Source: Bacteroidota bacterium
GTDB taxonomy: Bacteria > Bacteroidota > Bacteroidia > Palsa-948
Assembly: GCA_016195025.1 (NCBI GenBank)
Contig: JACQAL010000053.1
Span: 1 to 37,400 of the forward strand
DNA: 37,400 nt
Reading direction: 5' to 3'
Shown piece by piece: positions 1 through 37,400 of this stretch (position 1 is its first letter; every line of letters starts with the position of its first letter). The position numbers were made by a program, and so were the translations under genes. The notes beneath the pieces are model-generated. The model made no database searches and was not told the origin of the DNA. It saw only the letters and a program-made list of their open reading frames with translations.

Positions 1-193
1 TGTTGTTTTCATAGAAGTTCGTTTTGGTGAACCGCTATGATGATTTATTTTGCCCTTGCTATCTCTCTGCCTGATTTTATTTTTTCAACATCTGCTTGTT
101 TATTCCGAATGTTTTTTACCTTTGTTGCGAAAGTCCTAAAACAATAATTTTAATTTTAACGGCAACGGAAGCGGAAGCGTAATTCAAAACAAT

Positions 194-1861
194 GTGGGCA
201 TGGGTATGCCATGCAGCACGGGACCTTGCGCTGTTTGCCCTTCCTGCCAGACTTGCGACCCCATTGCAAAATTGCAGGTGGTTCAGAGTGCAGGCATAAA
301 AGGTTCAATAGGCGAGAAAATATTAAATACAGATGGAGATGCAATCGGATTGCTTGTGAATACCTCCGATGCTCCCTATGCAATTGTGGTTCCGCCCGAT
401 GGGTATGAATCATCTGCCCCAACTATTCATCACAAAGTATTTTTTGGAATGAATATACCGGCTCCTCTGTCAATTTCCGGCACAAATTCTCCACAGGCAG
501 TAATGTACGTTGGCAATGCGGGCGATGGCACAAGCATTGTAGTTGGAGGGAATTCATATATCTCTGATAGTTCTCTCAAAGCAAATGTTCTGCAAATTCC
601 AAATGCTTTAAATGCAATTCGCAATATAAAAGGAGTAACATTTGACTGGACAACTACCGGAAGACATGACATAGGTTTTGTTGCACAGGATTTAGAAAGA
701 CAAATTCCACTTGTAGTTAACTATGATTCTCTTTTAAAAGTTAAAACAGCCGATTATCCCAGAGTTCTTCCCGTTGCCGTAGAAGCCATCAAGCAATTAG
801 ACAGCGCGGTAACAAAAGCAGCGAGCGTTCCCGGTGCGCCCGTTTTAATTTCCCCTGCCGATGGTGCGGTGGGAAGTTTCAACGGAGGAGGAGCATTGCC
901 AGGAAATCAACAGCAAATATCTCAGCAACCGGCACTCGTCTGGCATTCGGTATCGGCAGGAATTATTTTGTATCGCGCTCAGATTGCAAAAAATAATTCG
1001 TTCGATACATTGGTGTTTGACCAGAGCACATCCGATACAACTATTTCTTTTTCTCTGTGCGATTCCGTATCCACCACTTACTACTGGCGCGTGAATGCAA
1101 AAAACAATGCCGGCACAGGCGCATGGAGCAATGTGTTTTCGTTTACCGATACGGCAAAATGCCTTTCGGTTTCTCCCATCCGCGCTGCCAATGCCACCGG
1201 ATTTTATTCTTCTTCCGACAGCCGCATGAAAACAAATGTTGCTCCTTTAACTTCCGCGCTCGACAAAGTGAACGCGCTCAGCGGAATTTCTTATAACTGG
1301 ATTCAAACGCCCGGTTATGTTTTTGACAGCGCGCAGCAAATCGGTTTCATTGCCGACAGCGTTCAGAAAATAGTTCCGCAAGTAGTGCACACGGATAAAA
1401 ACGGTTACCTCACGTTGGATTATGGAAGATTGGTTCCCGTGCTGGTGCAGGCAATCAAAGAGCAGCAGGCAACAATCACAAGTCAGCAGTCGGCAATCGG
1501 CAATCTGCAAACGGCAGTCAGCAATTGTTGTTCTTCAAATGCAAAAACCACAGGCAATACTACTCTTCCATCAAGCGATGCCGACCTTGCTTCCGCTTCG
1601 GCAATGCTCTGGCAGAATTTCCCCAACCCCTTTGGCGAGGGAACAGTAATCCGTTATTTTGTTCCTGAAAAAACCGCCAGCGCAGCGCTCGTTTTCACCG
1701 ATGAATTCGGCAATGAAGTGAAAACCGTTACGCTTCCTTATAAAGGAATAAAAGCGGAACTGAATCTTTCCACATCCAACCTTGCCGCGGGAATTTATTC
1801 CTATTCGCTGGTGGTGGACGGAAAAATTGCGGACAGCAAGAAGATGTTGAAGTCAAAATAA
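194..1861 (+). CDS. Secreted T9SS cargo protein with two S74 (endosialidase-type) chaperone domains
   Basis: The protein has 555 residues from a GTG start. Two peptidase S74-type intramolecular chaperone regions are visible, at about residues 124-207 (SDSSLK..., GFVAQDLE) and 340-432 (SDSRMKTNV, GFIADSVQKIVP). Between them is a fibronectin-like stretch at about 213-322. The end (about 470-555) is a T9SS sorting domain with WQNFPNPF and AAGIYSYSL. S74 domains normally help tail-fibre-like trimers fold; here they probably fold a surface or secreted protein exported by T9SS. No signal peptide is present from this start. The frame stays open back to base 140 and reads plausible Asn/Gly-rich sequence, while a separate ATG at 37 opens a hydrophobic peptide in another frame ending at 147. 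The true N-terminus may therefore be frameshifted near base 140. Family assignment is good; the start is uncertain. Confidence 0.8.
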   Translation: MGMGMPCSTGPCAVCPSCQTCDPIAKLQVVQSAGIKGSIGEKILNTDGDAIGLLVNTSDAPYAIVVPPDGYESSAPTIHHKVFFGMNIPAPLSISGTNSPQAVMYVGNAGDGTSIVVGGNSYISDSSLKANVLQIPNALNAIRNIKGVTFDWTTTGRHDIGFVAQDLERQIPLVVNYDSLLKVKTADYPRVLPVAVEAIKQLDSAVTKAASVPGAPVLISPADGAVGSFNGGGALPGNQQQISQQPALVWHSVSAGIILYRAQIAKNNSFDTLVFDQSTSDTTISFSLCDSVSTTYYWRVNAKNNAGTGAWSNVFSFTDTAKCLSVSPIRAANATGFYSSSDSRMKTNVAPLTSALDKVNALSGISYNWIQTPGYVFDSAQQIGFIADSVQKIVPQVVHTDKNGYLTLDYGRLVPVLVQAIKEQQATITSQQSAIGNLQTAVSNCCSSNAKTTGNTTLPSSDADLASASAMLWQNFPNPFGEGTVIRYFVPEKTASAALVFTDEFGNEVKTVTLPYKGIKAELNLSTSNLAAGIYSYSLVVDGKIADSKKMLKSK

Positions 1862-1882
1862 AAAAATAATAAAGACGAAAAT

Positions 1883-1908
1883 CCCGATAGCGCAAAGCGC
1901 GTATCGGG
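1883..1908. terminator. Hairpin downstream of the S74 gene
   Basis: An inverted repeat (CCCGATA-GCGC, AAA loop, GCGC-G-TATCGGG) starts 22 bases after the stop codon. There is no clear U-tract, so it may be a dispersed palindrome rather than a true intrinsic terminator. Confidence 0.45.
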
Positions 1909-1944
1909 GCTCAAGAGCAAATAACTCACCCCTGACTTCGTCTT

Positions 1945-1969
1945 CCCCTCTCTATCTGATAGAGAGGGG
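1945..1969. repeat. Perfect palindrome CCCCTCTCTATC / GATAGAGAGGGG
   Basis: Twelve bases are repeated in perfect inverted orientation around a single central T. Related CCCTCTCTTT/AGAGGG sequence occurs at 29455-29480, so this is a dispersed repeat word and not a gene-specific site. The rest of 1862-2058 holds no gene that I can support. Confidence 0.6.
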
Positions 1970-2058
1970 AGTGAGGGGAGAGTCCTTTAAGCCCTGCACA
2001 GGTCTACCTCTGTTTGAAAAAATAGTTTGTCCTTTGCTGATGTTTTTGACAATGAGGT

Positions 2059-2271
2059 ATGCAAAAATTAATGGGAGCAATAATAAAACAGGAGCGCCAA
2101 TCAAATAAACTTTCACAACAACACATAGCCGATAAAATGAAATGTTCCGTAAAATATGTATCGCATGTGGAGAACGGGCGCAAGAATATTACGGCTGCGG
2201 TGTTCGAAGATTTTCTGGTGGCAAGCGGCTCAGACAAAAAAAATATTTTTCACCCGCGATTTACTAGTTGA
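2059..2271 (+). CDS. XRE-family helix-turn-helix regulator (module A)
   Basis: This small 70-residue protein is almost entirely one Cro/C1-type HTH. The visible features are IIKQERQSNKLSQQHIADKM (helices 1-2), then KYVSHVENGRKNIT (recognition helix and following loop) and VFEDFLVASG. It probably binds DNA as a dimer. It lies 43 bases upstream of a 242-residue helical/FN3 protein and of a tandem array, in the same orientation. A second XRE gene at 36385 has the same neighbours in the same order. The target is unknown; plausible sites are its own promoter or the nearby tandem repeats, which is inference only. Confidence 0.85.
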   Translation: MQKLMGAIIKQERQSNKLSQQHIADKMKCSVKYVSHVENGRKNITAAVFEDFLVASGSDKKNIFHPRFTS

Positions 2272-2314
2272 CATTAAACAGTAAACTTTAAACCATACAC
2301 ACTAAACCATTCCT

Positions 2315-3043
2315 ATGAAACGTCCCTTTTTAGCCGTGATGCACTGCACCCCGGTGCAGTTCGACCTGTTGCTGAAATTGCTTAACAAGGTAATTACGCA
2401 CCTCACCGATAATGCCGGTATCTTTACCGCACCTGACCCCACTGTGGCTGCTTTGCAAGCCGAGGTAAGCCCCCTTGAAAAAGCCATTGCCGCTGCTAAA
2501 AAAGGCGGCACCGAAGCCACCGAAGCCCGCAACAAGGAAGCGCTGAAGGTGCACGGCATGCTCAAAGAGGAACTTGCCTATGTGAACAAGGTGGCAAAAA
2601 ACGACAAGGACACCATTCTGCTTTCGGGTTTTGACGCCAGCAATGAGCCCTCGCCCACCGAAGTGCCCGATGCGCCCGTCATTAAACGGATTGAAGATGG
2701 CGACTCGCCCGGCACCGCAAAAATTTTTCTGGCGAAAATTACCAGCCAGCTGCTCTCCACCAAGCAGAAACTGACCTTCATTGTGCAACTCACCACGGAC
2801 GATTCTGACGAAGATAGTTTCAAAATAGTTTTGATGACAAGCAATTCAAAAAAACTGGTTATCCCCAATCTCCTTCGCGGGCAGGAAGTGTTCATACGCC
2901 TATCGGCAATGAACGCTCACGGGCAGAGCGACTGGAGCACCGTTACTCCTTTCATTGCAAGAACAGGCACATCTGAGAAAAAGAAACCCTTTCCCCCGCC
3001 ACCGCCACCGCCACCGCCTCCTCCGCCTCCGCCAGCCCCGTAA
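2315..3043 (+). CDS. Helical + fibronectin III-like protein with poly-proline tail (module A)
   Basis: I do not recognise a characterised protein. The 242 residues have no signal peptide. The N-terminal ~115 residues look like a helical bundle (LLLKLLNKVITHLTDNAG, then IFTAPDPTVAALQAEV and AKKGGTEATEARNKE). The remainder resembles a fibronectin III fold, with VIPNLLRGQEVFIRLSAM and HGQSDWS at about 187-212, which is a typical 'G/F strand' pattern. The C-terminus is a run of about 14 prolines ending in AP. The layout matches the 201-residue protein at 36657: helical bundle, F/DITxPxP-type motif, a polar KGG/AQG turn, then a beta region. Both follow an XRE gene and precede a tandem array. Family resemblance is my reading; function is unknown. 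Confidence 0.75.
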   Translation: MKRPFLAVMHCTPVQFDLLLKLLNKVITHLTDNAGIFTAPDPTVAALQAEVSPLEKAIAAAKKGGTEATEARNKEALKVHGMLKEELAYVNKVAKNDKDTILLSGFDASNEPSPTEVPDAPVIKRIEDGDSPGTAKIFLAKITSQLLSTKQKLTFIVQLTTDDSDEDSFKIVLMTSNSKKLVIPNLLRGQEVFIRLSAMNAHGQSDWSTVTPFIARTGTSEKKKPFPPPPPPPPPPPPPPAP

Positions 3044-3146
3044 GAGTACGGATAACGAAAAGTTCGAATCTACGAATGAATGCAAGGGCGATTGCTATTC
3101 GAAAATTCAGTATCCTTCATTGACGTTGGGTTCTGCCAAAGCAATT

Positions 3147-3419
3147 TTGCGGCATACTAAAGCCGGGTGGGCATATACTAAACTAAAATTGTGATATACT
3201 AAAATCGCTTTGTGATGTACTTAAGCCGCTTTGTGATATACCAAACTCGCTTTGTGGCATACTTAAGCCGCTCTATGGCATCTTAAACCGCTTTGTGGTA
3301 TACTTAAAGTCGGCTTGTGGTATACTTAAGTCGGTTTGTGGTATACTAAAGCCGCTTTGTGATATACCAAAGTCGTTTTGTGGTATACTTAAGTCGGCTT
3401 GTGAAGGGCATTTTCAGGT
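3147..3419. repeat. Tandem array, 21-bp period, TTGTGGTATACTTAAG core
   Basis: About thirteen degenerate copies follow one another. Unit starts can be placed at 3147, 3168, 3189, 3210, 3231, 3252, 3273, 3293, 3315, 3336, 3357, 3378 and 3399, so the spacing is 21 bp with one 20/22 slip. The conserved core is TTGTGGTATACTTAAG, followed by a TCGGC or CCGCT box. No credible reading frame covers the array. It fills most of the 443-bp gap between the helical/FN3 gene and the convergent ppiD-like gene. The 3044-3146 stretch before it holds nothing I recognise. Confidence 0.9.
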
Positions 3420-3486
3420 GAGTTTAGAAGGAGAGCGCAAAAGCCGGTGATTTTTCGCAGTGATGTGCTGCAAAGGGTTAAAGGTT

Positions 3487-5643
3487 TTAAAAGAACTTCG
3501 CCCTGTTATCCTTTATTTCGGCTTTCTTCTTGATGGCTTCAATGGGCTCCATGTCGGCACGGTAAGAGTAATTGCTCATGGCTTGCTTTTTAGCGGTTGA
3601 ATAATCAGTGGTGGCGGGCGCTTGGGTTATTTTTGCAATGCGCAGCACATACACGCCCGATTCTCCGGCAACGGGCTTGGAGGTTTCATTCTGCTTCATA
3701 GTAAACAAGGGTCCGTATAATTTAGATTCCCTTCCCACCTTGGGAATGGAATAGGAGGAGAATGTTGCGCCTTCTGCCGAATTAATGTGGAGGTTCATTT
3801 TGGCAGCGTACTCATCGAGGGTTTTGGCGTTGAGTTTGTTGAACTCTTCCGAAATCATTTCGCCTTTCTTCGTTTTCTTCGCGCCAAATTCTATTTCATC
3901 TTTCCGTTGTTCTATGGTTGCGAAGCCCTCTTCGCGTATTTCGGCAAGATGCCCCACCACATATTTATCGCCCATGTTGAAAGGAGTGGTGCTCACTTCT
4001 CCGTTCTTGGCATTGAATGCCCACCGGATTACTTCGCGCGGGTTTTCCAGCCCTGCAATTGTTTTATCCGATTCCTTCAGCGGGTCGGCAACGCGCACAA
4101 TGAGATGAGATTGTTCTGCGCCTTTTGAAAAGGTTTCGGTGGTGTGGTATTTCTCTATGAAATCATTCACCGTGTTGAAAACATCCTGCCGTGTTTTTGT
4201 TCCGGGCTCCACTTTGCGGTCAATGGTTGCCACTGCGGTTTTCAGGGTGGGCGTTGTCTGGTCAAGAATTTCTATGAGATGGTAACCGAACTGCGAAAGT
4301 GCAACGGGCAAATCGCCTTTCTTTCCGTGGAAGCAGGCATCCTGAAATTCGGGCACCATTTTTCCGGCAGTGAACCAGCCGAGCGTTCCGCCCGAATCCC
4401 TGCTTCCGGCATCTTCCGAAAACTTTTTTGCCATCTCTTCGAAGTTATGTTTCTTTTGAATCACGCTTTTGATGCTGTCAATTCTTGCTTTGGCTTTTAT
4501 TTTTCCGAGAGAATCCTTGGGAGCAACTTTCAGAAGAATGTGCCGCGCTTTCACCGAGTCGGGTGTGGTTTCATGAGCAATCACTTTGCATAAATGATAC
4601 GCATCGTTCTCAACATATATGGGAAGAATGCTTCCTTTCTCCGATGCGTGCGCAAGCGAATCAATCTGGAAGGGAAGTTTTCCTTTTCCGTAAAGCGTGG
4701 TGTCATACGACCGCTGGTCGGCTTCGCGCACCACGAAGAGCGAGTCCTCTTTTTTATTTTTTATTTTTCCCCAGTCCTCTTCCGTTTTGTCGAGTTGTGT
4801 TTTCACTTCATCGTAATCGGCTTGCGTGGGCTTCAAATCAAAAATCACGTATTCAAATTTGCGCGAAGCATCCTGCTTGAATTTAGTTTTGTTCTCGTTG
4901 TAATACTTCAGCAAATCCTGTTCGTTAACTTTCACGGTGGAATCTGAAATGGAAGAATAGGGTTTCACCAGGTAGTTGAAGTCAACCGTGCGGTTGAGGT
5001 TTTCGTAATCGGTTTTCGCCTGCGCGGTGGTAACGTACAATCCTTTTTTGATAAGCGCCATGTATTTGCTTTCCATTTTTACATCGGGAAGCGCCTGCTG
5101 AAATTCCACCCATTGATTCCACTCGGCAGGGTATTGCTCTTTGTATTTTGCCAGCGTGTCATCGTATCGCTTCACTGCCTGCGCGCTTAATTGCCCTGTG
5201 CGCGGGTCGCGCATGAACTGGGCAACCTGCCCGGTATTGGGGTCGGTGAAATGCTGAATCACTATAGGGTCGGGCTCGGTGCCGAGCAACAGGTCTTTCA
5301 CTTCGTTTTCGGAAACAGAAATTCCTGCTTTGCGGTATTGCGGCTTGAGCGCAATGTCGTTCACGTATTTTTCCCACACGCGGTCGCGAATCTGGTTCAT
5401 GGTTTCGTCATCGAGGGCAACTTGTTTCTTCCGCTCCTTCAGCATTTCTGCAGTGCGCTGCACTTCATTGTCGAATTCAATCAAACTGACGGAGGTTCCT
5501 GAAATTTCTCCTGCCGATTGCTCGGATTGAAACAATCCTCTGCCTTTGAATAAAAAATCTCCGAGAACAAATGCGAGCAGCGCAATAAAAATAATGACTG
5601 CGATGAGCGCTCCCCGTTTACGAATGCTTCCGATGACTGCCAT
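3487..5643 (-). CDS. ppiD: PpiD/SurA-type membrane-anchored peptidyl-prolyl isomerase (foldase)
   Basis: The 718-residue protein is anchored by one N-terminal membrane helix (about residues 10-31, ALIAVIIFIALLAFVLGDF), with the rest in the periplasm. A SurA_N-like helical region follows. One parvulin (PpiC-type) domain lies at about 362-462: KARHILLKV, FSEDAGSRDSGGTLGWF and a FGYHLIEIL end. Known PpiD proteins assist folding of exported and outer-membrane proteins. The length fits Bacteroidota PpiD-like proteins. The gene closes a minus-strand run that begins with the transporter genes; it is separated by about 90 bases from the Wzz-like gene, so it may have its own promoter. Confidence 0.88.
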   Translation of the reverse strand: MAVIGSIRKRGALIAVIIFIALLAFVLGDFLFKGRGLFQSEQSAGEISGTSVSLIEFDNEVQRTAEMLKERKKQVALDDETMNQIRDRVWEKYVNDIALKPQYRKAGISVSENEVKDLLLGTEPDPIVIQHFTDPNTGQVAQFMRDPRTGQLSAQAVKRYDDTLAKYKEQYPAEWNQWVEFQQALPDVKMESKYMALIKKGLYVTTAQAKTDYENLNRTVDFNYLVKPYSSISDSTVKVNEQDLLKYYNENKTKFKQDASRKFEYVIFDLKPTQADYDEVKTQLDKTEEDWGKIKNKKEDSLFVVREADQRSYDTTLYGKGKLPFQIDSLAHASEKGSILPIYVENDAYHLCKVIAHETTPDSVKARHILLKVAPKDSLGKIKAKARIDSIKSVIQKKHNFEEMAKKFSEDAGSRDSGGTLGWFTAGKMVPEFQDACFHGKKGDLPVALSQFGYHLIEILDQTTPTLKTAVATIDRKVEPGTKTRQDVFNTVNDFIEKYHTTETFSKGAEQSHLIVRVADPLKESDKTIAGLENPREVIRWAFNAKNGEVSTTPFNMGDKYVVGHLAEIREEGFATIEQRKDEIEFGAKKTKKGEMISEEFNKLNAKTLDEYAAKMNLHINSAEGATFSSYSIPKVGRESKLYGPLFTMKQNETSKPVAGESGVYVLRIAKITQAPATTDYSTAKKQAMSNYSYRADMEPIEAIKKKAEIKDNRAKFF

Positions 5644-5733
5644 AGTTAAATGTTTTGCCTTAAATCCCTGAAGGGACTTTGAGCAGGTGTTTTATTTGAT
5701 GAATGTTGATTTTCATTTTTTGTATTTCTCCCT

Positions 5734-6684
5734 TTAGGGTTGGGGCGAATTAGTTTTTCTTCCTTCCATAATCATAATCACGATGAGTGCAAACAACGTG
5801 GCGGCAAACGCTGCCACCGTTACAATCAGCCAGCGCACGGGGTATGCTTTCTTGTCAGATGGAAACGGCTTCACCACCACGTTTGTGTACGTAAGTTTTT
5901 TTTCCGAATCGTTCACCACCGTATTGTATTGCGAAAGAAGTTTTGCATATTCAGCGGTTGACTGGCTGAGATGCTCCTGCAGTTCGTAAAATTTTCCTCC
6001 GCGCTCTTCCAGATTGCGGAGCGCATCGGTGAGTTCGTTTATTTTTTTCTCGTTGCCTGTGGCAAGCGTGCGGTAATATTCTTTTGAAAGTTCGCGGCTC
6101 TGCGCTTTGTAATCAATGATGCCGAATTTCACTCCGAGTTCTTTCAGCGCGGTGTTGATGGAATCAATCTGCGTTTGCTTGTTTTTCATCTGGTCGGAAA
6201 ATATTTTCACCAGTTCTCTCGATTTTTCTTTGTTCATCTTAAGCGTAAATGCATTGAAGGCGTTTATCATTTCATTTATCATATCGCTGGCAACCTGCGC
6301 GTCAATGTCAAGCACTTCAATTTTCACCGCTTCGTATTCGGTTTTCTTTATGGAAACATTTTCATTATAGATACTCAGCAGTTCATTGTGAATCGTTGAA
6401 CTGGCAGAATCCAATTTATAATGCTGAACCAAATGAAAATAATCTGCCACGTGATTAAAAATGCTGTCTGACTGAAACAACTGAAGCATTTGCTCGGTGG
6501 GAGATTCCTGGCTATAAGGCATCAGGTTGGAAGGATAAATGATGGCGGTGGATTTATATTTCGGCTTGATGAAAAACGGAGAAGAAAAAATTGCCGAGAG
6601 CGCAATGGCAAGCGCAATCACCACTGTGAGCGTGACTTTCCATTTCAGTAGTATGTTCAGCAAATCAAAGTTTTTCATCTGCAC
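5734..6684 (-). CDS. Wzz-like polysaccharide chain-length determinant (second copy)
   Basis: This 316-residue protein has the polysaccharide co-polymerase layout. There is a membrane helix at about 15-37, a long periplasmic coiled region, and a second helix at about 283-305 preceded by a proline-containing VKPFPSDKKAYPVRW segment typical of Wzz/GumC-type proteins. No kinase domain is attached. It starts one base after the stop of the upstream 341-residue paralogue, so the two are surely co-transcribed and may form a mixed complex. It probably sets O-antigen or capsule chain length, but no sugar polymerase or flippase is in view, so the polymer is unknown. Confidence 0.82.
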   Translation of the reverse strand: MQMKNFDLLNILLKWKVTLTVVIALAIALSAIFSSPFFIKPKYKSTAIIYPSNLMPYSQESPTEQMLQLFQSDSIFNHVADYFHLVQHYKLDSASSTIHNELLSIYNENVSIKKTEYEAVKIEVLDIDAQVASDMINEMINAFNAFTLKMNKEKSRELVKIFSDQMKNKQTQIDSINTALKELGVKFGIIDYKAQSRELSKEYYRTLATGNEKKINELTDALRNLEERGGKFYELQEHLSQSTAEYAKLLSQYNTVVNDSEKKLTYTNVVVKPFPSDKKAYPVRWLIVTVAAFAATLFALIVIMIMEGRKTNSPQP

Positions 6685-7710
6685 TTATTCTTGACCGATT
6701 GTTTGTTTTAGTTTTTTTATGTTTTCGAAAAGCGCAATTGCCAGCACTGAAATTATCAGCGATGACAAGGTTGCTATGGTAACAATTATCCACCGCACCG
6801 GATACGATTTTTTTTCTGCGGGAAACGCTTTGTCCACCACAAACTTTTCAGAGATGTTTTGCTGCGCATCTACTTTTGCCTGTTCGTATTTTTCTTTCAG
6901 CAGATTGGATTGCTCGCGCATGCGGTATAAATCATCGCGCAGCGCCATGTAGGAGGTTCCATAGGCGGAAAGCGTTTTTATTTTTTGTTCGAGTTCCGCA
7001 GCAGCACCTGTTTTTCCTTCCACAATGGCTTTGCCGAGCGCTTCGTTCAACCGTTCTGCCTGCGATTCGTAATCGTTCACGCCCAGCAGCATGAGTTTAT
7101 GCAATGAATCTTCTTTAGCTCTTATTTCATGTTGAAGCGAACTGTATTCCTTCTCCACAATTTTGAATGCGTCAATGGCGCGGTTGCGTTTCATGTGCAC
7201 CATTGTGGAATCATAGAGCGCGGCAATATCGTTGGCAATGTTCGATGCCATTTGCGGGTCGTGGTCGAGCACTTCAATTTTCACCGACATGTATTCGGTT
7301 TTCCTGAACTGAATGTTGTCATCGTATTCATTTCGCAAAAGCGTGCGCTTGTACGGATTGTCTTTTTCAATTCCGTAATGCTCGCCCAATTTATATTTGC
7401 TCACAATGCGGTCGCGGATTTCTTCGGAGTTCAGCACCTGCAGCATGCGTTCCATATCATCTTCTTCGCCAAACTGCAAAAGGTCTGACTGAGACGGAGC
7501 GTTTTGCGCCATCAGTGATTTTGCAACTGAAACGGAAGTGGCGGGAAAAAGAATTACCGTTGATTTGAATTTTTCAGGAATCATAAATGCAACTCCTGCC
7601 GATGCAATTGCAGCAAGCACGCAAACGCTGAGGATGGTTTTGCGCCATTTATAAAAAAAAGAAAGCAGGTGAGCGGAGTTAATGTGAGATTTATTTTCGG
7701 GAGAAAACAT
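6685..7710 (-). CDS. Wzz-like polysaccharide chain-length determinant (first copy)
   Basis: The 341 residues have a first helix at about 24-45 (ILSVCVLAAIASAGVAFMI), a PEKFKSTVILFPATS entry motif, a charged periplasmic coil, and a second helix after KAFPAEKKSYPVRW. The motif before helix 2 is nearly the same as in the downstream paralogue (FPxxKKxYPVRWxIVT), so this is a tandem duplication that has diverged elsewhere. It acts in the inner membrane. Paired Wzz proteins occur where each works with a different chain length or as a hetero-oligomer; which applies here cannot be read from the sequence. Confidence 0.82.
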   Translation of the reverse strand: MFSPENKSHINSAHLLSFFYKWRKTILSVCVLAAIASAGVAFMIPEKFKSTVILFPATSVSVAKSLMAQNAPSQSDLLQFGEEDDMERMLQVLNSEEIRDRIVSKYKLGEHYGIEKDNPYKRTLLRNEYDDNIQFRKTEYMSVKIEVLDHDPQMASNIANDIAALYDSTMVHMKRNRAIDAFKIVEKEYSSLQHEIRAKEDSLHKLMLLGVNDYESQAERLNEALGKAIVEGKTGAAAELEQKIKTLSAYGTSYMALRDDLYRMREQSNLLKEKYEQAKVDAQQNISEKFVVDKAFPAEKKSYPVRWIIVTIATLSSLIISVLAIALFENIKKLKQTIGQE

Positions 7711-7785
7711 TCAGGGATTTTTCAAAGGGTTGATTAAAAGAGTGGCAAAAATAGAAAAATAAATCATTGCTGTGATTATCGCGCT

Positions 7786-9183
7786 TCACGGTTTTTTCGT
7801 ATAGGAAATGCGCGGGTCAACAAGCGCGTAAAGAATATCTGAAACCAGATTGCCGAGCAGCGTGAGCATGGCGGTGAACATCATCACGGAAAAAATTATA
7901 GGGTAGTCGCGCGAGTAAAGCGCGTCCAAACTTAATTTGCCCATTCCCGGAATATTAAAAATAGTTTCAATCACAAACGAACCGGAGATTGCCAGCGGAA
8001 AAATGCTTCCGAATAAAGTGATGACAGGCAGAAGGGAATTTTTCAGCGCATGTTTCCAGATAACTTTTTTTTCATCCAGTCCTTTCGCTCTTGCCGTTTG
8101 AATATAATCCTGCGTGATGTTTTGCAGAATTCCTCCGCGCATCTGCCGCGAAACAAAAGCGAGCGAGCCGTAGGTCCAGCAAAAGAGCGGAAGAAGCAAG
8201 CGGTACGTTCCTTCCAGTAATTTATATCCGATGGAAGCGTCCTCGGCAATTGGCGGAGAGCCGGGCGCAGGAAACCACGAAAGAAAATCTCCTCCGCATA
8301 AAAAAATCACCAGTAGGGTTGCAATCCAGAAATTCGGAAGTGAATAAAGAAGGAACAGGGTAGTGGTGAGGGTTTTTTCGCTGCGTGTTCCTTTTTTTAT
8401 TGCCGAGTGAACTCCCAGCGGAATGGCAATGAGATAGGCGAGAAGAATGGAAGTTAAACTGATTCCGAGCGTGCGCGGAAGCGCTTCCCACAGTGATTCG
8501 CTCACAGGGCGTTTATCCTGGTACGAAACCCCGAAGTCGCCTGAAAAAAAATTCACAAGCCAGTGATGGTATTGATTGCGCAAACCGTACCAGTGAATTG
8601 CAGGAATATATTTCCTGTATGGATTTTTTCCGGAAGAAAGTTTCAGGAAAGCAATTTTCAAATCGTGCACGCTCGCCAGCGGAGCCGTAGAGAATTTTTC
8701 AACGAGCAAATTTATTTTTGTTTCATCGTGCTGAAGAAATAATTCATTTATGAGGAAGCGGTAATCCGACAGGGATGAGTAGTTCAATGAATTTTTTTCA
8801 GAAGCAAATAAATCCGATTCCACTTTTCTTTCTGCCAGATAAAAAGCAGAAACCGTTGACCAGTTTCCGTATTCATTTGCCAGTCGCTTGAGCGTTGCGC
8901 GGTGTTCCGGGTTTGGAATTTTGTAAAGCGTATCAGGAACAGTTGCATCGGTAAGTGAGAAATAAAACAGTGGCAAATCAAATCCGAGTTCGTGACGGAG
9001 CGCGATGTATTCTTTTTCTTTTGCCGGTTTTTGCGACTGCATTGCTTCGCTTCCTTCTCCGCGATTCAGTATAATATCAACCGGGTCACCGGGTGCATTC
9101 ACCGAAATAAAAAATGTGAAAAGAGAAATAGTAATGAGCGTGGGAATAAAAAGTAATAATCTTCTGACAATATATTTCAGCAT
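7786..9183 (-). CDS. Oligopeptide/dipeptide ABC transporter permease (DppB/OppB type) with large insertion
   Basis: The N-terminus (MLKYIVRRLLLFIPTLITIS) and APGDPVD motif are diagnostic for DppB/OppB permeases. The C-terminal half carries GDFGVSYQDKRPV, six-helix transport-domain sequence and an EAA loop (YIQTARAKGLDEKKVIWKHA). At 465 residues it is about 130-150 longer than typical family members. The extra length is a polar segment at about residues 35-190, predicted outside the membrane after helix 1. The gene lies 75 bases downstream of the family-5 binding protein gene. No DppC-type partner permease or ATPase is in the window; they may lie elsewhere. Confidence 0.88.
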   Translation of the reverse strand: MLKYIVRRLLLFIPTLITISLFTFFISVNAPGDPVDIILNRGEGSEAMQSQKPAKEKEYIALRHELGFDLPLFYFSLTDATVPDTLYKIPNPEHRATLKRLANEYGNWSTVSAFYLAERKVESDLFASEKNSLNYSSLSDYRFLINELFLQHDETKINLLVEKFSTAPLASVHDLKIAFLKLSSGKNPYRKYIPAIHWYGLRNQYHHWLVNFFSGDFGVSYQDKRPVSESLWEALPRTLGISLTSILLAYLIAIPLGVHSAIKKGTRSEKTLTTTLFLLYSLPNFWIATLLVIFLCGGDFLSWFPAPGSPPIAEDASIGYKLLEGTYRLLLPLFCWTYGSLAFVSRQMRGGILQNITQDYIQTARAKGLDEKKVIWKHALKNSLLPVITLFGSIFPLAISGSFVIETIFNIPGMGKLSLDALYSRDYPIIFSVMMFTAMLTLLGNLVSDILYALVDPRISYTKKP

Positions 9184-9258
9184 GGCGGGGTAAAGGTATA
9201 AGGTATATGGTATAGGGAAATGAGCGGTTGAAAAAAAATTCCCTTATACCCTATTTCC
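9184..9258. repeat. Low-complexity repeat words between transporter genes
   Basis: The gap holds GGTATAAGGTATATGGTAT followed by CCCTTATACCCTATTTCC, so related words occur in both orientations. The same ACCTTATTCCTTATTCC word is translated inside the signal peptide of the gene at 14651. Confidence 0.55.
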
Positions 9259-11013
9259 TTATTTCCTGACTTTGAAACTTTGCTCCCAGTAGCCGGGACG
9301 AATGGCAGATGCTTCGGCATTTTCAAACCGCTTGCTGATGGCAATGCGTTCGGTGGGAGCCCAGAGAAAAATCATGGGAACTTCTTCGTGAAAAATTTCC
9401 TGCATGCGCTTGTACATCATTGAGCGTTTTTCTTCGTTCAGTTCTTTTCGAACGGCAACGAGCAATGAATCGGCTTCTTTGTTTGAAAAGTTTGCATAGT
9501 TGGAACCATCGCCATTGGCACCGTCCGTATGAAAAGTTGATTTCAAATCATCGGGCGGAGGGCCGCTCACCCATAGGCCAATCATCATATCGAAGTCGTG
9601 CTTTCGGCAAATGCCCATGTACACTACGAAATCGCGGAGAATAACATTTACTTTTATTCCCACTTTTTTTGCTTCCTCCTGAAATAGGAGCGCAATGGTT
9701 TTTCGTTCATCGGTTTCAGAGTTGACATAAAAATCAAGTATAAATTCTGTTCGCTTGCCGTCAATCATTTTGTCGAGCGTTTCGTCTCCGTTTGTATTTT
9801 CCCAGCCGGCTTTTTTCAGAAGTTCTTTTGCTTTCTCCGGATTGTAATCATAGGGAACAATGCCCGCATTGTAATATTTTTTCTTGGACGGATGAATGGG
9901 CCCGATAACTCTTTCCGCCTGCCCGTATTTTACAGTTTGAATCATTTTATCCACATCCACAAGATGCGCAAGCGCCTGGCGCGTGAGTTTGTCGGATAAA
10001 AGTTTGCTCTTGTTGTTAACGCCTATGTATGCATACGCATACATCACGGGCGTGTACGAATTAAAATTCTGCATATACTTTTCTGACTTCGGAAGTTCGG
10101 CAAAATCTTTTGACTTGATGGTGCGCATCACATCCAGGTTTCCTGCTTTCAGCGAAACAAGCGCAGTGGACTGATCTTTTATAATCTGAAAAATAATTTT
10201 TTCAGGAAACGCTTCAAAGAAACAATTTTCTTTTTCGAGTGCAGCGCCCCACCAGTTTTCTTTTTTTGTGAGCACCACGCGCTCGTTGTTTTTCCAGTCG
10301 GAAAATTTATAGGCACCGCTGCCGGAAATAAAATTTTTATCGCGCATTCTTTTTTCCGAATTAAAATCATCGGCAAATTCTTTCAGCGCGGCATCGCTGC
10401 TGAGTTTTTCTCCTTCTTCCGAAATTTCCTTCAGAGAAAATTTTCTGAGCAATCCTTTCGGGTCATACATATATTCCGGATAAATAGGAACATCACCAAA
10501 GGATACATCGGCAAGAAAAAAAACCTGGTTGCATTCCACAGTAAACTTCAGCGGGTCATCGTCATAAAATTTAAAGCCGGATGTAAATTCAAAATAGGGA
10601 CGGGCATTCGGGTCATTCACCAGCGGACATATTAATGTCTTCAGTGAAAACTCCACGTCTTTGGCAGTAACAGGCGAGCCATTATCCCACCGCGCTTCTT
10701 TTCGGATGCGGAAGGTAAGCGACATGGTAGTGTCAGAAGTTTTTTCAACAAGCGGAAGCTCCTCGGCAAGCACGGGAACAAAGCGTTCCGGATTTTTATA
10801 ATTAACATCAATTAATTTCTGGAAGATATGATTGCAGATGTAATTGGAAGAAGCATCGGTGGCATTGATGGGATTGAGCATTTCAGGGTCGGCAAGTTCA
10901 TGCACAATTACTTCGTTGCGCGGAGAATTTCCGCCCGAGCAGGACATTTCAACAACGCTCAGTGTAACAAAAAAATAAATTGGAAGGAAAAATATTTTTT
11001 GAAAACAGTTCAT
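9259..11013 (-). CDS. ABC transporter solute-binding lipoprotein, family 5 (OppA/DppA type)
   Basis: The 584-residue protein begins with a lipoprotein signal peptide (SVVEMSC; lipidated Cys at about 25) and continues with classic SBP family 5 sequence. HELADPEMLNPINATDAS is the start of the mature domain, WDNGSPVTAKDVEFS is the family signature, and FSDWKNNERVVLTKKENWW also belongs to it. It probably captures peptides or similar solutes outside the inner membrane and delivers them to the permease encoded just downstream. The two are likely one operon. Substrate cannot be assigned from sequence alone. Three tRNA genes lie immediately upstream on the same strand. Confidence 0.9.
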   Translation of the reverse strand: MNCFQKIFFLPIYFFVTLSVVEMSCSGGNSPRNEVIVHELADPEMLNPINATDASSNYICNHIFQKLIDVNYKNPERFVPVLAEELPLVEKTSDTTMSLTFRIRKEARWDNGSPVTAKDVEFSLKTLICPLVNDPNARPYFEFTSGFKFYDDDPLKFTVECNQVFFLADVSFGDVPIYPEYMYDPKGLLRKFSLKEISEEGEKLSSDAALKEFADDFNSEKRMRDKNFISGSGAYKFSDWKNNERVVLTKKENWWGAALEKENCFFEAFPEKIIFQIIKDQSTALVSLKAGNLDVMRTIKSKDFAELPKSEKYMQNFNSYTPVMYAYAYIGVNNKSKLLSDKLTRQALAHLVDVDKMIQTVKYGQAERVIGPIHPSKKKYYNAGIVPYDYNPEKAKELLKKAGWENTNGDETLDKMIDGKRTEFILDFYVNSETDERKTIALLFQEEAKKVGIKVNVILRDFVVYMGICRKHDFDMMIGLWVSGPPPDDLKSTFHTDGANGDGSNYANFSNKEADSLLVAVRKELNEEKRSMMYKRMQEIFHEEVPMIFLWAPTERIAISKRFENAEASAIRPGYWEQSFKVRK

Positions 11014-11026
11014 GAATTAAATTTTG

Positions 11027-11100
11027 TAGTCCCGACTGGATTCGAACCAGTGACCGCAGGTTTAGAAAACCTGTGCTCTATCCAGCTGAGCTACGGGACC
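11027..11100 (-). tRNA. tRNA-Arg, anticodon TCT
   Basis: The minus strand folds into a full cloverleaf. The acceptor stem is GGTCCCG/CGGGACT (first pair G-U), the anticodon arm is CAGGT-TTTCTAA-ACCTG and the T arm is ACTGG-TTCGAAT-CCAGT. The discriminator base is A and CCA is not encoded. Confidence 0.95.
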
Positions 11101-11125
11101 GAATTTTCAATCTTAAACTTGTAAG

Positions 11126-11200
11126 TCGGGGTGGCAGGATTCGAACCTACGACCCTCTGCTCCCAAAGCAGATGCGCTAGCCGGACTGCGCTACACCCCG
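11126..11200 (-). tRNA. tRNA-Pro, anticodon TGG
   Basis: The minus strand gives acceptor CGGGGTG/CACCCCG, an anticodon arm TCTGC-TTTGGGA-GCAGA, and a normal T loop TTCGAAT. The discriminator base is A. CCA is not encoded. Confidence 0.95.
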
Positions 11201-11229
11201 ATTTATTTTTTTCATTTCAAAAAACTTTT

Positions 11230-11285
11230 CCTACGACCCCTCCGATTCCAATCGGAGTGCGCTAGCCGGACTGCGTTACACCCCG
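11230..11285 (-). pseudogene. Truncated tRNA-Pro copy
   Basis: The segment matches the 5' two-thirds of the adjacent tRNA-Pro. The acceptor 5' strand (CGGGGTG) and D arm are retained with a single C-to-T change, and GGTCGTAGG of the variable/T region is kept. The T loop and the 3' acceptor strand are missing. The anticodon stem differs but still pairs (CTCCG/CGGAG) around an 8-base loop containing TGG. It cannot fold as a functional tRNA. Confidence 0.8.
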
Positions 11286-11292
11286 AAATCCG

Positions 11293-11377
11293 CGGAGGGA
11301 GAGGGATTCGAACCCCCGCTGGTTTTACCCAGGCCTGTTTTCAAGACAGGTGCAATCAACCGCTCTGCCATCCCTCC
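11293..11377 (-). tRNA. tRNA-Ser, anticodon TGA
   Basis: The minus strand gives acceptor GGAGGGA/TCCCTCC, an anticodon arm CCTGT-CTTGAAA-ACAGG, a long class II variable arm and discriminator G, all as expected for serine tRNA. CCA is not encoded. Confidence 0.95.
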
Positions 11378-11384
11378 GTGTGTA

Positions 11385-11627
11385 CTAAATTATTCCTTTT
11401 CCTTTCAGATATACATAACCACTTATAGATTTAAAAAAATATTCTCGATCGGCTGCTTCTTCCATTGTTTCAAATTGTTCGAAGTAATGCAAAAGAAAAG
11501 GGCGCCTGCTTTTTGTAGATTTTTCTCTTCCATTATTATGCCTTTTTATTCTTTCATCTAAAGTATTTGTATGACCGTAATAATATTTTCCATCCTTTAA
11601 ACTTTTCAATATATAAGCAAAAAACAT
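11385..11627 (-). CDS. GIY-YIG single-domain nuclease
   Basis: The 80-residue protein is one GIY-YIG domain: AYILKSLKDGKYYYGHT holds the two signature tyrosine motifs, and R26 and the downstream E (AADREYFF) follow the family pattern. It resembles the small UPF0213/YhbQ-like nucleases, whose cellular role is not settled. The stop codon is 8 bases from the tRNA-Ser gene, and a copy of the tRNA-Ser 5' end lies just beyond the start codon. The gene is thus bracketed by short direct repeats of tRNA sequence, which suggests it arrived by insertion at the tRNA. Confidence 0.85.
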   Translation of the reverse strand: MFFAYILKSLKDGKYYYGHTNTLDERIKRHNNGREKSTKSRRPFLLHYFEQFETMEEAADREYFFKSISGYVYLKGKGII

Positions 11628-11640
11628 TTGACGGGTGCAA

Positions 11641-11694
11641 TTTTATCCCTTCGGGACAACCGCCTCCGAAGGCGCAAGTCTGCCATCCCCTCCG
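11641..11694 (-). repeat. tRNA-Ser 5'-end copy joined to a palindromic repeat
   Basis: On the plus strand, TCTGCCATCCCCTCCG (11679-11694) repeats TCTGCCATCCCTCCG at 11364-11378, the 5' end of tRNA-Ser, with one extra C. The rest of the segment (GCCTCCGAAGGC, and CCCTTCGGGA) is palindromic dispersed-repeat sequence. Confidence 0.6.
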
Positions 11695-11698
11695 AAAA

Positions 11699-12115
11699 AT
11701 GAGTTGCAAAAGTAAAATTATTTTCTCTCAGACAGGAAATAGAGATTATGCCGGAGAAATAGGAAAATTAAAATGGTGGATTGACGAGCGCATCTCCTGG
11801 CTCGATGCACACATTCCCGGCTTCTGCGCGCCAAACGCAGTGAATGAAACTGTTTCTCCGCTCATGCTCCGGGTTTATCCCAATCCCTTCACGCAAACGT
11901 TTCATCTTTCTTGCCTGCTTCCTTCCATAAATGAAACCGGCAAGGCGGAAGTAAGCATTGAACTGCTGAACATGCTCGGAGAGCACGTGCTGCTGAAATA
12001 CGGAGATAAAACTGCCGGAATGTATGACGAAGAATTTTCAACTTCAGGACTTGCTCCCGGAATTTACACTGTAAAGTTCAGCGTGAACAACATTTCATTT
12101 GCAAAGAAATTGTGA
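11699..12115 (+). pseudogene. C-terminal remnant of a T9SS-exported CotH-type protein
   Basis: The readable part begins with EIGKLKWWIDERISWLDAHI, which is typical of the last helix of CotH-like proteins. It ends in a T9SS sorting domain (VYPNPFTQTF, LNMLGEHV, LAPGIYTVKF, ending FAKKL). There is no signal peptide and no CotH kinase core upstream; instead the frame runs into tRNA-derived repeats and the GIY-YIG gene. It is best read as the stump of a larger gene truncated by events at the tRNA cluster. Full-length relatives would be several hundred residues longer. The CotH assignment rests on the short helix only. Confidence 0.65.
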
Positions 12116-12150
12116 AAGTGGGAGAGCGATGAGTTGGAATACTTGCTTTG

Positions 12151-12181
12151 CATAGGTTGGTATATTTAATACTAACCTATG
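12151..12181. other. Long inverted repeat upstream of the first anchor-B gene
   Basis: CATAGGTTGGTAT and ATACTAACCTATG pair over 13 positions with one mismatch around an ATTTA loop, about 75 bases before the next start codon. It could end transcription from the remnant gene or act as an operator; there is no strong U-tract. Confidence 0.55.
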
Positions 12182-12256
12182 TTCTTTTCCTGCCTAAAAA
12201 CTTTTTTTCCTCCTCACCAAAATTTTTCTTTCCTTTGACGCACCAAACACTCTTCT

Positions 12257-14647
12257 ATGAAAAAAATTTTACTTGCTTCTTTATTCTGTATTCTGAATTC
12301 TGTTCTTCTGTTCTCACAGAACCTGAATGTAACCCTCGCTTCCACCTACACCTATTCCACCGGCACTATTGCAAACATCTGCGGATGGAAAAGCCCCGTT
12401 GACGGAAAAGAATACGCGCTCGTGGGCGCACACACCGGCTTATCCATTGTAGATGTCAGCAATCCGTCCGTTCCTTCTGAAATAGTTCTCATCAACGGTC
12501 CCTCTTGCCTCTGGCGCGAAATAAAAACCTACGGCAATTATGCGTATGTAACTTCTGAATGCGGAAACATCGGCTTGCAGATTGTTGACCTCACCAATCT
12601 TCCCGCCACCAATCTCACCACCGCCACATGGACTCCCACCATTAATACCACCACGCTCGCCACCATTCATGCCTTGCATATAGATACTGCAAAAGGAAAA
12701 GTTTATCTCTATGGAAGCAACGTGGGAAACCAGGGCGCCATTATTGCGGATATTAAAACAAACCCCATGGCGCCTGTTTACAAAGGAAGTTATGACAACC
12801 GCTATATTCACGATGGTTATGTGCGCAACGATACGCTCTACGCCTGCCACATATACGATGGCGATTGCGAAATGGTGGACGTAACAAATCCCGTCAGCGG
12901 AGTTTCCATTGGCGATGTTCAAACGCCCGGCTTGTTCACGCATAACTCGTGGCTCAATGCAAACAGCAAAGTCGTTTTCACCACCGATGAAGTGAGTGAT
13001 TCCTATCTTACTTCCTACGATATTTCCAATCCCTCAAACATTTTTGAATTAGACCGCATTCAATCCAATCCCGGAAGCAATTCTGATGTGCACAACACGC
13101 ATATCATTCAGAAGAGCGGAGCGGAATATGCCGTTACTTCATGGTACAACGATGGCTTCACCATTGTGGATGTTACGCGCCCGGATAATATGGTGCAGGT
13201 GGGAAATTACGATACCGAACCTACTGTTTCCGGTTCAGGCGAAGACCACGACTGGGGAGTGTATCCTTTTCTTCCTTCGGGAATCATTGTGGCTTCCGAT
13301 ATGGAGAACGGATTATTTGTTTGTGCGCCCACCTATATTCGCGCCTGTTATCTCGAAGGAACCGTTACCGATTGCAACACAAACGCTCCGTTGAATAATG
13401 TGAATGTAACTATTCAGGTAACTAATCCGCAAAGCAATTCAAACACCGATGTAACCGACTTTGCAGGAAAATATGCCGAGGGTGTTCCGCTGGCAGGAAC
13501 ATATCAGGTAATCTTTTCCAGAACGGGCTACATCACCGATACCGATACGGTGGTTCTTTCCAACGGAGTGGTTACACTCGATAACTTTACGCTTTGCCCG
13601 CTGCCTGTTTTTGCTTACAGCGGAAAAATTTTCGACAACAGCACCAGCGTGGGAATTCCCAGCGCGTTTGTTTCTGTCTATGATGCTAATTCCCGGTGGG
13701 ATACTATTACCGATGCAAATGGAAACTTTACCATTCCCACTATGTTCAACGGAAATTATTCGGTGGCTTCGGGAAAGTGGGGATATAAAACCAACTGCAC
13801 AGCGCCTCAGGCAATCACTTCCACTTCCGCTCCCTTCAGCATGGGATTGAACAAAGAAATTTACGATGACTTTATGTGGGATTATAACTGGACGATTTCC
13901 GGAAACATAGTGAAAGGAATATGGGAACGCGCAGTCCCCGTTGGATTTTATAATTCGCAGGGCGCTCCGGTAAATCCTTCTGCCGATGTTACCAACGATT
14001 GCGGAGATGTTTGCTATGCCAACGGAAATCACGGCATCACCGGACTGGATATGGGAAGCACCCTTCTCACTTCGCCTGTGTTTGACCTTTCGGCTTACAC
14101 CAATCCCTATCTCTATTATTCGCGGTGGAAATATCTTCCGTGGAATACCAACACCGACACAGTAGTGATTACGCTCAGCAACGGAACCAATACGGCAACT
14201 CTTGAAAAGTTAACTTACATTTCTCCGGGCAACGGGCAGTGGGTGAACAAGAATTATAAAATCTCTTCGCTGCTTAGCCCGACATCCTCCATGTCTTTTA
14301 CGGTAAGAGTTACCAACAACAGCGGGAAAGATATTATCGGAGCGCTCGATAGATTTTTTATTGTTGACTCTGCCAACAGCGCAGTGAATGAACCAACGAT
14401 GAATGAAGAAGTGAATGTGTTTCCCAATCCGTCCGCTGACGGAAAGTTCACGGTTCAGAGTTCAGGGTTCAATGTTGAAGGAATTGAAATAGATAATATA
14501 TTCGGTGAAAAAGTGACACGAAGCGTCATTCCGAACGCAGTGAGGAATCTCACCATTGATTTATCCAATCAACCCAACGGAATCTACTTCATCAAACTTA
14601 CAACTGACCGGGGAATCATCAACAAAAAAATAATCCTTAATAAATAA
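12257..14647 (+). CDS. Choice-of-anchor B family T9SS cargo protein (paralogue 1)
   Basis: The 796 residues start with a signal peptide (MKKILLASLF...LLFSQ). Residues about 21-365 form the 'choice-of-anchor B' beta-propeller-like region with LVIVD-type repeats (GLSIVDVSNPS, GLQIVDLTNLP, GFTIVDVTRPDN, GEDHDWGVYPFLPSG). Two carboxypeptidase-regulatory-like beta domains follow at about 370-445 and 450-525. A jelly-roll-like region (SPVFDLSAYTNPYLYYSRW) comes next, then a T9SS sorting domain (VFPNPSADGKFTV, GIYFIKL). It is a secreted or surface protein of unknown ligand. Within the sorting domain the stretch SVIPNAVRNLTI comes from a dispersed DNA repeat that the paralogues lack. It runs three bases into the next paralogue and is co-transcribed with it. 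Confidence 0.88.
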   Translation: MKKILLASLFCILNSVLLFSQNLNVTLASTYTYSTGTIANICGWKSPVDGKEYALVGAHTGLSIVDVSNPSVPSEIVLINGPSCLWREIKTYGNYAYVTSECGNIGLQIVDLTNLPATNLTTATWTPTINTTTLATIHALHIDTAKGKVYLYGSNVGNQGAIIADIKTNPMAPVYKGSYDNRYIHDGYVRNDTLYACHIYDGDCEMVDVTNPVSGVSIGDVQTPGLFTHNSWLNANSKVVFTTDEVSDSYLTSYDISNPSNIFELDRIQSNPGSNSDVHNTHIIQKSGAEYAVTSWYNDGFTIVDVTRPDNMVQVGNYDTEPTVSGSGEDHDWGVYPFLPSGIIVASDMENGLFVCAPTYIRACYLEGTVTDCNTNAPLNNVNVTIQVTNPQSNSNTDVTDFAGKYAEGVPLAGTYQVIFSRTGYITDTDTVVLSNGVVTLDNFTLCPLPVFAYSGKIFDNSTSVGIPSAFVSVYDANSRWDTITDANGNFTIPTMFNGNYSVASGKWGYKTNCTAPQAITSTSAPFSMGLNKEIYDDFMWDYNWTISGNIVKGIWERAVPVGFYNSQGAPVNPSADVTNDCGDVCYANGNHGITGLDMGSTLLTSPVFDLSAYTNPYLYYSRWKYLPWNTNTDTVVITLSNGTNTATLEKLTYISPGNGQWVNKNYKISSLLSPTSSMSFTVRVTNNSGKDIIGALDRFFIVDSANSAVNEPTMNEEVNVFPNPSADGKFTVQSSGFNVEGIEIDNIFGEKVTRSVIPNAVRNLTIDLSNQPNGIYFIKLTTDRGIINKKIILNK

Positions 14648-14650
14648 AAC

Positions 14651-16042
14651 ATGAAAAAACTTTTTCCCTTCGGCATTCTCTTCTTTATACCTTATTCCTT
14701 ATTCCTTATTCCCTGCGCTGCGCAAAACATGAACATTACCCTTGCCGCGCAGTTGAGTTACGGCTCGCAGGAACTTTCAAACATCTGGGGATGGAAAAGC
14801 CCCGTTGACGGAAAAGAATACGCGCTCGTTGGCGCTGCCAACGGATTATCCATTGTGAATGTAACCAATCCTTCTTCGCCCGTGCAAATTGTGGAGATTG
14901 CTCCGCAAGACCCTGCTTCCACCAATTGCAGTTGGCGCGAAGTAAAAACCTGGGGCAACTATGCCTATGTTACCACCGAGTGCGGGCAAACCGGCTTGCA
15001 GATAATTGATTTGACCAATCTTCCTTCGCCCTCGCTTCCGACAGTAAACTGGAAACCCGCCATATTGGATTCAAGCATTATGAAAACCGACACGCTTAAA
15101 ACCATTCACGCGCTGCATATTGATAATGGAAAATTATATTTATACGGAAGTAATCTTAGTTTAGGCGGAGCGCTGGTGGCAGATGTAAATACAACACCTA
15201 TGAATCCTGTTTATCTTGGCAGTTACAGCGCAGGCGGATACATTCATGACGGCTATGTGCAGAACGATACCATGTATGCAGGGCATATCTGGGCGGGCAC
15301 GGTGGAAATTGTGGATATGAAAAATCCCTCTAACGGAATTCCTCTCGCTTCTTTTTCAACGCCCGGAAATTTTACGCATAACACATGGCTTTCTTCCAAC
15401 GGAAAAACCTGCTTCACCACCGATGAAATAAATGGCGGCTATCTTGCCTCGTTTGATGTTTCCAATTTTTCTAACATTACCCAACTCGATACTTTTCGCA
15501 CCGACCCCGGCAGTGGGGTGATTGTGCACAATACGTATATAATAAAGAAGAATGGAATTGATTATGCCGTTACTTCGTGGTACAAGGATGGAATTATCAT
15601 AGCAGATGTTTCGAATCCTTCCAACATAAAGCAAGTCGGCAACTACGATACTTCCCCGCTTTCGGGCAGCGGCTATGGCGGATGCTGGGGAGTGTATCCG
15701 TATCTTCCTTCGGGAATTATTATTGCCTCCGATATTGAGCAGGGATTATTCGTGCTGAACCCAACCTATGTATCAGCGCCCGAAATAAATTCAGCCGGTG
15801 CGGGCGTTTCAGTTTATCCCAACCCATCCGCTGACGGAAAGTTTACAGTTTCGGGTCTCTGGTCTGGGGTTCAAATACAAGTTTACAATGTGTTTGGCGA
15901 AAAAGTGTATTCAACCATTCAGCCATCTAACCATTCAACCGCTTCTGTTTATCTCCCTTCAGGGACGGGCCGTGGCATTTATTTCTACCGCTTGCTTTCA
16001 ACCGATGGCAAAGAAATAACCGGCAAATTAATTATTGAGTAG
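14651..16042 (+). CDS. Choice-of-anchor B family T9SS cargo protein, short form (paralogue 2)
   Basis: The 463-residue protein keeps the signal peptide, the anchor-B region (GLSIVNVTNPSSP, GLQIIDLTNLPSP, IHDGYVQNDTMYAGHIW, GIIIADVSNPSN) and the T9SS sorting domain (VYPNPSADGKFTV, GIYFYRL). It lacks the two regulatory-like domains and the jelly-roll region found in paralogues 1 and 3. It is therefore a minimal version of the same secreted protein. The hydrophobic core of its signal peptide (FIPYSLFLIPC) is encoded by a repeated ATTCCTT word that also occurs in the 9184-9258 spacer. It follows paralogue 1 with a gap of three bases. Confidence 0.88.
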   Translation: MKKLFPFGILFFIPYSLFLIPCAAQNMNITLAAQLSYGSQELSNIWGWKSPVDGKEYALVGAANGLSIVNVTNPSSPVQIVEIAPQDPASTNCSWREVKTWGNYAYVTTECGQTGLQIIDLTNLPSPSLPTVNWKPAILDSSIMKTDTLKTIHALHIDNGKLYLYGSNLSLGGALVADVNTTPMNPVYLGSYSAGGYIHDGYVQNDTMYAGHIWAGTVEIVDMKNPSNGIPLASFSTPGNFTHNTWLSSNGKTCFTTDEINGGYLASFDVSNFSNITQLDTFRTDPGSGVIVHNTYIIKKNGIDYAVTSWYKDGIIIADVSNPSNIKQVGNYDTSPLSGSGYGGCWGVYPYLPSGIIIASDIEQGLFVLNPTYVSAPEINSAGAGVSVYPNPSADGKFTVSGLWSGVQIQVYNVFGEKVYSTIQPSNHSTASVYLPSGTGRGIYFYRLLSTDGKEITGKLIIE

Positions 16043-16060
16043 CGGATTAGAAAATTATTA

Positions 16061-16068
16061 TATCTTTG
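16061..16068 (+). promoter_or_regulatory. Bacteroidota -7 element TATCTTTG
   Basis: TATCTTTG fits TAnnTTTG and lies 25 bases upstream of the ATG at 16093. It overlaps the alternative TTG start at 16066, which argues for the ATG start. A TTG lies about 23 bases upstream as a possible -33 box. Confidence 0.6.
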
Positions 16069-16092
16069 CAAACAAAAATTAAAACCAAATCA

Positions 16093-16671
16093 ATGAAAAC
16101 AAAAATCTCTCTTCTTCTCGCCATGGCAATTGTTGCCATCACTTTCAACGAATGTAAAAAGTATCCCGATGGTCCCGGTCTCAGTTTGCGCAGCAAAACC
16201 GCAAGGATGACGGATAACTGGAAAATTTCTTCTTACAAGATTAACGGTGTGGATGAACTTGCTCCTTACACTGAAACCATGACTTACACAATTTCTAACT
16301 TCAGTTGCTCGAACGTTGGACAAGATGTTACTTATACCTATTCCGAGTCGCTTTCAAACTTTACTATGGATATTGCAAAAGGAGGCACTGTAACCACCAG
16401 CATTACTGAAAGTATAACTGATATTGACGGCACTGCTACTAATGCTGCCTGCGCTGCAAAAACAAAAACCACTACTCTTACTTCTGCAAGTGCCGGCACA
16501 TGGGCATTTGCTTCCGGTAAAAAACAAGTGATTGTAACTACTACCGGAACGAGCAGCAGTACAACTACGTATGATATTCTTGAGTTAAAAGAAAAAGAAA
16601 TGAAATGGAAAGGAACCGTAACTATAAGCGGTGTTGCTTACCTTGAAGAATACACTTTCACCAAGCAATAA
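16093..16671 (+). CDS. Lipocalin-like outer lipoprotein
   Basis: From the ATG the protein has 192 residues with a lipoprotein signal peptide (ITFNEC, lipidated Cys at 21). The mature part opens with SKTARMTDNWKISSYKINGVDE, the usual beginning of Bacteroidota lipocalin-like lipoproteins, and continues as alternating Thr/Ser-rich beta strands that end with WKGTVTISGVAYLEEYTF. No ligand can be inferred. It has its own -7 element and its own terminator, so it is a single-gene unit inserted between anchor-B paralogues 2 and 3. Confidence 0.8.
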   Translation: MKTKISLLLAMAIVAITFNECKKYPDGPGLSLRSKTARMTDNWKISSYKINGVDELAPYTETMTYTISNFSCSNVGQDVTYTYSESLSNFTMDIAKGGTVTTSITESITDIDGTATNAACAAKTKTTTLTSASAGTWAFASGKKQVIVTTTGTSSSTTTYDILELKEKEMKWKGTVTISGVAYLEEYTFTKQ

Positions 16672-16692
16672 GCAAAATAATTCTTAAAGAGG

Positions 16693-16723
16693 AAAGCCCT
16701 TCGATTTTTCGGAGGGCTTTTTT
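16693..16723 (+). terminator. Intrinsic terminator of the lipocalin-like gene
   Basis: AAAGCCCTTCG and CGGAGGGCTTT form a strong stem around an ATTTTT loop, followed by a T-run, 21 bases after the stop codon. Confidence 0.88.
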
Positions 16724-16741
16724 GTTTTAGCGGCTCCGCAG

Positions 16742-16951
16742 CAGGTCTGCGGAATTGCTCCGCAGGTCTTTTCTCGGACTGCTCAGGTCTGCGGAATTGC
16801 TCCGCAGGTCTTTTCTTGGGCTGAGCAGGTCTGCAGAATTGTTCCGCAGGTCTTTTCTTGGGCTGAGCAGGTCTGCAGAATTGTTCCGCAGGTCTTTTCT
16901 TGGGCTGAGCAGGTCTGCGGAATTACTTCGCAGGGGTTTTTATGGATTAAG
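16742..16951. repeat. Tandem array, ten 21-bp units starting CAGGTCT
   Basis: CAGGTCT recurs at 16742, 16763, 16784, 16805, 16826, 16847, 16868, 16889 and 16910; a CAGGGGT variant begins at 16931. Odd and even units differ (TGCGGAATTGCTCCG against TTTTCTTGGGCTGAG), so the array is also a 42-bp dimer repeat. The open frame over it is a heptad-repeat artefact of the 21-bp period. The 16952-17043 spacer has two more 21-bp-spaced TTCTGCG words near 17000-17035. Confidence 0.9.
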
Positions 16952-17043
16952 CACATGAATTCACCCTATGAAATCCGCTTTTCTTCCAGTAAATGGCGGA
17001 TTTCTCCGCTTCTGCGTATCCGCTGAGCATTTCTGCGGATAAT

Positions 17044-17295
17044 TTCTTCCCGTCAACTTGCAATTTCTTCCCGTGAGGTTGCAACTACAGTCCGGGAAGT
17101 TGCAACTTCTTCCCGTGCGGTTGCAACATTTTCCCGTGAAGTTGCAATTTATTTCCCTAAGGTTGCAATTTCTTCCCGTGAGGTTGCAACTACAGTCCGG
17201 GAAGTTGCAACTTCTTCCCGTGCGGTTGCAATTTATTTCCCTAAGGTTGCAATTTCTTCCCGTGAGGTTGCAACTACAGTCCCGGAAGTTGCAAC
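17044..17295. repeat. Tandem array, twelve exact 21-bp units with GTTGCAA
   Basis: Twelve units of exactly 21 bp run without a slip. Most read TTCTTCCCGT, four variable bases, then TTGCAAY. Unit types recur in order (a TTCTTCCCGTGAGG unit, then TACAGTCCGG, then TTCTTCCCGTGCGG), so blocks of units were copied together. The heptad reading frame across it is not a credible gene. Bases 17296-17551 hold no gene. Confidence 0.92.
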
Positions 17296-17464
17296 GTTAT
17301 GCCGCGAGCAGATAACCTGGCTTGGCGCGCTCCTCTCTTTTACGCTTAAACAGGCAACCTTAAGTATTAACGTGAGTTTTGCTTAAGGACTTCATTATTG
17401 AATGAGATTCCTCATTTCGCTTCGCTCCATTCGGAATGACATCTTTAATTTTTATAGGGAGAGA

Positions 17465-17489
17465 AGCGGGCGCGCAGAGCGCGCCCGCT
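17465..17489. repeat. Perfect 11-bp GC-rich hairpin
   Basis: AGCGGGCGCGC and GCGCGCCCGCT pair perfectly around AGA, about 60 bases before the anchor-B paralogue 3 start. Next to it (17400-17445) is an ATGAGATTCCTCATTTCGCT word of a dispersed repeat. Confidence 0.7.
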
Positions 17490-17551
17490 CCCAATCTTGC
17501 ATTTATCCGCGCAAATTCTTTCCTTTGGCAACTCAATTAAAAAAAATATTT

Positions 17552-19972
17552 ATGAAAAAACTTTTACTTGCTTCTTTATTCTTCATTCTGGCTTCTGCCT
17601 TTCTTCATGCACAGAATGTAAACGTAACCCTTGCTTCCACCTACACTTATTCCACAGGCACCATTGCAAACATTTGCGGATGGAAAAGCCCTTCCACCGG
17701 AAAAGAATATGCGCTGGTGGGCGCGCACACCGGCTTATCCATTGTGGATGTAACCAATCCTTCTTCGCCCGTGCAGGCGGCTTTTGTTGCAGGACCTTCC
17801 TGCCTCTGGCGCGAAATCAAAACCTACCGCAACTATGCATACGTTACCAGCGAATGCGGAACGGTGGGCTTGCAGATTGTTGATATGACAAATCTTCCTG
17901 CGGTTTCAACCGCTTCGTGGGCGCCCACCATTAACGCCACCAAACTTCAAACCATTCATGCGCTTCATATTGATACGGCAAAAGGAAAAGTTTATCTCTT
18001 CGGAAGCAACGTGGGAAACCAGGGCGCCATTATTGCCGATATAAAAACAAATCCCATGGCGCCTGTTTACAAAGGAAGTTATGACAACCGCTATATTCAC
18101 GATGGCTACGCGCGCAACGATACGCTCTATGCCTGCCACATTTACCAGGGCGATTGTGAAGTGGTGAACTGCACCAACCCCGCTGCAGGAGTTTCGCTTG
18201 CCGATTGGAACACGCCCAACAACTTCACGCATAATTCCTGGCTGAACGCAAGCAGCAAAGCCATTTTCACCACCGATGAAACCGCAAATTCTTTTCTCAC
18301 TTCCTACGACCTTTCCAATCTCAGCAACGTGGTGGAACTCGACCGCATTCAATCCAACCCCGGAAGCAATTCCGATGTGCACAACACGCAAATCATGCAG
18401 AAGAACGGAGGAGAGTATGCAGTTACTTCGTGGTATAATGACGGCTTCACCATTGTGGATGTTACGCGCCCGAATAATATGGTTCAGGTAGGAAATTACG
18501 ATACCGCTCCCACTGTTTCCGGCTCAGGCGAAGACCACGACTGGGGAGTGTATCCGTTTCTTCCTTCGGGAACCATTGTGGCTTCCGATATGGAGAACGG
18601 CTTGTTTGTTTGCTCGCCCACCTATCTGCGCGCCTGTTATCTGGAAGGAATGGTTACCGACTGCAATACCGGCAATCCTATTGTCAACGCTACCGTTACC
18701 ATTACAAATCCTCCTGCGGCAAATATAAACTCAGCCACCGATTTTACCGATGCCTTGGGAAAATACGGAGTGGGAGTTCTTCCTGCTGGAACCTACACGG
18801 TGGTTGTTTCCAAGCAAGCATACACATCGCAAACTTTCACCGTGTCATTAACTTCAGGAAATGTTACCACACTGAATGTTCAACTCTGCGCAACCACTCC
18901 GCCTTTTCCTTACTCAGGTCATGTATGTGACAATGCCACTTCAAATGGAATTGCCGGAGTGCACGTTCACATGGTAGATAATACTATTGTGTGGGATACG
19001 ATTACCGATGTAAACGGAAACTTTAACTTTCCGAGTTTCCTTGCAGGAACCTATGATATTATTGTGGGCGAGTGGGGTTATATTACAAAATGCTTGAGCG
19101 GTCAGGGAATAAATGCAACGAGCAATCCGCTGAACATTTGTCTCGACAAAGGCATTTACGATGACTTCAGTTTTGATTTCGGCTGGGTTGTTTCAGGAAC
19201 CTGCGTGAATGCATGGGTAAGAGATGTTCCGATTGGAACGTATGATACAGGAAACGGCAATGCAACCGCAAACCCCGATAAAGATGTGCAGAACGATTGC
19301 TCCGACCAATGTTACGTTACCGATAACGGAGGAGGTGCTGCCTACGACCACGATGTGGATCCGCCCGGCTACACCATTCTCACTTCGCCTGTGTTTGACC
19401 CAACAGCAATGACAATGCCGGTGGTGAGTTACTCGCGCTGGTGGTACGATGCCATGCTCAACAGCAATCCTCCGAATGACACCATGGAAGTTTATATTAC
19501 AAACGGAACCAATACGGTTTTGCTTGAACGGTTGCTGAAAGGAAATTCTTCCAGCGTGTGGGTGAACAAAAAGTTTGTGATATCAAATTATGTTACTCCC
19601 ACTGCCACAACAAAAATCTGGATGCGCACTTCTGATGCTTCTCCCGGTTCCATTGTGGAAGGAGGAATGGATTTGTTTTATGTCTATGATTCTGCAGCGG
19701 TGGGCGTGAGTGAGCCGACTTTTTCCGCTGATGTGAAAGTTTATCCCAATCCATCGGCTGACAAAAAGTTTACAGTTTCATGTTTCGGGTTTCAGGTTGA
19801 AGAAATTGAAGTTTACAATGTGTTTGGCGAAAAAGTGTATTCAGCCATTCAGCCATCTAACCATTCAATCATTACTATTTCTCTCCCTTTAGGGACGGGG
19901 TCTGGAATTTACTTTTACAAATTAATTTCTGCAGACGGCAAAGTGCGAACAGGCAAGTTAATGATAGAGTAG
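17552..19972 (+). CDS. Choice-of-anchor B family T9SS cargo protein (paralogue 3)
   Basis: I place the start at the ATG that opens a signal peptide (MKKLLLASLFFILASAFLHA) rather than further upstream, where the frame merely stays open through repeat sequence. The 807-residue product has the same order as paralogue 1: anchor-B region (GLSIVDVTNPSSP, GFTIVDVTRPNN, GEDHDWGVYPFLPSG), two regulatory-like beta domains, a jelly-roll region (SPVFDPTAMTMPVVSYSRWW), and a T9SS sorting domain (VYPNPSADKKFTV, GIYFYKL). Large stretches are nearly identical to paralogue 1, implying recent duplication. The sorting-domain linker (QPSNHSIITISLPLGTG) again contains repeat-derived sequence. Confidence 0.88.
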   Translation: MKKLLLASLFFILASAFLHAQNVNVTLASTYTYSTGTIANICGWKSPSTGKEYALVGAHTGLSIVDVTNPSSPVQAAFVAGPSCLWREIKTYRNYAYVTSECGTVGLQIVDMTNLPAVSTASWAPTINATKLQTIHALHIDTAKGKVYLFGSNVGNQGAIIADIKTNPMAPVYKGSYDNRYIHDGYARNDTLYACHIYQGDCEVVNCTNPAAGVSLADWNTPNNFTHNSWLNASSKAIFTTDETANSFLTSYDLSNLSNVVELDRIQSNPGSNSDVHNTQIMQKNGGEYAVTSWYNDGFTIVDVTRPNNMVQVGNYDTAPTVSGSGEDHDWGVYPFLPSGTIVASDMENGLFVCSPTYLRACYLEGMVTDCNTGNPIVNATVTITNPPAANINSATDFTDALGKYGVGVLPAGTYTVVVSKQAYTSQTFTVSLTSGNVTTLNVQLCATTPPFPYSGHVCDNATSNGIAGVHVHMVDNTIVWDTITDVNGNFNFPSFLAGTYDIIVGEWGYITKCLSGQGINATSNPLNICLDKGIYDDFSFDFGWVVSGTCVNAWVRDVPIGTYDTGNGNATANPDKDVQNDCSDQCYVTDNGGGAAYDHDVDPPGYTILTSPVFDPTAMTMPVVSYSRWWYDAMLNSNPPNDTMEVYITNGTNTVLLERLLKGNSSSVWVNKKFVISNYVTPTATTKIWMRTSDASPGSIVEGGMDLFYVYDSAAVGVSEPTFSADVKVYPNPSADKKFTVSCFGFQVEEIEVYNVFGEKVYSAIQPSNHSIITISLPLGTGSGIYFYKLISADGKVRTGKLMIE

Positions 19973-19991
19973 GGGAAAGAAACAAAAAAAG

Positions 19992-20026
19992 AAAAAGCCC
20001 TCTTCATTTTTGAAAAGGGCTTTTTT
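19992..20026. terminator. Bidirectional intrinsic terminator
   Basis: AAAAGCCCT and AGGGCTTTTTT form a stem flanked by A- and T-runs. It sits between the convergent anchor-B paralogue 3 and rpmE2 genes and can serve both. Confidence 0.85.
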
Positions 20027-20040
20027 ATTTATAGAGAAAA

Positions 20041-20301
20041 CTATTTCTTCTTCGCTTTCTTCTCGTAGCGGTTGCGGAATTTATCCACGCGCCCTGCCGT
20101 ATCAATCAATTTCATTTTGCCGGTGAAGTAAGGATGAGAAGTGTTGGAGATTTCCAACTTAATCAACGGATAGGTATTTCCATCTTCCCATTTAATGGTA
20201 TCTTTTGTTTCCGCAGTGGAGCGCGAGAGAAATGCGTAATCGTTCGATACGTCTTTAAACACTACGAAGCGGTAACTTTCGGGATGAATGCCTTTTTTCA
20301 T
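20041..20301 (-). CDS. rpmE2: 50S ribosomal protein L31 type B
   Basis: The 86-residue protein is a type B L31: it begins [20 protein letters not shown], contains [24 protein letters not shown], and ends basic (RYEKKAKKK). It lacks the Cys residues of the zinc-binding type A form. It is part of the large ribosomal subunit and bridges to the small subunit. It has its own -7 element upstream and shares a terminator with the convergent gene. Type B alone is normal in many Bacteroidota. Confidence 0.95.
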
Positions 20302-20351
20302 GATAAGTATGATTACACAGATTATTTTTGATTACACCGATTTTCGGGACG

Positions 20352-20359
20352 CAAATATA
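20352..20359 (-). promoter_or_regulatory. Bacteroidota -7 element TATATTTG for rpmE2
   Basis: On the minus strand TATATTTG (TAnnTTTG) lies about 50 bases upstream of the rpmE2 start, leaving a short 5' leader. Confidence 0.6.
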
Positions 20360-20420
20360 ATATAAACTTTTTATACAGGAATATAATTTTCTTCTGCCCC
20401 GTTCGTTCCGTTTGCCTGTA

Positions 20421-20428
20421 TATCTTTG
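20421..20428 (+). promoter_or_regulatory. Bacteroidota -7 element TATCTTTG
   Basis: TATCTTTG lies 11 bases before the ATG at 20439. It overlaps codons of an upstream extension, so the ATG is the better start. Confidence 0.55.
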
Positions 20429-20438
20429 CCAATTCCTC

Positions 20439-21905
20439 ATGAACCTCATAAACAAAACCGGTGTAATCTTTTTTCTAATTGGTGTAATTCTGTTTACTTC
20501 CTGCCGGAAAGATAAACTGCTCACCGATTCATCCGCCAAACTGGAATTCTCTGCCACTTCTATTTTATTCGATACTGTTTTCACCACGGTGGGCTCGGTT
20601 ACAAAAACATTTCTGGTTTACAACCGCCATTCGCAAACAATAAAAATTTCTTCTATAAAACTTGCGCGCGGCACCGCTTCCAGTTTCAGAATTAATGTGG
20701 ATGGAATGAAAGGAGTTTCCTTCAGCAATATTGAAATCAAAGCGAAGGACAGTTTGTTTGTTTTTGCCGAAGTAACCGTTGACCCGAACAATTCGAGCAA
20801 CCCGCTCATCATCCGCGATTCTATTGTGTTTGAAACCAACGGCAATATGCAGGATGTGGATTTGGAAGCATGGGGGCAGGATGCTTATTTTCACACTCCG
20901 AACATTTTTCCTGCCGATGGTTTTCCCGGTTACTCTGTAATCAAATGCAACGATATTTGGAAAAACGATAAGCCGCATGTGATTTACGCTTACGCAGTGG
21001 TTGATTCCGGCTGCACGCTTACCCTGCAGCCCGGCACAAAAGTATACATGCACCCCAATGCCGTGCTATATGTGAATAAGGATGCAACGCTGAAAATTAC
21101 CGGAAGCCAATCGCAGCCCGTAATTTTTCAAGGCGATAGATTAGAATCCGCGTATGCAGAAGCAGCCGGGCAGTGGGGATGGATTTGGCTTTCGCCACAA
21201 AGCAAGAGCAATAAAATTGACTGGGCGATTATCAAGAACGGATATTTCGGAATCATGTGCGACACGGTCAATAACTGGTCTGACACTACGCTGCGCATTT
21301 CAAACAGTATTGTAAAAAACATGAGCGTTGCCGCGCTGTATGGAAGAGGAACTTTTATGAAAGCATGGAATTGCGTGTTTGCCAATTGCGGGCAGTATGC
21401 GGGCGCGTTCACCATTGGCGGGAAATATAGTTTCTACCACTGCACGTTTGCCAATTACTGGAGCGCCACCACCAGGCAGTTTCCGGTTTTGCTGCTGAAT
21501 AATTATTACAAGGATGTGAATGACAATATTCATGCGCGCAATCTCGACAGCGCGTTCTTTTACAACTGCATTGTGTATGGCGATTTATCTTCGGGCGATG
21601 AACTGAAACTGGATAACAACAGCGGTGCAGCATTCAATTATAAATTTCACAACTGCCTTCTGAAAACAACATTCGATGTTTCAAACGCTGCGCTTTACCA
21701 GAATGTGATTGTAAACAAAGAACCCTACTTTCACAATGTGAGTTATAACGATTACACCATTCGCAACCCGCTTGCGCTCGATGCAATCATCGGCAAAGCG
21801 GATGCTGCCATTGCAAATTTATTTCCTTACGACCTCAGGGGAAACTCAAGGATAATTCTTAGTGGAAGCACTCCCACCACTGGCGCGTATGAGTATGTGC
21901 CGTAG
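20439..21905 (+). CDS. Beta-helix surface lipoprotein
   Basis: The protein has 488 residues from the ATG, with a lipobox LFTSC (Cys 22). A beta-sandwich-like N-terminal region follows (SATSILFDTVFTTVGSVTKTF, then PNNSSNP). From about residue 170 it resembles right-handed parallel beta-helix proteins: TLQPGTKVYMHPNAVLYV, LKITGSQSQPVIFQGD, and successive turns such as NSIVKN, NCVFANCG and NCIVYGD. It ends GAYEYVP, as is common in such Bacteroidota lipoproteins. It is likely exposed on the outer membrane, and its function is unknown. It is divergent from rpmE2, with which it shares a short promoter region. Confidence 0.8.
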   Translation: MNLINKTGVIFFLIGVILFTSCRKDKLLTDSSAKLEFSATSILFDTVFTTVGSVTKTFLVYNRHSQTIKISSIKLARGTASSFRINVDGMKGVSFSNIEIKAKDSLFVFAEVTVDPNNSSNPLIIRDSIVFETNGNMQDVDLEAWGQDAYFHTPNIFPADGFPGYSVIKCNDIWKNDKPHVIYAYAVVDSGCTLTLQPGTKVYMHPNAVLYVNKDATLKITGSQSQPVIFQGDRLESAYAEAAGQWGWIWLSPQSKSNKIDWAIIKNGYFGIMCDTVNNWSDTTLRISNSIVKNMSVAALYGRGTFMKAWNCVFANCGQYAGAFTIGGKYSFYHCTFANYWSATTRQFPVLLLNNYYKDVNDNIHARNLDSAFFYNCIVYGDLSSGDELKLDNNSGAAFNYKFHNCLLKTTFDVSNAALYQNVIVNKEPYFHNVSYNDYTIRNPLALDAIIGKADAAIANLFPYDLRGNSRIILSGSTPTTGAYEYVP

Positions 21906-21977
21906 ATTTTACAAAATTCTATAGAAAAATTCTCTTGCCTAATTGAAATAATTTTAGTTCCTTCGCACCTTAATTAT

Positions 21978-23132
21978 ATGCGAATAATTGCACTTGGAAT
22001 TGTAGTTGCCATTGGAGTTTTTTCAACCGCCTTTTCTTTTCCGCATAATGAAAAAAAGAAAGGAGAAAAATCAAAAGCCGACAGCATGGCTTCTTCTTCC
22101 GTTCCGCATAAATCTTTTTTCAGAAGCAAAAAGGAAAACGCTCCTCCGCTGATTGAGAAAATGAGCGATGAGCAGTTGCTGCTCCTCATTGACCACATGT
22201 TTGAAGCCGAATACATGCCTGCCGATTTATGGAGCGAAGTAACCATGGAAATTGCCAAACGCAACCTCAGCAAAATAAAACGCGATGAGCCCGATATTTC
22301 CTGCGCCACCGAAACCAGCGGATGCGGACAACTGCACATTGAAAAACTTCTTCCCGCACCGGTAGAACCCTCTTCCGACCGCAGTACGATGTTTCTTTAT
22401 CCGGCTTCCAATTATTATGGCGATTGGGAAGAAGACCTTTCTTCTCTTTTCAAAGATGAGTTTGCGCCCGGTGCGCACTATTCTCTCGAACTCGAAAATG
22501 CCGAATACGGATGTTTTAACATGCCTGCGTGGGGACCCCTTTCTTCTCCTTTCGGATGGAGGCACGGGTTGTATCATAAAGGCGTGGACATTCAGTTGAG
22601 AAAAGGCGATACCGTAACCTGCGCGTTCGATGGCATGGTGCGTTTTGCTCAGAAGAAAGGCGGCTACGGAAATGTGGTGATTGTGCGCCACTATAACGGG
22701 CTTGAAACTGTTTATGCGCATCTTTCAAAAATAAAAGTATGCGAAGGCGATGTGATTGGTGCTGGCGATTTAATCGGGCTTGCCGGAAGCACCGGCCATT
22801 CCACCGGCCCGCATCTGCATTTCGAAACCCGCTTCATGGGCGCTCCGGTTGACCCGCGCTATTTTATTTCGTTCGACTATGGAAACCTGCAGTTCAATTC
22901 GGTGGTTTTCAAAAAAAATAAAAACGGATTGCTGGCGGCATTTCATCCCGATACTGAATTTCATACGGTGGAAAAAGGAGAAACTTTTCTGGACATTGCC
23001 GCTCACTACTGCATCACCGCCAAAGAACTCCGCTCCATGAACGGCATCACTCCAAAACAATACATTCGCCTTAAGCAGGGAATGGTGCTGAGGGTTAGAG
23101 AAATTCCTGCCGAAGAATCTGCAGCAAAATAG
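21978..23132 (+). CDS. M23 metallopeptidase with LysM domain (cell-wall hydrolase or activator)
   Basis: The 384-residue protein has an N-terminal hydrophobic signal segment. The M23 domain is at about 184-296: FGWRHGLYHKGVD carries the first zinc ligands (H200, D204) and GPHLHFE gives H279/H281. A LysM-like domain (HTVEKGETFLDIAAHY, YIRLKQGMVLRV) is at about 328-373. Such enzymes cut peptidoglycan cross-bridges in the periplasm. All expected catalytic residues are visible, so it is probably active. The polar region at 22-180 is not assignable. It is a single gene on this strand before the glycosyltransferase gene. Confidence 0.9.
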   Translation: MRIIALGIVVAIGVFSTAFSFPHNEKKKGEKSKADSMASSSVPHKSFFRSKKENAPPLIEKMSDEQLLLLIDHMFEAEYMPADLWSEVTMEIAKRNLSKIKRDEPDISCATETSGCGQLHIEKLLPAPVEPSSDRSTMFLYPASNYYGDWEEDLSSLFKDEFAPGAHYSLELENAEYGCFNMPAWGPLSSPFGWRHGLYHKGVDIQLRKGDTVTCAFDGMVRFAQKKGGYGNVVIVRHYNGLETVYAHLSKIKVCEGDVIGAGDLIGLAGSTGHSTGPHLHFETRFMGAPVDPRYFISFDYGNLQFNSVVFKKNKNGLLAAFHPDTEFHTVEKGETFLDIAAHYCITAKELRSMNGITPKQYIRLKQGMVLRVREIPAEESAAK

Positions 23133-23195
23133 TTTCCTCTCAAATTTTATTGGCTGTTATTAGTACATTAGTATAGATTAGTAATTTAGTAGATA

Positions 23196-24320
23196 ATGAA
23201 TATTGGCTTTGACGCGAAACGGGCTTTTACCAATTCAAGCGGGCTTGGAAATTATTCGCGCACGCTGATTAAGTCGCTGGTAAATTATTTTCCGGTGAAT
23301 AATTACTTCTTATATACTCCGCAAAAAAATAAATCTTCATTTGCAGAATTTATTAACGGGCGGAAAAACTGTACGGTTGTTCAACCGAAAAACATAATTG
23401 ATAAAAAAATTAATTCACGATGGCGCTCCTATGGAATTACAAATCTGCTGAACTCAACTAAAATCAATGTCTATCATGGACTGAGCAATGAACTTCCTTT
23501 TAATATCAGTAAGTTTCACGGAAGAAAAATAGTTACCATTCACGATTTGATTTTCCTGCGGCATCCGCAATTATATCCGCTCATTGACCGGAAAATTTAT
23601 AACAGGAAAGTTAAATCCGCCTGCGAATCGGCCGATAAAATAATTGCGGTAAGCGTGCAAACAAAAAATGACATCCTTGAGTTTTATAAAATAAATCCGG
23701 AGAAAATAAAAGTAATTTACCAGAGTTGCGATGGGATTTTTTACAAACCATCATCATCGGAAGAAATAAAAAAAGTAAAATCAAAATACCATTTGCCTGA
23801 AACTTATTTGCTGAACATTGGAACAATTGAAGAAAGAAAAAACCTGCTAACAATTGTTAAAGCGCTGAATGTTGTAAAAGATATTTCTCTTGTCGTGGTG
23901 GGAAAGAAAAAATCGTATTTCAAAAAAGTTCAGGAATACATTGCCGAAAACAAACTTCAAAAAAGAATTCTCTTTCCCGAAAATATTTCAGATGAGGACT
24001 TGCCCGCTATTTATTCAGGCGCTGCTGTTTTCATTTATCCTTCTTTGCTCGAGGGTTTCGGCATTCCTATTATCGAAGCGCTCACGCGGGGAATTCCGGT
24101 TATCACTTCTCAGGGAGGTTGTTTTGCTGAAGCCGGTGGCGCTGATTCAATTTATATTGAACCGCTGAATCACGGGCAACTCGCTGAAGAAATAAAAAAA
24201 CTTTTGTCTTCTTCCGATTCAAGAAAGAGAATGTCTGAAAGAGGAATAATATATGCAAGAAAATTTCTTCCCGAAAAAATAGCGGGAGAAATAATGAAAC
24301 TCTATTCTGAAAATGCTTGA
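23196..24320 (+). CDS. GT4-family glycosyltransferase
   Basis: The 374-residue protein has a GT-B fold pattern: an N-terminal acceptor-binding half (GLGNYSRTLIKSL, HDLIFLRHP) and a C-terminal nucleotide-sugar half (LLNIGTIEERKN, GAAVFIYPSLLEGFGIPIIEAL). The E-x7-E signature of GT4 is in LEGFGIPIIE. It transfers a sugar, probably in surface polysaccharide synthesis; donor and acceptor cannot be read. The ORF overlaps the next gene by eight bases, so the two are translationally coupled. Confidence 0.88.
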   Translation: MNIGFDAKRAFTNSSGLGNYSRTLIKSLVNYFPVNNYFLYTPQKNKSSFAEFINGRKNCTVVQPKNIIDKKINSRWRSYGITNLLNSTKINVYHGLSNELPFNISKFHGRKIVTIHDLIFLRHPQLYPLIDRKIYNRKVKSACESADKIIAVSVQTKNDILEFYKINPEKIKVIYQSCDGIFYKPSSSEEIKKVKSKYHLPETYLLNIGTIEERKNLLTIVKALNVVKDISLVVVGKKKSYFKKVQEYIAENKLQKRILFPENISDEDLPAIYSGAAVFIYPSLLEGFGIPIIEALTRGIPVITSQGGCFAEAGGADSIYIEPLNHGQLAEEIKKLLSSSDSRKRMSERGIIYARKFLPEKIAGEIMKLYSENA

Positions 24321-24879
24321 GCAGGAAATCCAGCAGGCGCTAAAAGTTTTGCGTGATGAAGGAACTATTCTTTATCCTTCCGATACCATTTGGGGAATTG
24401 GCTGCGATGCAACCCATGAAAAAGCGGTGGAGAAAATTTCTCTACTCAAAAAAAGAAACGAAGCGCAGCGTTTTATTTCATTAGTAAGCGATGAAGCCAT
24501 GCTGAACCGGTTTGTAAAAAATATTCCTGCGGTTGCATGGGATTTGCTCGATGCAGCCGATTCTCCCCTGACAATAATTTATGACGAGCCGAAAGGTCTT
24601 GCCGCCTCTATTTTATCCGATGACGGCAGCGCGGCAATAAGAATTGTAAAAGATGAATTCTGCCAGCGGCTTATTCATAAATTCGGAAAGCCAATTGTTT
24701 CCACATCGGCAAATATCAGCGGTGAAAATACTCCGCAAAACTTTTTTGAAATTTCAGAAGAAATAAAAAACGGAGTTGATTATATTATAAACTGGAGACA
24801 GGATGAATGTCAGGACGCTAAACCTTCTTCCATTATTAAATTAAAATCGAACGGAGAATTCAAAATAATAAGGAAGTGA
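24313..24879 (+). CDS. tsaC: L-threonylcarbamoyladenylate synthase (Sua5/YrdC/YciO family)
   Basis: The 188 residues cover a single YrdC domain: [19 protein letters not shown] at the start, a [12 protein letters not shown] nucleotide/bicarbonate region (canonical KxR is conserved), and [13 protein letters not shown] at about 137. The enzyme makes threonylcarbamoyl-AMP for the t6A modification of tRNAs reading ANN codons. It is the YrdC-only form without a Sua5 C-terminal domain. It overlaps both neighbours, the glycosyltransferase gene by eight bases and the CCA enzyme gene by four (GTGA), so it sits in an operon with another tRNA-modifying gene. Confidence 0.92.
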
Positions 24880-26285
24880 AAGAAAATCTTACACATTCTG
24901 TTTTTGAAATTGTATCCGGCTGCGCGGAGGAAATGAACGTGCAGGCGTTTGTCATTGGCGGCTGGGTCCGTGATTTATTCCTGAAACGCGAATCGAAGGA
25001 TATTGATTTTGTTTGCACCGGAAGCGGAATCGAGTTAGCGCAGCGCGTGGCAAAAAAAATTTCTGGCGAAGTGCATGTGAACGTTTATAAAAATTTCGGC
25101 ACTGCGCAAATTACATTCGGTGATTATATTTTTGAGTTTGTGGGAGCGAGAAAAGAATCGTATGACCATACTTCAAGAAAACCCGCTGTGGAAACCGGAA
25201 CTTTGCAGGATGACCAGAGCAGGCGCGACTTCACCATTAATGCGCTTGCTATTTCGCTTAATAAAAAAAATTACGGAGAACTGATTGACCCTTTCGGAGG
25301 TACAGAGGATTTGAAAAATAAAATCATCCGCACCCCGCTGAATGCCGACATAACATACAGCGATGACCCGCTGCGCATGATGAGAGCCATTCGTTTTGCA
25401 GCGCAACTGGGATTTTCCATTGAAAAAAAATCCTTCGATGCCATTGTAAAAAATAAAGACCGGATTAAAATTGTTTCCAGGGAACGGATTGCGGATGAAC
25501 TGAATAAAATTATTCTTTCTCCAAAACCTTCAGTGGGTTTTAAGTTGCTTTTCGATTCGGGATTGCTTGAAATTATTTTCCCTCAATTTGTTTTGCTGCG
25601 CGGAGTTGAATACGCGGACGGCAAAGGGCATAAGGATAATTTTTTTCATACGCTTGAAGTGCTTGACAATCTTTCGCGCAAGAGCAATGATTTATGGCTG
25701 CGGTGGGCGGCTGTGCTGCACGATATTGCCAAGCCGCAAACCAAACGTTTTGAAGAAGGGCATGGATGGACTTTTCACGGGCACGAAGACAGAGGAGCGC
25801 GCATGGTGCCGAAAATTTTTTCCGAACTCCGTCTTCCGCAAAATGAAAAAATGAAATACGTTCAGAAACTTGTCATGCTTCATCTTCGTCCCATTGCGCT
25901 TTCAAAAGAAGTTACCGATTCTGCTGTGAGAAGATTATTATTTGAAGCAGGCGATGACATTGATGACCTGATGCTTCTTTGCGAAGCCGACATCACTTCA
26001 AAAAATCCGGAGAAGGTAAAACGTTACCTGCGCAATTTTGAAATTGTACGGCAAAAACTGAAGGAAGTGGAGGAGCGGGATAAAATCCGCAACTGGCAGC
26101 CGCCCGTCACCGGAGAAATAATTATGAAAACATTTAATCTTCCTCCTTCAAAAACGGTGGGCATTATTAAAGATGCAATCCGCGAAGCCATTCTGGACGG
26201 AGTGATAAAAAATAATTACGAGGAAGCGTATCAACTCATGCTTCGCAAAGCAAAAGAACTGGGTTTTGAAAAAGTCAATGATTAA
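24876..26285 (+). CDS. cca: CCA-adding tRNA nucleotidyltransferase
   Basis: The 469-residue protein has the class II nucleotidyltransferase head ([13 protein letters not shown]; catalytic DIDFV), [14 protein letters not shown], and [17 protein letters not shown], all diagnostic of CCA/poly(A) polymerase enzymes. An HD-type domain follows ([21 protein letters not shown]). It adds or repairs the CCA end of tRNAs; the tRNA genes in this window do not encode CCA, which fits. The GTG start overlaps the tsaC stop by four bases, which supports this start. A poly(A) polymerase role cannot be excluded by sequence. Confidence 0.92.
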
Positions 26286-26337
26286 AGGCAGCAGAAACAT
26301 TGTGAAAAATATTTTATGAATAAACAAATAGTATTTT

Positions 26338-26345
26338 TATTTTTG
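26338..26345 (+). promoter_or_regulatory. Bacteroidota -7 element TATTTTTG
   Basis: TATTTTTG fits TAnnTTTG 19 bases before the start of the 210-residue protein gene. It is AT-rich context, so a chance match is possible. Confidence 0.45.
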
Positions 26346-26364
26346 TACTCATTCAATTTATAAA

Positions 26365-26997
26365 ATGGTTTACCGTTTCAGAGTTACCTATGAGGAACAC
26401 GAAGATGTGTACAGGGATATTGACATCAAAGCAAGCCAATCATTTCATGATTTCCATTGCATCATTCAGCAAGCCATAAGTTTTGACAACTCCAAGCCGG
26501 CATTTTTTTATACCTGCGATGATTACTGGAGAAAGGAAGAAACGATTCCAATGGAAATAAAATCTGCCGAAAAAAAAATTAAAAGGAATGAAACTCTCCC
26601 GAAAAGAAAAGCGATTGCCGATTACGTGAACGACCCTCATCAGAAATTTGTTTACGTCTTTGACCCTGAAAATGAATGGACGTTCACTATTGAACTGCTG
26701 AAAATTTTTCCGGAAGACAGCGGCATACCTTATCCCGTTTGCATAAAAAGTTACGGCAATCCTCCCAAGCAATATAAAGAAACCAATCTTCCCCCGCCCC
26801 CCGAAGAAGAAGATGATGACGAGCCGAAAAAAATAAAAGACGGCAAAGAAAAGCTTATGGAAGTGGCGGAAGAACATGCAACTGCCGAAGAGGACGAAGA
26901 TATTATTCCGCTCCGCCACAACGATGAGGAAGAAAGCAGAGCGGAAGACGAAGAAGGAGAAAGTTCGGAAGGAATCGGATTAGATGATGAAGATTGA
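26365..26997 (+). CDS. Plasmid pRiA4b ORF-3-like protein with acidic tail
   Basis: The 210-residue protein starts VYRFRVTYEEHEDVYRDIDI and continues SFHDFHCIIQQAISFDNSKPAFFYTCDD, the pattern of the pRiA4b ORF-3/IS1096 passenger family. The C-terminal ~70 residues are extremely rich in Glu and Asp. No enzyme motif is visible, and the role of the family is not established. It is 24 bases upstream of miaA on the same strand, so it is probably expressed together with miaA. Confidence 0.7.
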   Translation: MVYRFRVTYEEHEDVYRDIDIKASQSFHDFHCIIQQAISFDNSKPAFFYTCDDYWRKEETIPMEIKSAEKKIKRNETLPKRKAIADYVNDPHQKFVYVFDPENEWTFTIELLKIFPEDSGIPYPVCIKSYGNPPKQYKETNLPPPPEEEDDDEPKKIKDGKEKLMEVAEEHATAEEDEDIIPLRHNDEEESRAEDEEGESSEGIGLDDED

Positions 26998-27021
26998 TTT
27001 CCTGCCCGGAAAGTTTTTTCT

Positions 27022-27933
27022 ATGAGCAAAAAATTTCTTGTTGTTATCTGCGGCCCCACCGCAGTTGGAAAAACTTCGCTTGCCATTGAACTGGCGCTCA
27101 AATTCAATACGGAAATTATTTCAGCCGATTCGCGCCAGTTTTTTCGCGAGATGAATATCGGCACTGCAAAGCCCACGCAGGAACAACTCGTACAGGTAAA
27201 ACATCATTTCATCAATTCGCTTTCTGTTGCCGATGAATATAACGCAGGCGAATATGAAAAAGACGCGCTGATTATTCTTGAGAAAATATTTCTGAAAAAA
27301 AATATTGCTATTCTTGCCGGAGGAAGCGGCTTGTATATTAATGCTCTTTGCAGCGGCTTTGATTCTGTTCCGCCATCCGATAAGGATGTAAGGGAAAAAA
27401 TTATTGAGCAGTATAAAAAAGAAGGCATTGAATATTTGCGCGCGGCTCTGAAAAAGACAGATAAAGAATATTATTCCAAGGTGGATTTGTCAAATCCTCA
27501 CCGCATGATTCGCGCCATCGAAGTTTTTCTTATTACCGGCAAGCCCTTTTCGCAATTCAGAAAAGGAAAAAAACAGAAGAGAAATTTTTCCATACTAAAA
27601 ACAGGATTGAATGTTGAACGGGAAGAATTATATAAAAGAATTAACGCGCGCGTGGATCAAATGATGAACCGGGGATTGCCGGAAGAAGTCAAGTCACTTG
27701 CGAAGCAGCAGCATTCAAACGCGCTGAACACGGTTGGTTACAAAGAACTGTTCGAACATCTTGAGGGAAAAATTTCTCTGCAAGCAGCAATTGAAAAAAT
27801 AAAACAAAACACCCGCCACTTCGCCAAGCGTCAACTCACCTGGTTCAAAAGAGACAAAGAAATAAAATGGTTTGCACCGTATGAAGAAGCAAGAATAATT
27901 CAGCACATTCATACAGCAATGTCTGAAAAGTAA
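27022..27933 (+). CDS. miaA: tRNA dimethylallyltransferase
   Basis: The 303-residue protein carries the P-loop GPTAVGKTS at about 10-18, the substrate motif DSRQFFREMNIGTAKPT, AILAGGSGLYINALC, and DLSNPHRMIRAIEVF, all characteristic of MiaA. It adds a prenyl group to A37 of tRNAs reading UNN codons. The length is normal. Its partner tRNAs are those ending in A36; tRNA-Ser(TGA) in this window would be a substrate. It follows the pRiA4b ORF-3-like gene closely. Confidence 0.95.
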   Translation: MSKKFLVVICGPTAVGKTSLAIELALKFNTEIISADSRQFFREMNIGTAKPTQEQLVQVKHHFINSLSVADEYNAGEYEKDALIILEKIFLKKNIAILAGGSGLYINALCSGFDSVPPSDKDVREKIIEQYKKEGIEYLRAALKKTDKEYYSKVDLSNPHRMIRAIEVFLITGKPFSQFRKGKKQKRNFSILKTGLNVEREELYKRINARVDQMMNRGLPEEVKSLAKQQHSNALNTVGYKELFEHLEGKISLQAAIEKIKQNTRHFAKRQLTWFKRDKEIKWFAPYEEARIIQHIHTAMSEK

Positions 27934-27978
27934 TTGAATAAAATATCTTCAGAAAAAATTCATCTTGTGAAAATCATT

Positions 27979-27986
27979 TATATTTG
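27979..27986 (+). promoter_or_regulatory. Bacteroidota -7 element TATATTTG
   Basis: TATATTTG lies about 65 bases upstream of the start at 28051. A stronger-looking alternative, a sigma-54-like TTTGGCACG, is at 28009 (separate entry). Which one is used cannot be decided here. Confidence 0.4.
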
Positions 27987-28008
27987 AAAAATTTTCCGTC
28001 TAAAAATC

Positions 28009-28024
28009 TTTGGCACGATTATAG
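28009..28024 (+). promoter_or_regulatory. Possible sigma-54-type -24 element
   Basis: TTTGGCACGATTATAG contains the TGGCACG -24 box. The -12 box reads TAG where TTG would be expected, so the match is imperfect. It lies 27 bases before the start of the outer-membrane-type gene. Confidence 0.35.
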
Positions 28025-28050
28025 AAAAAGGCACGCTAAACATTACTTCA

Positions 28051-28749
28051 ATGAAAAAAATTTTATTCTTATTTAATCTCGTGGCAGTTGCTGCTGCAGC
28101 GCAAAATCAACCTTCCACTTCTTCGCCAGGAAACACTACGCATACTACAACCACTACGGTAGTGAAATTACATTACGATGAATTCTGGCTCAGCGGATGC
28201 ATTGGAGGAGGCGCGGTGGTGAGTACTAACATTGTAAACTCAGGCGCGGTGCTTCCTTTCCGCACGGAATTTTTATGGCAGCGCAAGCACCGCAGGTTAG
28301 GTTTTGGTTTTGGAAATGAACTGGAAATTACTCCGCAGTCGCTCACCGAATTTGCTTTCAAAGGAACGCAGCCCGGCATCAGCAAATTATATTTTGTGTA
28401 TGAAAAATTTATCTTCCGGAATTTTCCTGTCAATCTTGGGTTCAGCGGGCATTTAGGTTTCTTCGGGCAGTCGGGTGGAACGAGAACCGCAAAGGACAGC
28501 ACCGCTGCGCGAGGCGGATTATTCGGAAACGTGGGAGCCGTGTTTGAAGTGGGAATCCGCCCGGTTTACTTATTTGTTCGCCCCGATTTGGAATACCAGT
28601 CATGGAGCGGATTGCACAAGCAGATTCAGGCAACCGGAACCGTGGGCATTCGCCTGAAATTTTTATCGCCTGAAGAAAAACAGCGAAGAGCCGCCCGCAA
28701 AGCCGACCGGTACAAGCACCGCCACATGCATCATTCAAAGAAAGCATAA
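28051..28749 (+). CDS. Predicted outer-membrane beta-barrel protein
   Basis: I do not recognise the family. The 232 residues start with a signal peptide ending VAAAAQ. A Ser/Thr-rich linker (SSPGNTTHTTTTTVV) follows, then alternating strands with aromatic girdle residues (FGFGNELEIT, LYFVYEKFIFRNF, HLGFFGQSGG, VYLFVRPDLEYQSW). It ends with a basic tail (EEKQRRAARKADRYKHRHMH). This pattern suits an eight-strand barrel with a cytosolically unlikely, perhaps periplasmic, basic tail. The next gene is 24 bases downstream, so the two may be one unit. Confidence 0.55.
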   Translation: MKKILFLFNLVAVAAAAQNQPSTSSPGNTTHTTTTTVVKLHYDEFWLSGCIGGGAVVSTNIVNSGAVLPFRTEFLWQRKHRRLGFGFGNELEITPQSLTEFAFKGTQPGISKLYFVYEKFIFRNFPVNLGFSGHLGFFGQSGGTRTAKDSTAARGGLFGNVGAVFEVGIRPVYLFVRPDLEYQSWSGLHKQIQATGTVGIRLKFLSPEEKQRRAARKADRYKHRHMHHSKKA

Positions 28750-28773
28750 AAATATTTTATAACAAAAAGAAAT

Positions 28774-29358
28774 ATGAAAAACATTCTTGCATTATTTCTC
28801 ACAGCGATTACCTGCGCAGCATTCAGCCAGAATAAATATTATTCGTATCCGCCAGAACTGAAATTGTCAGATGCTCCGCATTTCTTTAACGCAGATTCTA
28901 TTCTTTCAGCGAAAAAATTTCAAACCCTGCCGCACGAATATAAAAACATGGACAAACAAATTGCCAATTACGATATGGAAGTGCTGGGCGAACTGCATGG
29001 AGCATATTTTACAAAAGAGTTAGACCATACTTTCATCCGCGACATTGATATTTTGCAGCCCCCTTACGACACCATTCTTTTCAAGCAGCGCGCGTTTGTG
29101 TATAAGGATTCTGCCGAAGCCAATAAAGTTTTCAAACACCTGAGCGAAAAAGTGGTTTCCGCCATTTCGGTTCCCGATTACAGGATTATTTACAAAGAGA
29201 TGAATGCAATTTATTTTATATCGGTGCAGAGTTATGAGAAGAAACTGAAGCAGCACTTCCCTGCCATCATCTATCCCATTTACGATGCGCTGGCAACTGA
29301 TAAAAAACATTTATACCTGCTGTTTAAGCATGACTTGAGAATTAAAACGAACAGGTAA
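28774..29358 (+). CDS. Secreted protein of unknown function
   Basis: The 194 residues begin with a signal peptide (MKNILALFLTAITCAAFSQ). The mature part has mixed alpha/beta character, with FNADSILSAKKFQTLPHEY near the start, and no motif I recognise; it ends LYLLFKHDLRIKTNR. It follows the predicted outer-membrane gene by 24 bases on the same strand, and a joint role is possible. It is the last gene before the accessory block. Confidence 0.6.
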   Translation: MKNILALFLTAITCAAFSQNKYYSYPPELKLSDAPHFFNADSILSAKKFQTLPHEYKNMDKQIANYDMEVLGELHGAYFTKELDHTFIRDIDILQPPYDTILFKQRAFVYKDSAEANKVFKHLSEKVVSAISVPDYRIIYKEMNAIYFISVQSYEKKLKQHFPAIIYPIYDALATDKKHLYLLFKHDLRIKTNR

Positions 29359-29446
29359 ATCAGCGAGTGATTGGGTTCATTAACTCTTTTACTCATCAAC
29401 TCAAAATTCACTGCACCACCACCTTCTCCGTAAAAACCTTCAAAGA

Positions 29447-29558
29447 AACTCTCCCTCTTTCCCTCTCTTTAGAGGGATGTCCGAAGGACAGGGTGAGCCT
29501 GCCTGCGGCAGGCAGGCGACTTGCCATTTACACTCCGATTTATCGGAGCGCCAGCGGG
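29447..29558. repeat. Composite dispersed repeats at the edge of the accessory block
   Basis: The stretch joins CCCTCTCTTTAGAGGG words, the 19-bp palindrome CCTGCCTGCGGCAGGCAGG (29498-29516) and a 40-bp word (29519-29558, ACTTGCCATTTACAC to CGCCAGCGGG). That last word recurs at 32058-32097 and 32431-32470. No gene is supported in 29359-29588. Confidence 0.8.
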
Positions 29559-29588
29559 CAACAATAGTACAAAAATGGTGCAACTATT

Positions 29589-30077
29589 TTAGTTTATCGT
29601 AGCCGATGATTTTTCAATGGCTCTGTCCATTTCATCGCCTGAAAGGTTAGTGTAAAGAATGCTATCTTGATTTTCTTTATCCCTTATGTAAAGTTTCATG
29701 AGTTCGGTATCACCGTCACCTATCCAAACAAATTGAATTCCTATGATAGTGCTGATGTCAAGAATTTTTTCTTCAAGTTTTTCATCGCGGTGATTCTTCA
29801 ATGGAATTCGGATAAAGCGCGAAGGATATTTAACTCCTAAAATGGCTGAGGCATTAATTATTTCCATAAGATCGTCCATCGAAAGAGGACTGTAAGCCAC
29901 ATCGGGTAATTTGAATCCTTTGGCAAAATGAATCCTGCATAACTGTTTTTTTACGCTCTTATAATATCCGCGTTTGATATACATGATATTCCCTGATTCA
30001 AATGTATAGTTGCGCTCTTTTCCTCCGGGCTCCCTTGTTAAGGGCAGGGTGACAATATTTTTGAATTCTTCTTCCAT
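29589..30077 (-). CDS. Hypothetical protein, accessory block
   Basis: The 162-residue protein has no recognised domain. It starts MEEEFKNIVTLPLTREPGGK and contains YIKRGYYKSVKKQLCRIHFA and two alternating alpha/beta stretches ending DEMDRAIEKSS. No signal peptide or membrane helix is visible, so it is probably cytosolic. It is the last gene of the minus-strand accessory run and is separated from the methyltransferase gene by a repeat cluster. Function unknown. Confidence 0.6.
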   Translation of the reverse strand: MEEEFKNIVTLPLTREPGGKERNYTFESGNIMYIKRGYYKSVKKQLCRIHFAKGFKLPDVAYSPLSMDDLMEIINASAILGVKYPSRFIRIPLKNHRDEKLEEKILDISTIIGIQFVWIGDGDTELMKLYIRDKENQDSILYTNLSGDEMDRAIEKSSATIN

Positions 30078-30088
30078 TATTTATTGTG

Positions 30089-30214
30089 GAACGAAAGAGG
30101 AGGGAAATTATTTTGCTTTTGGAAATTTTTGTAAGCAGAACTTACCTGTTACTGTGGCACCAAGTGCAACTTCGCGCCTACCCAACTACAAAATACATCT
30201 TAGCGCATGCGGGG
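30089..30214. repeat. Accessory-block repeat cluster (copy 1, intact)
   Basis: An 82-bp word starting GAACGAAAGAGGAGGG (30089-30170) is followed by the 42-bp word CGCGCCTACCCAACTAC...TTAGCGC (30173-30214). Both occur again at 33500-33645. The junction reads GTGCAACTTCGCGCC without interruption. It ends eight bases before the methyltransferase stop. Confidence 0.85.
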
Positions 30215-30221
30215 GAGTGCT

Positions 30222-31058
30222 TTATTTTTCGTCTGTGAACAAGTCAACTGTCTGCGAAATTGTCTTGCCATTTTGCTGAAAATATTTAAGTCGGTGTTCG
30301 TGTCTGATTTTTCCGTTGTTGTCTAAACGCTCTAATATCATTTGGTAGTAGTTGGGGTGAAGTTCGCAACTGATAAAATTTCTTTTTAAGTTTTTGCACA
30401 ACATAAGTTCCGAGCCACTACCACCGAAGAGAATAAATACATCGTCATTCTTTTGAGTGCAAGATTTTATAAGCATTTCAACAAGTCCTAAAGGAATTTG
30501 GCAGGAATGAAAAGTTTTGTCTTTAGAAACATTTTTTACAAGGTCAAAATAAAACCAACTGTATGGCATTCGCCCTTTGTGTCCATCAGCAATTCGCCCT
30601 TGTATCCGTTTGTCTGTCGGGTTTTGATATGGAACTGCAATATTGTCTTTGTAAAAAGAATTGTCTTTACTTTTTGTAGCGTGAAGAATAGAGCGATGAG
30701 CAGTTGTCAATCGTTTGGGGCTGTGTCCGACATTTGTGTTATATGTCCAAACATAATCTTGCACATTTGAAGCGTTGTCGTCTAAAAATTTTACTCTCAA
30801 GTGAGCATTCTGTTTTGGGTAATTCATCATAAATAAATTACCAGTCGGCTTTAACACACGCATACTTTCTTTCGTCAGTTCAATATACCAGTCAATATAT
30901 TCATTCCATTTCGTAGTGTAATTTTTTCCCGCATAATTAATTCCAACATTGTAATCAGGATCACCATAAACCATATCCAAGCTGCCGTCAGGCAGTTTTT
31001 TTAGAACTTGTAAAACATCTTCATTAAAGATTTTATTTCTGAATTTATCTATGCTCAT
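30222..31058 (-). CDS. DNA methyltransferase, beta-class (N6-adenine or N4-cytosine)
   Basis: The 278-residue enzyme has motif IV as DPDYN (residues 33-37) near the N-terminus and motif I-like FGGSGSE (about 211-217) near the C-terminus, with HSCQIPL before it in place of the usual HPTQKP. This order is the beta class. DPDY is a variant of the more common DPPY/SPPY, so the methylated base is uncertain. It starts four bases downstream of the stop of a PD-(D/E)XK nuclease gene on the same strand, forming a type II restriction-modification pair. The stop is followed by the repeat cluster. Confidence 0.88.
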   Translation of the reverse strand: MSIDKFRNKIFNEDVLQVLKKLPDGSLDMVYGDPDYNVGINYAGKNYTTKWNEYIDWYIELTKESMRVLKPTGNLFMMNYPKQNAHLRVKFLDDNASNVQDYVWTYNTNVGHSPKRLTTAHRSILHATKSKDNSFYKDNIAVPYQNPTDKRIQGRIADGHKGRMPYSWFYFDLVKNVSKDKTFHSCQIPLGLVEMLIKSCTQKNDDVFILFGGSGSELMLCKNLKRNFISCELHPNYYQMILERLDNNGKIRHEHRLKYFQQNGKTISQTVDLFTDEK

Positions 31059-31062
31059 GCTA

Positions 31063-31899
31063 TTAGTTTTGATGGATTAATTTGTATGATGCTGACTTGA
31101 TAAACTTGATTGTAGTGATGTCAAGAGGATTTGAAAAAGTGTAAGCCCAAAGTTTTATCGTATCGTGAGTTTTTGATTTTTCGCGAACAACATAAACGCA
31201 AAAGATTTCTTTTATTTTTCCTTTGAGTTCCGTTTTCTTATTTGCGTTGAAGTAGTAAAGAAACGGATGATAAATTTGGTAGATAGAAAAATTGTCGGGC
31301 TTCCCATTTTTGCCTTCAAACACTCCGATTGTTCCTTGTAGTTCTATTGTTAAATCAACTTCAATCTGAATGTTTTTCATTTCAAGTTTTGCGTCCTTAC
31401 CAAATGAATATTCAAAACTTGTTTTTGTTCTGTGAGGGAAATAGGTTTTTGGTCGCTTTATAATATCTACATCTTCAAATTCTTTGTCTTGGTTGAAAAG
31501 AAAATGATGAAGTATTCTTTGGTTGTTAGCAACGGAAAGAATATTACTCTCGCTGGAATTGTATTGATTTAATAAACTTCGTTTGTAATTCCAATCAATA
31601 GTTTTTTGTATTGGCTCAAAGTTGTGAAATACTTTGTCAATGCCTTTGATAAACTTGTGCTTTCCGCTACCAATGTGAATTATAGCGTAATCATTTTTTA
31701 CAAGAATGTCGGGAAGTTTGGTTTTGTTGTCAAGTTTTGTAACATCAAAAGGATTTCCGAAACCAATTTTTTTGCAAACATCTTTTACTAAGTCATTGTG
31801 AAAAACAAAATTGTCTTTGCGTTTGCAAATTTTAAATAGTTCCTCAATTACTCGGTCTTTCTTGCTCTCTCTGAATTTTTTTGTTTTCTTTTTCGTCAC
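31063..31899 (-). CDS. Probable type II restriction endonuclease, PD-(D/E)XK fold
   Basis: The 278-residue protein has IQIEVD (D182) and FEGKNGKPDNFSIYQIYHPF, with E195 and K197 giving a D-x12-E-x-K PD-(D/E)XK core. It is basic and AT-rich coded. Its gene immediately precedes the methyltransferase gene, so the pair cleaves unmethylated and protects methylated DNA. The nuclease comes first in the operon. A TACATTTG -7 element lies on the minus strand 15 bases upstream of the start. Recognition site unknown. Naming rests on the motif and the neighbour. Confidence 0.8.
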   Translation of the reverse strand: MTKKKTKKFRESKKDRVIEELFKICKRKDNFVFHNDLVKDVCKKIGFGNPFDVTKLDNKTKLPDILVKNDYAIIHIGSGKHKFIKGIDKVFHNFEPIQKTIDWNYKRSLLNQYNSSESNILSVANNQRILHHFLFNQDKEFEDVDIIKRPKTYFPHRTKTSFEYSFGKDAKLEMKNIQIEVDLTIELQGTIGVFEGKNGKPDNFSIYQIYHPFLYYFNANKKTELKGKIKEIFCVYVVREKSKTHDTIKLWAYTFSNPLDITTIKFIKSASYKLIHQN

Positions 31900-31913
31900 G
31901 GTTTAATTTTTCA

Positions 31914-31921
31914 CAAATGTA
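31914..31921 (-). promoter_or_regulatory. Bacteroidota -7 element TACATTTG for the restriction operon
   Basis: TACATTTG on the minus strand fits TAnnTTTG 15 bases from the nuclease start codon. No clear -33 TTG at the right distance is seen. Confidence 0.5.
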
Positions 31922-32015
31922 ATAGTTTATTCTCAAAGTGTCGTCCTGTTTATTTTGTCTGTCCGCAAGTTTTTAAGGAGCAGTTGATGTCAAAATGCTA
32001 CGGGAAGTGCAACTT

Positions 32016-32097
32016 CGCGCCTACCCAACTACAAAATACATCTTAGCGCGTGCGGGGACTTGCCATTTACACCCCGATACATCGGAGCGCCAGCGGG
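32016..32097. repeat. Accessory-block repeats (copy 2)
   Basis: The 42-bp word (32016-32057) joins the 40-bp word of the block edge (32058-32097) directly. The 32-45 bp just before it contains only the short GTGCAACTTCGCGCC entry and none of the long 82-bp word. The cluster ends three bases before the stop of the small membrane protein gene. Confidence 0.85.
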
Positions 32098-32100
32098 TGC

Positions 32101-32304
32101 CTACCATCTTTTAAGCGTGGGTAACATGGATGTAATTCCAACAATCAAGATCACTATCATTGTTGAAATGCCTGTAAAATCCTTTTTGTCTGCAACAATA
32201 AAGTCCATGTAAATAGTATATGACATTGCAGAAAGATAAATTAGCAAAGCAAAAATAATCCATGCTTTCCATCCTGTCGAGAGTTTTTGTTGGTCTTGTG
32301 TCAT
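32101..32304 (-). CDS. Small two-helix membrane protein
   Basis: The 67 residues contain two probable membrane helices (WIIFALLIYLSAMSYTIYM and IVILIVGITSMLPTL), with short polar ends. No family is recognised. It lies alone between two repeat clusters. Such small hydrophobic genes occur as toxins or immunity proteins, but nothing here proves either. Confidence 0.5.
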   Translation of the reverse strand: MTQDQQKLSTGWKAWIIFALLIYLSAMSYTIYMDFIVADKKDFTGISTMIVILIVGITSMLPTLKRW

Positions 32305-32409
32305 TGTGATAAGTTTAAGTTGCTTTATAGTTTGTAAATGTAGGGTTTTATTTTTTTATCATGACTTTCCCGCTCAGGGGCGGGATGCGAAGTTGTTTCT
32401 CGTCTCAGA

Positions 32410-32470
32410 CCTGCCTGCGGCAGGCAGGTGACTTGCCATTTACACCCCGATACATCGGGGCGCCAGCGGG
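32410..32470. repeat. Palindrome + 40-bp word (copy 3)
   Basis: The intact 19-bp palindrome CCTGCCTGCGGCAGGCAGG (32410-32428) is joined through TG to the 40-bp word (32431-32470). The order matches the composite at 29498-29558. Confidence 0.85.
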
Positions 32471-32490
32471 GTAAGAAAGATCTTTTGAAA

Positions 32491-32706
32491 TTACTTCTCG
32501 TATTTTTCTTTCGGCTCGGCAGCAATGGAGGGTGCGTGAGAGGTTTTGTATTGTTTTCTGCGCTTGGTCTGACTTTTGCGAATTTCTTTTGCTTTATGTT
32601 CGCGAATGAATTTGCTTATGGCCATTTCATCTTCTTTTGTTAACTCAAATGCCGGACCTTGTCCACCAATAAAATCTACATCGAGTTCTGTTTTTTTATG
32701 TTTCAT
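32491..32706 (-). CDS. Probable antitoxin partner of the GNAT-like protein
   Basis: The 71-residue protein is highly charged and Lys-rich. It starts MKHKKTELDVDFIGGQGPAF, has a helical middle (TKEDEMAISKFIREHKAKE) and a disordered basic end. It starts two bases downstream of the stop of the 177-residue GNAT-like gene on the same strand. A small charged helical protein encoded next to an acetyltransferase-type protein is the usual layout of a toxin-antitoxin pair; the assignment is from layout, and no DNA-binding motif of known antitoxins is clear. Confidence 0.55.
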   Translation of the reverse strand: MKHKKTELDVDFIGGQGPAFELTKEDEMAISKFIREHKAKEIRKSQTKRRKQYKTSHAPSIAAEPKEKYEK

Positions 32707-32708
32707 TG

Positions 32709-33242
32709 TTATATGGTATTTGGAAAATATTTGTCAATTAATTTTAATGCTGTCGTTGTTTCAATTATCATCAGTCGTCCTCCAAAATGAATAGCGCCTA
32801 AAGTTTCTGTGTAATGATTGATTAGTTGGCTTTTTGAAAGGAAAGAAACATTTCCGTCATGCCCGCGCTGAAATGAAAGTTTACAGGCATAAGCGACTAA
32901 ATTTCCCGGAGCGCCAGAATAAATTTTTGTCTTCCCTTTATTAAACGGAGCGCTTTCAATAAGATGAATAAAAACATGGTCTTGTCTTATTTCTAAACTA
33001 ATCAGCCCTTGAATTACTGTTTGATTATTTACAATGGAGAGTTTATACACATCGCGTTCGGGATGTTTGTATTCCAACTTCCAGTCAAAAACCCAACCAT
33101 TTTTTTTCGTTATAGATTTTAGGTCAGCAGTAGAAATCAGAGTTATATCGGTAGAGAAACTATCTCCTGTAATTACATTTTGAATTGAATTAGTTAACTT
33201 ATCAATTTCAAAATCGAGTCCGGTATTTATTTTCTTTTTCAC
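32709..33242 (-). CDS. GNAT-fold acetyltransferase-like protein, possible toxin
   Basis: The 177-residue protein shows a GNAT-like order: LIESAPFNKGKTKIYSGAPG, then NLVAYACKLSFQRGHDGNVS (acetyl-CoA loop candidate), LINHYTETLGAIHFGG, and MIIETTTALKLIDKYF. The RGHDGN loop resembles the R/Q-x-x-G-x-G/A binding motif but deviates from it. Together with the tightly linked 71-residue gene it may form a toxin-antitoxin unit that acts on tRNA or a protein. It could instead be an ordinary acetyltransferase. A promoter-like TTG/TACATTTG pair lies about 100 bases upstream. Confidence 0.6.
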   Translation of the reverse strand: MKKKINTGLDFEIDKLTNSIQNVITGDSFSTDITLISTADLKSITKKNGWVFDWKLEYKHPERDVYKLSIVNNQTVIQGLISLEIRQDHVFIHLIESAPFNKGKTKIYSGAPGNLVAYACKLSFQRGHDGNVSFLSKSQLINHYTETLGAIHFGGRLMIIETTTALKLIDKYFPNTI

Positions 33243-33339
33243 GGATTATAAAGTTAAGAAATGTCTCTGCGTGCTGATGTTAAATTTTTTCGCATTGTGC
33301 CTAACTTGTTATCCCTGCCTGCCGCAGGCAATACCGTCA

Positions 33340-33371
33340 CAAATGTACGGTTATTAGGGCTGTGAAACCAA
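33340..33371 (-). promoter_or_regulatory. Promoter-like TTG / TACATTTG for the GNAT pair
   Basis: On the minus strand TTG and TACATTTG are 21 bases apart, close to the Bacteroidota -33/-7 spacing. The leader to the start codon is about 100 bases and carries a partial CCTGCCTGCCGCAGGCA palindrome (33314-33330) and a GTTAGGC word. Confidence 0.5.
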
Positions 33372-33442
33372 ATGGAATAATGGAATGTTGGAATATTGGG
33401 CTGTTTCCCATTCTTCCATCTTCCACCATTCCATCATTCCAG
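33372..33442. repeat. Imperfect hairpin built from ATGGAAT words
   Basis: TGGAATAATGGAATGTTGG and CCACCATTCCATCATTCCA pair imperfectly as a long stem around GGCTGTTTCCC. No coding frame is credible here. It lies in a 420-bp stretch without a gene. Confidence 0.7.
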
Positions 33443-33499
33443 TTTTTAGAGGTTCCCTACTATCTTTTTTTTCATCAGCAAATGCTTTGTTATTTCTTA

Positions 33500-33645
33500 G
33501 AACGAAAGAGGAGGGAAATTATTTTGCTTTTGGAAATTTTTGTAAGCAGAACTTACCTGTTACTGTGGCACGAAGTGCAACCCTGCCTACCGCAGGCAGG
33601 TTCGCGCCTACCCAACTACAAAATACATCTTAGCGCGTGAGGGGG
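33500..33645. repeat. Accessory-block repeat cluster (copy 4, split by a palindrome)
   Basis: The 82-bp word (33500-33581) and the 42-bp word (33603-33645) are as in copy 1. Between GTGCAAC and TTCGCGCC, however, lies CCTGCCTACCGCAGGCAGG (33582-33600), absent from copies 1 and 2. The palindrome is one base off the perfect form. This is a clear insertion relative to the other copies. Confidence 0.88.
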
Positions 33646-33663
33646 AAACTGTCGAGAAGAAAA

Positions 33664-33975
33664 TTATTTTGTCTTTACACCTTCTTCACTGATTGCTTTG
33701 TCAATTGCTGCTTTCAATTCAAGAAGTTCTTTTTCATTGAAAGAATTTGTTGTCTCCCATTTGTCTCCTTTCTTATAAACTTTTTCTACTTTGAAATTTT
33801 TCCAAGTTGCCCCGTCTTTCTTTTTGTCTTCCCAGACAACAACTTTTGCAGCACCGACTTCATAAGTTGCTTTTGGTTTTTGTTTGTCTTGCTTTACTGT
33901 CTTGGTTGTGTCTTGCGCGAAAGTTGTCAGTGCGAAACAAGCGAACAAGAATAAAGTTGCTGTCAGGTTTTTCAT
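33664..33975 (-). CDS. Small secreted protein of unknown function
   Basis: The 103-residue protein has a signal peptide (MKNLTATLFLFACFALTTFA). The mature part contains AKVVVWEDKKKDGATWKNFK, then VEKVYKKGDKWETTNSFNEK and a C-terminal helix. This resembles a small beta fold with a terminal helix, known from short cytosolic proteins of mobile elements; the relationship is a weak pattern match. Here it carries a signal peptide, so it would act outside the cytosol. Confidence 0.6.
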   Translation of the reverse strand: MKNLTATLFLFACFALTTFAQDTTKTVKQDKQKPKATYEVGAAKVVVWEDKKKDGATWKNFKVEKVYKKGDKWETTNSFNEKELLELKAAIDKAISEEGVKTK

Positions 33976-34093
33976 TTTGATTTTTGTTTTAGTTGTTATC
34001 TATTTTGTTAATTGTCAAACGAGGAAGTAACTGTCTGCTGATACAAAAGTAAATTAATTGCACGAACTTCAAATTGCAAATGTAGCCCGTGTA

Positions 34094-34140
34094 CGCGCCT
34101 ACCCAACTACAAAATACATCTTAGCGCGTGCGGGGGGGGG
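34094..34140. repeat. Accessory-block 42-bp word (copy 5) with poly-G extension
   Basis: CGCGCCTACCCAACTAC...TTAGCGCGTGCGG is followed by a run of about eight extra G. The word ends seven bases before the DUF4062 stop codon. The stem CGCGC-C-TA/TAGCGCG has one bulged base. Confidence 0.85.
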
Positions 34141-34146
34141 CATTAT

Positions 34147-35940
34147 TTATGATTCTAATTCATTCATAAATAAATTTAGCCACATGTCCGCAATTTCTGT
34201 ATTGTTAAAAATATATGAGGGCTTCTTTTTATCCCCCCAAACATTTTGATGATCTTCATTAATCCCAAAGTCATATTCATAGCTTTGAGAAACTGTCCAA
34301 CTTTCTGTTGGAAGAGGAATAGTATCTAATTGAGTCCATTTTTTTATAGCGACTTTAAGGGAAGAATCTGTCAATGAATTACCATATTTTATTCTCCATT
34401 CAAAAATCAAAACCAAACCTTCATAAATTATATTAATCAAATTTGAATTTCTTTGATTATGTCTTATTTGATATTTCTTATCCTCTAGTGAATTAATTTT
34501 ATCAGTTAAAATGTTGTAAAGATCCGCAACAAATTTTTTTGAATCATCCATTGCATAACTATCTGGCATAAAATATCCTCTTTTATATTCTTCAAATTCT
34601 TTTTTCTTCTTAATTATCTGTGCTCTTTTTTCAATCGTCATTTTTTCCGGGGGCGGAACAGCCATTGGGAAATCATTTTTTTCTGTTACTTCTTCTATAA
34701 ATTGAAAATTCGCATCTCTTCCCGAAATCCATCCATTCAATAAATGACCATTTTCATTGATAATATTTGTAATGTTATTTGCAATGTGAAGTTTAATATC
34801 TTTCTCATCATCAAAAAAGGCACAAATACTTTTTTGAACATATTTTTTGAAGGCATCATACTTGTCTGTATTATTTACTTCTATCGCATCTTTTTCTCCT
34901 AAATCCTTGACTTTATTTTTTAATGCTTCATCTTTAATAATAATAGCAAAGGGAAATTTATTTTTTTCAAGTGCGTAACGATATTCAATTTCAGTATAAC
35001 TTTTACCAGATTCTTCGTGAATTGAACCGTATCTCCCACCTAATATTAATATATAGAGGTCGGATTCATCAATCCATTTTTGGATAGTTTCCAAAGTTTC
35101 TTTTCCTGCTTTAAAAAGTTCCATTCCTGCGGGAATATGCCCTGCTTTTAGTATTGCTTCAACAGCTGCTTCTCTTTCTTTTTTCAAATCAGTAAAAGTC
35201 GAAGAAATAAAAATTTGATATTTCTTTTTCAATGTTGTCTGAAATGTTTTTAATTCTTCACTGGGAGATTGCATTTCCAATTCTCTGATAAAACCATTAA
35301 GCATGTTTTCAAATCTTGTTCGTTCGCCACCGCTAAAATTATGTATGTTAGAAATAATTCTTAGTTTCTTCAAATTAATTTCCTCGTTTGGAAATATTTT
35401 TTTGAGGAGTCGTTCTGTAGTGAAAATCCACGAAGCCGCATCGCATTCTGATTGCTTTAATAAAGTTAATTGAACATTTATTGCTTCAATCTTATAATTA
35501 GAATCAGGTTCTATTTTATTATTTTTTTTAGATTCATTTTTGCTGATACCATTATTCCCTTCAATCCATTCTTCAGTTAATTCGATATATGTTTCTTTAT
35601 TTTTTTGTTTTCTAATTAAGGGTAGAACTACATATTTAATTTGCTTAATAAATTTTTCTTTGTTACCCTTATATTCATTCACATAATAATTCAAATGAAA
35701 ATCCAGTAACTTATTTATTTCATAAGGTGGTTTAATGGAAGTCAACTTATTTGTAAAACTTCTGTCATAATGCTCATCTGTTGTTTTTGTATAGATGGTT
35801 TCAGATTTATTATTTTTTTCTCCCCACATGGAAGAAGTCTTTCCAAATGTCATAAAATGTGTTTGCACACCTAAGTTTTTTAGCTGATAAGAATTAATAG
35901 GTTCTTTATTTTCTTCACTTATTGAGTAAAATTCATTCAT
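34147..35940 (-). CDS. DUF4062-domain protein with unassigned N- and C-terminal regions
   Basis: The 597-residue protein has a clear DUF4062 core at about 240-335: YQIFISSTFTDLKKEREA, then GMELFKAGKETLETIQKWID, LYILILGGRYGS and SYTEIEYRYALEK. DUF4062 resembles TIR-type folds and is frequent in NLR-like and other defence proteins. The N-terminal 235 residues and the C-terminal 170 residues match nothing I recognise; the C-terminal region is helical with a charged coil (EKRAQIIKKKKEFEEYKRGY). It is the largest gene of the accessory block, immediately after a repeat copy. A role in anti-phage defence is inference. Confidence 0.78.
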   Translation of the reverse strand: MNEFYSISEENKEPINSYQLKNLGVQTHFMTFGKTSSMWGEKNNKSETIYTKTTDEHYDRSFTNKLTSIKPPYEINKLLDFHLNYYVNEYKGNKEKFIKQIKYVVLPLIRKQKNKETYIELTEEWIEGNNGISKNESKKNNKIEPDSNYKIEAINVQLTLLKQSECDAASWIFTTERLLKKIFPNEEINLKKLRIISNIHNFSGGERTRFENMLNGFIRELEMQSPSEELKTFQTTLKKKYQIFISSTFTDLKKEREAAVEAILKAGHIPAGMELFKAGKETLETIQKWIDESDLYILILGGRYGSIHEESGKSYTEIEYRYALEKNKFPFAIIIKDEALKNKVKDLGEKDAIEVNNTDKYDAFKKYVQKSICAFFDDEKDIKLHIANNITNIINENGHLLNGWISGRDANFQFIEEVTEKNDFPMAVPPPEKMTIEKRAQIIKKKKEFEEYKRGYFMPDSYAMDDSKKFVADLYNILTDKINSLEDKKYQIRHNQRNSNLINIIYEGLVLIFEWRIKYGNSLTDSSLKVAIKKWTQLDTIPLPTESWTVSQSYEYDFGINEDHQNVWGDKKKPSYIFNNTEIADMWLNLFMNELES

Positions 35941-36017
35941 TATTGTCTGGTGTTTTGTTAATTTGAGTTAATTCCCATATGAAATCTTCAGCGAAAGTAA
36001 TACTAAAATTACCATTC

Positions 36018-36260
36018 TTAAAAATTGTTAATGAGTGATTGCACGCTTCGGTTAATTTTATTTGCCACTGCCGCGTAAGTTCCTTCTTCGGCATAGAGGC
36101 GCAGCAACTTTTTATAGTAGCGCGTAATCCCCGATGGCAGTATAAGGCAGCGCATTATTAACACATAACTTAAAAAAATAATTACTACTATTATTTTATT
36201 GGGCATATCCACTCCATTGTAAACTGCAAGAGCCATGGCATATAGAAGGTATAATTTCAT
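36018..36260 (-). CDS. Small hydrophobic protein, uncertain gene
   Basis: The 80-residue frame has a hydrophobic start (LYLLYAMALAVYNGV) and a helix (IIVVIIFLSYVLIMRCLIL), then a polar tail ending in VANKINRSVQSLINNF. No ribosome-binding sequence stands out. It may be a real membrane peptide gene or chance. Confidence 0.4.
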   Translation of the reverse strand: MKLYLLYAMALAVYNGVDMPNKIIVVIIFLSYVLIMRCLILPSGITRYYKKLLRLYAEEGTYAAVANKINRSVQSLINNF

Positions 36261-36310
36261 CAGTGAATAATTTTTTTTCTGTGAATTTCAAGCCATTACA
36301 AGTTTTTTTT

Positions 36311-36334
36311 TCACACTTACACTACAGTGAAAGA
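36311..36334. promoter_or_regulatory. Possible operator upstream of the module B XRE gene
   Basis: TTCAC and GTGAA flank a centre of CACTACAGTG, giving nested inverted symmetry about 55 bases before the XRE start. Autoregulation is suggested but not shown. Confidence 0.35.
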
Positions 36335-36384
36335 GTTACCTCAACGGGATTGCAGACACTTGCCGAAAAATTATTCGTGCCCTC

Positions 36385-36630
36385 ATGGAAGATGCAGAGC
36401 GAAAGATAGAAATGGAAAGGATACTGGAAGAATTATCGGAAACACTTACAAAACTTATGAAAGAAGAAAAAATAAATCAGGACGGTTTAGCGGCTAAAAC
36501 AAAATTTACTCCGGGTTATATCAGCCAATTCATAAACAAAAAATGCAGCAACCCGAAAATAGAATCGTTAGTAGAACTTGCCGCAGGATTTAACCGTAGA
36601 ATAAAAATAACTTTTGAACCTGTCAACTAA
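36385..36630 (+). CDS. XRE-family helix-turn-helix regulator (module B)
   Basis: The 81-residue protein has an N-terminal charged helix, then an HTH: LMKEEKINQDGLAAKTKFTP, YISQFINKKCSNPKIESLV and ELAAGFNRRIKITF. The DNA-recognition helix is around TPGYISQFINKK. It is followed after 26 bases by a 201-residue helical protein and then a tandem array, the same order as at 2059-3419. It is 11 residues longer than the module A XRE, and its sequence is only distantly related. Confidence 0.85.
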   Translation: MEDAERKIEMERILEELSETLTKLMKEEKINQDGLAAKTKFTPGYISQFINKKCSNPKIESLVELAAGFNRRIKITFEPVN

Positions 36631-36656
36631 TAACCATCCCCTAAAATTAAATCTCT

Positions 36657-37262
36657 ATGAAAAAAACCACTCCCACTGCGCAGATTGCGCTCGACTTTCA
36701 GAAGTTTGACGCACCCGGCTTAATTAATTTTGGCAGCGGCATTGCCGCGGGGCTTTCAAACGACCCCGATATTACCAACCCGCCCGTGAACAGCAATACG
36801 CTTTATGCCGAAATAGGCACCGTGAACCCGCAAACGGGGCTGGCGGGCAGTTTGGCAAAACGCGCCCAGGGCGACCGTTCCGAAACCCTCACTAAACTGA
36901 TTGCCCAGCAGGCGAACACGCTTATTGAAGACCTCACCGAAGATGCCGCGCACGTGAAGGCAAGAGCGAATAAAATTGCCAATGGCGATTTGGCGCATGC
37001 GGAGCAAATCATTACCCGCATAGGGTATCACCTGAAAAAGAAAGGCGACAAACACCCGCGCAGTTTCGAAGTGGTGGAAAGCGGAACGGGCTGGGTTCAC
37101 CTGCGCGCTAAACGAACTAAAAAAACCGGCAGCGAAGGGCAGGCATGGCAATATGGAATTACCACTGCCAAGGATACGCCTCCACCAACGCTGAAAAAGC
37201 CGCGCTTCACCCTTGAAGTGGATGTGATAATTCACGACCTGCCCAGCGGTTCAATTGTCTGA
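36657..37262 (+). CDS. Helical protein with beta C-terminal part (module B paralogue)
   Basis: The 201 residues have no signal peptide. The N-terminal ~120 residues look helical, with LSNDPDITNPPVNSNTLYAE, AKRAQGDRSETLTKLI and a K-rich AHVKARANKIANGD stretch. After IITRIGYHLKKKGDKHPRS the sequence turns beta-like (FEVVESGTGWVHLRAKRTKK). The plan corresponds to the 242-residue protein at 2315: a bundle with an NP/AP turn, a KGG or AQG turn, then a beta-domain start. The fibronectin-like domain is shortened and the poly-proline tail is absent. I consider them distant paralogues; function is unknown. Confidence 0.7.
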   Translation: MKKTTPTAQIALDFQKFDAPGLINFGSGIAAGLSNDPDITNPPVNSNTLYAEIGTVNPQTGLAGSLAKRAQGDRSETLTKLIAQQANTLIEDLTEDAAHVKARANKIANGDLAHAEQIITRIGYHLKKKGDKHPRSFEVVESGTGWVHLRAKRTKKTGSEGQAWQYGITTAKDTPPPTLKKPRFTLEVDVIIHDLPSGSIV

Positions 37263-37267
37263 CCTTT

Positions 37268-37383
37268 ACTAAAATAACTATACAGTTGTGATTGGTTTTA
37301 CTGGAATAGTTATACACTATTGTTTCGTTACACGGATATGGCTATACAATTTTTGTAAAAATACTGAAATAGCTATACACCCC
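37268..37383. repeat. Degenerate tandem array, about 30-33-bp period
   Basis: Four units begin at about 37268, 37300, 37330 and 37363 with ACTAAAATAACTATACA, ACTGGAATAGTTATACA, ACACGGATATGGCTATACA and ACTGAAATAGCTATACA. The conserved core is TAGCTATACA. It starts right after the module B protein stop. It may continue beyond the window end. Confidence 0.75.
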
Positions 37384-37400
37384 TCACTAAGGTGGTTGGC

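Follow-up and report, generated by a model that had tools for sequence, protein, structure and literature searches.

Two rows of an HTH gene, an FN3-family gene and a tandem array

The window, that is, the whole stretch of DNA analysed here, corresponds to the complete contig C53 (37,400 bp) of a 3.5-Mb draft genome of an uncultured Bacteroidota, assembled in 79 contigs. It carries the following features.

2059-2271, + strand: XRE-type helix-turn-helix (HTH) gene, 70 aa (Pfam HTH_31 7.9e-8, HTH_3 1.3e-7)
2315-3043, + strand: FN3-family gene, 242 aa, encoding an N-terminal four-helix domain, a C-terminal FN3 domain and a poly-proline tail
3145-3404, no strand: array A, 21-bp units numbering about 11-12, consensus TTGTGGTATACTTAAGTCGSY (TRF and lag-21 identity)
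16740-16934, no strand: orphan array of period 42/21 (TRF score 320), no FN3-family gene beside it
17044-17295, no strand: orphan array of period 21/84, 107 bp before the LVIVD protein gene at 17402-19972
36385-36630, + strand: second XRE-like gene, 81 aa (HTH_3 22.1 bits, just below the cut-off of 23)
36657-37262, + strand: second FN3-family gene, 201 aa (family profile E about 1e-66)
37265-37390, no strand: array B, four units spaced by about 32 bp, or three helical turns, and truncated at the contig end

An earlier note on this DNA had described a row of an XRE gene, a 242-aa protein with a poly-proline tail and a tandem array, and this row (module A) was found at 2059-3404 by Pfam, open reading frame and TRF analysis. 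The XRE gene ends 44 bp ahead of the FN3-family gene. The core of array A spans 3189-3404 with a period of 21 bp (TRF score up to 262) and degenerate first units begin near 3145; the length of 270 bp given for this array is fair when the degenerate units are counted. The identity at lag 21 was 0.68, and 500 resamplings gave a null maximum of 0.41. A second copy of array A was searched for in the genome and none was found, the sequence occurring once.

The second row (module B), which had been placed at 36385-37383, is real but weaker than the first, as its XRE falls below the Pfam cut-off, its protein is shortened and its array has a period of 32 bp. Its XRE-like gene ends 27 bp before the second FN3-family gene and is near-identical to the XRE gene beside another module of this genome (L041), and alignment showed that its protein is without the C-terminal ~50 residues of its relatives. 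Array B is not of period 21; TATAC recurs at 37279, 37311, 37343, and 37374 (steps of 32, 32, and 31 bp), the best lag is 32 (p about 0.002) and the contig ends at 37400. Between the two rows, the proteins showed no similarity by pairwise BLASTP, the XREs showed no specific similarity to each other, and the array periods are 21 and 32 bp. Elsewhere in the window, the 597-aa product of 34147-35940, which has DUF4062 and weakly matches TIR, is a possible defence-type protein, and at 30222-31899 a DNA methyltransferase-like gene (DPDYNVG) adjoins a restriction-partner-like gene.

The two window proteins belong to one FN3 family

Profile searches of both proteins, as proposed in the earlier note, placed the module A and module B proteins in one common family; iterated searches seeded with either recovered the same ~24 proteins from 1.1 Mb of sampled genome. 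The whole-genome profile search gave 35 family matches in this genome; with the same approach, three congeners had 9-11 matches apiece and another three had none. The family is patchy, being present in 3 of 148 phylum-wide genomes at E<=1e-8 with the own genome counted, and it occurs in Bacteroidota, Verrucomicrobiota, and Acidobacteriota, including isolates of Limnovirga, Lacibacter, Ginsengibacter, and Sphingobacterium. Many members are found a few kb or less from the end of a contig (C1, C2, C12, C18, C23, C30, C41, C53, C57, C58, C66, C69, and C78), which suggests that the modules may break the assembly and be under-counted in draft genomes. Searches for the family among phages, plasmids, and viral contigs returned no matches, and a weak PHROG "tail protein" match covers only the FN3 part of one member.

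The AlphaFold model of the 242-aa protein (pLDDT 91.6) comprises an N-terminal four-helix domain and a C-terminal domain that matches many FN3 domains in the PDB and has the FN3 fold, which bears out the helical and FN3-like character predicted for it. Relatives within the family reach fn3 (PF00041) at E 2e-4, below Pfam's cut-off, and the four-helix domain folded alone (pLDDT 92.0) had no PDB match at E<=0.001. A conserved stretch around MTGNxNFxTPxPxL marks the family, and no signal peptide was seen in its sequences. The dN/dS was 0.25 between the 242-aa protein and its 74% identical paralog L026 and 0.03-0.06 between the Sphingobacterium orthologs, and the FN3 genes are therefore working genes. 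All pairs ranged from 0.03 to 0.31, indicating purifying selection, and positive selection was looked for in these genes and not seen.

Arrays of period 21 accompany the family across genomes

In the own genome, an array of period 21 was present within 700 bp of the gene at 22 of 24 sampled copies and always downstream, and 9 of 11 further regions had such an array too, which adjoined the gene on its downstream side in two cases and on its upstream side in seven. For other genomes, 68 named loci were found by the protein alone through one peptide pattern, and an array lay within 700 bp at 48 of them. Thus, the arrays beside homologues in other genomes, whose absence the earlier note had said would count against its reading, are present; the downstream placement did not carry over, as 46 of the 48 are upstream. 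In an autocorrelation check, lag 21 stood out at z>5 in 45 of the 68 named loci and several others peaked at lag 40, 42, or 44. The search near the genes covered only periods of about 20-22 bp and multiples of these. In an unrestricted control, the 153 kb around the genes contained 74 arrays with a period of 21n and 7 with another period, as against 17 and 19, respectively, in 717 kb elsewhere in the same loci. The 21-bp arrays are therefore about 20-fold enriched near FN3-family genes. The background rates for the own genome were estimated from sampled stretches totalling 1.125 Mb, which make up about a third of the genome and over-represent modules.

This association across many loci and genomes upholds the view of the earlier note that the row is a functional unit rather than a chance arrangement, with one part removed. 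The XRE gene is not a fixed component, as an HTH gene lies close upstream in only about 7 of the ~41 modules examined in the own genome. The fixed core of the unit is the FN3-family gene with its array, and the XRE gene is optional.

Arrays also occur apart from the FN3 family. The orphan array at 16740-16934 lies 468 bp before the gene of the LVIVD protein (17402-19972), which is T9SS-sorted. The array at 17044-17295 has a counterpart on contig C25, where an XRE-array-protein module (L218) contains an array that shares 81% identity with it over 242 bp. Other orphan arrays likewise share their unit with a distant module (L058 with the XRE-FN3 module L064, and L069 with L027). Most of the intergenic orphan arrays are upstream of a gene, several of these encoding T9SS-sorted surface proteins including that at 17402-19972, and a tie between orphan arrays and genes of T9SS-sorted proteins is a lead only. 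A second array-associated protein family, family C, with an SRIP... N-terminus, was noticed at L218 (1084-2605), L063, L080, L057, L067, and L232. Its arrays are upstream of the gene, the order at L218 being XRE, array, gene; no profile-level link to the FN3 family was found, and family C was not found in 247 genomes of the phylum searched outside this genome.

The arrays keep their frame and not their sequence

The best-fit period of 88 arrays was 21 bp in 81, 22 bp in five and 20 bp in two, and the less frequent periods were 20, 22, or 40-44 bp. The commonest length was 11 units or about 231 bp (median 233 bp), and most arrays had 11-15 units. Often the 42-bp period was stronger than the 21-bp one, meaning that units of two types alternate. 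Across 15,922 array bases, 2907 departures from the consensus were counted as against 45 bases of insertion or deletion; 67 of 81 arrays were free of indels. As a class, 65 distinct units showed dyad symmetry (best pairing 6.03 of 10 vs 5.27 in permuted units, z 10.2) and the mirror-symmetry control was not raised (z -1.6), where the permutation disregards dinucleotides and the mirror control addresses base composition only. Taken separately, the named loci showed strong dyad symmetry (z 10.0) and this genome weak symmetry (z 2.5), and tests on single arrays were mostly non-significant (p<0.05 in 15 of 88). Bending of the DNA through phased A-tracts was considered and rejected, the 10-11 bp weak/strong periodicity being absent, and so was copying of the units from chromosomal targets, for which the best matches outside the arrays (16.3) equalled the shuffled null (16.3). 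Separately, arrays of 7-bp units are common in the genus (AACCCAG x16 at L110 841-954, and many short TRF rows), and 21 is 3 x 7.

The unit sequence differs at every locus, with the similarity between loci at or near the shuffled level (mean 9.35 of 21). This holds for paralogs with 81-88% identity, whose units matched at 7 (L040/L060), 11 (L147/L150), 12 (L034/L036), and 10 (L226/L227) of 21 positions; L120/L122, with 15 matches of 21, were the more alike exception. The DNA homology between paralogs spans the gene and a short flank and ends near the array. By contrast with the paralogs, the Sphingobacterium orthologs L175/L182 retain the same array motif at a dS of 1.2, and the arrays of two species align over 345 bp, unit by unit and with no internal gap. 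Because paralogs differ, their homology stops near the array and orthologs keep their motif, the arrays seem to have been replaced at or soon after gene duplication and not eroded. Furthermore, in the Sphingobacterium arrays of TACTG-N4-CAGTA the spacers are not repeated, which together with the one-to-one alignment of orthologous units without indels suggests that the unit spacing itself is under selection.

HTH proteins as candidate binders of the arrays

An HTH gene in cis is present in the window modules and in a minority of the others, and the XRE gene lies 20-45 bp before its partner gene in several. Among the named loci outside Sphingobacterium, no HTH family recurred among the upstream neighbours except for three LuxR-type genes. 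In Sphingobacterium, the order is an HTH_17-like gene, the array, the FN3 gene, a DUF5675 gene and a gene for a small hydrophobic protein; at L175 (3312-3749) and its relatives, the DUF5675 gene and the gene of an 80-aa hydrophobic protein follow the FN3 gene, and the L175 locus directly precedes a 16S rRNA gene. The arrays of this genus carry, every 21 bp, TACTG-N4-CAGTA (four genomes), a TTTTGTACA-type motif (three genomes) or AGTTT-N5-AAACT (two genomes), and each motif class goes with its own recognition helix, namely ISDATFRNYVADE, xxDSTYRxYVKEG, and IADSTYRAYVDEG. The distance between motifs correlated with the distance between HTH_17 helices (r 0.86) and with that between FN3 proteins (r 0.76) in eight genomes, and the partial correlations with the motif were 0.69 for the HTH helix and 0.39 for the FN3 protein, in a set of 8 genomes with three motif classes and few independent changes. 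Loci with an HTH_17 gene and an array and no FN3 gene also exist. At L200/L202, a broken HTH gene with a class-1 helix lies beside a class-2 array, which fits only the intact HTH gene located elsewhere in the genome; this mismatch may be exceptional or else may point to action in trans. Going by this covariation, binding of the array by the linked HTH protein appears well supported in Sphingobacterium.

For the window, binding of the array by the linked XRE is plausible. Two observations count against such a reading of the linked proteins: the near-identical XREs of module B and L041 accompany unlike arrays, and most modules are without an adjoining HTH gene. As a further observation on neighbours, a HicA toxin gene (L027 3718-3924, E 3e-19) lies 154 bp upstream of an FN3-family module.

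A phased array of dimer sites and its alternatives

We tentatively favour, at rather less than even confidence, a model in which each array is a locus-specific and helically phased set of dimer sites that is coated by an HTH protein and controls the linked FN3 gene. Every unit would bind a dimeric protein and, as 21 bp amounts to two helical turns, the dimers are inferred to stack on one face of the DNA and to coat the array cooperatively. The binder would be an HTH protein with locus-specific recognition, HTH_17-like in Sphingobacterium and plausibly the XRE in the window, and at most other loci it would act in trans. The coated array would most likely control expression of the linked FN3 gene, given that the array is upstream in most genomes. 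This operator reading leaves the downstream arrays of the own genome unaccounted for; since the arrays of the A/B clade, module A included, are downstream, control there would need DNA looping or retention of the regulator at the array. As a guess, the FN3 protein is most likely a cytosolic partner of the complex through its four-helix domain.

An extension of this model is more doubtful, and we hold it at low confidence. Each chromosomal copy of the FN3 gene may carry its own array and specificity, renewed at duplication, such that paralogs stay orthogonal. Under such renewal, the arrays might be self-diversifying address tags for cognate DNA-binding proteins in a system that crosses phyla.

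The binder may instead be the FN3-family protein itself, acting on its own array in the manner of iteron-binding proteins with a specificity that co-evolved in each copy. No other protein is a constant neighbour of the arrays, the four-helix domain of the FN3-family protein is without a known counterpart so that DNA binding is possible, and the distance between FN3 proteins also correlates with that of the motifs in Sphingobacterium. The paralogs speak against it, as proteins with 81-88% identity go with arrays that are little or no more alike than shuffled units, and in the pairs inspected their amino-acid differences are scattered (dN/dS about 0.2-0.3) with no hypervariable recognition region. 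The drop of the FN3 correlation once the HTH helix is taken into account, and the HTH-array loci that have no FN3 gene, point the same way, and we consider self-binding unlikely.

Somewhat less probable again is that the arrays are neutral minisatellites or insertion landmarks, where cassettes duplicate into existing 21-bp arrays or slippage produces the repeats on site. That paralog homology stops near the array, that orphan arrays exist and that neighbouring genes are unrelated would all fit such an origin. Slippage alone, however, does not account for a unit held at 21 bp in three phyla, for a length of about 11 units or for the dyad symmetry, and it agrees poorly with the non-repeated spacers and the gap-free alignment of orthologous units in Sphingobacterium.

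That the arrays function at the RNA level, for instance through a repeat RNA by which the protein is neutralised or guided in the style of type III toxin-antitoxin systems, is a slimmer prospect than either of these. The layout recalls that of ToxIN in that a fixed and locus-specific array lies beside a small gene, mostly upstream. RNA stems were rejected on the sequence evidence, as broken pairs held G-U vs A-C at 53 vs 39 and compensatory changes numbered 23 vs 18 expected, with no clear excess in either, and an Rfam scan across the arrays gave no match. Moreover, the array may be on either side of the gene, the family has no link to a toxin family and the PADLOC scan for defence systems was negative. 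Finally, coding of heptad-repeat peptides on the FN3 gene strand, 21 bp being seven codons, was rejected as very improbable even though ATG-start open reading frames run through several upstream arrays, since open frames were as common in antisense (51) as in sense (47), variability was flat over codon positions 1, 2, and 3 (0.192, 0.189, and 0.189), and column-permuted arrays had similar numbers of open frames (47.6 vs 54).

Significance and comparison with known systems

In the open full-text literature, no description of this gene-plus-array unit was found, the nearest text being a paper that comments in general terms on tandem repeats between genes in Planctomycetota (PMC9426551). Within that literature, the FN3 gene with its 21-bp array looks like an undescribed gene-plus-binding-site unit and a categorically new one. 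It spans three phyla, reaches dozens of copies per genome and has neither a name nor a function in the libraries searched, and it is rare for a fixed period and a near-fixed length to be combined with a wholly free sequence. Should the arrays serve as sites for locus-specific dimers, they would make up a natural collection of orthogonal binding arrays with their readers, and the origin of new DNA specificities at gene duplication would become testable.

Type III toxin-antitoxin systems (ToxIN, CptIN, and TenpIN) have a locus-specific tandem array by a small gene, with a unit of about 35-48 nt. The present unit differs from them in its 21-bp period, in having no RNA-structure signal and in an array that may lie on either side of the gene; the modelled protein is a four-helix domain with FN3 and not the ToxN/CptN/TenpN endoribonuclease fold, and PADLOC and Pfam were negative for it. 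Unlike in CRISPR or diversity-generating elements, the units are contiguous, and neither Cas proteins nor reverse transcriptases are among the commonest neighbour families. Single-HTH XRE autoregulators and antitoxins have known operators of a few sites; several modules, those of the window included, resemble such pairs in that the XRE gene is just before its partner gene, and differ in the array of 11 units, which in the window is placed behind the partner gene. A likeness to cooperative HTH/MerR-like proteins of the BldC/Xis type is seen in Sphingobacterium, where an HTH_17-like gene directly precedes the repeated sites, but here the sites are palindromic, 21 bp apart and up to about 15 units in number, and the HTH gene is absent at most loci.

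The iterons of plasmid origins are direct repeats spaced about 21-22 bp apart on one helix face, next to a protein gene. The FN3 arrays are similar in that all 88 have a period of 20-22 bp, in a search restricted to multiples of ~20-22 bp, and they differ from iteron/Rep systems in being chromosomal and in occurring as many copies per genome with unrelated units. Pfam found no Rep domain in the FN3-family gene, which had no match in 72,556 plasmid records. None of the known systems compared takes in the unit as a member, and it works most like an extended operator or an iteron array.
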